Assembly (NCBI RefSeq): GCF_022836935.1
Contig: NZ_CP083239.1
Location: forward strand, 2,184,001 to 2,248,000
Length of the DNA: 64,000 nucleotides
Direction of reading: 5' to 3'
Source of the DNA: Ancylobacter polymorphus
GTDB taxonomy: Bacteria; Pseudomonadota; Alphaproteobacteria; Rhizobiales; Xanthobacteraceae
Part shown: piece after piece, positions 1-64,000 of the stretch
How positions within the stretch are numbered: the first letter of the stretch is position 1
Layout: every line of letters begins with the position of its first letter
The notes under the pieces: generated by a model
What the model was told of the DNA's origin: nothing
The model's input: only the letters and a program-made list of their open reading frames with translations
The model's database searches: none
Made by a program: the position numbers and the translations under genes

Positions 1-288
1 ATTCTCGACCATCACGTCGCAGATCTTCACCAGTTCCTCGAGGACCTTCTTGCCCTCGGGCTTCTTGGTGTCGAGCGTGATGGAGCGCTTGTTGGAGTTC
101 AGCATCGTGAAGTAGAGGCTGTCCGCATTGGGGACATCGCGCAGCTGGGCGCGGGTGACATCCCCTTCGCCCGGGCGCTCTACCTTGATCACATCGGCCC
201 CGAACCACGCGAGAAGCTGCGTGCAGGTGGGGCCGGACTGAACATGGGTGAAATCGAGGACGCGAACGCCGTCCAATGCCTTGCCCAT
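1..288 (-). CDS. frc: Formyl-CoA:oxalate CoA-transferase, N-terminal part (cut by window edge)
   Basis: Only the first 96 codons are in the window; the gene continues past the left edge. The visible protein starts [20 protein letters not shown] and contains [19 protein letters not shown] and a [15 protein letters not shown] segment, the N-terminal signature of family III CoA-transferases. Family knowledge: Frc moves CoA from formyl-CoA to oxalate, giving oxalyl-CoA and formate in the cytosol. The neighbouring oxc supports the Frc call over other CaiB/BaiF members. The ATG at 286–288 follows an AGAGGAA ribosome-binding site. It lies 103 bp downstream of oxc on the same strand, with a strong hairpin between them. 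CaiB-family substrate specificity cannot be proven from this fragment alone, so the call leans on context. Confidence 0.88.
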
Positions 289-346
289 GGGGTTCCTCTC
301 AAGATGACCCGGCTTTTCGCCGTTGTGTCTTTGTTACTTAGGGAAT

Positions 347-383
347 GGGACGGGTGGGGATATTGCCGCTCCCCACCCGTCCC
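347..383 (-). terminator. Perfect 14-bp stem-loop between oxc and frc
   Basis: GGGACGGGTGGGGA (347–360) is exactly complementary to TCCCCACCCGTCCC (370–383) around a 9-nt loop. It starts 9 bp after the oxc stop codon. The minus-strand transcript after the stem lacks a run of U, so it may be a processing or stability element, or a partial attenuator that sets the oxc:frc ratio, rather than a simple terminator. Confidence 0.6.
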
Positions 384-391
384 GGTGTGAC

Positions 392-2131
392 TTACTTCTT
401 CTTCACGACGCTCTGCGGGTTCAGGCTGCCGATGTTGCCGCTTTCGCTGCCGGCGGCCGGGTCGATCACGGCGTTGATGAGGGTCGGCTTGCCGCTGTCC
501 ATCGCCTCGTCCACGGCGCGCTTGAGCTCGTCCGGGGTGGTGACGTGGTAACCGACGCCGCCGAAGGCTTCCATCATCTTGTCGTAGCGCGAGTCGGCGA
601 CGAAGACGGTGGTGCCGGGATCACGACCGGTCGGGTCGGTGTCGGTGCCGCGATAGATGCCGTTATTGTTGAAGATAACGACGCAGACCGGCAGGTTGTA
701 GCGGCAGATCGTCTCCACCTCCATGCCGGAGAAGCCGAAGGCCGAGTCGCCCTCGACCGCCAGAACCGGCTTGCCGGTTTCCACGGCGGCGGCGATGGCG
801 AAGCCCATGCCGATGCCCATCACGCCCCAGGTGCCCACGTCCAGGCGCTTGCGCGGCTGGTACATGTCGATGACGCCGCGGGCGAGGTCGAGCGTGTTGG
901 CGCCTTCATTGACCAGGATCGCGTCGGGACGCTCCTTGATCACCTGCTTGAGCGCACCGAGCGCCGAGTGGAAGTCCATCGGCGTCGAGTTCTTCAGCAG
1001 CCGCTGGGACATCTTGGAGATGTTGACTTCCTTGCGGGCGTTGATCGCGCCGATCCACTCCTGCGAGGGGGCGGTCCAGCCGGACTTGATGCCCTCGTTC
1101 AGGGCCTCGATCACCGAGCCGATGTCGCCGACCAGCGGCGCCGCGATCTCGACGTTCGAGTCCATTTCCTTGGGCTCGATGTCGATCTGGATGAACTTCT
1201 TCGGGGCATCGCCCCAGGTCTTGCCCTTGCCGTGCGAGAGCAACCAGTTGAGGCGGGCGCCGACGAGGACGACCACGTCGGAATCCTTCAGCACCGTCGA
1301 GCGGGCGGCGCCGGCCGAGAGCGGATGGGTGTCGGGCAGCAGGCCCTTGGCCATCGACATCGGCAGGAAGGGGATGCCGGAGGTTTCGATGAAGGAGCGG
1401 ATCGCCTCGTCGGCCTGCGCGTAAGCCGCGCCCTTGCCGAGGATGACGAGCGGCTTCTTCGCCGACTTCAGCACGTCGAGCGCGCGGGTGACCGCGGCCG
1501 GGGAGGGGAGCTGCGCCGGGGCGGCGTCGATCACCTTCACCAGCGACTTGGCGCCGGCGTCGGCGTCCATCACCTGCGAGAACAGCTTGGCCGGCAGGTC
1601 GAGATACACGCCGCCGGGACGGCCGGAGACCGCCGCGCGGATGGCGCGGGCGACGCCGATGCCGATATCGGCCGCATGCAGCACGCGGAACGCGGCCTTG
1701 CAGAGCGGCTTGGCGATGGCGAGCTGGTCCATTTCCTCATAGTCGCCCTGCTGCAGGTCGACGATCTCGCGCTCGGAGGAGCCGGAGATGAGGATCATGG
1801 GGAAGCAGTTGGTGGTGGCGTTCGCCAGGGCGGTGAGGCCGTTGAGGAAGCCCGGCGCCGAGACGGTGAGGCACACGCCCGGCTTCTTGGTCAGAAAGCC
1901 GGCGATGGCGGCGGCGTTGCCGGCGTTCTGCTCATGGCGGAACGAGATCACGCGGATGCCTTCGGCCTGCGCCATGCGGCCGAGGTCCGTGATCGGAATC
2001 CCGGGCACGCCGTAGATGGTGTCGATATCGTTCAGTTTGAGCGCATCGATGACCAGGTGGAAGCCGTCCGTGAGCTCCTGTTCGGTCTCGGTGGCGGCAT
2101 TCACGTCAATAACCTGTGCGACTGCGGACAT
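392..2131 (-). CDS. oxc: Oxalyl-CoA decarboxylase
   Basis: A thiamine-diphosphate enzyme that converts oxalyl-CoA to formyl-CoA and CO2. With Frc it forms the cyclic oxalate-degradation pathway. The 579-residue length matches the family. The N-terminal Pyr domain shows [13 protein letters not shown] and the [12 protein letters not shown] segment with the catalytic glutamate. The C-terminal PP domain has [12 protein letters not shown] followed by FNNNGIYRG, the GDx…NN cofactor-binding motif. The central domain ([13 protein letters not shown] onward) fits the ADP/CoA-binding region. The ATG at 2129–2131 is preceded by GGGAGGGA with good spacing. The gene is transcribed towards frc, and the divergent or adjacent regulators and OxlT-like transporters support oxalate as substrate. 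Related TPP decarboxylases such as acetolactate synthase are less likely given the sequence and context. Confidence 0.95.
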
Positions 2132-2174
2132 CCCGTATTCCCTCCCAAACGTCCTTCGGCGGGTTCATGCCGCC

Positions 2175-2900
2175 CTAATCTAGGTCTACGTGGTTCTCGA
2201 CATGCTCAGCGAGCCGGAGCGTGTGGTCGCGCACCAAACGCTCGGCGCGGTCCGCGTCCCGCGCCTCGAGAGCAAGAATGATCTCCAGATGGTCGGAGGC
2301 CGAACGCTGCGCCCGGTCCATCTCGAAGATCGTGCGGTGGCGGATGGCCCGTACATGGAAGAACAGGTTTTCCGTCATCGCCACGAGCAGCGAAGAGCCG
2401 CTCAGCCGGATCAGCGCCTGGTGAAACGCGATATTCGCACTCGAATATTCGTCGCACCGGTCGCGCTCGATCCGCGCCAGATCGAACTTCTTGAACAACG
2501 TCCTCAGCTCGGCGATCGCCTCGTCGCTTGCGCGCTGCGTGGCCAGGCGGGCCGCCATGCTTTCCAGTGCCGCCCAGGCCTCGATCATCTGGATGATCTC
2601 GGCCTTGGAGCGGCGAACCACCATAATTCCCCGCCGGGGCACGGCGCGGAGCAGGCCTTCCTGCTCCAGCATCGCGACCGCCTCGCGGATCGGCGTCCGG
2701 CTTGCGCCGAGACGCTCGGAAATGTCCCGCTCGTCGAGCAGCATCGGCTCGCTTGAGCCGTAAATATTCATGTGCGTGATAGCTTCCTTGAGAGCGGCGT
2801 AGGCCTTGCTCTTGAAGCTCTCCTTGGCCGGCAGGCGTTCGATGGTCAGACCATTCTCACCGCTTTGCCAGGGCTTGCTCTCAACGGCTTTGCTGCTCAC
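2175..2900 (-). CDS. FCD-type GntR transcriptional regulator (copy 1)
   Basis: A 241-residue regulator of the FadR/FCD subfamily. A winged helix–turn–helix spans about residues 30–97 (ERLGASRTPIREAVAMLEQEG, then RRGIMVV). The FCD effector domain contains NIAFHQALIRL and a later DHLEIILAL segment carrying the usual metal/ligand-binding His and Asp residues. It uses a GTG start (2898–2900) behind GAGG. It lies 43 bp upstream of oxc on the same strand and may be co-transcribed with it. It is clearly paralogous to the next regulator, with similar wing and FCD motifs. Predicted role: acid-responsive control of oxalate genes. Repressor or activator cannot be told from sequence. A GGTAT repeat motif directly upstream (2945–2960) suggests autoregulation. 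Confidence 0.88.
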   Translation of the reverse strand: MSSKAVESKPWQSGENGLTIERLPAKESFKSKAYAALKEAITHMNIYGSSEPMLLDERDISERLGASRTPIREAVAMLEQEGLLRAVPRRGIMVVRRSKAEIIQMIEAWAALESMAARLATQRASDEAIAELRTLFKKFDLARIERDRCDEYSSANIAFHQALIRLSGSSLLVAMTENLFFHVRAIRHRTIFEMDRAQRSASDHLEIILALEARDADRAERLVRDHTLRLAEHVENHVDLD

Positions 2901-2944
2901 GGAAGCGTCCTCTGCGGAAAACCCACAGTGGATTTCCGAAAAAG

Positions 2945-2960
2945 TGGCATACCAAATACC
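2945..2960. promoter_or_regulatory. Candidate FCD-regulator operator upstream of gntR copy 1
   Basis: TGGCATACCAAATACC contains two ATACC direct half-sites seven bases apart (GGTAT on the minus strand) and the near-palindrome TGGCATACCA. It lies 45 bp upstream of the gntR copy 1 GTG, where an autoregulatory site would be expected. The same GGTATGC core recurs in the other gaps of the cluster. The assignment is inference. Confidence 0.4.
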
Positions 2961-3077
2961 AACATGTCAATTCGCTTGTCCCCGCTGCGGGAACCCCTCC
3001 GGCTCCTTTTCCTCACCTGCGCCGCGCGCTTTCTCAGGTCCACCTGCCCCAGGGGAAGAGTGCCGGAACGCGCTTGC

Positions 3078-3090
3078 GTATGCAATATAC
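3078..3090. promoter_or_regulatory. Candidate operator GTAT-N5-ATAC
   Basis: GTATGCAATATAC has GTAT/ATAC arms around five bases. The same arms and spacing occur at 4179–4191. FCD-type GntR proteins commonly bind short palindromes of this size, so the pair is a reasonable candidate for sites of one or both cluster regulators. Confidence 0.35.
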
Positions 3091-3330
3091 CACGGGTGGA
3101 TGCGGCTGGCGAGAGCGTCTGAACACTTTGCTGCGCTGCGCAGTCAAAAGTTCGTCGGCGGTGTTGAGGTAGGGTGATTGGAGGTCCGGGCCGGGATGCG
3201 CATCTGCGGCCGCCGGGGCGGAAAGCCTTACGTTCTCAGCGCTTTGCGAACGCGCGGCGCGCCCGCGCGCCACGACGGCGCACCGGCCGCGTGAAGCGGC
3301 CGGCACCTGTGCGCCGCACCATGCCTGATG

Positions 3331-4032
3331 TCAGGAGGGGAAGCGGCCGTGCTTCTCCACATGGGCGGCGAGGCCCAGCGTGTGCTCGCGCACGAGTCGT
3401 TCGGCGAGATCGGCATCGCGGGCGACCAGCGCGGCGATGATGGCGCGGTGCTCCTGCAGCGAGCGCTCCGAGCGGTTTTCCTGCCGCACCGAGACGGCGC
3501 GGATGCCGCGAATATGGATGAACAGGTTTTCCGTCACCTCGCCGATCATGGCGCAGCCGCCGAGGCGGATGATGGTCTGGTGGAAGCGGATATTGGCGTT
3601 CGAGTACTCGTTCATGTGCTCGGCCGGCGCCTCGGCCTCGAAGTCATGGAACATGTCGCGCAGTTCCGCGAGGTCGCGGTCGCTGGCACGGCTGGTCGCC
3701 AGCCGGGCGGCCATGCTCTCCAGCGCCGCCCAGACAATGATCATGTCGATGATCTCGCGCTTGGACTTGCGCACGACGAAGATGCCCCGGCGCGGCACCG
3801 AGCGCACGAAGCCTTCCTGTTCGAGGACGGTCAGTGCCTCGCGGATCGGCGTGCGGCTGACGCCGAGATCGTGGGAGAGCTGCCGCTCATCGAGCCGGAT
3901 CTCGCTCTCCTGGCCATACATGTCCATCTCGGTGATGGCCTTCTTGATGGCGTCATAGGCCAGCGTGCGAAGGCTCGTATTGGCGGCGAGAGGCGCGATG
4001 TTCAGCCTCATCTGGGTGTCGGCGCTTTCCAC
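3331..4032 (-). CDS. FCD-type GntR transcriptional regulator (copy 2)
   Basis: A 233-residue FadR/FCD-family regulator, paralogous to the one downstream. The winged HTH shows SHDLGVSRTPIREALTVLEQ and RRGIFVVRKS. The FCD domain shows NIRFHQTIIRLGG, ENLFIHIRGIR and the EHRAIIAAL helix. GTG at 4030–4032 is preferred because AGGAAA sits seven bases upstream; an internal ATG at 4009–4011 is possible. It is divergent from the first oxlT-like gene across a 528-bp gap with several palindromes. It most likely senses oxalate, formate or a related small acid; the ligand is inferred from context only. Confidence 0.88.
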   Translation of the reverse strand: MESADTQMRLNIAPLAANTSLRTLAYDAIKKAITEMDMYGQESEIRLDERQLSHDLGVSRTPIREALTVLEQEGFVRSVPRRGIFVVRKSKREIIDMIIVWAALESMAARLATSRASDRDLAELRDMFHDFEAEAPAEHMNEYSNANIRFHQTIIRLGGCAMIGEVTENLFIHIRGIRAVSVRQENRSERSLQEHRAIIAALVARDADLAERLVREHTLGLAAHVEKHGRFPS

Positions 4033-4178
4033 GGGCGGTTTCCTCGTCAGTTGCTCGGTGTCTTGTTCTTGTTGTTGTCCGTCGCAGCGTGGCTGCGGCG
4101 CGGCCGGCTTTGGCGGCCTTCACGCGACCCTGTCCTGTCATTGGCGATTCTGTGGCGGATCAAGGCATCGTGAGCATC

Positions 4179-4191
4179 GTATAACACATAC
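4179..4191. promoter_or_regulatory. Candidate operator GTAT-N5-ATAC upstream of gntR copy 2
   Basis: GTATAACACATAC repeats the arm sequence and spacing of the element at 3078–3090. It lies 147 bp upstream of the gntR copy 2 start and on the oxlT side of the divergent gap. A role as regulator site is inferred. Confidence 0.35.
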
Positions 4192-4409
4192 AGAATGTCC
4201 ATGCGGGAGGCCCCTTACCGGCGCTGCGGGTTCCCCGCGCCTGCCTTTCCCAGCGCTTCCGGCCGGACCCTTTCACCCGCGCGCTCCGCCGGCGCGCGGG
4301 CGTCCTGCGTATCCAAGGCGGCATCTGACGCTACGTAATAATGGGCAAGTATTCCCTACGGGAAGATGCCGTTACGTCAGTCTGCGTTCTACACATAGCC
4401 TGTGTTCGT

Positions 4410-4432
4410 GGTATGCAAAATTTTGCATTACC
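4410..4432. promoter_or_regulatory. Strong palindromic operator candidate upstream of oxlT copy 1
   Basis: The core ATGCAAAATTTTGCAT (4413–4428) is a perfect 16-bp palindrome, flanked by GGT on the left and ACC on the right with a one-base offset. Each arm contains the GTATGC/GCAT core seen elsewhere in the cluster. It lies about 130 bp upstream of the transporter start, inside the A+T-rich promoter zone. Confidence 0.55.
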
Positions 4433-4560
4433 CAAAATTCATAGTATGGTCGTTTCAATGGCTGATTGATGACCCGCCCGGATGGGCGTGCGTAGCGGGC
4501 ATTCAATAAGAAAACAGAAAATAGTCGGTCAGTTTACGTTGGGAAACGTTCGAGGACAAC

Positions 4561-5865
4561 ATGACATCTGACGCAACGGCATCCATCAATAAAAAGCGCT
4601 GGCTGCAGCTGGTGTTCGGCGTGATCTGCATGTGCATGATCGCCAACATGCAGTATGGCTGGACCTTCTTCGTCAATCCGATGCAGGAAACCCACGGCTG
4701 GGATCGCGCGGCGATCCAGGTGGCGTTCTCCATCTTCATCGTCACTGAGACCTGGCTGGTGCCGGTTGAGGGCTGGTTCGTCGACAAGTACGGCCCGCGC
4801 GTCGTGGTGCTGTTCGGCGGCCTGCTGTGCGGCCTTGCCTGGGTGATCAACTCCTATGCCGACACGCTGACCCTGCTCTATGTCGGCGCGGCTCTCGGCG
4901 GTATCGGCGCTGGCGCGGTGTACGGCACCTGCGTGGGTAACTCGCTGAAGTGGTTCCCGGATCGTCGCGGCCTTGCCGCCGGCATCACCGCCGCCGGCTT
5001 CGGCGCGGGCTCGGCGCTGACCGTGATTCCGATCCAGAACATGATCAAGAATCAGGGCTATGAGGCCGCCTTCTTCTATTTCGGCGTCGGCCAGGGCGTG
5101 GTGATCACGCTGCTCGCCCTCTTCCTCGTTGCGCCGAAGAAGGAGCAGATCGCCGCCTTCGCCGCCAAGGCCGTGGCCAAGGTCTCCCAGTCGGCCCGCG
5201 ATTTCGCGCCGAAGGAAATGCTCTCCACCCCGCTGTTCTGGGTGATGTACGCGATGTTCGTCATGATGGCCGCCGGCGGCCTGATGGCGACCGCCCAGCT
5301 CGGCCCGATCGCCAAGGATTTCGGCATCGCCGATATTCCGGTGAGCCTGATCGGCATCACCCTGCCGGCGCTGACCTTCGCCGCCGCCATCGACCGCGTG
5401 CTTAACGGCCTGACCCGTCCGTTCTTCGGCTGGGTGTCGGACCAGATCGGCCGCGAGAACACCATGTTCGTGGCCTTCGCCATCGAGGGCGTCGGCATCT
5501 ATGCGCTGAGCGTGCTCGGCCATAACCCGGTGCTGTTCGTCATCCTCACCGGCCTCGTCTTCTTCGCCTGGGGCGAGATCTACTCGCTGTTCCCGGCCAT
5601 GTGCGGCGACGCCTTCGGCTCGAAGTTCGCCACCACCAATGCCGGCCTGCTCTACACCGCCAAGGGCACGGCGGCGCTGATCGTGCCGTTCACCTCCATC
5701 ATCACCACCATGACCGGTAGCTGGCATGCGGTGTTCATCACCGCCGCGGCGCTCAACATCATCGCCGCCGTGATGGCGCTGGTGGTGCTGAAGCCGCTCG
5801 CCTCCGCCCATGGGCGCCGCGCCGCGGCGCAGGCGGCCGCGTCGAAGGTGGTGGCGGCCGAGTAA
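4561..5865 (+). CDS. OxlT-like MFS oxalate/formate antiporter (copy 1)
   Basis: A 434-residue inner-membrane transporter of the major facilitator superfamily, predicted to exchange extracellular oxalate for intracellular formate. Twelve hydrophobic segments are recognisable from about residue 10 to 420. The MFS loop motif between TM2 and TM3 reads GWFVDKYGPRVVV, and its second-half counterpart reads FGWVSDQIGRENTM. Lys368, in LLYTAKGTA, sits where OxlT-family antiporters carry a functionally essential TM11 lysine (family knowledge; the alignment is mine). Context with oxc and frc strongly supports oxalate. Monocarboxylate transport by this OFA family remains possible. A good terminator follows. 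The second transporter 658 bp downstream is a close paralogue. Confidence 0.9.
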   Translation: MTSDATASINKKRWLQLVFGVICMCMIANMQYGWTFFVNPMQETHGWDRAAIQVAFSIFIVTETWLVPVEGWFVDKYGPRVVVLFGGLLCGLAWVINSYADTLTLLYVGAALGGIGAGAVYGTCVGNSLKWFPDRRGLAAGITAAGFGAGSALTVIPIQNMIKNQGYEAAFFYFGVGQGVVITLLALFLVAPKKEQIAAFAAKAVAKVSQSARDFAPKEMLSTPLFWVMYAMFVMMAAGGLMATAQLGPIAKDFGIADIPVSLIGITLPALTFAAAIDRVLNGLTRPFFGWVSDQIGRENTMFVAFAIEGVGIYALSVLGHNPVLFVILTGLVFFAWGEIYSLFPAMCGDAFGSKFATTNAGLLYTAKGTAALIVPFTSIITTMTGSWHAVFITAAALNIIAAVMALVVLKPLASAHGRRAAAQAAASKVVAAE

Positions 5866-5895
5866 GCTGCCCCCTCCTTCCCTGGCCTTCTTTCA

Positions 5896-5924
5896 GGGCC
5901 CGTCCTCGGACGGGCCCTTTTTCT
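5896..5924 (+). terminator. Rho-independent terminator after oxlT copy 1
   Basis: GGGCCCGTCC pairs with GGACGGGCCC around a two-base tip (a few more in vivo), followed by TTTTTCTTTT. It starts 30 bp after the stop codon, so copy 1 is probably monocistronic. Confidence 0.85.
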
Positions 5925-6247
5925 TTTCCGGAACACCGGAAGCTGACGCGCGCCTGCCCTCCATTGGCGGCAAGATTGACAGCATTCCAATTGTAAACTG
6001 GCGGCGAGAAGGGGATGCGAACCGTGCGCTTTCGTGTCGTCGTTCGGGCATTCGTGTCGTGCGACGTGACAACGCCAAGTCACCCTTCCCGAACGTTCCT
6101 GATCTTCAACTTTTATCTGAATTTGAACTGACGCAGCGTCGTTGCACGACAACGATGTTACATCTATTAATAGCCACCGACCAACCAAATGAAAATTGTT
6201 CGGTATCTTTAGCCTTACGGAACGGTTGGCGAGTCATAAAAGCCAAT

Positions 6248-6263
6248 TGGCATACATAATATT
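6248..6263. promoter_or_regulatory. Candidate regulator site upstream of oxlT copy 2
   Basis: TGGCATACATAATATT repeats the TGGCATAC core found at 2945–2954 in front of gntR copy 1. It is the fourth gap of the oxalate cluster with this core, which supports a shared regulon. Function is inferred. Confidence 0.35.
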
Positions 6264-6523
6264 GTCGATTATGATCCTTGCTCAGCGGGTCGGTTCCGCA
6301 ACCCTGCGGCAGGGCGTCTCCGAAGTGTCGGAACGCGGCGTCAGGGGCGGATACCGCGCAACCTTTGAGAAGAAGATGCCGCACGAGCGGCCGTCGCGGG
6401 GGCGACGCAGAAAGCGCCCCCGGGACCAACGACAAGCCGGCGCCCGGGCCCCACAGGCCCAGGAGCGACCGCAACAAAAAAGCCGATCCGCGGCATTTAT
6501 CGATTTGGGAGAGGAGATCGCCC

Positions 6524-7849
6524 TTGAATACGTCCAAGACTCTGGCGGCTGTCGGGCCGGGCCAGGATTTCTCTGAGAGCCGCCGCTGGATGCAGCTGGT
6601 CGTCGGGGTGGTCTGCATGATCGCGACCGCCAACATCCAGTATGCCTGGACCCTGTTCGTCCCTGAAATTCAGCAGACCTTCGGCTGGGAGCGCGCCTCG
6701 ATCCAGGTGGCGTTCACCATCTTCGTGCTGGTGCAGACCTGGCTGGCGCCGATCGAAGGCTACTTCATCGACAAGTTCGGCCCCCGCCTGATGGTCGCCT
6801 TCGGCGCCCTGTTCATCGGCACTGCCTGGGTCATCAATTCGCAGGCCACCACCCTGATGGGCTTCTATGTCGGCGCGGCCATTGGCGGCATCGGCGTCGG
6901 CTCCATCTACGCCACCTGCATCAACAACGCGCTGAAGTGGTTCCCGGATCGCCGCGGCCTCGCCGTCGGCCTCACCGCCGGTGGCTATGGCGCCGGTTCG
7001 GCCGCCACCATCCTGCCCATCGCGGCGATGATCGAATCCTCGGGCTTCCAGGAGACCTTCTTCTTCTTCGGCCTGCTGCAGGGCGGTCTCGCCTTCATCG
7101 CGGCGTGGTTCCTGCGTTCGCCGAAGGCGGGTGAGGTCAAGGCCTCCACCAAGCTCAACCAGAGCCGCCGCGACTACACCCTGAAGGAAGCCCTGAACAC
7201 CAAGCTGTTCTGGCTGATGCTGGTCATGTTCACCTGCGTCGTCACCGGCGGCATGATGGCCGTGGCGCAGCTGGGCGTGATCGCGCAGGACCTCGGCGTG
7301 AAGGAGTTCGAGGTCAACCTGTACTTCTTCACCATGGCCGCCCTGCCGCTCGCCCTGATGCTCGACCGCGTCATGAACGGCATTTCGCGTCCGCTGTTCG
7401 GCTGGATCTCCGACCATATCGGCCGTGAGAAGACCATGGTCATCGCCTTCTCGCTCGAAGGCATGGGCATCATCGCGCTCGGCTATTTCGGCCACAATCC
7501 GTGGGCCTTCCTCATCCTCTCCGGCGTCGTGTTCCTCGCCTGGGGTGAAGTCTACTCGCTGTTCTCGGCGCTGGCCGGCGACGCCTTCGGCACCAAGCAC
7601 ATCGCCAAGATCTATGGCGTGCTCTACTGCGCCAAGGGCATCGGCGCGCTGTTCGTGCCGATCGGCAACCTGCTGATGGAAGCCACCGGCACCTGGTCGA
7701 CCGTGCTCTACACCGTCGCCGCCATGGACCTGTTCGCCGCCTTCCTGGCGATCACCCTGCTGCCGCGCACGCTGAAGTCGCATGTGGCGCAGTCCGCCGC
7801 GATGGGTCCTTCGGTCGACAAGACCGCGACCGCCTCGGCGCATGCCTGA
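6524..7849 (+). CDS. OxlT-like MFS oxalate/formate antiporter (copy 2)
   Basis: A 441-residue MFS transporter closely similar to copy 1: shared NIQYAWTLFV-type TM1, GYFIDKFGPRLMV, KWFPDRRGLAVG, FGWISDHIGREKTM and a TM11 LLYC/AKG lysine at residue 371. The TTG at 6524 is chosen because GGAGAGGAG lies just upstream with good spacing and the encoded MNTSKTLAAVG… aligns in length with copy 1. The frame stays open upstream to 6278, but that stretch is proline/arginine-rich and unlike a transporter N-terminus. Predicted oxalate/formate exchange, or a variant specificity that would justify keeping two copies. Followed by two consecutive hairpins. Confidence 0.88.
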   Translation: MNTSKTLAAVGPGQDFSESRRWMQLVVGVVCMIATANIQYAWTLFVPEIQQTFGWERASIQVAFTIFVLVQTWLAPIEGYFIDKFGPRLMVAFGALFIGTAWVINSQATTLMGFYVGAAIGGIGVGSIYATCINNALKWFPDRRGLAVGLTAGGYGAGSAATILPIAAMIESSGFQETFFFFGLLQGGLAFIAAWFLRSPKAGEVKASTKLNQSRRDYTLKEALNTKLFWLMLVMFTCVVTGGMMAVAQLGVIAQDLGVKEFEVNLYFFTMAALPLALMLDRVMNGISRPLFGWISDHIGREKTMVIAFSLEGMGIIALGYFGHNPWAFLILSGVVFLAWGEVYSLFSALAGDAFGTKHIAKIYGVLYCAKGIGALFVPIGNLLMEATGTWSTVLYTVAAMDLFAAFLAITLLPRTLKSHVAQSAAMGPSVDKTATASAHA

Positions 7850-7854
7850 TCCGC

Positions 7855-7928
7855 TTGCGTCCCGGGCGGCGAACGCCGCCCGGGACGCAACGGAACGACC
7901 TTGGACAAGGGGCCCTCGCGGGCCCCTT
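7855..7928 (+). terminator. Tandem hairpins ending the oxalate cluster
   Basis: First hairpin: TTGCGTCCCGGGCGGC (7855–7870) pairs perfectly with 7875–7890 around GAAC, giving a 16-bp stem. Second: GGGGCCC (7909–7915) pairs with GGGCCCC (7920–7926), followed by a T run, a classic intrinsic terminator. The nudix gene on the other strand ends at 7945, so the structure also separates convergent transcripts. Confidence 0.85.
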
Positions 7929-7944
7929 TTTCGTTGCGGAGTTC

Positions 7945-8382
7945 TCAGTCGGTGCTCGCCGCAGCCAGGGCGAGGTCGGCGAGATACTCCACCTTCAGGC
8001 TGGCGGCGGGGCCGAGGCGGGCGAGTTCGGCCCGGTCGAACCAGCGCGCTTCCAGCGCGTCGTCGGCGGCGACGGCCTCGCCTGCCTGCCAGCGGCACAG
8101 CACGGCGATCATCGCGAAATGATGGGCGAGGGTGCCGGACGCCTCATGCTCGATGAAGTCCAGCACGGTGATGAGGCGCGGATCTGCGGCGAGAAGGCCG
8201 GTTTCCTCGTGAAGCTCGCGCAGCGCCGCGTCGCGATAGGTCTCGCCCGGCTCCACCCGTCCGCCGGGAAAGCCCCATAGCCCCTGGTCGGGCGGGTTGG
8301 CGCGGCGCACCAGCAGAACCTCACCCGCGCGCTCGACGAGGGCGAGCACGGCGACGGTGGGGCGGACAGGGGACGACGTCAT
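7945..8382 (-). CDS. NUDIX hydrolase
   Basis: A 145-residue cytosolic pyrophosphohydrolase. The full Nudix box is visible: GGRVEPGETYRDAALRELHE followed by ETGL, with the REL…EE metal ligands. Small single-domain members cleave nucleoside diphosphate-X compounds such as ADP-ribose, (d)NTPs or NDP-sugars; the substrate cannot be read from the sequence. The N-terminus RPTVAVLALVERAGEVLLVRR is typical of ADP-ribose/MutT-like members. It sits 54 bp downstream of thiC on the same strand, so it may be co-transcribed. A role in removing damaged or toxic pyrimidine phosphates is possible but unproven. Confidence 0.88.
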   Translation of the reverse strand: MTSSPVRPTVAVLALVERAGEVLLVRRANPPDQGLWGFPGGRVEPGETYRDAALRELHEETGLLAADPRLITVLDFIEHEASGTLAHHFAMIAVLCRWQAGEAVAADDALEARWFDRAELARLGPAASLKVEYLADLALAAASTD

Positions 8383-8436
8383 GCAGCGAGGGCTCCCGAT
8401 GAGAACGCGGCCGGGAAAGCCCCGGCCGCGCCAAAA

Positions 8437-10471
<2,035 letters not shown>

Positions 10472-10599
10472 GGAACGGGTCGATCTTGGGTGAAACGGGA
10501 GCCGGGGTCAATCGGCCTGAACCGTCACCCTGCCGCTGCCGTATTCCTGTAGAATGGCTGACGGCGAGACGATTGCAGAACGACAGGTCGGGGAGTGCC

Positions 10600-11835
10600 A
10601 TGCGCCGCTGGAAGAATTCGATCGGCCGGATGGCCGCACTGGTGGCGCTGGCCGCGCCTTTGGCCTTCTCCTCCGCCGCCTCGGCGCAGGAGAATTGCGG
10701 GCGCAGCGGCGCCGGCTTCGACGCCTGGCTTGCCGGCTTCAAGCAGCAGGCGGTGGCGGAAGGCGTGTCGCCGCGCACGGTGGCGGCGGCGCTCAACGGC
10801 CTGACCTATGCCCCCGACATTGTCGGAACCGATCGCGGGCAGAAGGTGTTCGGCCAGAGCTTCTTCCAGTTCTCCGACCGCATGGTGGCGAATTATCGCA
10901 TCCAGCAGGGCCGGCAGAAGATCCAGGCCAATCCCGATCTGTTCAGCCGCATCGAGCAGCGATTCGGCGTGCCGGGCGCGGTGCTGGTGGCGTTCTGGGG
11001 GCTGGAAACCGATTTCGGCGCCTTCATGGGCGACAAGCCGACCATCCGCTCCGTCGCCACGCTGGCCTGGGACTGCCGGCGCGCGGAAATGTTCCGCACC
11101 CAGCTGATGGCGGCGTTGAAGATCATCGATCGCGGCGACCTCACCGTGCAGACGATGCGCGGGCCGTGGGCGGGGGAACTCGGCCAGTTCCAGTTCCTGC
11201 CCGACCATTATCTCAACTATGGCGTCGATTTCGACGGCGACGGGCGGGTCGATCTCATCCGCTCGGCGCCCGACGCGCTGGCCTCGGCGGCCAATTACAT
11301 CAAGGCGCTGGGCTGGAAGGCCGGTCAGCCCTGGCTGGAAGAGGTGCGCGTGCCGCCCAACCTGCCCTGGGACCAGGCGGACCTGTCGATCAAGATTCCC
11401 CGCGCGCAATGGGCGCGCATGGGCGTGGTGCGGGCGGGCGGTGGCCAGCTTCCCGCCGACCAGCTTCCCGCCTCGCTGCTGCTGCCGATGGGGCGCAACG
11501 GCCCGGCCTTCCTCGTCTATCCCAATTTCGATGTGTTCACCGAGTGGAACAACTCGCTGACCTACGCCACGTCAGCCGCCTATCTCGCCTCGCGCGTCGC
11601 TGGCGCCGGGCCGTTCAACCGGGGGCAGGGCGACAAGATTCCGGTGCTCTCCATGGCCGAGGTGAAGGACCTGCAGACGCTGCTCAACGCGCGCGGGCAC
11701 CATGTGGGCCGGGTCGACGGCATCGTCGGGGCGGCGACGCGGCAGGCGATCAAGGTCGAGCAGATGCGGCTCGGCCTGCCGGCCGACTCCTATCCGACGC
11801 CGGAGCTGGTGGCGGCGCTGCGCGCGGGCAAGTGA
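10600..11835 (+). CDS. Lytic murein transglycosylase (MltB/SLT_2 family) with peptidoglycan-binding domain
   Basis: A 411-residue periplasmic enzyme that cleaves the MurNAc–GlcNAc bond of peptidoglycan with formation of 1,6-anhydro ends. Residues 1–30 form a signal peptide (AALVALAAPLAFSSAASAQ). The SLT_2 catalytic domain has FWGLETDFGAFMG with Glu136 as the expected catalytic acid, and GELGQFQFLPDHYLNYGVDFDGDG-like family motifs. The C-terminal 60 residues (VKDLQTLLNARGHHVGRVDG…ATRQAIK) are a PG_binding_1 domain. No lipobox is seen, so it is probably soluble or periplasmic rather than a lipoprotein. ATG at 10600 follows GGGGAG; an upstream in-frame start at 10486 would put a non-signal segment ahead of the signal peptide. 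Confidence 0.92.
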   Translation: MRRWKNSIGRMAALVALAAPLAFSSAASAQENCGRSGAGFDAWLAGFKQQAVAEGVSPRTVAAALNGLTYAPDIVGTDRGQKVFGQSFFQFSDRMVANYRIQQGRQKIQANPDLFSRIEQRFGVPGAVLVAFWGLETDFGAFMGDKPTIRSVATLAWDCRRAEMFRTQLMAALKIIDRGDLTVQTMRGPWAGELGQFQFLPDHYLNYGVDFDGDGRVDLIRSAPDALASAANYIKALGWKAGQPWLEEVRVPPNLPWDQADLSIKIPRAQWARMGVVRAGGGQLPADQLPASLLLPMGRNGPAFLVYPNFDVFTEWNNSLTYATSAAYLASRVAGAGPFNRGQGDKIPVLSMAEVKDLQTLLNARGHHVGRVDGIVGAATRQAIKVEQMRLGLPADSYPTPELVAALRAGK

Positions 11836-11838
11836 GCC

Positions 11839-12726
11839 TCAGAGAACCGGCACGCCCTGCTGCTTGGCCTTCACTTCCGGCTCGACATGGATGTTGACCA
11901 GGATATCGGCAACCTCCGCTTCCAGCGCGTCCTCGATACGGTCGCAGATGGCGTGGGCTTCGCTGACCGGCATGTCGCCGGGCACGACGAGGTGGAAATC
12001 GACGAAGGTCATGCGTCCGGCCTGGCGGGTGCGCAGATCATGCGCCTCGATGGCGCCGGTGGCCTCGGCGGCGATGCGCTTGCGGATGCGCTCCAGCGTC
12101 TCCGCCGGCACGGCCTGATCCATCAGCCCGCCGACGCTCTCCTTCAGTACCGACCAGCCCGACCAGAGGATGTTGACCGCGACGAGGCCGGCGAGCACGA
12201 GATCGAGCTTCTCCCAGCCCGACAGCACCGCCAGCACCACGCCGAGCAGCACGCCGGCCGAGGACAGCACATCGGTGAACAGATGCCGCCCGTCGGCCGC
12301 CAGAGCGGGGGAGCGCGCGCGCCGGCCTTCGCGGATCAGCACCGCGCACCAGATGCCGTTGATGACCGTCGCGGCGGCGTTGATCGCCAGACCCTGCGGC
12401 GAGGCATCGAAGCTGTGCGGTTCCAGCCAGCCGAGATAGACCTCGCGCAGGATCGAGATCGCCGCCACCACGATCAGCACGCCGACGATGACGGCGGAGA
12501 AATACTCGGCCTTGGCATAGCCATAGGGATGGGCGGCATCGGCCGGCTTGGCGCTGACCCGCAGCGCCAGCACCGCCGTGATGGCGGTTGCCACATTGAC
12601 GATGCTCTCCAGCGCGTCCGAATACAGCGCGACGCTGCCGGTGAGCAGGAAGGCGAGATATTTCAGCCCCAGCACGGCGAGGCTGACGCCGACATTGATC
12701 AAGGCGATCCGCGAGGAGACAGTCAT
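11839..12726 (-). CDS. Cation diffusion facilitator (CDF) family metal exporter
   Basis: A 295-residue inner-membrane protein with about six transmembrane helices followed by a cytosolic ferredoxin-like C-terminal domain (FHLVVPGDMPVSEAHAICDRIED, VNIHVEPE). The TM5 site is a canonical HxxxD (H148…D152, HLFTD). The TM2 site is ESIVN (E40…N44) where zinc transporters usually have HxxxD or DxxxD, so metal specificity may not be zinc; Mn, Fe, Co or Ni are alternatives. It exports divalent metal in exchange for protons. Its stop lies 3 bp from the stop of the lytic transglycosylase (convergent). No metal-responsive regulator is adjacent. Confidence 0.88.
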   Translation of the reverse strand: MTVSSRIALINVGVSLAVLGLKYLAFLLTGSVALYSDALESIVNVATAITAVLALRVSAKPADAAHPYGYAKAEYFSAVIVGVLIVVAAISILREVYLGWLEPHSFDASPQGLAINAAATVINGIWCAVLIREGRRARSPALAADGRHLFTDVLSSAGVLLGVVLAVLSGWEKLDLVLAGLVAVNILWSGWSVLKESVGGLMDQAVPAETLERIRKRIAAEATGAIEAHDLRTRQAGRMTFVDFHLVVPGDMPVSEAHAICDRIEDALEAEVADILVNIHVEPEVKAKQQGVPVL

Positions 12727-12857
12727 CGGCGCAAACCCGTTCCGGCGCCGCGCGCCCGCTGCCGCAGCGCTTAGTCGCTTGGCGGGCAGAAATCAAGCAA
12801 GCACAAGGGTTTGCAAGTCGTTCGCAGAAGCGTTTGCAGCCTCTGCGGCCCTCTCGC

Positions 12858-13766
12858 TCAGGCATTGGCGTGGCGCGGCAGAAGGGCGCCGCGGTGGCGG
12901 ATGACGCGACCGGCGAGTTGGTGCCCGGCCTCCGCTGCCGCCGCCGGGGCTTCGCCGGCAAGGCGCGCGGCGAGATAGGCGGCGTTGAAACTGTCGCCGG
13001 CGGCGGTGGTGTCCACCGGCACGACGGGCTGGGGTATGGCGACCAGCTGCGCCTGGCCACCACTCACGACCAGCGCGCCCTCGGCGCCGTTCTTCACCAC
13101 GATTTCCTGCACGCCGAAGGTGGCGAGCCGCTCGGCGGTGGCGGTGGGGGAACCATCGCCCCACAGCGTCGCCTCATCCTCGAAGGTCGGCAGGGCGATG
13201 GAGGTGCGCTTCAGCGCCTCGGCATAGACGGCGCGGGCGCGGGCCACGTCGCCGCGCCAGTTGCGCGGGCGGAAATTGCCGTCGAACACGACGCGCGTGC
13301 CGCGCTCGCGGGCGAATTCGATCGTCGCCAGCAGGCGGCCCAGTCCGGCATTCGAATAGAGCGAGAGGGTGATGCCGGAGAGATAGATGAGCTTGGCCTC
13401 GATCAGCGCCTCGCACATCCCCTCCCAGCCGGGCAGTTCGAACAGCTCGCGCGCGGGGGCGCTGTCGCGCCAATAGGTGAAGCTGCGCTCGCCCGCCGCG
13501 TCGATGTCGATGAGATAGAGCCCGGCGGTGCGGCCGGGCACGCGGGCCATCAGGCTGATGTCGAGCCCCTCGGCCTGGGCGGAGGCGCGGATGGCGTCGG
13601 AATAGGGATCGTCGCCCAGCGCGGTGGCATAGGCGGTGTCGACGCCGGCGCGGGCGAGATAGACGGCGGTGTTGAAGGTATCGCCGCCGACGCCCTGGCT
13701 GAAGCGGCCATCGGCGCCGCGGGCCAGTTCGACCATCACTTCGCCGATGGAAATTACCTGGGCCAT
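12858..13766 (-). CDS. kdgK: PfkB-family sugar kinase, probable 2-dehydro-3-deoxygluconokinase
   Basis: A 302-residue ribokinase-fold kinase. The N-terminal GGDTFNTAVYLARAG is the sugar-binding segment; DTTAAGDSFNAAYLA carries the catalytic Asp258 and the anion hole. FDGNFRPRNW at about 162–170 and the RTAGLYLIDID segment resemble KDG kinases, which phosphorylate 2-keto-3-deoxygluconate to KDPG. Fructokinase or another PfkB specificity is possible. No KDPG aldolase or transporter lies next to it in this window. The next gene on this strand is an SDR that could belong to sugar-acid metabolism. Confidence 0.8.
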   Translation of the reverse strand: MAQVISIGEVMVELARGADGRFSQGVGGDTFNTAVYLARAGVDTAYATALGDDPYSDAIRASAQAEGLDISLMARVPGRTAGLYLIDIDAAGERSFTYWRDSAPARELFELPGWEGMCEALIEAKLIYLSGITLSLYSNAGLGRLLATIEFARERGTRVVFDGNFRPRNWRGDVARARAVYAEALKRTSIALPTFEDEATLWGDGSPTATAERLATFGVQEIVVKNGAEGALVVSGGQAQLVAIPQPVVPVDTTAAGDSFNAAYLAARLAGEAPAAAAEAGHQLAGRVIRHRGALLPRHANA

Positions 13767-13838
13767 GCGTCCCTCCCTGTCGCGTCGATTCGCGCGGGAG
13801 CCTCGCCCTATTCGCCGGGGGAGGCAAGGCCGGGGCGT

Positions 13839-13868
13839 CTCCCCGCCCCGCGCGGGCGGGACGGGGAG
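13839..13868 (-). terminator. GC-rich hairpin between SDR and kdgK
   Basis: CTCCCCG and CGGGGAG arms (13839–13845 and 13862–13868) with further G/C pairing inside form a strong stem-loop 8 bp after the SDR stop. There is no T run, so it may be a Rho-dependent or stabilising hairpin. Confidence 0.4.
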
Positions 13869-13875
13869 GGTATTA

Positions 13876-14637
13876 TCAGAGCTGGACGCCGCGGGTCAGC
13901 GCGCCGTCGACGACGAGATTGGTGCCGTAGATGAAGCTCGCCGCCGGGCTCGCCAGGAAGACGGCGGCATTGGCGATTTCCTGCGGCGTCGCCATGCGGC
14001 CGGTCGGGTTCAGGGCCAGCGCCTCGGCGAACAGGGTCGGGTTGCCGTCCTTGATCTGGTTCCAGATGCCGCCGTCGAAATAGGTGTTGCCCGGCGAGAC
14101 GGTGTTGGCGCGGATCTTCTTCGGCGCCAGCTGGAAGGCGAGGCCCTGCGTATAGTGAATGAGCGCCGCCTTGAACACGCCATAGGGACCGCAGGCGAAA
14201 TCGATCTCGCGGCCCGACACCGAGGAAATCGTGACGATGGAGGCGGCGGCGCTCTTTTCCAGATAAGGCATGGCGGCGTTGACGAGGCGCACCGTACCCA
14301 TCAGGTCGGTCTCGAAGCCCTTCTTCCAGTGCTCCTCATCATGGCCGACCGCCAGCGCGCTGACATTGGCGACGACGATGTCGAGCCCGCCGAACGCTTC
14401 CGCCGCCTTGTCCACCAGGCTGGCCAGGGCGGCGCCGTCGGACACATCCGCCGCCGCGCCCAGCGTCTTCACGCCGCTTTCCGCCAGCCGCGCGGCGGTG
14501 GCTTCCGCCTCCGCACCGTTGCGGCTGCACAGGGCGACATCGCAGCCCTCGGCGGCCAGGGTCTCGGCGATGGCGAGGCCGATGCCCTTGGTGCCACCGG
14601 TGACGACGGCGCGCAGTCCCTTGAGTCCGAGATCCAT
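13876..14637 (-). CDS. Short-chain dehydrogenase/reductase (SDR)
   Basis: A 253-residue classical SDR. Residues 12–19 have the TGGTKGIG nucleotide-binding glycine motif. The active-site Ser lies in TISSVSG and the YxxxK pair in GPYGVFKAAL. The C-terminus GTNLVVDGALTRGVQL is the usual SDR end. It oxidises or reduces an alcohol/ketone with NAD(P); the substrate is unknown. The ATG at 14635–14637 is preferred because the Rossmann fold begins right after it and AAGGA lies upstream. An in-frame ATG 51 bases upstream gives an unlikely N-terminus. Confidence 0.85.
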   Translation of the reverse strand: MDLGLKGLRAVVTGGTKGIGLAIAETLAAEGCDVALCSRNGAEAEATAARLAESGVKTLGAAADVSDGAALASLVDKAAEAFGGLDIVVANVSALAVGHDEEHWKKGFETDLMGTVRLVNAAMPYLEKSAAASIVTISSVSGREIDFACGPYGVFKAALIHYTQGLAFQLAPKKIRANTVSPGNTYFDGGIWNQIKDGNPTLFAEALALNPTGRMATPQEIANAAVFLASPAASFIYGTNLVVDGALTRGVQL

Positions 14638-14747
14638 GGTCGGGGGTCCTTCATGAGCGGGGGGAAGAGGGCGGCATGATCCCAACACCGCCGCCCCTGC
14701 ACAAGACGCTTCCTCGGCTTATCCCGATGCCGTGTGGAGGCCGACGC

Positions 14748-15317
14748 TCACGGCGCGATCATGATGATGCGCGGCGCGCCGGCGGGCGGGGTGGGCGGGG
14801 CGGCGGCGGCCTCGGCGGGCGGCGCGGGCGCCGCAGGAGCGGCCGGCGGCCAGCCGCCTTCCGGCGCGTAGCGGGTTTCGAGGTCGCGGGCGCGCTGCCC
14901 GTTGAGGCCGATCAGGCAGATCAGCCGCTGTTCCATGACGCCCGACCCGCCGAGCCGCCCGCCAATGCTCTGCTTTGGGCCCTCGCCTTCGAACGGGGCG
15001 ATGCTCTGGCACTCGAAATTGCGCCAGTGGACGAAACGCCCCTGCGCCTCCTCGAACAGCGAACTCCAGCGGCGGCGCTGCGCCGGCTGCAGATCGGCCC
15101 GCGCCTCGATGGCGGCGAGCACGCCGGTGACGCTGCGTTCCAGCGCGCTTTCGCCCGCCGCCTGCAGCGCGCCAAGGCAGTCGAGATAAGCGCGCGGCTC
15201 GGCGTGTTCGCGCCGGCAGGCCGCAGGGTCAGTCGCGGCCGCGACGGCGATGCCGCCGAGCCCGAGCAGAAGCGGCGCGGCAAGAAGGTGAAGGCCGAGG
15301 CGGCTTCGGTCGGTCAT
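14748..15317 (-). CDS. LprI-like (DUF1311) secreted protein
   Basis: A 189-residue exported protein with an N-terminal hydrophobic signal (LHLLAAPLLLGLGGIAVAAA). The middle part, CRREHAEPRAYLDCLG … WSSLFEEAQGRFVHWRNFEC … RLICLIGLNGQRARDLETR, has the spaced cysteines and the W…C helical pattern of the lysozyme-inhibitor LprI/DUF1311 family. The last 45 residues are a low-complexity Pro/Ala tail. Function is predicted periplasmic; lysozyme inhibition is known only for some relatives. It lies 29 bp downstream of the aminotransferase on the same strand. Confidence 0.7.
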   Translation of the reverse strand: MTDRSRLGLHLLAAPLLLGLGGIAVAAATDPAACRREHAEPRAYLDCLGALQAAGESALERSVTGVLAAIEARADLQPAQRRRWSSLFEEAQGRFVHWRNFECQSIAPFEGEGPKQSIGGRLGGSGVMEQRLICLIGLNGQRARDLETRYAPEGGWPPAAPAAPAPPAEAAAAPPTPPAGAPRIIMIAP

Positions 15318-15346
15318 CGGTCTCGGCCTCCGTTCGGCCGCCGCCC

Positions 15347-16555
15347 TCAGGCGGCGGGCGTCTTGCGCAGGAACGCGTCCATGCGCTCCAGCGCGCGGGA
15401 GATGTTCTCGGCCGAGTTGGCATAGGACAGGCGGATATAGCCCTCGCCGAACACGCCGAAATCCGGCCCGCCTATGGTGGCGACGCCGGCCTCGTCGAGC
15501 AAGGCGGTGGCGAGCTTCTTGGCCGAGGTCCAGCCGGTGCCCGTAATGTTGGGGAAGGCGTAGAAGGCGCCCTTCGGCACGGCGCAGCGCACGCCCGGCA
15601 GGGCGTTGAGCCCGTCCACCACCAGATGGCGCCGCCGGTCGAACTCGGCGACCATTTCCGCCACGCAGTCCTGCGGGCCGGTGAGCGCGGCGAGCGCGCC
15701 GAACTGCGCCGGGGCGTTGACGCAGGACCACGCATTGACCGCGAGCTTGCGCGCGGCGTCGAACAGCCCTTCCGGCCACAGCGCCCAGCCGAGCCGCCAG
15801 CCGGTCATCGCATAGGTCTTCGACCAGCCATTGAGCAGGATCAGCCGGTCGCGGATTTCGGGGTAGGCGAGCAGGGTGGTGTGGGCTTCGCCGTCGAACA
15901 GGAACTGGTCATAAATCTCGTCGGAGAGGATCGCGACCTGCGGGTGCGCGGCCAGCCCGGCAATGAAGGCGTCGATCTCGGCCTTGGGGGTCACACCGCC
16001 GGTCGGGTTGGCCGGCGAATTGAGGATGACGAGGCGGGTGCGCTCGGTGATGAGCGAGAGCGCCTCGGCGGCGGAGAAGCCGAAGCCATTCTCCTCGCGC
16101 ACCGGCACCGGCACCGGGGTGGCGCCGGTGAACTCGATCATCGAGCGATAGATGGGAAAGCCGGGGTCGGGATAGAGGATTTCCGCCCCCGGCTCGCCGA
16201 GCATCAGGATGGCCGAGAACATCGTCACCTTGCCGCCGGGGACGATCATCACCCGGCCGGGGTCGATGCCGAGGCCGAAGCGGCGCTCGATGTCGCCCGC
16301 CACCGCCTCGCGCAGCGGCTGGATGCCGACGGAAGGGGTGTAGCCGTGCTGGCCGTCGCGCAGCGCCTTGATCGCGGCGTCCACAATGTGGCCCGGCGTT
16401 GAGAAATCCGGCTGGCCGATGCCGAGATTGATGATGTCGCGCCCCTGTGCCGACAGGGCGGCGGCGCGCGCCAGCACGGCGAAGGCGTTCTCCTCGCCGA
16501 TGCGGTCGAAGGCGGCGACGGGCTGGATCGGCAGGCGGGCGGCTGGCGTCATCAT
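15347..16555 (-). CDS. Class I/II PLP-dependent aminotransferase
   Basis: A 402-residue fold-type I aminotransferase related to aspartate aminotransferase. Seen motifs are NLGIGQPDF, the NPTGG loop (NSPANPTGG), SDEIYDQF, and the PLP lysine K246 in NGWSKTYAMTGWRLGW. A terminal arginine in RLSYANS fits the carboxylate-binding site. It probably transfers amino groups between an amino acid and 2-oxoglutarate; the exact substrate (aspartate, aromatic or other) is undetermined. Two successive ATGs (16553–16555 and 16550–16552) follow GAGGAC. The second has the better ribosome spacing, so the protein may be one residue shorter. Confidence 0.88.
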   Translation of the reverse strand: MMTPAARLPIQPVAAFDRIGEENAFAVLARAAALSAQGRDIINLGIGQPDFSTPGHIVDAAIKALRDGQHGYTPSVGIQPLREAVAGDIERRFGLGIDPGRVMIVPGGKVTMFSAILMLGEPGAEILYPDPGFPIYRSMIEFTGATPVPVPVREENGFGFSAAEALSLITERTRLVILNSPANPTGGVTPKAEIDAFIAGLAAHPQVAILSDEIYDQFLFDGEAHTTLLAYPEIRDRLILLNGWSKTYAMTGWRLGWALWPEGLFDAARKLAVNAWSCVNAPAQFGALAALTGPQDCVAEMVAEFDRRRHLVVDGLNALPGVRCAVPKGAFYAFPNITGTGWTSAKKLATALLDEAGVATIGGPDFGVFGEGYIRLSYANSAENISRALERMDAFLRKTPAA

Positions 16556-16692
16556 GTCCTCGTTCGGCTTGCGTTGGCGTTTCGGTTGACGCGGCGCATC
16601 AAAGCTCTTGCAGTCTTTCGCAGTCGTGTCACACGGGAACGGGGCCGGGTTCAAGTGCGACGCTGGCCATGCGGGAGTGGGACAAGACGCCG

Positions 16693-17874
16693 ATGACTGG
16701 GCCGCTAAGTGAGCTTTCCGCGCCGCCGGCACTGCCGATCGGGCCCTTGGTCGACACCGCGCCAGCGCAGCGGCCCGTGCGCACGGTGCTCGCCGGCCGC
16801 TTCGTCGACCTCGTGCCCTTCGATCTCGCCGCCCATGGGCCGGCGCTGTACGCCGCCAGCCACGGGCCGGAGAGCGAGGCTATCTTCGCCTATCTCCCCA
16901 GCGGCCCCTATGCGGATTACGCCGCGTTCGCCGCCTATTACGGCCCGGCGGCGGAGCGCGACGACCCGCTGCTGTTCGCGATCATCGACAAGGCGACCGG
17001 CGTCGCGGTGGGCCATGCGACCTATCTGCGGATCGACCCGCCGAACCGCACGATCGAGGTCGGGCATATCCTCTACACGCCGGCGCTGATGCGCACGCCG
17101 GGCGGCACGGAAGCCATGTATCTCATGGCCCGCCATGTGTTCGAGACGCTGGGCTATCGCCGCTATGAGTGGAAGTGCAACGCGCTCAATGCCCCCTCGC
17201 GCCGGGCGGCGGAGCGCTATGGCTTCCGCTTCGAGGGGATTTTCCGCCACCACATGATCATCAAGGGCCGCAACCGCGACACGGCGTGGTTCTCCATCCT
17301 CGAAGAGGAATGGCCGCAGATCGCGGTGGCGATGGAGACATGGCTGGCACCGGAGAATTTCGACGCCGCCGGCCGGCAGCTGGTCTCGCTCTCCGTGCTC
17401 AACGCCCGCACGCTTGAGGTGGAAGGCCGCACGCTGCGCCGCGCCGACCTTGCCGATCTTCCCGCTGTCGAGACGCTGCAGCGCGCCGCCTATGCCCGCA
17501 ACCGCATCCTGCTCGGGGTCGAGCCGGTGCCGCTCTTGTGGGATTACGCCCGCGTGTTCCGCGAGCGCGAGGTGTGGGTGCTGGAGGGCGCCGACGGCAT
17601 CGCCGCCGTCGCCATTCTCCAGCCGCGCGGCGACGACCTGCTGGCCGACAGCCTCGCCGCCTGCCCGCGGGCGCAGGGTTTCGGCCATGGCAATCTGCTG
17701 CTGGCGGCGGCGGAGGCGCGGGCCCGCGCGCTCGGGCGGGACACGGTGCGGCTCTATACGGGCGAGCCGCTGGAAGCCAACATCAACTGGTACCGCCGCA
17801 AGGGCTACGCCATCGAGCGGGTGGAGCAACTGCCCGACCGGCGGCTGGTGCATATGGCCAAGCCGCTGGGGTGA
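16693..17874 (+). CDS. Tandem GNAT acetyltransferase-domain protein
   Basis: A 393-residue protein with two GNAT folds. The first half (about 35–215) is RimJ/RimL-like: GRFVDLVPFD, VGHATYLRIDP, VGHILYTP, YRRYEWKCNALNAPSRRAAER and FEGIFRHHMI. The second half (about 245–393) is a separate GNAT: LRRADLADLPAVETLQRAAY, FGHGNLLLAAAEARARALG and NWYRRKGYAIERVEQL. The first half probably acetylates a protein N-terminus or amino acid; the second is a general N-acyltransferase, and both are predicted to use acetyl-CoA. ATG 16693 is chosen with an upstream GGAGTGGGA; ATG 16669 is an alternative. It is divergent from the aminotransferase. Confidence 0.8.
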   Translation: MTGPLSELSAPPALPIGPLVDTAPAQRPVRTVLAGRFVDLVPFDLAAHGPALYAASHGPESEAIFAYLPSGPYADYAAFAAYYGPAAERDDPLLFAIIDKATGVAVGHATYLRIDPPNRTIEVGHILYTPALMRTPGGTEAMYLMARHVFETLGYRRYEWKCNALNAPSRRAAERYGFRFEGIFRHHMIIKGRNRDTAWFSILEEEWPQIAVAMETWLAPENFDAAGRQLVSLSVLNARTLEVEGRTLRRADLADLPAVETLQRAAYARNRILLGVEPVPLLWDYARVFREREVWVLEGADGIAAVAILQPRGDDLLADSLAACPRAQGFGHGNLLLAAAEARARALGRDTVRLYTGEPLEANINWYRRKGYAIERVEQLPDRRLVHMAKPLG

Positions 17875-17981
17875 GGGCGAGGCGCGGGCCGTTCGGCGCG
17901 CGCTTTCCTTGCGCCAGCGCGCGGATGGCTTACATTCGGGGCGCACCTTCGCCCTGACCCCGTGCTTTTGGACGTTCGACG

Positions 17982-18809
17982 ATGAGCTATGTGGAGGCGG
18001 CCGGCGCGCCGCTGCGCAAGACCGGCCATATCAAGCTGCATGGCCCCGAAGGCTTTGCCGGCATGCGCAAGGCCGGGCAGCTGACGGCGCAGGCGCTCGA
18101 CCTCGTGCATGAGCTTGTGGCGCCGGGCGTGACCACCGACGCCATCGACCGGCTGGTGTTCGAGTTCGCGATGGACCATGGCGCGCTGCCGGCGACGCTG
18201 ATGTATCGCGGCTACCGCAAATCCACCTGTACCTCGATCAACCATGTCGTCTGCCACGGCATTCCCAACGACAAGCCGCTGCGCGAGGGCGACATCGTCA
18301 ATGTCGATGTGACGCTGATCGTCGATGGCTGGTATGGCGATTCGAGCCGGATGTACCCGGTGGGCGAGATTCCCCGCCGCGCCGAGCGGCTGCTGGACGT
18401 GACCTATGAATCGCTGATGCGCGGCATCGCCGAGGTGAAGCCCGGCAAGCATGTCGGCGATATCGGCGCGGCGATCCAGGATTTCGTCGAGCCGCTGCAT
18501 ATGAGCGTGGTGCGCGATTTCTGCGGCCATGGCGTCGGCCAGGTGTTCCACGACGAGCCCAACATTGTGCATGTCGGCCGGCGCGGCGACGGGCCGGAGC
18601 TGATGCCCGGCATGATCTTCACCATCGAGCCGATGATCAATCTCGGCCGCCCGCATGTGAAGGTGCTGTCCGACGGCTGGACGGCGGTGACGCGCGACCG
18701 TTCACTCTCTGCCCAGTTCGAGCACACGGTGGGCGTGACGGAGACGGGGTGCGAGATTTTCACCCTCTCGCCCAAGGGCTATCACAAGCCGATCTTCAGC
18801 AACGACTGA
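17982..18809 (+). CDS. map: Methionine aminopeptidase, type I
   Basis: A 275-residue cytosolic enzyme that removes the initiator methionine. All five metal ligands can be placed: D109 (IVNVDVT), D120 (GWYGDSSR), H183 (CGHGVGQ), E216 (FTIEPM) and E247 (AQFEHT); H92 in VCHGIPN is the substrate-side histidine. Length and spacing are typical of type Ia. It lies directly upstream of radC on the same strand with a 17-bp gap, an arrangement I recall from other alphaproteobacteria. Confidence 0.96.
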
Positions 18810-18826
18810 GCGGGGCCGGGGCCGGC

Positions 18827-19594
18827 ATGGCGCGCAACGGAGCAGGGCGCAGCGGCGGCCGCGAGGCCGCGCCGGGGTCCGCCGGGAGCGAGCCGGCCGC
18901 GCCTTCCGGCTTCGACGAGGCGGAGCCGCATTTCCTCGGCCATCGCGAGCGGCTGCGCGAGCGCTTCCGCAGCGGGGGCGGGGAGGCGCTGCCGGACTAC
19001 GAACTGCTCGAACTCGTGCTGTTCCGCGCCGTGCCGCGCGCCGATGTAAAGCCGCTCGCCAAGGCTCTGATCGACCGTTTCGGCTCCTTCGCCGAGGCGA
19101 TCAGCGCCCCGCCCGGGCGGCTGCGTGAGGTGAAAGGGGTGGGCGAAGCCATCATCACCGAGCTGAAGCTGATCGGCGCGGCGGTGGAGCGGGTGACGCG
19201 CGGCCAGGTGCGCGCCCGCCCGGTGCTGTCCTCCTGGAGCGCGGTCATCGCCCATTGCCGGGCCAGCATGGCCTTTGTCGAGCAGGAGCAGTTCCGCATC
19301 CTGTTCCTCGACAAGCGCAACCAGCTCATCCTCGACGAGGTGCAGCAGCGCGGCACGGTGGACCACACGCCGGTCTATCCGCGCGAGGTGGTGAAGCGGG
19401 CACTGGAAGTGGCGGCGAGCGCGATCATCCTCGTGCACAACCATCCGAGCGGCGATCCCACCCCGTCCCATGCCGACATCCAGATGACCAAGACCATCAT
19501 CGACGTGGCCAAGCCGCTCGGCATCGAGGTGCATGACCACATCATCGTCGGCAAGGACGGCCACGCCTCGCTGCGCGGGCTGCGGCTGATTTGA
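18827..19594 (+). CDS. radC: RadC/UPF0758 family JAMM-domain protein
   Basis: A 255-residue protein with an N-terminal helix–hairpin–helix-like part ([31 protein letters not shown]) and a C-terminal MPN/JAB domain carrying [14 protein letters not shown], the JAMM metal site. The historical DNA-repair label is weakly supported; the JAMM motif suggests a metallohydrolase. The start at 18827 gives a Gly/Ala-rich N-terminal tail before the conserved domain. It follows map by 17 bp and is likely co-transcribed with it. It ends 8 bp from the convergent amine oxidase gene. Confidence 0.9.
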
Positions 19595-19602
19595 CGTCTA
19601 CG

Positions 19603-21078
19603 TCAGCGCGCGCCGGAGAGCGGGCGCGCCTCCGGGTCGATCTGCCGGGCGGCGCGCAGGCCGGATTCGATGGCGCCTTCGACCCAGCCGGTCTTCAGCG
19701 TGGTGAAGTCGCCGGCGAAATGGATGCGCCCTTCCGGTGCGGTCCATTCCTTCACCATCCAGCCGCCGCCGACCGGGGTGGAGCCGAAGGAGCCGCGAAT
19801 CCAGGGCTGTTCGCTCCAGGCGAAATCGCTGACGCTGACGACATCGCCGAGCAGCCCCGGCAGGTCCTGCTGGAACAGGTCCACCACCTGCTGCGCCCGC
19901 ACCTCGCGCGGGGCGGCGAGCACGCGGTCGGCATTCTCGCCATTGAGGTAGAAGAAGCCACTGCCATGGCCGCCGGGCTCGTTGCCGGTGATGTCGATGA
20001 AGCGCTCCCACGGCCGGTCGCCGCCGGCCATCGGCCAGCCGCGCACATTATGGGCGAGCCAGGTCGGCTCCCGGGTCTTGACGATGACCTTGACCGTCTT
20101 GTCCCACTCCATTTCGGCGAACATGCGTGCCTTGCCGGCGGACCAGGCGGGCGTGACCTCGACCTCGTCCATCACGCTGAAGGGGATGGTGGAGACGATG
20201 GCGTCGCCGGTGAACTCCTTGCCGTCCTTGGTGCCGACGCGGATGCGCGGGCCGGTCTGGTCGATGCGGACCACCTGCGCGTCGAGCACGATATTGCTAC
20301 GGCCGAGGGCATTGGCCATCGCCATCGGCAGGCGGTTATTGCCGCCCTGGATGCGGAACACGTTCTGGTCGCCGAAATGATAGGCGAGGTCGGGAATGAT
20401 GCTGAGCGTCTGCGCGTAGGGGGTGAACAGCCCGGCATTGGCGGCGAGCAGCTTGAGGAAGGCGGGCGAGGCGCCCACCGGGCGCAGCAGGTCCTCCAGC
20501 GTGATGTCGTCGAGCCGGTCGAGCAGGTCCTCGTCCGGCCAGTCGGGGCTGAGCACGGTGTTGGTGTCGAGCCCGGCGCGGAACAGATAGCGGTTGAGAT
20601 TGGCGGAGACGGTGACGTTGCGCTCTTCCGCCGTCAGGTCCCACGGCCAGTTGGTGATGTCGGCCGATTTCGCGGTCTTGCCGTCCACCATATAGACCGG
20701 CAGCCCGTCATTCAGGCTGAGCAGCGGCAGGTTGAAATGGCGCACATAGTTCAGCACCAGCGGCATGTCGGAGCGGAAATGGCCGCCGCCCGCCTCGGTG
20801 AACATGCCGTCACCCAAGGGCAGAGAGAGCAGCCGGCCGCCGATGCGTCCCTGCCGCTCGATCACCGTCACCTTGTGGCCGCGCCGCTGCAGCGCGAGCG
20901 CGGCGGTGAGGCCGGACATGCCGGCGCCGAGCACCAGAACCTCGATGGGGTTGCCGGTGCGCGCCTGCGCCCGCGCCGGGGCCGCCAGCGGCGGGGCGGC
21001 GAGCGCCCCCAAGGTCGCGGCGGTGCCGGCCAGCAGCGTGCGGCGCGAAAAGCCACGGGGGGACGTATCGGTCGTCAT
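19603..21078 (-). CDS. Tat-exported flavin monoamine oxidase family protein
   Basis: A 491-residue FAD protein. The N-terminus has a twin-arginine signal (FSRRTLLAGTAATLGALAAPP), so it is folded in the cytosol and exported to the periplasm. The Rossmann dinucleotide motif follows at VLVLGAGMSGLTAALAL, with ERQGRIGGRL. The C-terminal FAD-binding segment is RIHFAGDFTTLKTGWVEGAIESGLRAA. It oxidises amines (poly-, mono- or L-amino acids) with O2 or another acceptor; the substrate is not evident. Start 21078 is fixed by the RR signal and a GGAG upstream. It is co-directional with, and 74 bp from, the inhibitor-like gene upstream. Confidence 0.87.
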   Translation of the reverse strand: MTTDTSPRGFSRRTLLAGTAATLGALAAPPLAAPARAQARTGNPIEVLVLGAGMSGLTAALALQRRGHKVTVIERQGRIGGRLLSLPLGDGMFTEAGGGHFRSDMPLVLNYVRHFNLPLLSLNDGLPVYMVDGKTAKSADITNWPWDLTAEERNVTVSANLNRYLFRAGLDTNTVLSPDWPDEDLLDRLDDITLEDLLRPVGASPAFLKLLAANAGLFTPYAQTLSIIPDLAYHFGDQNVFRIQGGNNRLPMAMANALGRSNIVLDAQVVRIDQTGPRIRVGTKDGKEFTGDAIVSTIPFSVMDEVEVTPAWSAGKARMFAEMEWDKTVKVIVKTREPTWLAHNVRGWPMAGGDRPWERFIDITGNEPGGHGSGFFYLNGENADRVLAAPREVRAQQVVDLFQQDLPGLLGDVVSVSDFAWSEQPWIRGSFGSTPVGGGWMVKEWTAPEGRIHFAGDFTTLKTGWVEGAIESGLRAARQIDPEARPLSGAR

Positions 21079-21152
21079 CGGTTGAAGCTCCACCTTGCCG
21101 TTACGGCATCTAGCAGGAGATAGTTCAAAAGTCTCGCATCTACCGGCGCGGC

Positions 21153-21896
21153 TCAGGGGCGGCTCAGCAGCAGCGGCGTTCCCTCGTCGGGCGGCACCTT
21201 CTCCCAGCCGCCATCTTCCTGCGCGGCGAAGCGCAGGCCCTCGCCACGCGCGGTGAGCAGCACCAGGCTGCCGCCGTCGAGCCGCCAGCGGTCCGGCGCC
21301 AGCGCCACCAGCCGCGCCGGGCAGCCCTTGGCAAGGCGCGCGCGGAAGGTGCCGCCGCCGGCCTCGGCATTGGTGAGTTCGAGCCGGCACAGCGGCTTGC
21401 CCGCCTGCTCGGCCATGTCCCACATGCCGACGAGATCGGCGGCGTGCAGGGCGGGATCGGCGAGGCGCGGATTGACGAGGAAATACACCCCATCGCCCTC
21501 GCGCAGCGCCTCCCAGGTGCCGCCGACGCCTTCCGTAAACTCCGCCACCAGCGCGCCATCCGGTCCCTGCAGCCGGATGGCATTGCCGGGGCCGGGCGAC
21601 CAGGAGGCGATGTCGACGCTGAACAGGATGGCGCCGGCGCAGGCCTGCCGGTCGAGGGCGACCTCGAAGCGCGCCGGGCTGCGGGCCCGGCCCTGCGGTT
21701 TCTCGGACAGGGTGAGAAGACACACCCGGTCGCCATCGGCATTGGTCAGCCGATACTCGGCCGCGAGCGTGGCCGGCTCGGGAATGTCGCTTTCCTGCGC
21801 GCTGGCCGGTGCTCCGTGGGCAAGCGCGAGCACGCCGGCGACGAGCGCGGCGGCGACACGCGGGCGGCGGCGGGCGGGGCGGCGGGGCGCCGGCAT
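21153..21896 (-). CDS. Secreted AprI/Inh-like protein with two tandem inhibitor domains
   Basis: A 247-residue exported protein: basic signal peptide (RRPARRRPRVAAALVAGVLALAHGAPASA) followed by two homologous beta-barrel-like halves. Half 1 (about 40–140) begins LAAEYRLTNADGDRVCLLTLS. Half 2 (about 155–247) begins LVGMWDMAEQAGKPLCRLELT. Each has the W/Y…C-x-L pattern and the late CPARLVALAPDRWRLDGGSLVLL-type strand of the AprI/Inh metalloprotease-inhibitor family. Classical members have one such domain and protect the periplasm from serralysin-type proteases. No protease is adjacent, so its partner is unknown. Assignment is by pattern, not alignment. Confidence 0.68.
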   Translation of the reverse strand: MPAPRRPARRRPRVAAALVAGVLALAHGAPASAQESDIPEPATLAAEYRLTNADGDRVCLLTLSEKPQGRARSPARFEVALDRQACAGAILFSVDIASWSPGPGNAIRLQGPDGALVAEFTEGVGGTWEALREGDGVYFLVNPRLADPALHAADLVGMWDMAEQAGKPLCRLELTNAEAGGGTFRARLAKGCPARLVALAPDRWRLDGGSLVLLTARGEGLRFAAQEDGGWEKVPPDEGTPLLLSRP

Positions 21897-21907
21897 GGGC
21901 GTCTCCC

Positions 21908-22891
21908 TCAGCCGACCGGCTTCACGGGCGTCTCCGGCACCGGAGTCAGCACCGGCTTGCCCGCCGCCCAGGCGAGGAGGTTGTCGACCACAAGCTGGCC
22001 CATGGCGTTGCGGGTGACATGGGTGGCGGAGGCGACATGCGGCAGCAGCACGACATTGTCCCTGCCGATCAGCGCTTCCGGGACATGCGGCTCGTTGGCG
22101 AACACGTCGAGCCCGGCGGCGGCGATGGTGCCGTCTTCCAAGGCCCTCACCAGCGCCGGCTCGTCGACCACCGAGCCGCGCGCGACATTGATCAGCACGC
22201 CCTTCGGGCCGAGCGCCGCCAGCACCTCGGCATTGATCATGCGGTCGGTCTCGGCGCCACCCGGCACGATGACGATGAGCGCGTCGACATCCCGCGCCAG
22301 CGCGACGAGCTCGGGATAATGGGTGTAGGGCACATCCGCGACAGGACGGCGGCTGTGATAGGCGATGGGCCGGCCGAAGCCTTCCAGCCGGCGGGCGATG
22401 GCGCGGCCGATGCGGCCCATGCCGACAATGCCGAGCGTGCGGTCGCGCAGGGTGGCGGTGAGCGGGAAGCCGCCGGCGGGCCACTTGCCCTCGCGCAGAT
22501 GCCGTTCGGCCTGGGGAATCTGGCGGATGGTGGCGAGCAGCAGGCCGATGGTGAGGTCGGCCACCTCGTCGTCGAGCACGCCGGGCGTGTTGGTGACCAC
22601 CACGCCGCGCCGGCCGGCCGCCTCGGCATCGACGGAATCATAGCCGACGCCGAAATTGGCAACGATTTCCAGCGCCGGCAAACGGGCCATCAGCGCCTCG
22701 GTCACCCGGCGGGCACCGCCGCCGGTGGAACCGACCCCGGTGGCCACCGCACGGATGCGCGGGCCGACTTCCGCCAGCATCGCCTCGGCGTCCGGCGCGT
22801 CGAGCCGGTGAACGGTAAAGTGCTCGTTCAGCTGCGCCTCGATCATGCCCATCATCGGGCCGGTCTGGAGAAGGTCGGGGCGGCCGGACAT
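21908..22891 (-). CDS. D-isomer-specific 2-hydroxyacid dehydrogenase
   Basis: A 327-residue NAD(P)-dependent enzyme of the glyoxylate/hydroxypyruvate reductase group. Cofactor motif: GIVGMGRIGRAIARR. Catalytic set: Arg in NVARGSVVDE, Glu in the downstream FANEPHVPEAL segment and His in LLPHVASAT. The HSRRP loop after the Rossmann fold (YHSRRPVA) suggests NADPH preference. It may reduce glyoxylate, hydroxypyruvate or a larger 2-keto acid. It is preceded by the MarR gene (88 bp) on the same strand and followed 11 bp later by the AprI/Inh-like gene. A link to oxalate/glyoxylate metabolism is possible but not shown. Confidence 0.88.
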   Translation of the reverse strand: MSGRPDLLQTGPMMGMIEAQLNEHFTVHRLDAPDAEAMLAEVGPRIRAVATGVGSTGGGARRVTEALMARLPALEIVANFGVGYDSVDAEAAGRRGVVVTNTPGVLDDEVADLTIGLLLATIRQIPQAERHLREGKWPAGGFPLTATLRDRTLGIVGMGRIGRAIARRLEGFGRPIAYHSRRPVADVPYTHYPELVALARDVDALIVIVPGGAETDRMINAEVLAALGPKGVLINVARGSVVDEPALVRALEDGTIAAAGLDVFANEPHVPEALIGRDNVVLLPHVASATHVTRNAMGQLVVDNLLAWAAGKPVLTPVPETPVKPVG

Positions 22892-22979
22892 GGGGCACTC
22901 CTGCGCGGAAAGGGGCCGACATTCCTCACCAAAGCCGGGCCGGTTTCAAGCCCGATTCGGCAGAAGGCACCTTTCGCGT

Positions 22980-23474
22980 TCAGGCGGTCTCTTCCTCGGC
23001 CGCGTCCTCGGCGTCCTCGTCCGCCTCGGTCGTCGTGGCGCCGAGCTGGGCGGAGAGGTTGCGGTCGATCTTGCGCAGCATCTTGCGGAAACGCTTGCGG
23101 TCCTTGCCGTCGAGGCCGGCGATCATCGTGTCTTCGATGGAGTCGGAAATGGCGTCGATCGCCTCGGCGCGGTGGCGGCCTTCCTCGGTGAGATGCACCC
23201 GCACCAGCCGGGCATCGCCCTCGGAAGCGCGGCGCACCAGCAGACCTTGCGCGGAGAGGCGGCCGACCGTCTTCGACGCGGTCGGCGGGCGCACCTTCAG
23301 CGCGGCGGCGAGCTCGCTCATGGTGCGGCCATCGCTTTCGCAGAGCAGCTTGAGCACCGTTTCCTGACCGGGAAACAGCCCGATATCCTGAAGACGCCGT
23401 GCCGCCAGAGCACGCTGAAGCCGCGCGACGTGATGCAGCCGCTGGCCAATCTTCTTGTCGAAGCCGTCCTTCAT
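22980..23474 (-). CDS. MarR-family transcriptional regulator
   Basis: A 164-residue winged-helix regulator. The DNA-binding core is TMSELAAALKVRPPTASKTVGRL and GLLVRRASEGDARLVRVHLTEEG, with the characteristic D-x-R wing. The last 20 residues are very acidic (TTEADEDAEDAAEEE). ATG at 23472–23474 has AGGGACG upstream. It sits between the quinone-reductase end of the nitrogen-compound operon (119 bp away) and the hydroxyacid dehydrogenase, same strand. It could control either; the ligand is unknown. Confidence 0.88.
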   Translation of the reverse strand: MKDGFDKKIGQRLHHVARLQRALAARRLQDIGLFPGQETVLKLLCESDGRTMSELAAALKVRPPTASKTVGRLSAQGLLVRRASEGDARLVRVHLTEEGRHRAEAIDAISDSIEDTMIAGLDGKDRKRFRKMLRKIDRNLSAQLGATTTEADEDAEDAAEEETA

Positions 23475-23593
23475 GGGCGTCCCTGCCATCCAATGCACGC
23501 CACGGTACCATTATCTAATGCGAAAATAACGCATTGCCGTGACACAAACACCGATGCCAGCGAAAGATCGCCCGGCAAAGAGGGTGCGCGGCG

Positions 23594-24181
23594 TCAGAGC
23601 CGGGCGAAACGGGCCTCGACCTTGGCGAGGAAGGCGGCGCGGCGCTCGGCACTGGCGGAATCCATGCTGTGCAGCGCCAGCCATAGCTTGCGCGCGCGCC
23701 GGTGGACGATGCCGCCAATGCCGTCGAGCAGGATGCGCCGGCCGGGCTGGCCGATCCACAGCCACCAATACCAGGGCGAGCCGAGCGAACTCACCGCCGC
23801 CAGCACGCGGATATTGGTCAGCCGGCGTTCCAGCGAGCGGAAGGGCTTGGGCATGCCGAAGGTCTCGTGCGGCACCAGTACCCGCTCCAGCCAGCCCTTG
23901 AGCATGGCGGGAGGGCCGTACCACCAGGTGGGCGCGACGAAGATGAGGGCGTCGGCCTGCTTCACCCGTTCGAGATGACCGGCGATGCGGACCGTGTTGA
24001 GGCCGGGCTCGTGATAGGCGAGCCGCTCCTCGCGGCCCATCACCGGATCGACGCCCTCGCCATAGAGATCGAGCAAATCCACCTCATGGCCGGCGGCCTT
24101 CAGGCCCCTTACAACCGCGTCGCGGACGCCGGCGGTGAAGCTTTCCGCCACCGGGTGGCAATAGACGACAAGCGCGCGCAT
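23594..24181 (-). CDS. Flavodoxin-fold NAD(P)H dehydrogenase (quinone)
   Basis: A 195-residue cytosolic FMN/FAD flavoprotein of the NQO1/KefF/MdaB type. The N-terminus MRALVVYCHPVAESF and the central FVAPTWWYGPPAMLKGWLERV are signature segments for flavin and quinone binding. It performs two-electron reduction of quinones or azo/nitro compounds. The ATG overlaps the stop of the FAD-linked oxidase by one base (TGATG), so it is translationally coupled and the last gene of the ABC–deaminase operon. It may regenerate or detoxify a quinone-like electron acceptor for that pathway (inference). Confidence 0.87.
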   Translation of the reverse strand: MRALVVYCHPVAESFTAGVRDAVVRGLKAAGHEVDLLDLYGEGVDPVMGREERLAYHEPGLNTVRIAGHLERVKQADALIFVAPTWWYGPPAMLKGWLERVLVPHETFGMPKPFRSLERRLTNIRVLAAVSSLGSPWYWWLWIGQPGRRILLDGIGGIVHRRARKLWLALHSMDSASAERRAAFLAKVEARFARL

Positions 24182-25602
24182 CAGACCACCTCCCCCGTGC
24201 TTCGGCCTTCGAGCCCCGGAAACAGATAGGTGCGGCCGGTGGCAAAGTCGAAGTCGGGATTTTCCCAGGCGATCATCTTGCCGGGGTTGAGCAGGCCGCG
24301 CGGGTCCGCCTGGCGCTTGAAGGCGAGCTGCGCCGGGTCGGTCTGCTTCATGCCGCCCTCTTCCAGCGTGTAGCGGTGCGGGTTGAACACCGGGATGCCC
24401 AACGCCTCATGCAGAGCGACGATTTCCTCAAGCCGCTCCTCGGAGGTAAAGCGCACCAGCGGCAGGCCGAAGCAGGTGACCTTGCCATCGAAGCGCACGA
24501 ATTCGAGATGTGCCGGCACTTCCTCGCCCAGCAGGTCATGCGCCTTCGCCACCAGCCTCAGCTGGTCCGGGAAGGGATAAAGCGTCTGCAGATAGGTGAT
24601 GGCGGGATCAACCCGCAGCGCCCGCAGCGTCGTGTGGTTCCAGGCAAGTTCATAGAGCGGCGGCAGGCCCTTGCGCTCCTCCGGCGGCAGCAGATCGGAG
24701 CGGAACAGCATTTCCCCGCCCCAGCGGGCGGTGAAGCTCTCGAACGCCGCGCGGCCCATCGGCGCCAGCATCACCAGCACGATGTGCCGGCCGTCCGGCA
24801 GGAAGGGGCGATGACGCAAAAAGCTCATCTGCGGAATGGGCGCGGCGATAACGGAAACGAGCTTCTTCAGCAGCGCGTCCTGTTCGCCCAGCGCGTTGGC
24901 ATAGGCGGCGGCCTCGTTGAAGTCGGAAAAGCCGACAATCGCCTCGGTCCAGTCATAGGCCGGCGCGAGCGGCATCTCGATGTCGAGAATGATGCCGTTG
25001 GTGCCATAGGCGTGGGCGACCTTCTGCACCTCCTCGCCAGTCAGGGTGAGGAGGCGCGGGTTCGTCTCCATGGTGGCGAGGCGCAGCGAGAGGATATTGC
25101 CGAGGTCGCGCAGCCCGCCCCAGCTGATGGAGCCGACACCGCCCGAGCCGCCGGCGATGAAGCCGCCCAGCGAGGCGGTGCGGTAGGTGGAAGGGTGTAG
25201 GCGCAGTTCCTGCCCGCTCGCTGCGCAGGCGGCGTCGATGTCCGCCAGCAATGCGCCGGCCTGCGCCCGCACCCGGCCGGGGGCGATGTCGAGCACCTTG
25301 TCGAGGCCGGAGAGGTCGAGCACCAGCCCGCCCGCCAGCGGCATGGCCTGGCCGTAATTGCCGGTGCCCGTGCCGCGCGGGGTGACGGGAATGCCGAGGT
25401 CGAAGCAGGCGGCGAGGATGCGCAGCACCTCCTCCTCGCTAACGGGGGCGGCGAGGATGTCGCCGACCACCCCGTCGAGCTGGCGCTTCAGCGTCGGCGA
25501 GTACCAGTAGAAATCGCGGCTCTTCTGCCGCAGCACGGCCGGGTTGTCCTCCAGCCGGATGCCCGCCAGCCGGGCCTTCAGGGCGGCGATGTCATAGGTC
25601 AC
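24181..25602 (-). CDS. FAD-linked oxidase (GlcD/vanillyl-alcohol-oxidase-type FAD domain)
   Basis: A 473-residue flavoprotein. FAD_binding_4 domain about residues 35–215 with PVTPRGTGTGNYGQAMPLAGG and the GGFIAGGSGGVGSISWGGLRDLG phosphate loop. The C-terminal substrate domain ends in KRQADPRGLLNPGKMIAW, the usual FAD-linked-oxidase C-terminus. No histidine or cysteine in a clear covalent-FAD motif was seen. Relatives oxidise hydroxy-acids or alcohols and pass electrons to O2, quinones or ETF. It overlaps the deaminase gene by 11 bp upstream and the quinone reductase gene by one base downstream. The substrate is probably the deaminated product of the upstream amidohydrolase, which is inference. 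Confidence 0.85.
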   Translation of the reverse strand: MTYDIAALKARLAGIRLEDNPAVLRQKSRDFYWYSPTLKRQLDGVVGDILAAPVSEEEVLRILAACFDLGIPVTPRGTGTGNYGQAMPLAGGLVLDLSGLDKVLDIAPGRVRAQAGALLADIDAACAASGQELRLHPSTYRTASLGGFIAGGSGGVGSISWGGLRDLGNILSLRLATMETNPRLLTLTGEEVQKVAHAYGTNGIILDIEMPLAPAYDWTEAIVGFSDFNEAAAYANALGEQDALLKKLVSVIAAPIPQMSFLRHRPFLPDGRHIVLVMLAPMGRAAFESFTARWGGEMLFRSDLLPPEERKGLPPLYELAWNHTTLRALRVDPAITYLQTLYPFPDQLRLVAKAHDLLGEEVPAHLEFVRFDGKVTCFGLPLVRFTSEERLEEIVALHEALGIPVFNPHRYTLEEGGMKQTDPAQLAFKRQADPRGLLNPGKMIAWENPDFDFATGRTYLFPGLEGRSTGEVV

Positions 25603-26908
25603 GCGGGCGCTCCATCAGATCGTCCAGCTCGGCATAGTCGGGCGGCGTGGTCGCAATCGCGCGGCCCGCGCGGAGCACGTTGCGCGCCGCCAGCGGGCGG
25701 GCGAGCCATTCATTGAGGCTGCGCGCGGGAAAAAGCGAGAGATCGGCGTCGGCTCCCTCGGCCAGCGTGCCGGCCGCCACGCCCATATGCGCCGCCGGCG
25801 CGCGGGTGATGAGCGCCGGCCCGTCGCCATGGGGATGGTCGAGATGGGCGATGCGGGCGGCCTCGCGGTAGACCTCAACGAGATCGAGATCGCCAAAGGC
25901 ATAGAAGGGATCGCGCGCATTGTCGCTCGCGACCATGACCGGGATGCCGCGCGCCCTCATTTCCTGCAGCAAAGTGACGCCGCGCCAGCGCGGGGTACGG
26001 CCGGGCTGGCGGTCCTGCAAATAGAGATTGCACATGGGCAGCGAGACCACGGCGATGCCGGCCTGCGCGACGCGGTCGAGCGTGCGGTCGATCTCGTCCT
26101 CTCCCTTCACCGCCAGCGCGCAGCAATGGCCGGCGAGGATCGGCCCCTCAAATCCGCGCTCCAGCGCCATGCGCGCCAGCAGGTCGAGCCCGCGCCCCTC
26201 GCGGTCGCGCTCGTCCACATGCAGATCGAGCCCGAGGCCGAAGCGCTCGGCGGCGTCGAACAGCCGGGCAAGGCCGGCTTCGAGGTTTGGGGTGAGATAG
26301 GTATAGGCGCCGAGCCGGCCGCCATGGGTGCGCACCAGATCCAGCAACGGCGTGAAGGCCGAATCGTCCAGCACGCGGTCGATGGCGATGAGGCCGACGG
26401 CCTGCAACTCGATCCGCCCGCGCCAGGCCTCGCGCATCTGCGCGAAGACCCGCCACGCGCCGGCAGCGCGCGGCCCATCGGAATCGAGATGGGTGCGAAT
26501 CGCCACCGTGCCATGGGCATAGGCGCAGCGCAGGCCGAAATCGAAGCGCCGGCTTATGTCCTCCTCGTTCCAATGCGCCGCGCGGTCCGCGTTCACCGCG
26601 TTCACCGCGCCGTCGAAACTGCCGTCGGGGTTGGGCGCCCGCTTCCAGATGAAACCCTTGTCGAGATGGGTGTGGATGTCGACAAGGCCGGGCAGCACCA
26701 GCCCGCCCGAGAGGTCGAGCCGGGGTCCGGCCTCGACCAGTGCGCCGGCCGGGGCGAGGCGGGCGAGGCGCGCCCCTTCCACCGCGATGTCGAGCGCCAC
26801 CAGCCCTTCCGCATCCGCCGTCCCGGCAAAGGACGGCACGAGACAGGCGGGCGCGCGCACATGGCCGAGCACGAAGGCGGCGGGCGGGGCCTTCAGATCG
26901 AGCGTCAC
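25592..26908 (-). CDS. Cytosine-deaminase-like amidohydrolase
   Basis: A 438-residue metal-dependent hydrolase of the cytosine deaminase/COG0402 group. Visible metal and catalytic residues: HxH in LVDIHTHLDKGF, His in LHVDERDREG, His-Cys-Cys in LAGHCCAL and Asp in VASDNARDPFYAFGD. These four elements are the CodA pattern. It should deaminate or hydrolyse a cyclic imine/amide. GTG at 26906–26908 overlaps the permease stop by four bases (GTGA). Being locked between an ABC permease and an FAD oxidase gene, it is more likely to act on an imported cyclic nitrogen compound than on cytosine for salvage. The exact substrate is unknown. Confidence 0.85.
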   Translation of the reverse strand: MTLDLKAPPAAFVLGHVRAPACLVPSFAGTADAEGLVALDIAVEGARLARLAPAGALVEAGPRLDLSGGLVLPGLVDIHTHLDKGFIWKRAPNPDGSFDGAVNAVNADRAAHWNEEDISRRFDFGLRCAYAHGTVAIRTHLDSDGPRAAGAWRVFAQMREAWRGRIELQAVGLIAIDRVLDDSAFTPLLDLVRTHGGRLGAYTYLTPNLEAGLARLFDAAERFGLGLDLHVDERDREGRGLDLLARMALERGFEGPILAGHCCALAVKGEDEIDRTLDRVAQAGIAVVSLPMCNLYLQDRQPGRTPRWRGVTLLQEMRARGIPVMVASDNARDPFYAFGDLDLVEVYREAARIAHLDHPHGDGPALITRAPAAHMGVAAGTLAEGADADLSLFPARSLNEWLARPLAARNVLRAGRAIATTPPDYAELDDLMERPRDL

Positions 26909-27687
26909 GTCCGGCCACCCAGTTCGCTTTCGTGCCAGCGCCGCAGCACCAGCCAGGACAGCAGGCTCAGCGCCGCATAGATGAGGATGCCGGTGAGCGA
27001 GATGAGCAGCAGCGCGGCGAACAGGCGCGGAATGTTCAGCCGGTAGGCGGATTCGACGATGCGGAAGGCGAGGCCCGAACCCTGCCCGGCCGAGCCGGCG
27101 GCGATCTCGCCGACCACGGCGCCGATCAGCGCCAGCCCGCCGGCAATGCGCAGCCCGCCGAGGAAATAGGGCAGGGCGGTGGGCAGTTTGAGCTGCGCCA
27201 GGGTCTGCCAGCGCGAGGCGCCGGAGAGGCGGAACAGGTCGCGCAGGTTCGGGTCGACCGAGTTCAGCCCCAGCGTGGTGTTGGACAGAACCGGGAAGAA
27301 GGCGACGATCCAGGCGCAGAGCAGCACCGCGCTGTCGGTGGAGAGGTAGATCAGCATCAGCGGCGCCACGGCGATGACGGGCGTCACCTGCAGAATGACA
27401 GCGATGGGGAACAGCGAGAATTCGACGATGCGGGCGCTGGCGAACAGCAGCGCCAGGGCGACGCCGCCGACCACGGCCAGCGCCAGCGCGACCAGCGTGG
27501 TTTGCAGCGTCACCAGCATGGAGGCGAACAGCACCGCGCGGTCCTTCACCAGCGTCGCCAGCACCGCGTCCGGGGCCGGCAGCACATAGGGTGGCAGGTT
27601 GTTGAGCTTCACCACCGCTTCCCAGCCGAGGATGAGCGCCGCCAGCACGCCGAGGGGGAGCAGCCAGCGCAGCGGCGAGGTGGCCAT
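26905..27687 (-). CDS. ABC transporter permease (nitrate/sulfonate/pyrimidine class)
   Basis: A 260-residue inner-membrane permease with about six helices. The BPD_transp_1 signature loop is present (FRLSGASRWQTLAQLKLPTALPYFLGGLRIA) and LIGAVVGEIAAGSAGQGSGLAF follows. It belongs with the TauC/SsuC/ThiX class that partners NMT1-like binding proteins. ATG at 27685–27687, 11 bp after the ATPase stop. The unit imports the substrate of the downstream deaminase. Confidence 0.9.
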   Translation of the reverse strand: MATSPLRWLLPLGVLAALILGWEAVVKLNNLPPYVLPAPDAVLATLVKDRAVLFASMLVTLQTTLVALALAVVGGVALALLFASARIVEFSLFPIAVILQVTPVIAVAPLMLIYLSTDSAVLLCAWIVAFFPVLSNTTLGLNSVDPNLRDLFRLSGASRWQTLAQLKLPTALPYFLGGLRIAGGLALIGAVVGEIAAGSAGQGSGLAFRIVESAYRLNIPRLFAALLLISLTGILIYAALSLLSWLVLRRWHESELGGRT

Positions 27688-27698
27688 GCCCGCCCCCG

Positions 27699-28514
27699 CT
27701 AGCGCGCGTCCATCGCCCGGGCGAGGGCGAGGGAGGTTTCGCGGCACAGCGCCGCATATTCCGGCGAGGTGCGGAAGGCTTCGTCGCGCGGCTGATCCGG
27801 CGCGATGGTCAGTTCCGCCGAGACGCGTCCGGGGCGGGCGCGGAAGACCAAGATGCGCGACGAGAGATAGACCGATTCGAACACGGAATGGGTGACGAAG
27901 ACGATGGTGCAGTTGAGGCGCCGCCACACCTCCAACAGATCATTGTTGAGCTTGAAGCGGGTGATCTCGTCCAGCGCGGCGAAAGGCTCGTCCATCAAGA
28001 GCAGGCGCGGCTTGGTGACGAGCGCGCGGGCGATGGAAACGCGCATCTTCATGCCGCCGGAAAGCTCGCGCGGATAGGCGTTACGGAAGGCGGAAAGGCC
28101 GACCAGCTCCAGCGCTTCCATGATGGCGGGCTCGGCCTCGCGCCGGCCGACCCCGGCGAGTTTCAGCGGCAGATGCACATTGCCGAACACGCTGGCCCAG
28201 GGCATCAGCGTCGGTTCCTGAAACACGAAGCCGATGGCGTGGGGATGCTGCGCGCGCCGGGCCTTCTCGTCCGCGTCCCAGTCCAGCCGGCCCTCGCTCG
28301 GCTCGGCGAGGCCGGCGATGAGCCGCAGCGCCGTCGATTTGCCGCAGCCGGAGGGGCCGAGCAGCGAGACGAACTCGCCCGCGCGGACCTCCATATCCAG
28401 CCCTTCCAGCGCGGTGACGCTGTTGGCAAAGCGTTTGCCGACGCCGGAAAGCCGCAGCAGCGGCGCGCCCTCGCCGGCCGGACGGGGTGCGATGTCCGAC
28501 GGGTGAGCGTTCAT
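27699..28514 (-). CDS. ABC transporter ATP-binding protein (nitrate/sulfonate/pyrimidine class)
   Basis: A 271-residue cytosolic ATPase. Walker A GPSGCGKST, Q-loop QEPTLMPW, signature ELSGGMKMRVSIARAL, Walker B LLLMDEPFAALDE and H-loop THSVFE are all present. The MPWASVFGNV and SGGMKMR forms are typical of Tau/Ssu/ThiZ-type importers. It sits 37 bp after the binding-protein gene and 11 bp before the permease gene in a six-gene operon. Confidence 0.93.
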   Translation of the reverse strand: MNAHPSDIAPRPAGEGAPLLRLSGVGKRFANSVTALEGLDMEVRAGEFVSLLGPSGCGKSTALRLIAGLAEPSEGRLDWDADEKARRAQHPHAIGFVFQEPTLMPWASVFGNVHLPLKLAGVGRREAEPAIMEALELVGLSAFRNAYPRELSGGMKMRVSIARALVTKPRLLLMDEPFAALDEITRFKLNNDLLEVWRRLNCTIVFVTHSVFESVYLSSRILVFRARPGRVSAELTIAPDQPRDEAFRTSPEYAALCRETSLALARAMDAR

Positions 28515-28551
28515 GCCGGGCTCGCGCGGCGAGCAGGGGGCGAGGCACGCC

Positions 28552-29577
28552 TCATTTCGGCGCCAGCTCCTTGCCGACGCCCTTGTTGACGAAGTGCAGC
28601 GTGTAGGATTTGGCGTAGTCGATGCCCGGCGCCAGCACCTTGGCCTTCACCATCTTGTCGTAGAACGCCTTCATCCGCGCATCGCTCATCGCACCGATGC
28701 CGAGCGTGGTCGTGTCGCCGGAATCGACGATGCCATATTCCTTCATCTTGGCGATGGAGAAGGCGATCATGGCGTCGGTCATCTCCGGATTGTCCTGTTT
28801 GATCAGGGCATTGGCCTTGGCATTGTCGCCATACAGATAATTGTACCATCCGATGATCGAGGCATCGACGAAGCGCTGCACGAGGTCGGGGTTCTGCTTC
28901 ACCAGCTCGGTGCGGGTCTCAATAGTTGTGGCGTAGGTCTCGAAACCGTAATCGGCGAGCAGGAACAGGCTCGGCTTGAAGCCGCCCTGCTGTTCCACCG
29001 CATAAGGCTCGGAGGTGATGTAGCCCTGCATGGCGCTGTTCTTGTCGACGAGGAACGGCGCGGCGTTGAAGGTGTAGGGCTTCACCTGGCTCTCGCTGAA
29101 GCCGTAATCGGCGATCAGCCATTGGTAGTAGCTCGCCAGCCCTTCCTTGGAAATGAACAGCGTCCGGGTCTTCAGCTGCTCGAACTGCGTCACGTCGGGA
29201 TGGGCGATGAGGACCTGCGGGTCCTTCTGGAACATCGCGGCGACGACTTCGGTGGGGATGTTCTCCACCACCGAGGAGATCGCCTGCAGCATGTTGGCGC
29301 CCATGTAGAAATCGATCTTGCCCACCGGCAGCAGCAGCCGGTTATTGGCCTGCGGGCCGCCGGGCATGATGGTGACGTCGAGCCCGTATTTCGCATAGGT
29401 GCCATCGGCTACCGCCTGGTAGAAGCCGCCATGCTCGGCCTGGGCGACCCAGTTGGTGCCGAAGGTCACCTTGTCCGCCGCACGCGCCGGCCCGGCCGTG
29501 AGCAGAGTGGCGAGGGCCAGCGCACCCAGCGCGGCGAGAGGGAAGAGGGAACGCAAGCGCGGCAGACGCGGGCGCAT
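28552..29577 (-). CDS. NMT1/THI5-like ABC transporter substrate-binding protein
   Basis: A 341-residue periplasmic protein. Signal peptide at 1–30 (LAALGALALATLLTAGPARA). The mature part begins DKVTFGTNWVAQAEHGGFYQAVADGTYAKYGLD, the pyrimidine/riboflavin-precursor NMT1/THI5 pattern; NRLLLPVGKIDFYMG continues it. ATG at 29575–29577 is chosen because GGAG is six bases upstream; in-frame starts at 29589 and 29601 lack this. Relatives bind formylaminopyrimidine, HMP, riboflavin or aromatic sulfonates. No TPP riboswitch precedes it, so thiamine-precursor uptake is less likely than catabolic uptake. Confidence 0.85.
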   Translation of the reverse strand: MRPRLPRLRSLFPLAALGALALATLLTAGPARAADKVTFGTNWVAQAEHGGFYQAVADGTYAKYGLDVTIMPGGPQANNRLLLPVGKIDFYMGANMLQAISSVVENIPTEVVAAMFQKDPQVLIAHPDVTQFEQLKTRTLFISKEGLASYYQWLIADYGFSESQVKPYTFNAAPFLVDKNSAMQGYITSEPYAVEQQGGFKPSLFLLADYGFETYATTIETRTELVKQNPDLVQRFVDASIIGWYNYLYGDNAKANALIKQDNPEMTDAMIAFSIAKMKEYGIVDSGDTTTLGIGAMSDARMKAFYDKMVKAKVLAPGIDYAKSYTLHFVNKGVGKELAPK

Positions 29578-29651
29578 CGAAATCTCCATCCGGGCTAACA
29601 AGGGCGGTGCGTGACGGAACCCATGCCCTCATGATAGGCGAGCTTAATCGC

Positions 29652-29686
29652 CATGCACATATGCTGTCGCGAGAGAACTGTGCATG
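29652..29686. promoter_or_regulatory. Inverted repeat in the divergent promoter region
   Basis: CATGCACA (29652–29659) and TGTGCATG (29679–29686) are exact inverted repeats 19 bases apart, centred in the 152-bp gap between the ABC operon and the ridA-like operon. ATGCTG and CAGCAT form a second, interleaved inverted pair. A shared operator for both operons is likely. No regulator gene is adjacent. Confidence 0.5.
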
Positions 29687-29729
29687 CGCAGCATCGCCCG
29701 CCTTCGGCCCGGCTGAACGGAGAACCCCC

Positions 29730-30119
29730 ATGCTTCGCCATTTCGTGCCACCCGCCATCCGCGCCCCTTTCGCCCGCTACAGCCACGCGGTGGAAATCCC
29801 CGCCGGCGCCCGGTTGTTGTTGGTCTCCGGCCAGCTCGGCATCACCCCGGACGACGCCATTCCCGACGGGGTGGAAGAACAGGCCGCGCTGTGCTTCGCC
29901 GCCATCGAGGCCTGCCTCACCGAGGCCGGCATGGGGCGCGCCGATATTGTGCGGCTCAACGCCTATGTCACCGACCGGGCTTATCTCGCCGGCTATATGG
30001 CGGCGCGCGACCGCTTCATCGCTGCCCCGCCGCCGGCGTCGACGCTGATGATCGTCTCCGGCTTCGCCCGGCCGGAATTCAAGGTGGAAATCGAGGCGCT
30101 GGCGGCCCGGCAGGATTGA
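29730..30119 (+). CDS. Rid-family (RidA-like) protein, non-canonical
   Basis: A 129-residue cytosolic YjgF/RidA-fold protein: LLVSGQLGITPDDAIPDG, ADIVRLNAYVTDRAYL and FKVEIEALAARQD are family strands. The catalytic arginine of true RidA enamine/imine deaminases lies in a PAR triplet; here the triplet is PAS (PPPASTLMIV). It is therefore probably not a housekeeping RidA but a Rid4–7-type member with a pathway role. ATG 29730 has ACGGAGAA upstream. It is the first gene of a three-gene operon with creatininase-like and Ldh-like genes, divergent from the ABC–deaminase operon. Confidence 0.82.
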   Translation: MLRHFVPPAIRAPFARYSHAVEIPAGARLLLVSGQLGITPDDAIPDGVEEQAALCFAAIEACLTEAGMGRADIVRLNAYVTDRAYLAGYMAARDRFIAAPPPASTLMIVSGFARPEFKVEIEALAARQD

Positions 30120-30155
30120 GCCTAGAACGCCGCCAGCAACGACCGGAGCCGTGCC

Positions 30156-30974
30156 ATGCCCCCCAAACGCTTCTGGACCGAACTCAGCTGGACCGACTTC
30201 GCCCAGGGCGACACGGAGAACTGGATCGCCGTCTTGCCGGTGGCGGCGGTGGAACAGCACGGGCCGCATCTGCCGGTGGGCGTCGACGCCTTCATCGGCG
30301 AGGGCTATCTCAAGGAAGTGGTGCGGCTGCTGCCGGACGATATCCCCGCCCTGTTCCTGCCCATGCAGGCCATCGGCAAGTCGAACGAGCATCTCGATTT
30401 TCCCGGCACGCTGACGCTTTCGGCCGAGACGGTGATCCGCGCCTGGACGGAGATCGGCGAGAGCGTGCACCGCGCCGGGGTGCGCAAGCTGGTGATCGTC
30501 AATTCCCATGGCGGCAATGTGCCGATCCTCGACATCGTCGCGCGCGAATTGCGGGCGCGGCTCGGCATGCTCGCGGTCATGGTCTCCTGGCATCGCTTCG
30601 GCTATCCCGAGGGCCTGTTCACCGCGCAGGAACGCCAGCACGGCATCCATGCCGGCGGGGTGGAGACCTCGCTGATGCTCGCCTTCCGGCCCGATACGGT
30701 GCGGACGGACGAGGTGCGGGACTTTCCTCCGGTGACGCTGGCCATGGAGCAGGAATTCGCCTTTCTGCGCGCCGGCTCGCCGGCCGGGTTCGGCTGGATG
30801 GCGCAGGATATCCAGCCCACCGGCGCGATGGGCGATGCCACCGAGGCGAGCTTTGAGAAGGGCGAGGTCTGCGCGCTGTACGGGGCGCGCTCTTTTGTCG
30901 AACTGCTCGGCGATGTCCATCGTTTCGATCTGTCGCGGCTGCCGGCGGGGCCGCGCGGCGGGGTGGTCCGCTGA
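30156..30974 (+). CDS. Creatininase-family amidohydrolase
   Basis: A 272-residue cytosolic metalloenzyme. VEQHGPHLPVGVDAF carries the Glu/His/Asp metal ligands, IVNSHGGNVPIL is the second family signature, and HAGGVETSLML provides the late His/Glu. The family opens cyclic amides (creatinine), deformylates FAPy intermediates and includes other C–N hydrolases. Substrate unknown. Its stop codon overlaps the ATG of the next gene (TGATG). The co-location with a cytosine-deaminase-like enzyme and a pyrimidine-type importer suggests hydrolysis of a ring amide formed in the same pathway. Confidence 0.86.
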   Translation: MPPKRFWTELSWTDFAQGDTENWIAVLPVAAVEQHGPHLPVGVDAFIGEGYLKEVVRLLPDDIPALFLPMQAIGKSNEHLDFPGTLTLSAETVIRAWTEIGESVHRAGVRKLVIVNSHGGNVPILDIVARELRARLGMLAVMVSWHRFGYPEGLFTAQERQHGIHAGGVETSLMLAFRPDTVRTDEVRDFPPVTLAMEQEFAFLRAGSPAGFGWMAQDIQPTGAMGDATEASFEKGEVCALYGARSFVELLGDVHRFDLSRLPAGPRGGVVR

Positions 30975-32035
30975 TGGAAGGCTCGGTCGCGCGGGCGGCG
31001 TTCCATTCCCGCCCTCTCTCGCTTGACGCTGCCCGCGCCTATGCGGCGCGGGTACTGGAGCGCTTCGGTGCGGCGCCCGGCAATGCCGCGGTGACCGCCG
31101 ACGCGCTGGTGCGCGCCGAGGCGGACGGGCTCATCACCCATGGCCTGACCCGGTTGCCGAGCTACAGCGCCATGGTCGCCGCCGGCAAGATCGACGGCCA
31201 TGCGGTGCCGCGCATGCGCCCCGTCGCGCCGGCGGTGCTGGCGGTGGATGCCGGCAACGGCTTTGCCTACCCCGCCCTCGCTCATGCTCTTCCGACATTG
31301 GCGGAAATGGCGCGGGTGAGCGGGGTGGCGCTGATGGCGGTGCGGCGCTCCAGCCATTTCGGCGTCGCCGGCCAGCCGGTGGAGACGCTGGCGAATGAAG
31401 GTCTCGTCGGCCTCGCCTTTTCCAACGCCTCGGCCTCCATCGCCCCCTGGGGCGGGAAGCGGCCGGTGTTCGGCACCAACCCCATCGCCTTCGCCACGCC
31501 GCTGAAGGGACGGGCGCCGGCGGTGGTGGACCTCTCCGTCGCCAAGGTGGCGCGCGGCAATCTGCTCGCCGCCGTGCAGCGTGGCGAGGAGGCCATTCCT
31601 CCGGGCTGGGCCTTCGACCGCGAGGGCAATCCCACCACTGACGCCAAGGCGGGGCTCGCCGGCACCATGGTGCCGATGGGTGAGGCCAAGGGCACCGCTC
31701 TCGCCTTCGTCGTCGAGGTGATGGCGGCGGCGCTTACCGCCTCCACCTTCTCCTTCGATGCGCCGAGCTTCTTCACCGGCGAGGGGCCGCCCGCTTCGGT
31801 CGGCCATGTGGTGATCGCCATCAATCCCGGCCTGCTGGCGGGCGATGCCTATCTCGACCATCTCGAACGCCTGGCGCTCACCATCGAGAGCGAGCCCGGC
31901 GCGCGGCTGCCGGGAACGCGCCGGCTGGTCAACCGCGAACGCGCGGCCCGCGAGGGTGTGACGCTCACCGTCGGCGTGCAGCGGGCGCTGGCGCAGATGG
32001 GCTATGTCGACGCTCCGGAAGCGGCGGGGGCCTGA
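30974..32035 (+). CDS. Malate/L-lactate (Ldh/AllD)-family NAD(P)-dependent dehydrogenase
   Basis: A 353-residue cytosolic oxidoreductase of the atypical Ldh_2 fold. Landmarks: ADGLITHGLTRLPSYS, the catalytic histidine in RSSHFGVAGQPV, GTNPIAFATP and VVDLSVAKVARGNL. The family includes ureidoglycolate dehydrogenase (AllD), sulfolactate dehydrogenase and cyclic-imine reductases. In this operon it probably oxidises a 2-hydroxy- or ureido-acid, or reduces an imine, made from the imported nitrogen compound. Translationally coupled to the creatininase gene. Followed by a bidirectional terminator. Confidence 0.86.
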   Translation: MEGSVARAAFHSRPLSLDAARAYAARVLERFGAAPGNAAVTADALVRAEADGLITHGLTRLPSYSAMVAAGKIDGHAVPRMRPVAPAVLAVDAGNGFAYPALAHALPTLAEMARVSGVALMAVRRSSHFGVAGQPVETLANEGLVGLAFSNASASIAPWGGKRPVFGTNPIAFATPLKGRAPAVVDLSVAKVARGNLLAAVQRGEEAIPPGWAFDREGNPTTDAKAGLAGTMVPMGEAKGTALAFVVEVMAAALTASTFSFDAPSFFTGEGPPASVGHVVIAINPGLLAGDAYLDHLERLALTIESEPGARLPGTRRLVNRERAAREGVTLTVGVQRALAQMGYVDAPEAAGA

Positions 32036-32040
32036 CAGCC

Positions 32041-32067
32041 GAAAGGCCCGGACGGGCCGGGCCTTTC
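32041..32067. terminator. Bidirectional terminator between ldh-like gene and ppa
   Basis: GAAAGGCCCGG (32041–32051) pairs with CCGGGCCTTTC (32057–32067) around five bases, with a TATTTTC tail on the plus strand. It lies between two convergent stop codons (32035 and 32097). Confidence 0.75.
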
Positions 32068-32096
32068 GTATTTTCCCAACGCCGGAGGCGCGTCGC

Positions 32097-32621
32097 TCAC
32101 TTATAGGCGGCGATCGCCTTGAGGATCAGCTCGCGGGCGCGCTCCGGGCCTTCCCAGCCGGCGACCGTGACCTTCTTGCCCTTCTCCAGATCCTTGTAAT
32201 GGGTGAAGAAGTGGCCGATCTGCTCGATGATCAGCTCCGGCAGGTCGGCATAGCTCTTGATCTTGGAGTGGTACGGATAGACCGAGTCCGCCGGCACGGC
32301 GAGGATCTTCTCGTCGCCGCCCTTCTCGTCGGTCATCATCAGCACGCCGACCGGGCGGCAGGCGATAACCGAACCCGCGAGCAACGGCATGGGCGACAGC
32401 ACGATCACGTCGATCGGGTCGCCGTCATCGCCGAGCGTGTTCGGCACGAAGCCGTAATTGCCGGGATAGAACATCGGCGTGTGCAGAAAGCGGTCGACGA
32501 ACAGCGCGCCCGATTCCTTGTCGATCTCGTATTTCACCGGCGCGCCGCCGGCGGGGATTTCGATGATGGCGTGGACTTCGTCAGGCGGGTTGGGCCCGAC
32601 CGAAATGCGCGAAATATCCAT
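32097..32621 (-). CDS. ppa: Inorganic pyrophosphatase (family I)
   Basis: A 174-residue cytosolic Mg-dependent enzyme that hydrolyses pyrophosphate and pulls biosynthetic reactions forward. FYPGNYGFVPNTLGDDGDPIDVIV contains the DGDPID catalytic motif, and VKYEIDKESG and YKDLEKGKKVTV are further family landmarks. Length is normal for a bacterial hexameric form. The start (32619–32621) is upstream of MDISRISVGPNPPDEV. It is transcribed away from the IS element, whose left end lies about 110 bp upstream. Confidence 0.96.
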   Translation of the reverse strand: MDISRISVGPNPPDEVHAIIEIPAGGAPVKYEIDKESGALFVDRFLHTPMFYPGNYGFVPNTLGDDGDPIDVIVLSPMPLLAGSVIACRPVGVLMMTDEKGGDEKILAVPADSVYPYHSKIKSYADLPELIIEQIGHFFTHYKDLEKGKKVTVAGWEGPERARELILKAIAAYK

Positions 32622-32725
32622 GAATGGGCTCCAACGGCTCCAGGTCGACGGGCCGGCAAGGCCGGCAGGCAGAAAGGCGCCCTCTCATAGGTCGCTGCGG
32701 GCGCGCCGTCGAGACGTGTTGTCCC

Positions 32726-32730
32726 ATCAA
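32726..32730. repeat. Target-site duplication, left copy (ATCAA)
   Basis: ATCAA directly abuts the left IS inverted repeat and is repeated exactly at 34402–34406. This marks a complete, simple insertion. Confidence 0.85.
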
Positions 32731-34401
32731 CCCACATTCTCCAAGTAAGTCGCTGATTTCGCTGTCGTAATCGTGATATTTCGCATATAAATCATGGCGT
32801 TGACGGCTGCGAGGGGCGCGTTTCATGGATCACCTGGAGGGTGCGGGCTTGGCGCGGGGAGATCGGGTTGATTTCGACCGCCGTGTGCGTCTGGAGTTCC
32901 GTGGTGCGCAGATCAGTTCAGACGGTGGCCTGCTGGTGATGCGCGAGCTTGATGACGTGCTCGGCCTGTCCAATCTGGCGTCGGAGGCGCTGCGAGACAG
33001 CCGCACCGGGAAGAACACGCTCCATCGGCTTGACGGATTGTTCCGGCAATCGGTGTTCGGACGACTGGCCGGATACGAGGATGTGAACGATGCCGACCGC
33101 TTGGCCCTCGATCCCGTGATGCGTCAGGTCGTTGGCGGCAGGGCCGTCGAGGCGCAAGCTGCTTCGGCATCGCAGATGGGACGGTTCGAGACCGAGACGC
33201 TGGCTCTGGCCGCGAACCGGGCGGCGCTGGCCGATCTGAACGGCCAATGGATCGACCGGTTTCATGACCGCAACGGGTTGAAATACATCGTGCTGGACAT
33301 GGACAGCTCGGTCAGCCCCACCCACGGCGATCAGGAAGGTGCTGCCTGGAACGGGCATTTCGACTGCACCTGCTATCACCCCATCTTCTTGTTCAACCAG
33401 TTTGGCATGCTGGAGCGCTGCGCCCTGCGTAACGGCAATGCCCACAGCGCCGATGGCTGGCGGGATGTCCTTGATCCCGTCATTGCCCGATATGCTGGCC
33501 GCGACCTTGGTGGACGCTTCTTCCGGGCCGACGCTGCCTACGCGATCCCCGCGATCTATATGCGGCTGGAAGAAGCCAGGTTCTTCTACGCCATCCGTCT
33601 GCCCGCCAACGCCGTCTTGCGCGAGAAGATCGCGCATCGGCTGACACGGCCCGTGGGACGGCCTTCGCTGACCAAGGTCAAACGGTTCTTCGAGGACTTC
33701 GAGTATCAGGCGGCGTCCTGGGACAAGCCGCGCCGCGTCATCGCCAAGATCGAATGGCATCCGGGCGAGCTGTTCCCCAAAGTCGGCTTCATCGTCACCA
33801 ACCTGCCGATGGAGCCAGACTGGGTGGTGAGGTTCTACAACCAGCGCGGCACCGCAGAGCAGCACATCAAGGAAGGCAAATATGCCTTTCGCTGGACGCG
33901 GCTGTCATGCCGGAAGTTCCGGCACAACGAGGTGCGGCTGCAACTGCACGCGCTGGCCTACAACCTGGCAACCTTCCTGCGCTGCATCGAACTGCCCGAG
34001 GCCATGGCGGACTGGTCGTTGACCAGCCTGCAACTCAAGCTGATCAAGATCGGCGCCCGCGTCGTCCGCCACGCCCGCGCCATTACCTTCCAGTTGGCCG
34101 AGGTCGCCGTCACCGGCCCGATGGTGCGGGCCGTCCTTGCCGCCATCCGCCGTCTTCGAACGCCTCCGTCATGCGCATGACCACGATCCATGCCCAAGCT
34201 GAACGAAAGCGGCAGGACAGGTCCGTCTGCCGCGCGGAAAAGCGGCTCTGCCGGGCCAGAATGCTGCGGGTTCGAGGCTTGATCCACCCGACTTCGGCCG
34301 TTTGCGCGACGACAGACACCGCTCGGGGCGAAAAACGCTTGCCCAGCGAGCAAAATCAGGCGATCTTGAAGTCAAGCGGCAGGCCACTTGGGGAATGTCG
34401 G
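32731..34401 (+). mobile_element. Complete IS1380-like insertion sequence
   Basis: A 1671-bp element. The left end CCCACATTCTCCAAGT (32731–32746) and the reverse complement of the right end (34386–34401, CCGACATTCCCCAAGT) match at 14 of 16 positions. A 5-bp ATCAA duplication flanks it. It carries one transposase gene with the IS1380/DDE pattern. Size, ends and target duplication length fit the IS1380 family (family knowledge). Base composition of the insertion is less G/C-biased than the neighbours, suggesting transfer. About 220 bp at the right end are non-coding. Confidence 0.9.
32825..34180 (+). CDS. IS1380-family transposase
   Basis: A 451-residue DDE transposase. Possible catalytic aspartates lie in YIVLDMDSSVSPTHGDQEG and in RFFRADAAYAIPAIY; the late glutamate is expected around YNQRGTAEQHIKEGKYAFRW, the family's C-terminal Y-x-x-R-G-x-x-E box. 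An N-terminal segment (FRGAQISSDGGLLVMRELDD) is also typical of IS1380. The frame is intact from ATG (GAGGGG upstream) to TGA, so the element may still be mobile. Confidence 0.9.
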   Translation: MDHLEGAGLARGDRVDFDRRVRLEFRGAQISSDGGLLVMRELDDVLGLSNLASEALRDSRTGKNTLHRLDGLFRQSVFGRLAGYEDVNDADRLALDPVMRQVVGGRAVEAQAASASQMGRFETETLALAANRAALADLNGQWIDRFHDRNGLKYIVLDMDSSVSPTHGDQEGAAWNGHFDCTCYHPIFLFNQFGMLERCALRNGNAHSADGWRDVLDPVIARYAGRDLGGRFFRADAAYAIPAIYMRLEEARFFYAIRLPANAVLREKIAHRLTRPVGRPSLTKVKRFFEDFEYQAASWDKPRRVIAKIEWHPGELFPKVGFIVTNLPMEPDWVVRFYNQRGTAEQHIKEGKYAFRWTRLSCRKFRHNEVRLQLHALAYNLATFLRCIELPEAMADWSLTSLQLKLIKIGARVVRHARAITFQLAEVAVTGPMVRAVLAAIRRLRTPPSCA

Positions 34402-34460
34402 ATCAATTCGACGGGCACCGCTCGCACGGCGAGGCTCCGCTGACGCACCGTCAACGAGTT

Positions 34461-34473
34461 GATACACTGTATC
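34461..34473. promoter_or_regulatory. Candidate Zur box 1 (zinc-operon promoter)
   Basis: GATACACTGTATC is a perfect 6-1-6 palindrome (GATACA-C-TGTATC), 59 bp from the IS edge and 58 bp upstream of the first gene. Zur boxes of alphaproteobacteria are A+T-rich palindromes in this position of znu operons. The sequence-level match to a specific Zur consensus is not verified. Confidence 0.6.
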
Positions 34474-34495
34474 TTTCTGCTGGACGGGCAATGCC

Positions 34496-34508
34496 GATAT
34501 ACAGTATC
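34496..34508. promoter_or_regulatory. Candidate Zur box 2 overlapping a possible -10
   Basis: GATATACAGTATC has GATA/TATC arms and is a weaker relative of box 1, 35 bp downstream centre to centre. TATACA (34498–34503) inside it could serve as a -10 hexamer, so binding here would block transcription. Its distance to the ATG at 34532 is 23 bp. Confidence 0.5.
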
Positions 34509-34531
34509 AATTCCAGGTCTGGAGTTTGAGC

Positions 34532-34891
34532 ATGTCCGTCGCCCCCGTCCGCCTGCACGACCACGCCCACATATCCGCCCCTCCGGAGGGACGTGGAAAG
34601 GCCGACGTCGGCGGGCATGGGCACGCTCATTCTCCGGGCCACGCGCATGATCATGGTGATGACCACGACCACGGCCATCATCACGCGCATGGCGCTTCCC
34701 ACGGCGCCGAGGTGGCCAGCGGCGCCCATCTGCATCGCCATCATTCCCATGCCGCGGGCGAGCGGCACCCGCCGGCCCGGCCGGGCTTCTCGCTGCTGCG
34801 GCTGTCCGCCCTGCAGCGCCTCGCCATCGCGCTGCCGCTGGCGGCGGTGCTGTGGGCCATGGCGCTGGCGGTGATCGGGGTGGGTGCGTGA
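34532..34891 (+). CDS. His-rich small membrane-anchored protein of the zinc operon
   Basis: A 119-residue protein I cannot assign to a named family. Residues 8–80 are strikingly histidine-rich (about 22 His: GHGHAHSPGHAHDHG, DHDHGHHHAHG, HLHRHHSH), likely a metal-binding tail. The C-terminal 30 residues (LRLSALQRLAIALPLAAVLWAMALAVIGV) are a single membrane helix. ATG at 34532 has GGAG seven bases upstream; a TTG six bases earlier is too close to it. Its stop overlaps the znuC ATG (TGATG). It may buffer zinc or hand it to the importer. Confidence 0.82.
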   Translation: MSVAPVRLHDHAHISAPPEGRGKADVGGHGHAHSPGHAHDHGDDHDHGHHHAHGASHGAEVASGAHLHRHHSHAAGERHPPARPGFSLLRLSALQRLAIALPLAAVLWAMALAVIGVGA

Positions 34892-35652
34892 TGGGAAATG
34901 TGCTGGCCTTCCGCAATCTCACGCTCGGCTATGATCGCCACCCGGCGGTGCACCATCTCGACGGCGAGGTGGCCGAGGGCGACCTGCTCGCCATTTGCGG
35001 GCCGAACGGGGCGGGAAAATCCACCCTGCTCAAGGGCATTGCCGGCGTATTGTCGCCGCTCACCGGGCGCATCGAGGGCCATATTCCGGCGCGGGACATC
35101 GCCTATCTGCCACAGGCGGCGGAGGTGGACCGCTCCTTCCCGATCGACGTTTACGATCTCGTCTCCATGGGACTGTGGCGGCGCGCCGGCCTGTTCGGCG
35201 GCATCAGCCGCGCCGACCGGGTGCGGATCGAGGAGGCGCTCGCCGCCGTCGGGCTGGAAGGCTTCGAGGCGCGCCCCATCGGCACGCTATCGGGCGGGCA
35301 GATGCAGCGCGCGCTGTTCGCCCGCCTGCTGCTGCAGGATGCGCGGCTGCTGCTGCTCGACGAGCCCTTCACCGCGCTCGATGCCGGCACCATCACCGAT
35401 CTTACCGCGCTGGTGAAGCGCTGGAACGGCGAAGGCCGCACGGTCATCGCCGTGCTGCACGATTTCGAACTGGTGCGCGGGCATTTCCCCCGCACGCTGC
35501 TGCTCGCCCGCGAGGCGGTCGCCTGGGGCGCCACCGGCGAGGTGCTCACATCCGCCAACCTCGCCGAGGCCCGCCGCATGTGCGAGGCGTGGGACGAGGA
35601 TGCGCCGGCCTGTGCTCCTGCCCCGAAGGCGATGGCGGGGAGGGTGGCGTGA
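34891..35652 (+). CDS. znuC: Zinc ABC transporter ATP-binding protein
   Basis: A 253-residue ATPase of the metal (MntB/ZnuC) family: Walker A CGPNGAGKST, signature TLSGGQMQRALFARLL, Walker B LLLLDEPFTALD, H-loop VLHDFE. The stalk region YLPQAAEVDRSFPI is typical of metal importers. Overlaps the preceding His-rich gene by one base and the permease by four bases. It energises zinc uptake with ZnuB and ZnuA. Manganese specificity is possible, but the His-rich partners and COG0523 neighbour favour zinc. Confidence 0.9.
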   Translation: MGNVLAFRNLTLGYDRHPAVHHLDGEVAEGDLLAICGPNGAGKSTLLKGIAGVLSPLTGRIEGHIPARDIAYLPQAAEVDRSFPIDVYDLVSMGLWRRAGLFGGISRADRVRIEEALAAVGLEGFEARPIGTLSGGQMQRALFARLLLQDARLLLLDEPFTALDAGTITDLTALVKRWNGEGRTVIAVLHDFELVRGHFPRTLLLAREAVAWGATGEVLTSANLAEARRMCEAWDEDAPACAPAPKAMAGRVA

Positions 35653-36518
35653 TCTACGATCTGCTCATCGCCCCCTTTGCCGAATTCGATTTCATGCGCC
35701 GCGCGCTGGTGGGCGTGCTCGCGCTCGGCATCGGTGCCGGTCCCATCGGCGTGCTGATGATGCTGCGCCGCATGAGTCTCGCCGGCGACGCCATGGCTCA
35801 CGCCATCCTGCCCGGCGCGGCGGTCGGCTTCCTCGCTGCCGGGCTGAACCTGTTTGCGATGACGGTGGGCGGGCTGGTGGCGGGCTTCGCGGTGGCGCTC
35901 GGCGCCGGCGCGGTGGCGCGGGCGACGCAGATGAAGGAGGACGCGGCGCTGGCCGCCTTCTACCTCATCTCGCTGGCGCTGGGGGTGCTTCTGGTGTCGC
36001 TGCGCGGCTCGAATGTCGATCTGCTGCATGTGCTGTTCGGCACGGTGCTGGCGCTCGATGACGCGACGCTGCTGCTCATCGTCTCCATTTCCAGCCTGAC
36101 GCTGGTGCCGCTGGCGCTGGCCTGGCGCCCGCTGGTGCTGGAGAGCGTCGACCCCGGCTTCCTGCGCTCGGTGAGCCGGGCGGGGGCGCCGACCCATCTC
36201 ATCTTCCTGGCGCTGGTGGTGATGAACCTCGTCGGTGGCTTCCATGCGCTGGGCACGCTGCTGGCGGTCGGGCTCATGATGCTGCCCGCCGCCGCCGGCC
36301 GCTTCTGGACCCGCGAGCTCACCGCGCTGGTCGGCGTCTCGGTGCTGATCGCCTGCGGTTCCGGCGTGCTGGGGCTGCTGGTTTCCTATCATTCCGGCGT
36401 GCCCTCCGGGCCCGCCATCATCCTTGTCGCCGGCGGCGCCTATGCGCTGTCGGTGCTGTTCGGGCCGGTGGGCGGGCTGCTGCCCCGCTTCCTGCCGCAA
36501 CGCCATCTCGAAGCCTGA
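35649..36518 (+). CDS. znuB: Zinc ABC transporter permease
   Basis: A 289-residue membrane permease of the ABC-3 (metal) family with about eight helices. MRRALVGVLALGIGAGPIGVLMMLRRMSLAGDAMAHAILPGAAVGFL is the conserved first third. LHVLFGTVLALD and AVGLMMLPAAAGRFW also match the family. GTG start at 35649 within GTGA overlapping the znuC stop. Works with ZnuC and ZnuA to import zinc across the inner membrane. Confidence 0.92.
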   Translation: MIYDLLIAPFAEFDFMRRALVGVLALGIGAGPIGVLMMLRRMSLAGDAMAHAILPGAAVGFLAAGLNLFAMTVGGLVAGFAVALGAGAVARATQMKEDAALAAFYLISLALGVLLVSLRGSNVDLLHVLFGTVLALDDATLLLIVSISSLTLVPLALAWRPLVLESVDPGFLRSVSRAGAPTHLIFLALVVMNLVGGFHALGTLLAVGLMMLPAAAGRFWTRELTALVGVSVLIACGSGVLGLLVSYHSGVPSGPAIILVAGGAYALSVLFGPVGGLLPRFLPQRHLEA

Positions 36519-36529
36519 AGGAGCCCCCC

Positions 36530-37513
36530 ATGCTCACTCGCCGCCTTGCTGTCGCCGGCGCGCTCGCGCTCGGCCTTTCCCTCCCGCTCGCGCTCCCCGC
36601 CGCCGCGCAGGACGCCACGAAGAAGATCCCCGTCGTCGCCTCCTTTTCCATCCTCGGCGACTTCGTGAAGGAAGTGGGCGGCGACCGCGTCGCCGTCACC
36701 ACCCTGGTCGGCCCCAATGGCGATGCCCATGTGTTCCAGCCGGCGCCGGCCGACGCCAAGAAGGTGGCGGCGGCGCAGATCGTCTTCGTCAACGGCCTCG
36801 GCTTCGAAGGCTGGATCGACCGGCTGGTGAAGGCCTCTGGCACCAAGGCGGAGATCGTCGTCGCCACCAAGGGCATCACCCCGCGCGAAATGGCGGACGA
36901 GGATGAGGACGACCACGCCGCGCACGGCCACAAGGATCACGACCACGACCACGCCAAGAAGGGCGAGCATGACCACGACCATGGCGGCATCGACCCGCAC
37001 GCCTGGCAGTCGGTGGCCAATGCGGAGATCTATGTCGCCAATATCCGCGACGCGCTGATCGCTGCCGATCCCGCCGGCAAGGCGGCGTATGAGGCCAATG
37101 CGAGCGCTTATACCGCCAAGCTGGAGGCGCTGGACGCGCAGGTGAAGGCGGCGATGGCGGCGATCCCGGAAAGCCGGCGCCGCATCATCACCTCGCATGA
37201 TGCGTTCGGCTATTTCGGCGCGGCCTATGGCGTCGAGTTCATCGCGCCGCAAGGCGTGTCGACGGAATCGGAGGCCTCCGCCAAGGACGTTGCCCGCATC
37301 ATCCGCCAGATCAAGGCCGAGAACATTCCGGCGGTGTTCATGGAGAACATCTCCGATCCGCGCCTCGTCAAGCGCATCGCCAAGGAGACCCAGGCGAAGA
37401 TCGGCGGCGAGCTGTTTTCCGATGCGCTCTCCGATGACAAGGGCCCGGCGAGCACCTACATCGACATGATGAAAAACAACATCACCCAGCTCTCCTCGGC
37501 CCTGTCGAGCTGA
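36530..37513 (+). CDS. znuA: Zinc ABC transporter substrate-binding protein
   Basis: A 327-residue periplasmic protein of the cluster 9 metal-binding family. Signal peptide at 1–25 (ALALGLSLPLALPAAAQ). Metal histidines lie in NGDAHVFQPAP, GIDPHAWQSVAN and ITSHDAFGYFGAAYG. Between the first two is an acidic and His-rich loop of about 30 residues (DEDEDDHAAHGHKDHDHDH, EHDHDHGG), the ZnuA charged loop that distinguishes zinc from manganese binders. Start follows the permease by 11 bp with a GGAG. Confidence 0.95.
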   Translation: MLTRRLAVAGALALGLSLPLALPAAAQDATKKIPVVASFSILGDFVKEVGGDRVAVTTLVGPNGDAHVFQPAPADAKKVAAAQIVFVNGLGFEGWIDRLVKASGTKAEIVVATKGITPREMADEDEDDHAAHGHKDHDHDHAKKGEHDHDHGGIDPHAWQSVANAEIYVANIRDALIAADPAGKAAYEANASAYTAKLEALDAQVKAAMAAIPESRRRIITSHDAFGYFGAAYGVEFIAPQGVSTESEASAKDVARIIRQIKAENIPAVFMENISDPRLVKRIAKETQAKIGGELFSDALSDDKGPASTYIDMMKNNITQLSSALSS

Positions 37514-37582
37514 CGCGGGGCCCCCGCATCCCGGCCGGCCGCTGGTCGGACCGGGAGCGGCGGGAAATGTGAACGGAACACG

Positions 37583-37620
37583 TGATCCCGGTTCGTCGCA
37601 CTGCGGCGTCCGGGATGACG
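37583..37620. repeat. Intergenic palindromic repeat, copy A
   Basis: GATCCCGG (37583–37590) and CCGGGATGACG (about 37610–37620) bracket TTCGTCGCACTGCGGCGT. A related unit lies at 38651–38690. This fits REP-like elements found in alphaproteobacterial gaps. It sits between znuA and the COG0523 gene. Confidence 0.5.
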
Positions 37621-37647
37621 CATTTGAGACGACCACTGGAGTTCACC

Positions 37648-38622
37648 ATGCCCGAAGCGGCTTCGTCCAAAATCCCCGTCACCGTGCTCACCGGCTATCT
37701 CGGCGCCGGCAAGACCACGCTGCTCAACCGCATCCTCTCCGAGCCGCACGGCAAGAAATTCGCCGTCGTCGTCAACGAATTCGGCGAGATCGGCATCGAC
37801 AACGACCTCGTGGTCGGCGCCGATGAGGAAGTGTTCGAGATGAACAACGGCTGCATCTGCTGCACCGTGCGCGGCGACCTGATCCGCATCATCGACGGCC
37901 TGCTGCGCCGCAAGAACGACTTTGACGGCATCATCATCGAGACCACCGGCCTCGCCGACCCCGCCCCCGTCGCCCAGACCTTCTTCGTCGACGAGACGGT
38001 GGGGGCAAAGACCGCGCTCGACGCGGTGGTGACGGTGGCTGACGCCAAATGGCTGAAGGACCGGCTGAAGGACGCGCCCGAGGCCAAGAGCCAGATCGCC
38101 TTCGCCGACGTGATCCTGCTCAACAAGACTGATCTGGTGACGGAGACCGAGCTGAAGGACGTGGAGATGCGCATTCGCGCCATCAACCCGTTCGCCCGCA
38201 TCCACCATACGCAGCGCTCCGAGATCGCCATCGACAAGGTGCTGGGGCAGGGGGCGTTCGACCTCGACCGCATCACCGCCATCGACCCGGACTTTCTGGA
38301 AGGCGGCCACCGCCACTTCCATGACGAGGACATGCGCTCCTATTCCTTCGCCACCGACAAGCCGCTGGACCCGGACAAGTTCTTCCCGTGGATCCAGGAG
38401 CTGACCCAGCGCGAGGGCGCCAATATCCTGCGCTCCAAGGGCATTCTCGCCTTCAAGGACGATGCGGACCGTTTCGTGTTCCAGGGCGTGCACATGATCC
38501 TCGACGGCGACCATCAGCGTCCCTGGCGTGCGGACGAGGCGAAGGTGAGCCGCATCGTCTTCATCGGCCGGCAGCTCGATGCCGCGGCGCTGGAAAAGGG
38601 TTTTCTCAGCTGCGTGGCGTAG
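37648..38622 (+). CDS. COG0523 (CobW/ZigA-like) GTPase, probable zinc metallochaperone
   Basis: A 324-residue G3E-family P-loop GTPase. Walker A TGYLGAGKTT, zinc-binding NNGCICCTVRGDL (CxCC motif), ETTGLADPAP switch, NKTDL base-recognition motif. C-terminal CobW_C domain with GGHRHFHDEDMRSYSF. Its position after a Zur-type znu operon points to a zinc-stress chaperone (ZigA/YeiR type) rather than cobalamin CobW. ATG 37648 has CTGGAG upstream. Separated from znuA by 134 bp with a palindromic repeat, so it may have its own promoter or be read through. Confidence 0.9.
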   Translation: MPEAASSKIPVTVLTGYLGAGKTTLLNRILSEPHGKKFAVVVNEFGEIGIDNDLVVGADEEVFEMNNGCICCTVRGDLIRIIDGLLRRKNDFDGIIIETTGLADPAPVAQTFFVDETVGAKTALDAVVTVADAKWLKDRLKDAPEAKSQIAFADVILLNKTDLVTETELKDVEMRIRAINPFARIHHTQRSEIAIDKVLGQGAFDLDRITAIDPDFLEGGHRHFHDEDMRSYSFATDKPLDPDKFFPWIQELTQREGANILRSKGILAFKDDADRFVFQGVHMILDGDHQRPWRADEAKVSRIVFIGRQLDAAALEKGFLSCVA

Positions 38623-38650
38623 AGCCTGCGATCCCTCCCCACCCTGCCCA

Positions 38651-38690
38651 CGATCCCGGATACGGCCTGACGGCCGGTCCGGGATGATGC
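38651..38690. repeat. Intergenic palindromic repeat, copy B
   Basis: CGATCCCGGA … GGTCCGGGATGATGC with GGCCTGACGGCC in between. Same outer arms (GATCCCGG / CCGGGATGA) as copy A, 1.07 kb away. Copies A and B bracket the COG0523 gene. Confidence 0.5.
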
Positions 38691-38768
38691 GGGCCGGGGG
38701 AGTTCCGTCGTGACGCCGGCCGCGAATTGGGCTAACCCGACATTTCCCGCCAAGAAGCCGTCGAGCCC

Positions 38769-39764
38769 ATGACCTCCCAATCCTCCACGCCCTCCTCGCT
38801 CACCTCGAAGCTGCGCCCGCTCGCTCTCGGCGGCGCGGTCGTCGGCCTGCGCTTTCTCGGCACCACCGCCGGTTTCGTGCTGGGCGAGGGCGAGATCGTT
38901 CTGGTGGACGCGCAGGAGACGCGGGTGGAGGCGCATAAGGGCGCGGTTCTCTCGGTCGCCGGCGACGACAGGCGCCTCCTCACCGGCGGCGATGACGGGC
39001 GGGTGGTGGCGACCACCGCCGACGGCGCGACGCAGGCGCTGTTCGAGCAGAAGGGCCGGTGGATCGACCAGGTGGCGGCCGGGGCCGACGGGACTGTGGC
39101 CTTCTCGGCCGGCAAGACCGCGCATTTCCTTCCCGTGAAGGGCGAGCGCAAGTCGCACGATTTCCCCTCCACCGTCGGCGGCCTCGCCTTCGCGCCGAAG
39201 GGCACGCGGCTGGCCGTCGCGCATTATGGCGGCGTCTCGCTCTGGTTCCCCAATGCCCAGGCCAAGCCCGAATTCCTGGAATGGAAGGGTTCGCATCGCG
39301 GCGTTCTGTGGAGCCCGGACATGCGTTTCGTGGTGACGACCATGCAGGAAGCGGCACTGCATGGCTGGCGGCTCGCCGATGGCGGGCATATGCGCATGTC
39401 GGGTTATCCCTCGCGTGTCACCTCCATGGCGTTCACCGCTGGCGGCAAGTTCCTCGCGACCTCCGGTTCCAGCGAAGCGATCCTTTGGCCCTTCGCCAGC
39501 AAGGAAGGGCCGATGGGCAAGCAGCCTTCCATGCTCGCGCCGCGCGACGTGCGCGTCTCCAGCGTCGCCGCCCATCCGCGCGACGAAGTGATCGCCTGCG
39601 GCTACGAGGACGGGCTGGTGCTGATGGTGCGCATCTCCGACGGCGCGGAAATCCTGCTGCGCGTCCCCGATGGCGCGCCGGTGACGGCGCTGGCCTGGCG
39701 CGGCGATGGCGGCGCGCTCGGCATCGGCACCGAAAGCGGCGCGGCCGGCCTCATCGCGTTCTGA
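38769..39764 (+). CDS. WD40-repeat-like protein downstream of the zinc GTPase
   Basis: A 331-residue protein without a signal peptide. Repeating short segments such as GAVLSVAGDDRRLLTGGDDGRVV, GVLWSPDMRFVVTTMQEAALHGWRLADGG, TSMAFTAGGKFLATSGSSEAILWPF and VSSVAAHPRDEVIACGYEDGLVLMVRISDG have the G-H/W-D spacing of WD40 blades, about six or seven in total, giving a cytosolic beta-propeller. The biochemical role is unknown. I recall WD40 genes next to COG0523 genes in other alphaproteobacteria, which suggests a function in zinc homeostasis, but this is inference. Confidence 0.75.
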   Translation: MTSQSSTPSSLTSKLRPLALGGAVVGLRFLGTTAGFVLGEGEIVLVDAQETRVEAHKGAVLSVAGDDRRLLTGGDDGRVVATTADGATQALFEQKGRWIDQVAAGADGTVAFSAGKTAHFLPVKGERKSHDFPSTVGGLAFAPKGTRLAVAHYGGVSLWFPNAQAKPEFLEWKGSHRGVLWSPDMRFVVTTMQEAALHGWRLADGGHMRMSGYPSRVTSMAFTAGGKFLATSGSSEAILWPFASKEGPMGKQPSMLAPRDVRVSSVAAHPRDEVIACGYEDGLVLMVRISDGAEILLRVPDGAPVTALAWRGDGGALGIGTESGAAGLIAF

Positions 39765-39945
39765 GGTTATTTAATACCGTGATTTCTGGAGGTTAGTTCC
39801 CTTCCGCTGTGGCAACTCGGCCACGGTGAGGAGAGGAAGTCGCTCGCGCGCCAACAATCTGAGGTGTGTCACCGACCTGTCACCGGTCTGTCGTCCGCGC
39901 TCGCTAGCGGGGCAGCGGGAACAGAGGACCGGGGAGCTGACCGCC

Positions 39946-42900
39946 ATGAACCGTCACGTCACGTCGAACCGCTACGTCACGTCGACAAGCCGCCTTGCGC
40001 TGGTGGTGGCCGCTGCCGTGCTTATCGCGCCGCTGGCCGCGCAGGCCGACGATTTCAACATCAGCACGGCGACGACCACGCAGCAGACGGTCTCCGGCAC
40101 CAATGTCGGCACCGTCACCGGTACCGGCTCGATCACCACCTCGGGCGTCGCGGTGCTGTGGAACGGCGCCGCCACCGGCACCGGCATCAGCGTCACCAAT
40201 GACGGCACGATCAGCAGCACGGGCGGGCGCGCCTTCGACACCAACGGTTCGTCGATCACCGGTCTCTACACGCTGACCAACACCGGCACGATCTCCGCGT
40301 CGAACGACACCTTCCGTGTCAATGACGACCTGGCGAACGGCACCCTCACCCTGACCAATAGCGGCACGATGAGTTCGACCACCGGGCAGGTGTTCGACCT
40401 CGATTCGGCATCCGCGGCGACGGCCGTGGTCTCCATCAGCAATAGCGGCGCGATCACCGCCGCCGGCCAGGACGCCATCCGCCTTGGCGCGGGTACGATC
40501 ACGCTGACCAATTCCGGTACGATCCAGACCACCGCCACCAACCGCAAGGCGATCAGTTTCGACGCCACGGGCAATGTCGAGAAGCTCGTTTCCTTCACCC
40601 TCACCAATGAAGAGGGCGGCGAGATCATCGGCGTGAATGACGCTGTAAAGATCAGCGCCGACGCTTCGACCAACGCCTCCTCTGCCATCATTACGGTGAT
40701 CAATCGCGGCCTCATCGACGGCGGGGCCGGCCAGGCGCTCGACTTTGCCGACCTGACCTCCGCGGGCAATGTCATCGCCATCACCAATTACGGCACGCTC
40801 ACATCCGCCACCGCTGACGGGATCCGCCCCGGCGCCGGCGCCACGGTGACGAATTACGGGCTGATCCAGTCGACCGACCTGTCCAGCGACGGCGACGGGA
40901 TCGACTTCCAGAAGGCTGGCGGCACGGTCGTCAACAAGACCGGCGGCCAGATCATCGGCGCCAAGCACGGCATCACCGGTGACGGCGCCGTCACCGTCAC
41001 CAATGAGACCGGGGCGACCATCACCGGCAAGAACGGCTCGGGCATCAATATCGACAGCACCGGCGCGACCCTGGTGACGGTCACCAATTACGGCACCATT
41101 CGCGGCGAGGTTACCGGGCTCATCGACGAGGAAGGCACGGACAGCGTGCCGGACGGCGATGGCGACGGCGTCGATGTCGACGGCCAGGTGCTGCTGAACA
41201 ATTACGGCCTCATCCAGGGAACCGGCGCCTCCGGCACCAAGGATGGCGAGCCGAACACGGCCGACGGCATCGCGGCCGGCGGTGGCGTCATCTACAACCA
41301 CAAGACCGGCATCATCGAAGCCTTCGACAACTATCCGAACGTGGATTCCGACGATGTCGGCCGCGCCATCCTCATCGACGACAGCGCGCAGGGGCCGGCG
41401 CCCTTCGCCACCCAGCTGTTCAATGAGGGCATCATCCGCTCCGACGGGCCGACCGTGACCTTCATCGGCACGCAGAACGACACCATCGTCAATAGCGGCC
41501 TTATCAGCAGTGGCGGCGAGGTCGCGGTCGACATGGGCGGCGGCAACGACCTGTTCGTCTATGTCGCCGGCAGCGAGGTCGTCGGGCTGGTTCTGGGCGG
41601 GGCGGGCGACAACACGTTCGAACTCTCCGGCGCGGGCACGTTCGACGTCTCCCTGCTCGGGGACGCGGCGCAGTATCGCGACTTCGGCACGCTGCTGGTG
41701 GGCGAACTCTCCAGCTTCACCGGTACCGGCGTCTCCACCTTCGACGGCGAGGTGCAGATCGACGGCTCCTTCGTGCTGAACGGTTCGCTGGCGGCCGCCT
41801 CCGTGGCGGTCGAGGACGGTGGTCTGCTTGGCGGGAATGCCACCGTCGGCAACATTGTCGTCGGCTTGGGCGGCACGGTCTCGCCGGGCAATTCCATCGG
41901 CACGGTTACCGTGCTGGGCACGACGACCTTCGAGACCGGCTCCTTCTATGAGGTGGAGCTCAGCGGCCTCGCCTCGGACCGCATCGTTACCGATACGCTC
42001 ACGCTCAATGGCGGCACGGTGGTGCTCTCGGCGATCGGCCCGGTCTATACCGGCACGCCCTACGAGATCATCTCGGCGGCGGCGACGACCACGCCGTCGA
42101 GCCAGTTTACGCTGGAGGAGCCAGACTTCCTGTTCGTCAATGCCGCACTCGGCCGCGACGACGCCTCGGTGACGCTCACCCTCACCCGCAACGGCGTGTC
42201 CCTCGCCAGCCTCGCCCGCACCGCCAACCAGACCAGCGTCGCTGGCGCGCTCGACCGCGCCAATGGCAGCGCGCTGCAGGCCACCGTGCTGGCCGGCACA
42301 TCCGGTCAGGAAGAGGCGATCCGCGCCGGCTACGATCTGCTCTCCGGCGAGGTGCATGCCTCGGTCGGCACGACGCTGTATTTCCAGTCGACGCTGGTGG
42401 CCGACACGCTCGTCGGCCGTCTCCGGCAGGCTTCGGCGGCCGGGGCCTCGCCGGCACTGGCGGCGCTGGCCACCGGCGGGCCGGTGACCGCCTATGCGGC
42501 CAAGGCGCCGGAGGCGGCGAGCCCGTTCCCGGTGAAGGCCCTGCCGCCTGAGCCGGCGGGTCCGGTCTACGCCGCCTGGGCACAGGGCTTTGGCCAGTGG
42601 AATTCGGCGAATGGCACCGGCAATTCCGCCGATGTCGATTCCTCGCTCGGCGGCTTCCTCGCCGGCGGCGACGTCACCGCGGGCAATGTCACCTTCGGCC
42701 TCGCCGCCGGCTATGCCTCCGCCAGCCTCGATGTCGACGACCGGATGAGCAGCGCCGACGCCGACACCGTGCTCCTCGCCGCCTATGCCGGCGCGAATTT
42801 CGACGCCTTCCGCCTGCGCGGCGGCGCGAGCTATGGCTGGAGCAGCATCGACACCACGCGCAGCGTCGCAATGCTCAGCCTGTTCGAGAACCCGCTCGGC

Positions 42901-43389
42901 TCCTATGACGGCTCGACCGCGAACATCTTCGTCGAGGCCGCCTATGCGGTGGAAGCCGGCGGCGTCGCCTTCGAGCCGTTCGCGCAGATGGCGTGGAGCT
43001 GGATCGACACGGACAGCTTCACCGAGACCGGCGCCTTCACCAGCGGCCTCGCTTCCTCCGGCCTGTCCTATGACGTGCCCTATTCGACGCTGGGCCTTCG
43101 CCTCGCCACCACACTGGCCATGGGCGAGGGCACGGTGACCCCGCATGCCAGCATCGCCTGGCGCCATGCCTATGGCGATATCACCCCGGAGCTCGGCATG
43201 AGCTTCGCTTCCACCGGCACGGCCTTCACCGTGGCCGGCGCGCCGATCGCCGAGGACAGCTTCCTGTTCGGCGCCGGCATCGACTTCGCGGTGGGGGCAA
43301 ATGTGCTTCTCAATATCGGCTATGAGGGGCAGTTCGCCAGCGAGGTGAACACCAACGCGATCAAGGGCGGCTTCACCTACCGGTTCTGA
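39946..43389 (+). CDS. Autotransporter (type Va) outer-membrane protein
   Basis: A 1147-residue surface protein. Signal peptide at 1–36 (SRLALVVAAAVLIAPLAAQADDF). The passenger (about 37–760) is made of beta-helix-type repeats rich in Thr/Asn/Gly, with recurring TNxGTI, VTNYGLIQ and ITNTGTI units. The C-terminal autotransporter barrel (about 874–1147) begins YAAWAQGFGQWNSANG and ends GGFTYRF with a terminal Phe recognised by the BAM complex. It is probably an adhesin or another surface function. No catalytic motif of a protease or esterase was noticed. ATG 39946 chosen with GGGGAG upstream. Confidence 0.88.
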   Translation: MNRHVTSNRYVTSTSRLALVVAAAVLIAPLAAQADDFNISTATTTQQTVSGTNVGTVTGTGSITTSGVAVLWNGAATGTGISVTNDGTISSTGGRAFDTNGSSITGLYTLTNTGTISASNDTFRVNDDLANGTLTLTNSGTMSSTTGQVFDLDSASAATAVVSISNSGAITAAGQDAIRLGAGTITLTNSGTIQTTATNRKAISFDATGNVEKLVSFTLTNEEGGEIIGVNDAVKISADASTNASSAIITVINRGLIDGGAGQALDFADLTSAGNVIAITNYGTLTSATADGIRPGAGATVTNYGLIQSTDLSSDGDGIDFQKAGGTVVNKTGGQIIGAKHGITGDGAVTVTNETGATITGKNGSGINIDSTGATLVTVTNYGTIRGEVTGLIDEEGTDSVPDGDGDGVDVDGQVLLNNYGLIQGTGASGTKDGEPNTADGIAAGGGVIYNHKTGIIEAFDNYPNVDSDDVGRAILIDDSAQGPAPFATQLFNEGIIRSDGPTVTFIGTQNDTIVNSGLISSGGEVAVDMGGGNDLFVYVAGSEVVGLVLGGAGDNTFELSGAGTFDVSLLGDAAQYRDFGTLLVGELSSFTGTGVSTFDGEVQIDGSFVLNGSLAAASVAVEDGGLLGGNATVGNIVVGLGGTVSPGNSIGTVTVLGTTTFETGSFYEVELSGLASDRIVTDTLTLNGGTVVLSAIGPVYTGTPYEIISAAATTTPSSQFTLEEPDFLFVNAALGRDDASVTLTLTRNGVSLASLARTANQTSVAGALDRANGSALQATVLAGTSGQEEAIRAGYDLLSGEVHASVGTTLYFQSTLVADTLVGRLRQASAAGASPALAALATGGPVTAYAAKAPEAASPFPVKALPPEPAGPVYAAWAQGFGQWNSANGTGNSADVDSSLGGFLAGGDVTAGNVTFGLAAGYASASLDVDDRMSSADADTVLLAAYAGANFDAFRLRGGASYGWSSIDTTRSVAMLSLFENPLGSYDGSTANIFVEAAYAVEAGGVAFEPFAQMAWSWIDTDSFTETGAFTSGLASSGLSYDVPYSTLGLRLATTLAMGEGTVTPHASIAWRHAYGDITPELGMSFASTGTAFTVAGAPIAEDSFLFGAGIDFAVGANVLLNIGYEGQFASEVNTNAIKGGFTYRF

Positions 43390-43501
43390 GGCGCCGCCTC
43401 TGAGAGGGCGCGCGGCCGGGTTCTTCCGCTCGGATCCGGTCGTGGCCCCTGCCCGGCAGCGGTAAATAGGCTAGGCTCGGGCGTCGCAGGAGAGAGTCCG
43501 C

Positions 43502-44242
43502 ATGAAGATCGACGACGTTCGCCGCACCGCCTATTCGATGCCGCTCACCAACCCGGCCTTTCCCAAGGGGCCGTATCGCTTCTTCAACCGCGAATTCTTC
43601 GTCATCACCTACCGCACCGATCCGGCGGCGCTGGAGAAGGTGGTGCCCGAGCCGCTGAAAGTGGTCGAGCCAATCGTCAAATATGAGTTCATCCGCATGC
43701 CGGATTCGACCGGCTTCGGCGACTACACCGAGACCGGGCAGGTGATTCCGGTCGAGCTGAACGGCGTCAAGGGTGGCTATGTCCACTCCATGTATCTCGA
43801 CGACGAGGCCCCCATCGCCGGCGGGCGCGAACTGTGGGGCTTTCCCAAGAAGCTGGCGAAGCCGAGCCTGAAGGTGGAGAGCGACACGCTGGTCGGCACG
43901 CTTAACTATGGCAGCGTGCTCGTCGCTTCCGCCACCATGGGCTACAAATATGCGGCGCTCGACAAGGCGGCGCTGCACGCCTCGCTTCTGGGCCCGAACT
44001 GGGTGCTGAAGATCATTCCCCATGTCGACGGCACGACGCGGGTGTGCGAGCTGGTCGAATATTATCTCGAAGACATCACGGTCTATGAGGCGTGGACCGG
44101 CCCGGCGGCGCTCGGCCTGTTTCCGCATGCGCTGGCGGATGTCGCCAAGCTGCCGGTGCTGGAAGTGATCTCGGCGGCGCATTTCCGCACCGACCTCACC
44201 CTCGGCCTTGGCAAGGTGGCGTTCGACTATCTGAAGGATTGA
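43502..44242 (+). CDS. adc: Acetoacetate decarboxylase
   Basis: A 246-residue cytosolic enzyme converting acetoacetate to acetone and CO2 through a Schiff base. [12 protein letters not shown] places the two adjacent lysines at K116 and K117, matching the Lys115/116 pair of the clostridial enzyme. Other family positions: [24 protein letters not shown] and [14 protein letters not shown]. Full length. It may dispose of excess acetoacetate from polyhydroxybutyrate or fatty-acid turnover. The convergent neighbour stops 4 bp away. Confidence 0.9.
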
Positions 44243-44246
44243 GGCG

Positions 44247-45212
44247 CTAGCCGAGCGTCAGCCGCTCCGTCGCCATGAAGCCGAAGAACAGGGCAAGGCC
44301 GAAGGCCACCAGCATCAGGGCGGCGAGGAGTTCCACGCCGCGCAAGGCCACCGCCGCCGCCGATCCGGAACGGTTGGCGGCGAGCCGCACCGCCGCGTGC
44401 TTGGCGAACACCGCCAGCGCGGCGATGGCGCTGACAGTGAGCGCCGTGCCCACCCCCATCAGCAGGGCCGAGGCGGCGCCGACCCAGAAAATGCCCTGCG
44501 CCAGTGCGAAGACCAGCACGAGAATGGCGCCCGAGCAGGGCCGCAGCCCGACCGACAGCACCGCCCCCCACCAGTCGCGCCAGCCGCTCCCGCGCGGCAA
44601 ATCCTCAGGTGCGGGCATATGGGCGTGGCCGTCGCCGCAGCCGCAATCCGGCCCATGGACATGGGCGGGCGTGCCGCGCCAGGCGGCCATGAGCGCGCGG
44701 GCCTTGATCCAGGCGAGGCGCAGGCCGAGGACGACGATGAGGCCATAGGCCGCGAGCTCGATGAAGCTCACCGCCCGGCTCATCGTCGCGGCGGTGGCGC
44801 CGAGGAGGGCGGCGAGCAGGCCGGCGACGGCGATGGCGGTGAGCGCCTGGGCCAGCGCGCTGGCGAAGGCGAGGCCGACGCCGCGCTTCAGCGTCGCCTC
44901 ATTGGCGAGCAGATAGGAGGAGATCACCGCCTTGCCATGGCCGGGACCGGCGGCGTGGAACACGCCATAGGCGAAGGAAATGCCGCCGAGCAGCAGCACC
45001 GCATGGCCATCCTGCTTGGAGGCGCGCACGGCGGAGGTGAGCAGCCGGTAGAATTCCGCCTGCTTGGCGAGGATGAAGCCGGCGATGCCGCCGGCCTCGG
45101 GCGCCGCCGGCGCGCCGACGCCGAACGGGCTCTGGGCGAAGGCGGGATGCAGCATCAGCGCGCAGGCGCCGAGCGTCAGCGCCAGCAGGGCGAGCTGCCG
45201 TCTCACGAGCAC
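44247..45212 (-). CDS. NicO/RcnA-like nickel/cobalt transporter
   Basis: A 321-residue membrane protein of the NicO family with six to seven helices after a signal-like N-terminus. The H-containing helix is GVFHAAGPGHGKAVISSYLLANEA. A cytosolic His loop HVHGPDCGCGDGHAHMPAPED lies mid-protein. GLRPCSGAILVLVFALAQGIFWVG is the conserved second-half motif. Relatives export or import Ni/Co or other divalent metals. Direction is unknown. The start overlaps the stop of the DUF1007 gene (10 bp overlap, 45203–45212), so the two act together. Confidence 0.85.
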   Translation of the reverse strand: MLVRRQLALLALTLGACALMLHPAFAQSPFGVGAPAAPEAGGIAGFILAKQAEFYRLLTSAVRASKQDGHAVLLLGGISFAYGVFHAAGPGHGKAVISSYLLANEATLKRGVGLAFASALAQALTAIAVAGLLAALLGATAATMSRAVSFIELAAYGLIVVLGLRLAWIKARALMAAWRGTPAHVHGPDCGCGDGHAHMPAPEDLPRGSGWRDWWGAVLSVGLRPCSGAILVLVFALAQGIFWVGAASALLMGVGTALTVSAIAALAVFAKHAAVRLAANRSGSAAAVALRGVELLAALMLVAFGLALFFGFMATERLTLG

Positions 45213-45841
45213 TTCACCGTCACGCGGTTGGCGAATTGCGAGCCGAACTGGCTGGCCGAGGTGAGGGCGTTGAAGAAGCCTTCCGACAGCGTGGTCGAAC
45301 TTGTCGTCGCCGCCGGGTCGGGGCGGTGCAGGGTGAGCGCGCAGCTGCCGGCGTCGCCGGCGAGCTTCACCGGATCATCGTCGGCGAGCTGGAAGGCGAC
45401 GAAATAGGTGGGGTCATAAACGTCGAGCGACATTTCCCCCTTCTTCGCCGGCGGATCGGCGAAGGGCAGGGTGAAGTGCAAGGTCAGCGCGGTGCCGTCA
45501 TAGGTGAGCGAATAGTCCTTCGGCGGCAGGAACTTGATGTCCTGCTTGCCGCGCTTGGCATAGGTGAAGAAATCGAACTCGTGCAGGGAGTCGATGTTCA
45601 CCTGCGCCAGTTCCTTCAGCGTCTTGTCGCTGGGCTTGCCGTCGGGCGTGGTTTCCAGCCCCTGCAGCGCATAGGTCGAGAACGCCTCGTCGAACTTCCA
45701 GTGGTGGCGCACCCCGGTCAGCCGGCCATCGGGCGCGTAGTCGAGTTCGGACTGCACCTCGACCCAGACATGCGGGTGTGCAGTGGCGCCGCCAGTGAGT
45801 GCGGTGAGGACGACGAAGATCGCCAGAAGTCGCTGAATCAC
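45203..45841 (-). CDS. DUF1007 periplasmic protein paired with the metal transporter
   Basis: A 212-residue exported protein: signal peptide (AIFVVLTALTGGATA) then HPHVWVEVQSELDY, the DUF1007 start. VYDPTYFVAFQLADDD is another family stretch. DUF1007 proteins are repeatedly found next to NicO-type transporters and zinc or nickel regulons; a metal-handling partner role is inferred. It overlaps the transporter gene, so both are one operon. Confidence 0.85.
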   Translation of the reverse strand: MIQRLLAIFVVLTALTGGATAHPHVWVEVQSELDYAPDGRLTGVRHHWKFDEAFSTYALQGLETTPDGKPSDKTLKELAQVNIDSLHEFDFFTYAKRGKQDIKFLPPKDYSLTYDGTALTLHFTLPFADPPAKKGEMSLDVYDPTYFVAFQLADDDPVKLAGDAGSCALTLHRPDPAATTSSTTLSEGFFNALTSASQFGSQFANRVTVKCS

Positions 45842-45925
45842 GTCGGGCCTCTCCGGAGCCGCTGGGATGAGCCACTGGTGGCGGGGGAGTTCGGCGGAAT
45901 GGTGACGGACGGCGCCTCAAACAGC

Positions 45926-45949
45926 AACGGCCGCCTCGCGGCGGCCGTC
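45926..45949 (-). terminator. Hairpin downstream of asd
   Basis: ACGGCCGCC (45927–45935) pairs with GGCGGCCGT (45940–45948) around TCGC, 39 bp past the asd stop and before the DUF1007 start. No strong T run on the minus strand. Confidence 0.4.
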
Positions 45950-45987
45950 GGATCGTTTCACAACCCCGTGCGGGTCGTGTCTGGACG

Positions 45988-47025
45988 TCAGGCCGCCTTC
46001 TGCGCCTTCGGCTGGATCAGCTTGCGGTTGACCAGCACTTCGGCGATCTGCACCGCGTTCAGCGCCGCGCCCTTGCGCAGATTGTCCGACACGCACCAGA
46101 AGGAGAGGCCGTTCTCCACCGTCGCGTCCTCGCGGATGCGCGAGACATAGGTGGCGTCCTCGCCGGCCGCTTCATAGGGCGTGATGTAGCCACCCGGCTC
46201 GCGCTTGTCGACGACCAGCACGCCCGGCGCGTTGCGCAGGGTTTCGGTCGCTTCCTCGACGCTGATCGGATTCTCGAACTCGACGTTCACCGCCTCGGAG
46301 TGGGAGATGAACACCGGCACGCGCACGGCGGTGCAGGTGAGCTTGATCTTCGGGTCGAGAATCTTCTTCGTCTCGGCCATCACCTTCCACTCTTCCTTCG
46401 TGTAGCCGTCTTCCATGAAGACGTCGATGTGAGGAATGACGTTGAAGGCAATGCGCTTGGGGAACTTCTTGGCTTCCACCGGATCGGAGACGAACACGGC
46501 GCGGGTCTGGGCGAACAGTTCGTCCATGGCGTCCTTGCCGGCGCCGGAAACGGACTGATAGGTCGCCACGACGACGCGCTTGATCGTCGCCTTGTCGTGC
46601 AGCGGCTTCAGCGCCACGACGAGCTGGGCGGTCGAGCAGTTCGGGTTGGCGATGATGTTCTTCTTGGTGAAGCCGGCGACAGCGTCGGCATTCACCTCCG
46701 GCACGATCAGCGGCACGTCGCTGTCGTAGCGCCAGGCGGAGGAATTATCGATCACCACGCAGCCCTGACGGCCGATCTTGGGCGACCATTCCTTGGACAC
46801 CTCGCCGCCGGCCGACATCAGGCAGATGTCGGTGTCGGAAAAATCGTAATTTTCCAGGGCTTTGCACTTAATGGTCTTGTCGCCGAAAGAAACCTCGGTG
46901 CCGACGGAGCGGCGAGAGGCGAGCGCGACCACCTCGTCAGCGGGAAAGCCCCGCTCGGAGAGGATGTCGAGCATTTCGCGGCCCACATTACCCGTGGCAC
47001 CGACGATGGCGACCTTGTAGCCCAT
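45988..47025 (-). CDS. asd: Aspartate-semialdehyde dehydrogenase
   Basis: A 345-residue cytosolic enzyme of the lysine/threonine/methionine pathway and of peptidoglycan DAP supply. GATGNVGREML is the NADP motif. NIIANPNCSTAQLVVALKP carries the catalytic cysteine, with a late conserved histidine in PVFISHSEAVNVEF. Start at 47023–47025 with AGGAG seven bases upstream; a further in-frame Met 27 bases upstream is rejected because it adds a non-conserved tail. Confidence 0.95.
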   Translation of the reverse strand: MGYKVAIVGATGNVGREMLDILSERGFPADEVVALASRRSVGTEVSFGDKTIKCKALENYDFSDTDICLMSAGGEVSKEWSPKIGRQGCVVIDNSSAWRYDSDVPLIVPEVNADAVAGFTKKNIIANPNCSTAQLVVALKPLHDKATIKRVVVATYQSVSGAGKDAMDELFAQTRAVFVSDPVEAKKFPKRIAFNVIPHIDVFMEDGYTKEEWKVMAETKKILDPKIKLTCTAVRVPVFISHSEAVNVEFENPISVEEATETLRNAPGVLVVDKREPGGYITPYEAAGEDATYVSRIREDATVENGLSFWCVSDNLRKGAALNAVQIAEVLVNRKLIQPKAQKAA

Positions 47026-47123
47026 GTGCTGATCTCCTGAAGGCCCTGCCATTCACAGGCTCGGGCGAGCGCGGGCTTTTACGCGATAAGGCGAAGCGAG
47101 GCAACGGGTGGGGGCTGGTGCTC

Positions 47124-47160
47124 TTGATCGACGTGGTGGGTTGCATATGTTACATGTAAC
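47124..47160 (+). promoter_or_regulatory. MazEF promoter with 12-bp operator palindrome
   Basis: TTGATC (47124–47129) and TATGTT (47146–47151), spaced by 16 bases, make a reasonable promoter. GTTACATGTAAC (47149–47160), a perfect palindrome, overlaps the -10 and lies 17 bp before the antitoxin ATG. This is the expected layout for TA autorepression. Confidence 0.6.
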
Positions 47161-47177
47161 GTAATGGAGTGAGCCAC

Positions 47178-47396
47178 ATGGCCACATCGGTTCGGGCACG
47201 GGTTCAGCGACGTCGCGATGCGTTGCGGGCGGCGGGGCTTCGCCCTGTGCAGATATGGCTACCCGATACGCGGCGTCCGGGCTTCGCTGATGAGTGCCGG
47301 CGGCAGTCGCGGAACGTCGCCAGGGCCGACCTGGCGGATCAGGATGTGCAGTCCTTCATCGATGCGGCCTGGGCCGATGTCGTGGCGGACGAGTGA
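47178..47396 (+). CDS. MazE-like antitoxin
   Basis: A 72-residue protein of the antitoxin MazE/DUF3018 group: VRARVQRRRDALRAAGLRPVQIWLPDTRRPGF is the family N-terminus and the acidic end ADVVADE is typical for neutralising a MazF. ATG 47178 has GGAG eight bases upstream; the earlier GTG at 47169 is less likely. Stop overlaps the toxin ATG (TGATG). The antitoxin should bind the palindrome at 47149–47160. Confidence 0.82.
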   Translation: MATSVRARVQRRRDALRAAGLRPVQIWLPDTRRPGFADECRRQSRNVARADLADQDVQSFIDAAWADVVADE

Positions 47397-47716
47397 TGCG
47401 CGGGCATCTCGTGACGGTGTCGCTGCCCGGTGATATCGGCAAGCCCCGGCCGGCGCTGGTGATCCAGGCGGACCAGTTCGCTGAGACGGCGACCGTCACG
47501 GTACTGCCTCTGTCCGGCACATTGGTCGATGCGCCGCTGATCCGTATTCCAGTGGAACCGAGCGAGGCCAACGGGTTACGCAAGTCCTCGCAGATCATGG
47601 TCGACAAGCCGATGACGATCCGGCGCGACCGGACCGGCCCAAGCTTCGGCCAGCTGGAAGACGAGGTGATGCTTCGGGTCACGCGCTCGCTGGCGCTGTT
47701 TCTCGGCCTGGGCTGA
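47396..47716 (+). CDS. MazF/PemK-family toxin
   Basis: A 106-residue endoribonuclease-fold protein. It begins with MRGHLVTVSLPGDIGKPRPALVIQ, where KPRPALVIQ is the MazF/PemK signature. IPVEPSEANGL and SQIMVDKPMTI follow, the second and third family strands. Expected activity is sequence-specific mRNA cleavage. Translationally coupled to the antitoxin. The pair sits between asd and the rhodanese gene, a typical site for a small inserted TA module. Confidence 0.87.
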   Translation: MRGHLVTVSLPGDIGKPRPALVIQADQFAETATVTVLPLSGTLVDAPLIRIPVEPSEANGLRKSSQIMVDKPMTIRRDRTGPSFGQLEDEVMLRVTRSLALFLGLG

Positions 47717-47730
47717 CGCCGGCCGCCAGC

Positions 47731-48126
47731 TCACCCTTTCGCCACGACCGTCTCCACCGGCGCGCCGGCCGCCTTCCAGGCGGTGAAGCCGCCCGTGAGG
47801 TGGCACAGCTTTTCCAGCCCCATTTCCTGCGCCGTCCTGGTCGCCAGTGCCGAGCGCCAGCCGAGCGAGCAGTAGAAGACGAAGCGCTTGTCCTGCTGGA
47901 AGACCTCTTTGGCGTAGGGGCTTTCCGGGTCGATCCAGAATTCCAGCAGGCCGCGGGGGCAGGAGAAGGCGCCGGGAATGGCGCCCTCGCGCTCGCGCTC
48001 GCGCGGGTCGCGCAGATCGACGAAGACCACGTCGTCGCGGCCGTGCAGGGCCGCGGCCTCCGCCACGTCGATGGCGCTCACCACGGCGTCGGCCTCGGCG
48101 AGCAGCTGCTTGTAGCCCTTCTTCAT
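47731..48126 (-). CDS. Rhodanese-like domain protein
   Basis: A 131-residue single-domain protein. VFVDLRDPREREREGAIPGAF is the conserved first half, and the active-site loop is FYCSLGWRS with a catalytic cysteine. GLEKLCHLTGGFTAWKAAGAPV ends the domain. It could carry persulfide sulfur. The gene starts 4 bp after the ispG stop on the same strand. A physical link to Fe–S enzyme IspG is tempting but not shown. Confidence 0.87.
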   Translation of the reverse strand: MKKGYKQLLAEADAVVSAIDVAEAAALHGRDDVVFVDLRDPREREREGAIPGAFSCPRGLLEFWIDPESPYAKEVFQQDKRFVFYCSLGWRSALATRTAQEMGLEKLCHLTGGFTAWKAAGAPVETVVAKG

Positions 48127-48130
48127 CGCC

Positions 48131-49453
48131 TCACTCCGCCGCATCAATGCCGGCATCGACGCCCGGCGCGGGCGCAGTGCCGGTGACGCCGAAGCGGCGC
48201 TCGACATAGTCCTCGACGATCTTCTTGAAGTCCTCGCGCAGGGAAGGGCCGCGCAGCGTCATCGCCTTCTTGCCGTCGAGATAGACTGGGGCGGTGGGGA
48301 ACTCGCCGGTGCCGGGCAGCGAGATGCCGATATCGGCGTGCTTCGACTCGCCCGGCCCGTTGACGATGCAGCCCATGACCGCGACGTTCAGCGTCTCGAC
48401 GCCGGGATAGCGCTTCTTCCATTCCGGCATGGAGGTGCGGATGAAATCCTGCACCTCGAAGGCCAGTTCCTGGAAGGTGGTGGAGGTGGTGCGCCCGCAG
48501 CCGGGGCAGGCGGCGACCAGCGGCACGAAGGTGCGCAGGCCCATGGTCTGCAGCATTTCCTGCGCCACCGTCACCTCGCGGGTGCGGTCGCCGCCGGGTT
48601 CGGGGGTGAGCGAGACGCGGATCGTGTCGCCGATGCCCTGCTGGAGCAGCACGCCCATGGCGGTGGAGGAGGCGACGATGCCCTTGGAGCCCATGCCGGC
48701 CTCGGTGAGGCCGAGATGCAGCGCGTAATCGGCGCGGCGCGCCAGTTCGGCATAGACGGTGATGAGGTCCTGTACCGCCGAGACCTTGGCGGAGAGGATG
48801 ATCTGATCGCGCGGCAGGCCGATCTCCTCCGCCAGCGCGGCCGAGAGCAGGGCCGAGCGCACCAGCGCCTCGCGGGTGACGGCGCGCGCTTCCGCCGGGC
48901 GGGGGAGCCTGGCGTTTTCGTCCATCAGGGCGGTGAGCAGGTCGCCGTCGAGCGAGCCCCAATTGGCACCGATGCGCACCGCCTTGCGGTAGCGGATCGC
49001 CTGCTCGACGATGGTGGTGAAGTGGCGGTCGCGCTTCTCGCCGAAACCGACATTGCCGGGATTGATGCGGTATTTGTCGAGCGCCTCGGCACAGGCGGGG
49101 TACTTCGTCAGCAGCAAATGGCCGTTGTAATGGAAGTCGCCGACGATGGGGGTATCGAGCCCCATCTTGAGCAGACGCTCCTTGATCTCGGGCACCGCCA
49201 TCGCCGCTTCCTCGCGGTCCACGGTGATGCGGACGATTTCCGAGCCGGCGCGGGCCAGCGCGGCGATCTGCCTTGCGGTGCCTTCGGCGTCCGCCGTGTC
49301 GGTGTTGGTCATCGACTGCACGACGACGGGCGCGCCGCCGCCGACGGTGACGCCGCCGACCTTCACCGCCACGGTGCGGCGGCGCGGGGCGGGCCCGGCG
49401 GCTTCAAGCTCGGGGGCGACGACGGGGGCGGGGGAGAGGGCGTCCATGTTCAT
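48131..49453 (-). CDS. ispG: 4-hydroxy-3-methylbut-2-en-1-yl diphosphate synthase (flavodoxin)
   Basis: A 440-residue 4Fe-4S enzyme that makes HMBPP in the MEP isoprenoid pathway. [20 protein letters not shown] starts the conserved barrel. [21 protein letters not shown] and the [11 protein letters not shown] cysteines, with a downstream [15 protein letters not shown] cysteine, match the cluster-binding C-terminal domain. Length fits the alphaproteobacterial form. It is 58 bp downstream of zur on the same strand and 4 bp upstream of the rhodanese gene, so the three may be co-transcribed. Confidence 0.95.
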
Positions 49454-49511
49454 CGTCCGGGGACTGAAGCGTGCGGCGGGCGGCAGGGGGTAAGACGGGG
49501 CGGGCGGGGCG

Positions 49512-50066
49512 TCAACGGGCCGCCTCGGCGGGCGTGGTGACGGCGTCCGCTTGCGCCGTAGCGGCGCGGCACTTTGCGCAGGTGCCGGCGATCTCCACCA
49601 CAGGGGTGCGCGGGGTGAAGCCCTCGGCGCGGGTCGCCCAGGCGAGGTCGCGGCCGATGGCGTGGGAGGCGACTTCCGCCGTCACGCCGCAGCCCTCGCA
49701 GATGAGGAATACGATCACATCGTCGGGGCCGTGTTCGCGCCCGCAGACGAGATAGGCGTTGCGGCTTTCGATGCGGTGGGCCAACCCCTCGCTGACCAGA
49801 AAGTCCAGCGCCCGGTAGACCGACATCGGCGGCGGCTTCTCGCCGGAGGCGCCGAGCCTTTCGACGATGTCATAGGCGCCGAGCGGGGTATGGCTGTCGG
49901 CCAGTTCCTCCAGCACACGGCGACGCAGCAAGGTCAGCCGCGCGCCGCTTTTGGCGCAGCGCGCCTCGAAGCGGGCGATGGCCCCGGCGACGCAGGCCGC
50001 GTGGTCATGGTCGTGGCCATCGTGGTCATGCCCGTGCGGGCCGGCGGGGAGAGGTAAAACCGACAT
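49512..50066 (-). CDS. zur: Fur-family zinc uptake regulator
   Basis: A 184-residue metalloregulator. The winged helix is [28 protein letters not shown], with [22 protein letters not shown]. Two CxxC pairs (CEGCG and CAKCR) form the structural zinc site. The N-terminal 25 residues carry a His/Asp-rich tract ([15 protein letters not shown]) unusual for Fur proteins. This pattern fits Zur rather than Fur or Irr. It is expected to repress the znu operon at 34.5 kb when zinc is high. A TATAAT box lies only seven bases ahead of the ATG, so the message may be leaderless. Confidence 0.88.
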
Positions 50067-50072
50067 GTAGAT

Positions 50073-50078
50073 ATTATA
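50073..50078 (-). promoter_or_regulatory. TATAAT -10 element of zur
   Basis: On the minus strand TATAAT ends seven bases before the zur start codon, so transcription should begin at or very near the A of ATG. No good -35 was found; no palindrome like the Zur boxes is seen. Confidence 0.45.
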
Positions 50079-50260
50079 GACCTTCCGGCGTCACGGCGCC
50101 ATGACGGCTCGAGTCACGCCCCCTTCACGCTGCCGTCACCCGGTTCCGGCGCAGGCGACGAAAGAGGCAGCGGCTGGCGGCGGGTTCGGCGCGCTTCGCC
50201 CTTGTGGGCGTCCGCGTGCCGGAGCAGGATACAGGTGCCGGTTCGTCAAGTGGGGGTTCC

Positions 50261-50719
50261 ATGAAGGCTTTCAAGTTCATTCTCGTGGCGGCGCTCGCGC
50301 TGCCTCTGGCGGCGTGTTTCGAGGGGCCTTCGGGCCCGGCGGGTCCGAAGGGCGAGGCCGGTGTGGCCGGCGCCGCGGGACCTGCCGGTCCGGCGGGCCC
50401 GGCTGGCGCGACGGGTCCTGCGGGCCCCGCCGGTCCCGCCGGCCCGGCCGGTCCCACCGGTCCGCAGGGGCCGGCCGGCACGCCCGGCGCGGCGGGTGCG
50501 CCCGGTTCGTCCGCAATCACGGTGCGCAGCGTGCCGTGCCCGGCGGCGGGCTGCACCAGCAGTTGCGAGACCGGCGAGGTCATCATCTCCGGCTATTGCG
50601 TCAACACCGAGCGCGGCTTCCAGCACATCGCCTCCTTCGCCGATGATGGCGGCAAGACGGTCGTCGCCTGCGAGCATCCGGTGAAGGAAGTGGTCGCGGT
50701 CTGCCTCAAGCAGCCCTGA
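50261..50719 (+). CDS. Collagen-like (Gly-X-Y) lipoprotein
   Basis: A 152-residue lipoprotein. Lipobox LPLAAC puts the acylated Cys at position 19. Residues 22–82 are 20 consecutive G-X-Y triplets, mostly GPA, predicted to form a triple-helical stalk. The C-terminal 70 residues ([23 protein letters not shown] … GYCVN … VVACEHP … AVCLKQP) have six cysteines, enough for three disulfides. It is probably a surface-displayed fibre or adhesion domain on a stalk. No family function is known to me. The G-X-Y DNA (about 50324–50506) is repetitive and may vary in length between strains. Confidence 0.82.
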
Positions 50720-50843
50720 GCCGCGACCGAGCCTTGGTCGAGGCGGGGCGGTGATGGGCACGTCACCGCTCCGCCCTAGATTCCAGCGGGCGGCTGATGC
50801 TGCTTGTCCTTGGCCGCCCGTCCCGTCGCATGAGGAATAGACT

Positions 50844-51626
50844 ATGTCCCTGAAGGGTAAGAACGCCGTCGTCACCGGCTCCACCAGTGGCATCGGCCTC
50901 GCCATCGCCCGCGCCTTCGCCGCCGAGGGGGTGAATGTCACGCTGAACGGCTTCGGCGATGCGGCCGAGATCGAGGCGCTGCGCGCCGGCATCGCAAGCG
51001 AATTCGGCGTCCGCGCGCTTTATTCCGACGCCGACCTCACCAAGGCGGCGGCCTGCGCCGGGCTGGTGGCCTATGCGGAGAAGGAACTCGGTTCGGTCGA
51101 CATTCTCGTGAACAATGCCGGCATGCAGCATGTCGCGCCGGTGGAGGAATTCCCCGACGACAAATGGGACCTCATTCTGGCGCTGAACCTGTCCGCCGCC
51201 TTCCACGCCATCAAGGCCGCCGTGCCCGGCATGAAGGCGCGGCAGTGGGGCCGCATCATCAACACAGGCTCCGCCCATGCGCTGGTGGCCTCGCCGTTCA
51301 AATCCGCCTACGTCGCCGCCAAGCACGGTATCGCCGGCCTGACCAAGACCGTGGCGCTGGAGACGGCGCCGTTCGGCATTACCGTCAACGCCATCTGCCC
51401 CGGCTATGTCTGGACGCCGCTGGTGGAAAAGCAGATTCCCGACACGATGAAGGCGCGCGGCATGACCGAGCAGCAGGTGAAGGACATGCTGCTGGCGGAG
51501 CAGCCGACCAAGCAGTTCGTCACCGTGGAGGAAGTCGCGGCGCTGGCGGTGTTCCTCGCCAGTGACGCGGCACGCTCCATCACGGGTGCTATGCAGCAGA
51601 TGGATGGCGGCTGGGTGGCGAAGTAG
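50844..51626 (+). CDS. bdhA: D-3-hydroxybutyrate dehydrogenase
   Basis: A 260-residue SDR that interconverts 3-hydroxybutyrate and acetoacetate with NAD. TGSTSGIGLAIA at 12–23 is the cofactor motif, VNNAGMQHVAPVEEFP follows, and the active-site S…YxxxK is INTGSAHALVAS / SAYVAAKHG. NAICPGYVWTPLVEKQIPD and the GGWVAK end match BdhA. Expected to use poly-3-hydroxybutyrate breakdown products. Followed 41 bp later by the pseudouridine synthase gene. Confidence 0.92.
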   Translation: MSLKGKNAVVTGSTSGIGLAIARAFAAEGVNVTLNGFGDAAEIEALRAGIASEFGVRALYSDADLTKAAACAGLVAYAEKELGSVDILVNNAGMQHVAPVEEFPDDKWDLILALNLSAAFHAIKAAVPGMKARQWGRIINTGSAHALVASPFKSAYVAAKHGIAGLTKTVALETAPFGITVNAICPGYVWTPLVEKQIPDTMKARGMTEQQVKDMLLAEQPTKQFVTVEEVAALAVFLASDAARSITGAMQQMDGGWVAK

Positions 51627-51667
51627 CGCCTCTCGACGCGCGGGCTGCTTTGTGGTGTGACGGCGCG

Positions 51668-52429
51668 ATGAGCGACACCGTCACGCCCGCCCCGCCCGCC
51701 TTCGACATCGCCGCCCGCGTGCTCTACCGCGACGGTATGATGCTGGTCATCGACAAGCCGGCGGGCCTTGCCGTGCATAAAGGCCCGAAGGGCGGCGAGA
51801 CGCTGGCCGACCATCTCGACGCGCTGCGCTTCGGCCTGCCCAATGCGCCGGAACTCGCGCACCGGCTCGACAAGGATACCTCCGGCTGTCTCGTGCTCGG
51901 CCGTCACCGCAAGGCGCTGGCCGACCTCGGCAAGGCGTTTGCCGACGGCACAGTGGGCAAGACCTATATGGCCGTGGTGCGCGGCGTGCCGGGCGAGACG
52001 CGCGGGCGCATCGAGCTGCGCCTCGCCAAGCGCTCGCCGACGCGCGGCTGGTGGATGGCGGTCGACCCCAAGGGCCAGGAAGCCATCACCGAGTGGGAGA
52101 TGATCGCGCAGGGCGAGGGGTTGGCGGTGCTGGCACTCTCGCCGCTCACCGGGCGCACGCACCAGCTGCGCGTGCATCTCGACGCCATCGGCCATCCGAT
52201 TCTGGGCGATTCCATCTATGGCGGTGCCTCGCGCCTGCCGGGCGGGCCGATCCTGCACCTGCATTCGCGCCGGGCGGTGATCCCGCAGAAGAAGGGGCGC
52301 GAGGCGGTGGATGTGCGGGCGCCTCTGCCCCTGCACATGCGCGCCACGCTGGAGCGCGCCGGCTTCGATCCCGCCACGCTGGAAGCGCAGGCGGACGCCG
52401 CCGTCTTCACGCCACGGGCGGACCGGTAA
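51668..52429 (+). CDS. RluA-family RNA pseudouridine synthase
   Basis: A 253-residue enzyme. The catalytic aspartate lies in AHRLDKDTSGCLVLGR. DGMMLVIDKPAGLAVHKGP and LTGRTHQLRVHLDAIGHPILGD are the other conserved blocks. No S4 domain is present, which fits small RluA/TruC-type members. Converts uridine to pseudouridine in 23S rRNA or tRNA; the exact target is unknown. ATG 51668 gives a short tail before the domain. Confidence 0.9.
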   Translation: MSDTVTPAPPAFDIAARVLYRDGMMLVIDKPAGLAVHKGPKGGETLADHLDALRFGLPNAPELAHRLDKDTSGCLVLGRHRKALADLGKAFADGTVGKTYMAVVRGVPGETRGRIELRLAKRSPTRGWWMAVDPKGQEAITEWEMIAQGEGLAVLALSPLTGRTHQLRVHLDAIGHPILGDSIYGGASRLPGGPILHLHSRRAVIPQKKGREAVDVRAPLPLHMRATLERAGFDPATLEAQADAAVFTPRADR

Positions 52430-52522
52430 GGGCATTCGACGCGGGTACCCCCTTGCGTCTCCCAAGGCATAAGACAAGATCATACCGTCGCGGATCGGCG
52501 GTCTGTTTGTCGGGAGATACCT

Positions 52523-52939
52523 GTGCGTCGAAGTGTGCCTGTTGTTCTTGCTGCCATGTGTCTCACGGCTCCGGCGGTTGCGCAGGACGCGTGGCCCGAT
52601 CTCCTCGGCAAATGGGTGGGTAAGAGCCGGGCGATCATTATGAGCCCGGCGGGTCACTATGGCAGCGCCGGCAGCGGCAACGAGCCACGGTTCGTCTCCG
52701 CCGATCTCGTGATCGAGATCACCAAGCAGGACCAGGGCCGGTACATCGGCACGATCGTCTCTGCGGGCCACCGCGAAGAAAAATTCATGATCCTGTCCGA
52801 AGATCGGAAGACGCTCCGCTCGGCGGACAGTGACGGAAACTCCGTCGGCCACATCATCGATCCGAACAGCTTTGAGTTGTGCTATGCGCAGATGGCGCCG
52901 ACGGTGGCCTCCTGCGCGCTCTTCAAGCGCGAAAAATAG
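52523..52939 (+). CDS. Secreted protein of unknown function
   Basis: A 138-residue protein with a signal peptide (RRSVPVVLAAMCLTAPAVAQ). The mature part, WPDLLGKWVGKSRAIIM, LVIEITKQDQGRYIGTIVS, LSEDRKTLRSADSDGNSVGHII and a YAQMAPTVASCALFKR end, is a plausible all-beta lipocalin-like or calycin fold; the GKW start and repeated strand pattern support that only weakly. GTG start has GGGAG before it. I do not recognise a family. Confidence 0.72.
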   Translation: MRRSVPVVLAAMCLTAPAVAQDAWPDLLGKWVGKSRAIIMSPAGHYGSAGSGNEPRFVSADLVIEITKQDQGRYIGTIVSAGHREEKFMILSEDRKTLRSADSDGNSVGHIIDPNSFELCYAQMAPTVASCALFKREK

Positions 52940-53008
52940 CAAAGCTGGCTGTCGCACGCGTTCAGGTTCCGATCAGGTTAAGCCCGCCCGATCGGAACCT
53001 GCGTTTGG

Positions 53009-53980
53009 CTAGACCACCCGCAAACCGGGCTTGAGCGTGCGCGCCACCCGGCCTCCGAACTGGCCGCAGCCGATCAGCCCCGGCGTCGGATGGGTGATGA
53101 CATGCACCGGCATCTCGGCGAGCCGGCCCTCGAAGGGCGGGTGCTCCTCGAAGGCGGCGCGGAAGTCCGATTGCGCGAACAGCGAGGCGAGGCCGACCGA
53201 GACGCCGCCGGCGAGAAACACGCCGCCGCGCGCATTGGTGATCAGCGCGAGATCGCCGGCGATACGGCCGAACAGCCGCAGGAACACGTGGCAGCTGTGC
53301 CGGGCCGCGTCGTCGTCACGCTTCGCCGCCGCAATCACCTCTTCCGGCGAGAGGGCGGTGCCGGAGAGGATGCGGTGGATGCGGGCGAGGCCGGAGCCGG
53401 AGAGCGCGTGCTCCACCACGACGGGGCCGAGCTCGCGCACCATATGGCCGAGCAGCAGCGCCTCTTCCGAATCGGCGGCGCCGAGCCGCACCCGTCCGCC
53501 CTCGCCGGTGAGCACCATGCGGTTGCGGCCGGTCTTGACCAGCATTGCGGTGCCGAAGCCGGTGCCGGGCCCGCACACCAGAATGGGCGCGTCGCGCTCG
53601 GCATGGCCGCCGCCGACCGCGACGAGGTCGTCGGCGGTGAGCGCCGGCACGCCCAGCGCCAGCGCCTCGAAATCGTTCAGCACGTTGAATTTCTGCCAGC
53701 CGAAATAGCGCCGCATCTCGCGCTTGGAGAAGGCCCAGTCACGGTTGGTGAGGCGGATCTCCTCCTCATCCGCCGGTCCGGCCACCGCCAGCACCGCGCC
53801 ACCGACCGAGGCCCGCGCCTCCGCGCCGCGCTGGGCAAGATCAGCCTCGATCATCCGCTCGAAGCCGGCGAAATCGTCATTGCGGTGAATCTGGATGTCG
53901 CGCGGCACGCCGTCCGGGCCGACAAGAGCGAGGCGGGAGGAGGTTCCGCCGATATCGGCGATGAGGATCTTGCTGGGCAT
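53009..53980 (-). CDS. glk: Glucokinase
   Basis: A 323-residue cytosolic kinase (ROK-unrelated Glk family). ILIADIGGTSSRLALVGPDG is the phosphate-1 motif. NDFEALALGVPAL contains the catalytic aspartate. GPGTGFGTAMLV and FLAGGVSVGL are further ATP/sugar-site segments. Start at 53978–53980 gives a clean MPSKILIADIGG N-terminus. Phosphorylates glucose; together with the KdgK-like kinase it fits Entner–Doudoroff sugar use. It is divergent from rsmB. Confidence 0.92.
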   Translation of the reverse strand: MPSKILIADIGGTSSRLALVGPDGVPRDIQIHRNDDFAGFERMIEADLAQRGAEARASVGGAVLAVAGPADEEEIRLTNRDWAFSKREMRRYFGWQKFNVLNDFEALALGVPALTADDLVAVGGGHAERDAPILVCGPGTGFGTAMLVKTGRNRMVLTGEGGRVRLGAADSEEALLLGHMVRELGPVVVEHALSGSGLARIHRILSGTALSPEEVIAAAKRDDDAARHSCHVFLRLFGRIAGDLALITNARGGVFLAGGVSVGLASLFAQSDFRAAFEEHPPFEGRLAEMPVHVITHPTPGLIGCGQFGGRVARTLKPGLRVV

Positions 53981-54143
53981 GTTCCATTCGCTGCAGGACG
54001 AGGCCGAGGGTGGGCGGCACGGCAAGGATTAGGGCCCATTCGGACCCGCTTCGACAACCCCCATGCCGGCATTTGGATGCACCGCTTGCGGGAAGTTGCG
54101 GATAAGGTTGCCTTCCCGCCCGCCTCGGCCTAGTCCCATCGCG

Positions 54144-55496
54144 ATGAAAGATACGCGCTCGTCTCCCCGCCGCCCGGCTTCGGGCTCCCCCGCCGGTTCA
54201 CCGCCCGCCTCCGAGGCGCCGGGCCTCGCCGCCCGCCGCGCCGCCGCCGAGGCGGTGCTCGCCGTGCTGGACACCGGCCACCCGCTCGAAGAGACGCTGG
54301 AGCGGCTCACCCGTGGGCTGGAGGACCGCGACCGGGCGCTGGCGCGGATGATCGCGGCGACGACACTGCGGCGGCTGGGCAGCCTGCGCGCGCTGCTGAA
54401 GACGCTGCTGGAACGCGGCATTCCCGACAAGGCGCGCCGGGTGGAGGTACTGATCCTCACCGGCGCGGCGCAGATCCTGTTCATGGACGTGCCCGACCAT
54501 GCGGCGGTGGGCACCACGGTGACGCTGGTGGGCGAGCAGGCGGCGACCGCCGGCTTCAAGGGGCTCGCCAATGCGGTGCTGCGGCGCATCGCGCGTGAGG
54601 GTGGGGCGGTGCTGCCCGACGCCGCCGACCAGCCGGAATGGCTGGTGGAAGGCTGGACGGCGGCCTATGGCCCGGCGCAGGGCGAGGCGATCTCCCGCGC
54701 GCTGGCTCAGGAGGCGCCGCTCGACCTCACCGCGCGGGAGAACCCGGCGGCCCTCGCCGAAAAGCTCGGCGGCCGGTTGCTGCCGACCGGCTCGATCCGC
54801 CTGGTCGAGGCCGGCAATGTCACTGCGCTGCCCGGCTTCGCGGAGGGCGAATGGTGGGTGCAGGACGCGGCGGCGGCGCTGCCGGCGCGGCTGCTGCGCC
54901 CGGCGGCGGGAATGACGATCGCCGATCTCTGCGCCGCGCCCGGCGGCAAGACCGCCCAGCTCGCCGCTGCCGGCGCGCGGGTGGTGGCGGTGGACCGTTC
55001 CGGCCCGCGCCTGCGCCGGCTCAAGGCCAATCTGGCACGGCTGAACCTCTCCGCCGACATCATTGAGGCCGACGCCACGCGCCTCAATGCCGGCCCGTTC
55101 GACGGCGTGCTGATCGACGCCCCTTGCTCGGCCACCGGCACCATACGCCGCCACCCCGAGGTCGCCTGGACCAAGGCGCCGGGCGACATTGCCAGCCTCG
55201 CCGACCTGCAGACGCGCCTGCTCTCCCACGCCGCCGACATGGTGAAGCCGGGCGGGGTGCTGGTCTATTCCACCTGCTCGCTGGAGCCGGAGGAGGGCGA
55301 GCGGCAGGTTGCGGCCTTTCTTGCGCGCCGGCCCGATTTCGTCCGCGACCCGGTGACGCCGGGCGAGGGCGGCATCCCCGCGGAATGGATCAATGCCGAG
55401 GGCGAGGTGCGCACCCTGCCCACCCATCTGCCGGACGAGGACCCGCGCTTTGCCGGCCTCGACGGCTTCTTCGCCGCGCGGCTGCGCCGGGGGTGA
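54144..55496 (+). CDS. rsmB: 16S rRNA (cytosine-C5) methyltransferase, RsmB-type
   Basis: A 450-residue enzyme. An N-terminal NusB-like domain (about 35–165; RRAAAEAVLAVLDTGHPLEETL, MIAATTLRRLGSLRAL) is followed by an Nol1/Nop2 SAM methyltransferase domain. CAAPGGKTAQLAAAGARVVAVDRS is the SAM loop. DAPCSATGTIRRHPEVAW and VYSTCSLEPEEGE carry the catalytic cysteines. Expected to methylate C967 of 16S rRNA. ATG 54144 is chosen as the frame upstream is not conserved. Followed by the heparinase-like gene 122 bp later. Confidence 0.93.
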   Translation: MKDTRSSPRRPASGSPAGSPPASEAPGLAARRAAAEAVLAVLDTGHPLEETLERLTRGLEDRDRALARMIAATTLRRLGSLRALLKTLLERGIPDKARRVEVLILTGAAQILFMDVPDHAAVGTTVTLVGEQAATAGFKGLANAVLRRIAREGGAVLPDAADQPEWLVEGWTAAYGPAQGEAISRALAQEAPLDLTARENPAALAEKLGGRLLPTGSIRLVEAGNVTALPGFAEGEWWVQDAAAALPARLLRPAAGMTIADLCAAPGGKTAQLAAAGARVVAVDRSGPRLRRLKANLARLNLSADIIEADATRLNAGPFDGVLIDAPCSATGTIRRHPEVAWTKAPGDIASLADLQTRLLSHAADMVKPGGVLVYSTCSLEPEEGERQVAAFLARRPDFVRDPVTPGEGGIPAEWINAEGEVRTLPTHLPDEDPRFAGLDGFFAARLRRG

Positions 55497-55618
55497 GCTT
55501 TTCCACCGCGCCGCCTTCGGCCCTGCTGCCCGGTTGGAGGCCGGGACTCGCTCCGCTAAGCTCGCGCCCATGGCAGAGCTGGTGATTCCCGGCGTCTTCG
55601 AGAGGGGCTGAGGCGCTG

Positions 55619-57337
55619 ATGGCCCGCGACATCCACGCGAAGCGCGCCCGCCTGGCGCTGTTCGCGATCGAGACCGGCTGGAACAGGCTGGTGGCGCGCA
55701 CGCTGGTGCATCCCTGGTTTCCCTGGCGGGCGACGGCCGTGCCGGTGCCCTCGCGCCTGCTGTTCGCCCCGCATGAGCTGCGCACCGGCGACCCCGCCCG
55801 CGCGGCCGAATTCTATGCCGGGCGCTACAGCTTCGTCGGCAAGCTGGTGCTGACCGACGGCGCCTCGCCTTTCGAGATGGAGCCGCCCTCGCCGGAATGG
55901 GCGCGCGAGCTCTATTCCTTCGGCTGGCTGCGGCATTTGCAGGCGGCGGCCTCACCGGTCGCCCGCGCCCATGCCCGCGCGCTGGTCGGCGACTGGATCG
56001 CCATGCGCGGCCACCGCCTGCCGCTGGCCTCCGCCCCCGATGTGGCGGCGCGGCGGGTGACGAGCTGGCTCACCCAGGCGCCCTTGATCCTGCAGGATGC
56101 CGATCCGAGCTTCCACCGCCGCTTCATCCGCAGCCTCACCGCGCAGGTGCGCTACATCAAGAGCGTGGGCCCCAGCGCGCCGGACGGGCGGGCGCGGCTT
56201 TCCTGCGCCTTCGCCCTGGCGCTGGCCAGCCTGTGCATGGCCGACCAGACACGGTTGATGCGCGCGGCGCAGAAGCGGCTGGTGGAGGAACTCGACCGGC
56301 AAATACTGGGCGATGGCGGCCATGTCAGCCGCAATCCCGGCCTGCTGATCGAGGTGCTGCTCGACCTGCTGCCGCTGCGCCAGAGCTATGAGGCGCGGCA
56401 CGTGCCGCCGCCGCCGGCGCTGCTCAACGCGCTCGACCGGATGATGCCGATGCTGCGCTTCTTCCGCCATGTCGACGGCGCCTTCGCGCTGTTCAACGGC
56501 ATGGGGCCGACGCCGGCGGACGTGCTCGCCACCGTGCTGGCCTATGACGATGCGCGCGGGCGGCCGGTGGCGAACGCGCCTTATTCCGGCTATCAGCGCA
56601 TGGAAGCCGGCGCCACCGTGGTCATCGCCGACACCGGCGCGCCGCCGCCGCTGCCGGTGAGCCTGGAGGCGCATGCGGGCTGCCTGTCCTTCGAGCTTTC
56701 CGCCGGGCGGCACCGCATCGTGGTGAATTGCGGCCTGCCGGCCGCCGGGCGCGACGAATGGCGCGCGGTGGCGCGGCAGACGGCGGCGCATTCCACCGTG
56801 GTGGTGGAGGATGCCTCCTCCTGCCGCTTCCTCGCCGCCGGCCCGCTGACGCGCCTGTGCGGCGCGCCGGTGCTGAGCGGCCCCCGCGACCTGCATGTCG
56901 ACCGTAGCGAGCGGGGCGGGGCGGATGTGCTGCGCGCCAGCCATGACGGATATGCCGGCCGCTTCGGCGTGGTGCATCAGCGCTCCTGGCGTCTGTCGGC
57001 CGACGGCATGCGGCTCGACGGCGAGGATCTGTTCCGCGTGGCGCAGGGCGAGGAATTCTCCGCCGACCAGCCGGCCCGCTACGCGGTGCGCTTTCACCTG
57101 CACCCTTCGGTCGAGCCTTCGCGCACCTCGGATGGGCAGACGGTGATCCTGCGCCTGCCGGATGGCGATGACTGGGCCTTCACCGCGCCGGGCAGCAGCG
57201 TGGCGATCGAGGAGAGTATCTTCCTCGGCAGCGGCGCCGGCCCGCGCCGCACCGCGCAGCTTGTCATGACAGGCACCGCGCGGCAGACGCCGCGGGTGGA
57301 ATGGACCTTCGTCCAGCTCAAGGCGCTGCGGGGATAG
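55619..57337 (+). CDS. Heparinase II/III-family protein
   Basis: A 572-residue protein with an alpha/alpha-toroid N-terminal part and a beta-sandwich C-terminal heparinase II/III domain. Seen segments: LLQAPLI-type helices around 140–300, HVSRNPGLLIEVLLDLLPLR, DGAFALFNGMGPTP, APYSGYQRMEAG and FELSAGRHRIVVNCGLP, AHSTVVVEDASSC, GRFGVVHQRSWRLSADGMRL. No secretion signal was seen, which is unusual for a polysaccharide lyase, so the enzyme may act in the cytosol or on the inner face. Located between rsmB and purH, a gene order I recall in several Rhizobiales. Substrate unknown. Confidence 0.82.
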   Translation: MARDIHAKRARLALFAIETGWNRLVARTLVHPWFPWRATAVPVPSRLLFAPHELRTGDPARAAEFYAGRYSFVGKLVLTDGASPFEMEPPSPEWARELYSFGWLRHLQAAASPVARAHARALVGDWIAMRGHRLPLASAPDVAARRVTSWLTQAPLILQDADPSFHRRFIRSLTAQVRYIKSVGPSAPDGRARLSCAFALALASLCMADQTRLMRAAQKRLVEELDRQILGDGGHVSRNPGLLIEVLLDLLPLRQSYEARHVPPPPALLNALDRMMPMLRFFRHVDGAFALFNGMGPTPADVLATVLAYDDARGRPVANAPYSGYQRMEAGATVVIADTGAPPPLPVSLEAHAGCLSFELSAGRHRIVVNCGLPAAGRDEWRAVARQTAAHSTVVVEDASSCRFLAAGPLTRLCGAPVLSGPRDLHVDRSERGGADVLRASHDGYAGRFGVVHQRSWRLSADGMRLDGEDLFRVAQGEEFSADQPARYAVRFHLHPSVEPSRTSDGQTVILRLPDGDDWAFTAPGSSVAIEESIFLGSGAGPRRTAQLVMTGTARQTPRVEWTFVQLKALRG

Positions 57338-57433
57338 ACGGCGCACGGCTGCCCTGCCGGCCGGGCGGTTCACCCGGAAGGCCAGACGTGGTAGGGGCGG
57401 CGGCTTCCTCGTTCAAACGCACTGGCCGCTCCC

Positions 57434-59047
<1,614 letters not shown>

Positions 59048-59067
59048 GCGGGACGGACACGCCAACG

Positions 59068-59095
59068 AAAAAGGGCCGGCGCGAGCCGGCCCTTT
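59068..59095. terminator. Bidirectional terminator between purH and ompW-like gene
   Basis: AAAAAGGGCCGGC (59068–59080) pairs with GCCGGCCCTTT (59085–59095) around GCGA. The flanking A5 and T3 runs make it usable for both convergent genes. It lies 21 bp after purH and 20 bp after the porin gene stop. Confidence 0.75.
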
Positions 59096-59114
59096 GCGTG
59101 TGAGGCCCCTCGCC

Positions 59115-59822
59115 TCAGAAGCGGTAGGTGACGCCGAGGCCGACGATCCACGGGTCGAGATCGGCCTTGCCGGTCAGCGGCTGGCCGGCGACGACCACGT
59201 CGAAATCGGGCTTGAGGAAGAGCTTCTTCACGTCGACGTTGAGGCCCCAATGCTCGTCGAACATGTAGTCGAAGCCGACCTGCAGCGCCCAGCCGAACGT
59301 GTCCTTCACGTCGATCGAATCGGCCGAATAGGCCTTCTGATCGAAGAAGAAGGTGTAGTTGATGCCCGCGCCGACATAAGGCTTGAAAGCGCCGAAATCG
59401 GTGAAGTGATATTGCAGTGTCAGGGTCGGCGGCAGCAGCCAGACTTCGCCGATCTTGTTCAGGCTGGCAATCGTGCCAGTGCCGTTGATGTCGTGCGGGG
59501 TGACGCCGAGGATCAGTTCGGCGGCCCAGTTCTTGGTGAAGTAGTAGGTGATGTCGAGTTCCGGCACCACCGAATCCGAGATGTCGAGCCCGGAGCCGGG
59601 GACGCCGCGCACCGAACCATTATCCTCGGGGAACACGCCGAGCAGGCGCAGGCGAATCTGCCACGGGCTCTGTTCCTGCACCGGCGCGGGCGCCTTGTAG
59701 GCCAGCGGCGCGGCCTTGGAGATGTCGGCGGCCAGCGCCGGGCCCCCCATCAGAGCGGCGCCCGCGAGCGCGAGAACCGCCGGCGCGGCGGTGCGAGCAA
59801 AAAATGACCGGATGGACGACAT
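59115..59822 (-). CDS. OmpW-family outer-membrane protein
   Basis: A 235-residue beta-barrel protein. Signal peptide ([20 protein letters not shown]) then a mature part starting [72 protein letters not shown] and [15 protein letters not shown] are OmpW-type strands, and the last residue is Phe (GLGVTYRF), the BAM signal. OmpW channels carry small hydrophobic molecules. ATG 59822 is chosen to match the signal peptide. It is divergent from the NAD-glutamate dehydrogenase gene. Confidence 0.9.
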
Positions 59823-60074
59823 GCCCCAAAACCCCTTTATTCCCTTAAGCCCCGTGCAAGGGCGCGGGCCTATTGGTGAGGGCGCGGGCGAGTCGTGCGC
59901 TTGATCGAGATCAATCGGGCGATAGTCTTGTCTTTCTGTGACCAACAGGCAACAGCGGCCGAGAGAGGGCTCGCCCGCATTTCAGTGGGCGGAATAGACG
60001 TATAATAGAACAATCGGCTACAGCCGGCGGGCGGTCTCCCAGGCGGAGGCCGCGCCATCCGGCGGGGGGAAGTG

Positions 60075-63000
60075 ATGGGCGTCGAAGGGTTCCTGGCCAG
60101 CGAGGACGAGCGCGTGCCGCGCCAGCTCGTCGAGCAGGCGGACCTTATCCTGCAGGCGACCGACGGCGACGTGCCGTCCCGGTTCGCGCAGGGGCTGTTC
60201 GGCCGCGCGGTGGCGGAAGATGTGCGGGTTTACACGCCGCACGAACTCGCCGCGCTGGCCCGGCTCGCCTATGGGCATCTCAAGGTCCGCCGCCGCGACA
60301 GTTTCGACATCCGCATCGAACAGCTCCCGGCCGCCGAGGGCGGCGACCGGCTCGCCCGGGTCTCGGTGATCGAGATCGTCAATGACGACATGCCGTTCCT
60401 GCTTGATTCGCTCATGGGCGCGCTCAACGCCCAGGGGCTGACGGCGAGCTTCGTTGTCCACCCGATCATGGGCGTCGACCGCGACACCAGCGGGCAGGTG
60501 ACCAATCTCGTGCCCGGCGAGACCCCGGCCGGCGCCCGCATGCGGCGCGAAAGCCTGATCCAGATCCATGTGCCGCGCATCGAGGATGAGGGGCGCCAGC
60601 TCGCCTTGATCGACGAACTCAGCGTGGTGCTCAACCAGGTGCGCGTGGTGGTCGCCGCCTGGCAGCCGATGATGGCGCAGGTGCGCGCGGCGGTGACCAA
60701 CCTCACCCTCGCCCCCGCCATGGTGCCGCGCGAGGACCGGGAAGAGGCGATCGCCTTTCTGGAATGGCTGCTGGCCGGCCGCTTCACCTTTCTCGGCTGC
60801 CGCCACTATCAGTCCGCCGGCACGCCCGGCGCCAAAGCGACGGTGTTCGAGCGGCGCATGGAGGATGCGCTCGGGATGATGGCGGACGAGGCCTTCCGCC
60901 TGTTCCGTCCTACCGGCGATCCGCGCTCGGTCAGCGCCGACATCGCCGAGGCGCTGGCCGATCCCAGTCCGCTGATCGTCACCAAGTCGCGCACCGTCTC
61001 CAGCGTGCACCGGCGGGCCTGGATCGATGTGGTGCTGGTCAAGCGCTACGACGCGCAGGGGCGTGTGGTCGGCGGGCTGTGCATTGCCGGCCTGTTCACC
61101 GCCACCGCCTATACGAGCTCGGTCCGCACCATCCCGGTGCTGCGGCGCAAGGCCGCCACCGTGCTGGCGCGCGCCGGCTTCGCGCCGGAAAGCCATTCCG
61201 GCCGGGCGCTGGTGAAGGTGCTGGAGACCTATCCGCGCGACGATCTGTTCCAGATCGACATTGCCGCGCTCTACCAGTTCTCGCTCGCCATCCTGCAGCT
61301 GGACGAACACCCGCGCGTGCGGGTGCTGGCGCTGAATGAGCGGTTCGACCGTTTCGTCTCCATCCTCGTCTTCGTGCCGCGCGAACGCTATGGCAGCGAG
61401 GTCCGCGCCAAGATCGGCACGCTGCTGGCGTCGAGCTTCGGCGGGCAGGTCGTGGCGTTCCGGCCGCTGTTCCTGGAAGGCCCGCTGACGCGGGTGCATT
61501 TCATCATCGAGCGCGGCACGGGCGAGGTGCCGAACATCAATCGCGCGACGTTGGAAGAGGCGATCGGCGCGATCATCCGCACCTGGGGCGACGGCTTTGC
61601 CGAGGCGCTGGCGGCCACCGTGCCGGCCAGCAAGGCGAGCGAACTGATGGAACGCTATGCCGGCGCCTTCCCAGCCGGCTATCAGGCGGCGGCGACGCCG
61701 GCGGAGGCGATCGACGATCTGCGCCTCATCGAGGAACTGAGCGAGGCAAACCCGGTGGCGGCGGATTTCCGCCCCTCCACGCTGCGCGAGCGCGGGCGCC
61801 TCGCGCTCAAAGTGTTCAGCTACAAGGTGCCGCGCCTGCTGTCCGAGCGGGTGCCGCTGCTCGAATCCATGGGCTTCGTGGTCATTGACGAGCGCACCTT
61901 CACCGTCCGTCCCGGCGGGGGCGCACCGGTTTATCTGCACGACATGCTGCTCTCGCGGCGCGGCGGCGGCGATGTCGCGCTCGACAAGCTGGGGCCACGG
62001 CTGCACGCGACGCTGATGTCGGTGCTGCGCGGCGGCGAGAGCGACGGGTTCAACGCGCTGGCGCTGACCGCCCAGCTCGGCTGGCGCGACATCGCGCTGC
62101 TGCGGGCGCTGGGGCGCTATCTTCGGCAGGTCGGCATTCCCTTCAGCCAGGACTATCTCTGGCAGACGCTGAACGCCCACCCCGGCATCGCGCAGAAGCT
62201 GGTGGCGCTGTTCCATGCCCGCTTCGACCCCGAACAGGGCGAGCGCCGGGCTGAGCGGCAGGAGGAACTGCGCGCCGCCATTGAGGCCGCGCTGGCGGAT
62301 GTGCCGAGCCTCGACGAGGACCGCATCCTGCGCCGCTTCGCCAATCTCATCGGTGCGGCGGTGCGGACCAATTTCTTCCAGCGCGCGCCGCAGGGCAGCC
62401 ACCGCCCGACCATCGCCTTCAAGTTCCTCAGTGCCGAGGTCGAGGGACTGCCGCAGCCGCGCCCGCTGTTCGAGATTTTCGTGCAGTCGCCGCGCGTCGA
62501 GGGCATCCATCTGCGCTTCGGCCGGGTGGCGCGCGGCGGGCTTCGCTGGTCCGACCGGCCGCAGGATTTCCGCACCGAGGTGCTCAGCCTCGTCAAGGCG
62601 CAGCAGGTGAAGAACGCGGTGATCGTGCCGGTGGGCGCCAAGGGCGGATTCGTGCCGCAGCAGCTTCCGGCCGGGCCGCGCGAGGCGATCCAGGCCGAGG
62701 GCGTCGAAGCCTACAAGCTGTTCATTTCCAGCCTGCTCGACGTGACCGACAATATCGAGGACGGCCAGACCGTCCACCCCGCGCAGACGGTGCGGCACGA
62801 CGAGGACGACCCCTATCTCGTCGTCGCCGCCGACAAGGGCACCGCCACTTTCTCCGACACCGCCAACGCGCTGTCGCTGGAGCGCGGCTTCTGGCTCGGC
62901 GACGCCTTCGCCTCCGGCGGTTCGGTCGGCTATGACCACAAGGCGATGGGCATCACCGCTCGCGGGGCGTGGGAGGCGGTGCGCCGGCATTTCCGCGAAC

Positions 63001-64000
63001 TCGACATCGACATTCGCCGCACGCCCTTCACCGTGGCCGGGGTCGGCGACATGTCGGGCGACGTGTTCGGCAATGGCATGCTGCTGGAGAACACGATCCG
63101 CCTGGTCGCCGCCTTCGACCATCGCGACATCTTCCTCGATCCGAACCCCGACCCCGAGCTCTCCTTCCGCGAGCGCCAGCGGCTGTTCGCGCTGCCGCGC
63201 TCCAGCTGGCAGGACTATGACAAGTCGCTGATCTCGCCCGGCGGCGGCGTGTTTCCGCGCAGCGCCAAGAGCATTCCGCTCACCCTGGCGATGCGCGAGA
63301 TTCTGGGCTTCGAGGCCGCCTCCGCTTCGCCCGCCGAAGTGATCAGCGCCATCTTGCGCGCGCCGGTGGACCTGCTGTGGTTCGGTGGCATCGGCACCTA
63401 TGTGCGCGCGACCAGCGAGACCGACGCGCAGGCCGGCGACCGCGCCAATGACGGCGTGCGCATCACCGGCAGCCAGATCCGGGCGCGGGTCATCGGCGAG
63501 GGCGCCAATCTCGGCGTCACCCAGCGCGGGCGCATCGAGGCAGCGCGCCGCGGCGTGCGGCTGAACACCGATGCCATCGACAATTCCGCCGGCGTCAACA
63601 CCTCCGACATCGAGGTGAACATCAAGATCGCCATGGCGCCGGCCCTGCGCGAGGGGCGGCTCGACCCGCAGGCGCGGGCGCAGGTGCTGGCCGGCATGAC
63701 CCCCGAGGTCGCCGCGCTGGCGCTGACCAACAATTATCTGCAGACGCTGGCGCTCTCGCTCGCGGAAATGCGCGGGCTCGACGATCTCGGCTTCCTGCAG
63801 CGGCTGATGCAGCGGCTGGAAGCGCGCGGCCTGCTCGACCGGGCGGTGGAGTATCTGCCCACTGACAACGAGATCGCCGAGCGGCGCGGGCGCGGCGAGG
63901 CGCTGACCCGGCCGGAAATGGCGGTGCTGCTGGCCTATGCCAAGCTGTCCGTCCATGCCGACCTGCTCGACACCGACGTGCCGGACGACCCCTATCTCGC
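60075..64000 (+). CDS. NAD-specific glutamate dehydrogenase (large, ~180 kDa type), 5' part
   Basis: The first about 1308 codons are present and the gene continues beyond the right edge; the complete family is about 1,550–1,650 residues. The protein starts [20 protein letters not shown] and has [49 protein letters not shown] and [23 protein letters not shown] in the N-terminal regulatory/ACT-like region. [40 protein letters not shown] is the catalytic core with the glutamate-binding lysine. [18 protein letters not shown] is the NAD-binding part. It oxidises glutamate to 2-oxoglutarate. GGGGGGAAGTG precedes the ATG at 60075. On the opposite strand a long open frame is an artefact of the GC content. 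Confidence 0.95.
   Translation, partial: [1308 protein letters not shown]

Follow-up and report, generated by a model that had tools for sequence, protein, structure and literature searches.

Two divergent operons and their control region

Between positions 23594 and 32035 of the window, as the whole 64-kb stretch of DNA analysed is called here, nine genes form two divergent operons with a common control region, and a MarR gene comes next after the quinone reductase gene on the minus strand:

22980-23498, minus strand: MarR-family regulator (PF12802/PF01047)
23594-24181, minus strand: Flavodoxin_2-type NAD(P)H quinone/flavin reductase (PF02525, 94 bits)
24181-25602, minus strand: VAO-fold FAD enzyme, GTG start, orthologue of 6V42
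25592-26908, minus strand: pterin-deaminase-like amidohydrolase, GTG start (NF005759/PRK07583)
26905-27687, minus strand: ABC transporter permease (PF00528)
27699-28514, minus strand: ABC transporter ATPase (PF00005)
28552-29577 (start alternatively at 29589), minus strand: NMT1/THI5-family periplasmic binding protein
29578-29729, no strand: divergent control region, 152 bp from Rid start to binding-protein start
29631-29661, minus strand: conserved 31-bp element TATGTGCATnnCGATTAAGCTCGCCTATCAT, candidate operator/promoter
29730-30119, plus strand: Rid-family protein (PF01042, 77 bits)
30156-30974, plus strand: creatininase-family metallohydrolase (PF02633, 250 bits)
30974-32035, plus strand: Ldh_2-family dehydrogenase (PF02615, 310 bits)

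An earlier note on this DNA had placed seven genes in two divergent operons around a shared control region. All the genes that it named were found, and the divergent layout was borne out, with about 152 bp between the two starts, while the count rises to nine since the "importer" consists of three genes. Its remark that the genes overlap or nearly touch agrees with the coordinates, which give overlaps of 1-11 bp (deaminase/permease, 4 bp; FAD enzyme/deaminase, 11 bp; quinone reductase/FAD enzyme, 1 bp; Ldh_2/creatininase family, 1 bp) and gaps of 11-37 bp (permease-ATPase, 11 bp; ATPase-binding protein, 37 bp; Rid-creatininase family, 36 bp).

The element TATGTGCATnnCGATTAAGCTCGCCTATCAT has a single match in the 64-kb window at up to three mismatches and none in 100 shuffles. 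When 12 intergenic regions were aligned, its portion TATGTGCAT was present in 11 of them, the exception being L014; a further region (L059) had been excluded from the alignment because of its long spacing. This element is a candidate operator or promoter, and the MarR protein is probably the regulator of the divergent promoters.

Conservation of the module

A search for the gene order in other genomes returned the same genes in similar order in many genera, and such a recurrence puts the arrangement far beyond chance. Loci were found with the deaminase, and the counts refer to the best 80 of 589 confirmed loci, which favours close relatives. Among these 80, the flavoprotein gene is present at 76, the ATPase and permease genes at 69 each (the importer genes individually at 68-69), the Rid gene at 63, the creatininase-family gene at 61 and the MarR gene at 34. 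Of the same 80 loci, 13 did not yield all three importer genes, some of these cases being contig ends, and the full flavoprotein gene was missing at four (L011, L029, L041 and L066), the first of which keeps two end pieces of it. The Ldh_2 gene occurs at 12 of the best 80 of 589 loci, all of the Ancylobacter type, and is an Ancylobacter-specific addition outside the conserved core; the AllD-like dehydrogenase of the earlier note is thus present in the operon, but does not belong to that core.

In a survey of 150 genomes 16 matched, and 12 stretches from 11 of the 16 were taken (G436, G470, G476, G507 and G559 were left out). Plasmid annotations and tblastn counts were added because antisense frames in GC-rich DNA disturbed the longest-frame calling of neighbours; 140 plasmid records contained the FAD gene, and nine annotated regions, chosen to spread over organisms, were examined. 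Equivalent modules were seen in Beta- and Gammaproteobacteria, and in some other modules a VanB/PDR-type reductase replaces the Flavodoxin_2 one. There are also partial sets: one locus (L159) has the deaminase and importer, with neither an FAD nor a creatininase-family gene within 19 kb, and at two (L162, L167) the FAD gene is present and the deaminase was not found.

The encoded proteins and their relatives

The amidohydrolase scores 596 bits against NF005759/PRK07583 (cut-off 403), a model itself called cytosine deaminase, and only 103 bits in its match to E. coli CodA. Six of its residues (H79, H81, H230, E233, H261 and D329) are invariant over 21 aligned rows and line up with the metal and acid-base positions of CodA, while Asn330, equally invariant in the 21 rows, stands where CodA has Asp. 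The protein is 69% identical to one named Pterin deaminase (P0020), and two of its relatives carry this name, which may be a transfer by similarity. On these data it is best read as a predicted pterin deaminase (EC 3.5.4.11) and thus a member of that subgroup among the cytosine-deaminase-like amidohydrolases. Judged by names and identity levels, with the genome's second amidohydrolase (L089) as control for the latter, it would be a relative within the same subgroup of two published pterin deaminases, Arad3529 of Agrobacterium radiobacter K84 and the recombinant PDA of Variovorax sp. F1, both of which are described as exchanging the 2-amino group of pterins for oxygen, with lumazines and ammonia as products. 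The Variovorax paper (PMC9513972) describes a Rid-type gene downstream in Variovorax, so that such a gene accompanies the deaminase there as it does here. The Variovorax proteins found by us have 423-426 aa, and the F1 enzyme 399 aa.

The FAD protein is 64% identical to PDB entry 6V42, with homology over its full length and the same fold, and on these comparisons it is an orthologue of the folate-catabolism flavin oxygenase 6V42/6V43. The link of 6V42 to folate comes from its PDB title ("flavin oxygenase ... involved in folate catabolism"), and the oxygenase would presumably react with a folate-derived substrate; a search of the open-licence literature found no paper containing both 6V42 and 6V43, nor one that gives the enzyme's reaction or its place in a pathway. 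Within the set compared, the nearest relative of 6V42 (86%) sits in the same gene module and order.

In fold comparisons, the binding protein has the fold of the ThiY/thiamin-type NMT1 proteins, although it is only 15-16% identical to them (3ix1, 4nmy). Its nearest folds are thiamin-binding and FAMP-binding proteins and Thi5, with no pterin binder among them.

The plus-strand proteins depart from the best-known members of their families. In the alignment of the Rid protein with TdcF, which scores 33 bits overall and leaves the exact register uncertain, the arginine of the TdcF PTRS motif, presumably the catalytic Arg105 of RidA/TdcF, aligns with the alanine of PAST, and arginine is absent from this PAST/PVST stretch in all 16 module Rid proteins; with no arginine at the catalytic position, a RidA imine deaminase role is unsupported. 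The creatininase-family protein reaches 93 bits against the creatininase model TIGR04448 (cut-off 235), and in all 14 aligned module proteins HGG replaces the HYE of the creatininase motif NGHYEN, whose glutamate is a ligand; by score and motif the protein is not a creatininase. Similarly, the Ldh_2 protein scores 136 bits against the AllD ureidoglycolate dehydrogenase model (cut-off 496), and its best PDB relative is the delta1-piperideine-2-carboxylate reductase 1wtj/2cwh.

A pterin-catabolic reading and its alternatives

The gene content supports well the class of pathway advanced in the earlier note, one that imports a cyclic nitrogen compound and degrades it through deamination, oxidation and opening of the ring. 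For the substrate, a pterin is a better choice than the simple pyrimidine, hydantoin or lactam put forward there, because the flavoprotein is orthologous to 6V42 and the deaminase groups with named pterin deaminases. Read from its sequence, the locus would be a pterin (folate-ring) catabolic cluster, with a probability of about 0.8. The ThiY-like importer would take up oxidised folate-derived pterins such as pterin-6-carboxylate, and the amidohydrolase would exchange the pterin 2-amino group for oxygen, yielding lumazines and ammonia. From here on the steps are inferred: the VAO-fold flavin oxygenase, supplied by the NAD(P)H reductase, would oxidise the lumazine; the creatininase-family metallohydrolase would open or deacylate an activated ring amide; the Rid protein would act on an enamine, imine or other unstable intermediate; and in Ancylobacter the Ldh_2 dehydrogenase might perhaps have a carboxylated imine or a 2-hydroxy acid fragment as its substrate. 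The gain would be nitrogen, and possibly carbon.

One alternative is retained because the binding protein is closest in fold to Thi5 and to proteins that bind thiamin or FAMP: the cluster might break down or salvage pyrimidines derived from thiamin (HMP, formylaminopyrimidine), in which case a ThiY-like import would be followed by removal of the 4-amino group by the deaminase and by ring opening through the flavoprotein and hydrolases. A TPP riboswitch and a thiC-like gene also lie within the 64-kb window, but the latter is 13 kb distant, none of the nine annotated plasmid regions has a thiamin-named product, and the orthology of the flavoprotein and the names of the deaminase kin point to folate and pterins, which makes this proposal improbable. 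Just as improbable is that the cluster degrades oxidised purines (8-oxoguanine and kin) or mixed purine/pterin waste, with pterins merely as a side substrate. Relatives of 8-oxoguanine deaminase do occur at 11 of the best 80 of 589 loci, allophanate, isochorismatase-type and ureidoglycolate-type genes lie close to two plasmid modules, and isochorismatase-type relatives (31-34%) appear at L041, L162 and L167 too. However, the other 69 of those best 80 loci retain the core with no 8-oxoguanine deaminase found, and a search of 109 loci for ureidoglycolate lyase, hydantoinase/oxoprolinase and amidase genes found each of them at one locus. Least probable of all is the original proposal, that the cluster uses cytosine, creatinine, hydantoin, a lactam or a similarly simple cyclic amide or pyrimidine; the family names cytosine deaminase, creatininase and AllD-like dehydrogenase speak for it. 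Since the creatininase and AllD models score far under their cut-offs, the deaminase matches CodA at a low score and has Asn330 where CodA has Asp, and the flavoprotein orthologue indicates folate, a cytosine, creatinine or hydantoin pathway was dropped as first choice.

A more far-reaching version of the pterin-catabolic reading, which we hold only tentatively and consider rather doubtful, takes the module as a complete, Proteobacteria-wide mineralisation of the pterin ring by the logic of the Rut pyrimidine pathway. The latter (RutA-G) applies a flavin oxygenase with its reductase, a hydrolase, a Rid protein and a transporter to a uracil-type ring, and all these elements have counterparts in the cluster. 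Here, the VAO-fold oxygenase would cleave the uracil half of lumazine, the creatininase-family hydrolase would remove the ureido part and the arginine-less Rid protein would process the enamine. In contrast to Rut, with its luciferase-like oxygenase and isochorismatase-like hydrolase, the cluster has a VAO-fold oxygenase and a creatininase-family hydrolase, and an ABC importer and a deaminase are placed in front. A comparable hydrolase, likened here by description, is the biosynthetic BrbF, presented in the accessible part of its report as a creatininase-family formamidase of Rhizobiales that acts on a pteridine-related pyrimidine in riboflavin biosynthesis (PMC9478397).

As for novelty, two enzymes of the cluster, the pterin deaminase and the flavin oxygenase, are already known elsewhere, the former in print and the latter in the PDB. 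The word undescribed in the earlier note is only partly right, although the open-licence literature searched yielded neither a paper with the whole pathway nor a described operon with the same gene set; if the Rut-like version is true, the ring-cleaving chemistry of a VAO-fold oxygenase and the route after deamination would be new. Deaminases are known, but how bacteria get rid of the folate ring is for the most part not settled. The publications on Arad3529 and the F1 enzyme, in their accessible portions, treat the deamination step, and that part of the 2022 Variovorax paper leaves the fate of the deaminated product open and reports that F1 cell extract did not degrade deaminopteroic acid (PMC9513972). 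The cluster offers candidates for this gap (importer, reductase, hydrolase, Rid protein and regulator), and modules with much the same genes are seen across Alpha-, Beta- and Gammaproteobacteria. Finally, the cluster may be relevant to what becomes of sulfonamide-pterin conjugates in sewage sludge, for which one study invokes a pterin deaminase step whose enzyme was not detected there (PMC9686132).

Gene layout and control region

The genes named in the earlier note were all recovered by ORF calls, Pfam and NCBIfam in this 5.2 Mb genome of Ancylobacter type. The minus-strand operon runs from the NMT1/THI5-family binding protein through the ATPase, the permease, a pterin-deaminase-like amidohydrolase, the VAO-fold flavoprotein (FAD) and the Flavodoxin_2 quinone reductase (QR), followed by a MarR gene, and the plus-strand operon carries Rid, creatininase-family and Ldh_2 genes, in this order. 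Common to both divergent operons are 152 bp containing a 31-bp element, with a single occurrence in the window and no match in 100 shuffles. Of 12 aligned intergenic regions, that of the window among them, 11 contain its TATGTGCAT part, the exception being the L014 region; the Ancylobacter lacus locus (L059), with a spacing of 1104 bp, was excluded from this alignment. Neighbouring features, the ORFs being named by reading their translations, are:

8437-10359, minus strand: thiC-like ORF
10353-10480, minus strand: TPP riboswitch, in front of the thiC-like ORF
32097-32621, minus strand: pyrophosphatase-like ORF (174 aa), between the cluster and the transposase-like ORF
32825-34180, plus strand: transposase-like ORF (451 aa), just past the cluster

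The riboswitch and the thiC-like ORF represent ordinary thiamin biosynthesis control.

Conservation of the gene set

The search for this gene order in other genomes, which the earlier note had asked for, revealed a widely recurring set. A scan of one genome per species with the deaminase alignment confirmed at least 589 stretches, of which the best 80 were retained. Among these 80, some of them interrupted by contig ends, genes were counted as present at an identity of at least 30-40%, depending on the family, with half-length coverage: deaminase 80, FAD 76, QR 70, permease 69, ATPase 69, binding protein 68, Rid 63, creatininase family 61, MarR 34 and Ldh_2 12. Most frequently, the creatininase-family and Rid genes diverge from binding protein-ATPase-permease-deaminase-FAD-QR. 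In 13 of the best 80 loci one or more importer genes were not found, and five Bosea loci (L038, L057, L058, L079, L080) keep only deaminase, FAD, QR and MarR. A full FAD gene is missing in four of the 80 (L011, L029, L041, L066), the last three showing no FAD match at all; in L011 (Ancylobacter dichloromethanicus) the gene is reduced to two end pieces in an otherwise intact cluster. In L041, a Herbaspirillum MAG, a xanthine-dehydrogenase-family FAD subunit and an NtaA/DmoA-type monooxygenase lie nearby, perhaps as an alternative oxidation route. Deaminases above the PRK07583 cut-off are encoded by 24 of the 25 genomes from the genus, counting the present one, and by 28 of 41 relatives overall. 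The nearest listed relative of the window deaminase is that of Ancylobacter sp. IITR112 (92% identity), and the L059 deaminase shares 53% identity with its window counterpart, against 71-86% for the other cluster genes.

The search from the flavoprotein yielded hits with E values of 1e-70 or below in 32 of 398 genomes sampled from the phylum, own genome counted. Among 30 loci, one per genome with flanks of about 1.5 kb, deaminase and reductase are each present in 26. Wider stretches, taken for the other four loci and for two genomes without a locus, contain the deaminase in G417 (L151), G246 (L156), G415 (L164) and G107 (L166), and none beside the best flavoprotein match in G232 (L162) and G239 (L167), which gives 30 of 32 genomes overall. 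The G232 deaminase adjoins a second FAD gene (L163). Two module-type FAD genes are adjacent in L155 and in L168, perhaps dividing labour between related pteridines.

Beyond Alphaproteobacteria, a Pantoea locus (L104) combines LysR, a VanB-type reductase, a 399-aa amidohydrolase, Rid, creatininase family, binding protein, ATPase, permease and FAD, with close variants in Klebsiella (L103) and on a Comamonadaceae plasmid (L107). The L107 deaminase was matched in 16 of 150 genomes of the bacterial family containing G246; in 12 stretches from 11 of these, deaminase and the three importer genes are always present, and FAD and creatininase-family genes in 11 each, neither being found in the L159 stretch. 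Among another 29 loci, of which 9 are plasmid-borne and 20 are wide stretches, QR occurs in 14 and a VanB/PDR-type reductase in 7, with both present in a single locus; in 9, neither type was found at E 1e-15. This near exclusion suggests that either type may supply the flavin enzyme with electrons.

Enzyme identities and the proposed pathway

According to PMC9513972, Arad3529 deaminates folic acid, and a recombinant 399-residue enzyme of Variovorax sp. F1, 37.0% identical to it, deaminates folic and pteroic acid; in V. paradoxus, endoribonuclease genes lie downstream of the genes predicted. The F1 enzyme was not recognised among the listed proteins. From the Variovorax group, six relatives of the L107 deaminase (P0294, P0304, P0317, P0321, P0280, P0253; 423-426 aa) are 36-40% identical to four rhizobial module deaminases (L099, L105, L106, L082) and share 39-42% identity with the window deaminase. 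The control L089, an amidohydrolase encoded outside the module in the genome of the window, shares 27-31% identity with either group. These levels fit Arad3529 being a module deaminase, short of proof. The abstract of the original Arad3529 study reportedly proposes an undescribed pterin degradation pathway. L089 itself (G000:C1:2827048-2828247) is a second cytosine-deaminase-like protein, below cut-off for PRK05985 (251 bits) and PRK07583 (206 bits).

The operon described earlier as Rid, creatininase-family and AllD-like genes holds members of these families, with the AllD identity of Ldh_2 rejected (136 bits, cut-off 496); its closest PDB relative is a delta1-piperideine-2-carboxylate reductase. 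Of the 12 Ldh_2 loci among the best 80 of at least 589, 11 carry an Ancylobacter title and the twelfth is L010 ('Xanthobacteraceae bacterium 501b'); the 9 plasmid and 20 wide loci gave no match to Ldh_2, and its top plasmid-borne relatives share about 52% identity. Creatininase itself was rejected (93 bits, cut-off 235), HGG replacing HYE, as in 14 of 14 aligned module proteins, and MftE scored 103 bits, below its cut-off of 172. A Rhizobiales formamidase of the creatininase family acts on a formylaminopyrimidine in riboflavin synthesis (PMC9478397), so the family has a precedent for pteridine-like substrates. In Rid, the TdcF arginine (PTRS) aligns with the alanine of PAST, and all 16 module Rid proteins have PAST or PVST, without arginine.

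Pterins would be imported by the ABC importer and deaminated, the step in print for the presumed relatives Arad3529 and the F1 enzyme (PMC9513972). The resulting lumazines would be oxygenated by the flavin enzyme with electrons from the reductase, a role in folate catabolism being supported by the title of PDB 6V42, its orthologue. Hydrolytic ring opening, Rid action and an Ldh_2 step would follow, with MarR as the putative regulator. The order of steps resembles that of the Rut pathway, with different enzyme families. The 'undescribed pathway' of the earlier note may hold for the whole set, of which, as of a full pterin pathway, no account was found in the open-licence literature, but not for deamination, already in print, or the flavin oxygenase, already in the PDB. 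Since most subscription journals lie outside that scope, a description of the set may exist.

Accessory genes

Some neighbours are rare and offer hints only: paoABC/xdhC adjoining the module in Rhizobium leguminosarum WSM1325, urea amidolyase, amidase, isochorismatase-type and allophanate hydrolase genes near it in R. etli CIAT 652, and ureidoglycolate lyase in Nitratireductor OM-1. In Paroceanicella and Sulfitobacter, a 2OG-Fe(II) oxygenase, with a 70% relative in L052, lies between the reductase and creatininase-family genes. Finally, two 8-oxoguanine-deaminase relatives scored 647 and 657 bits (cut-off 532), and proteins 71-100% identical to the first occur in 11 of the best 80 of at least 589 loci; of the eight seen in the layout, six directly adjoin Rid and two lie one frame away from it.
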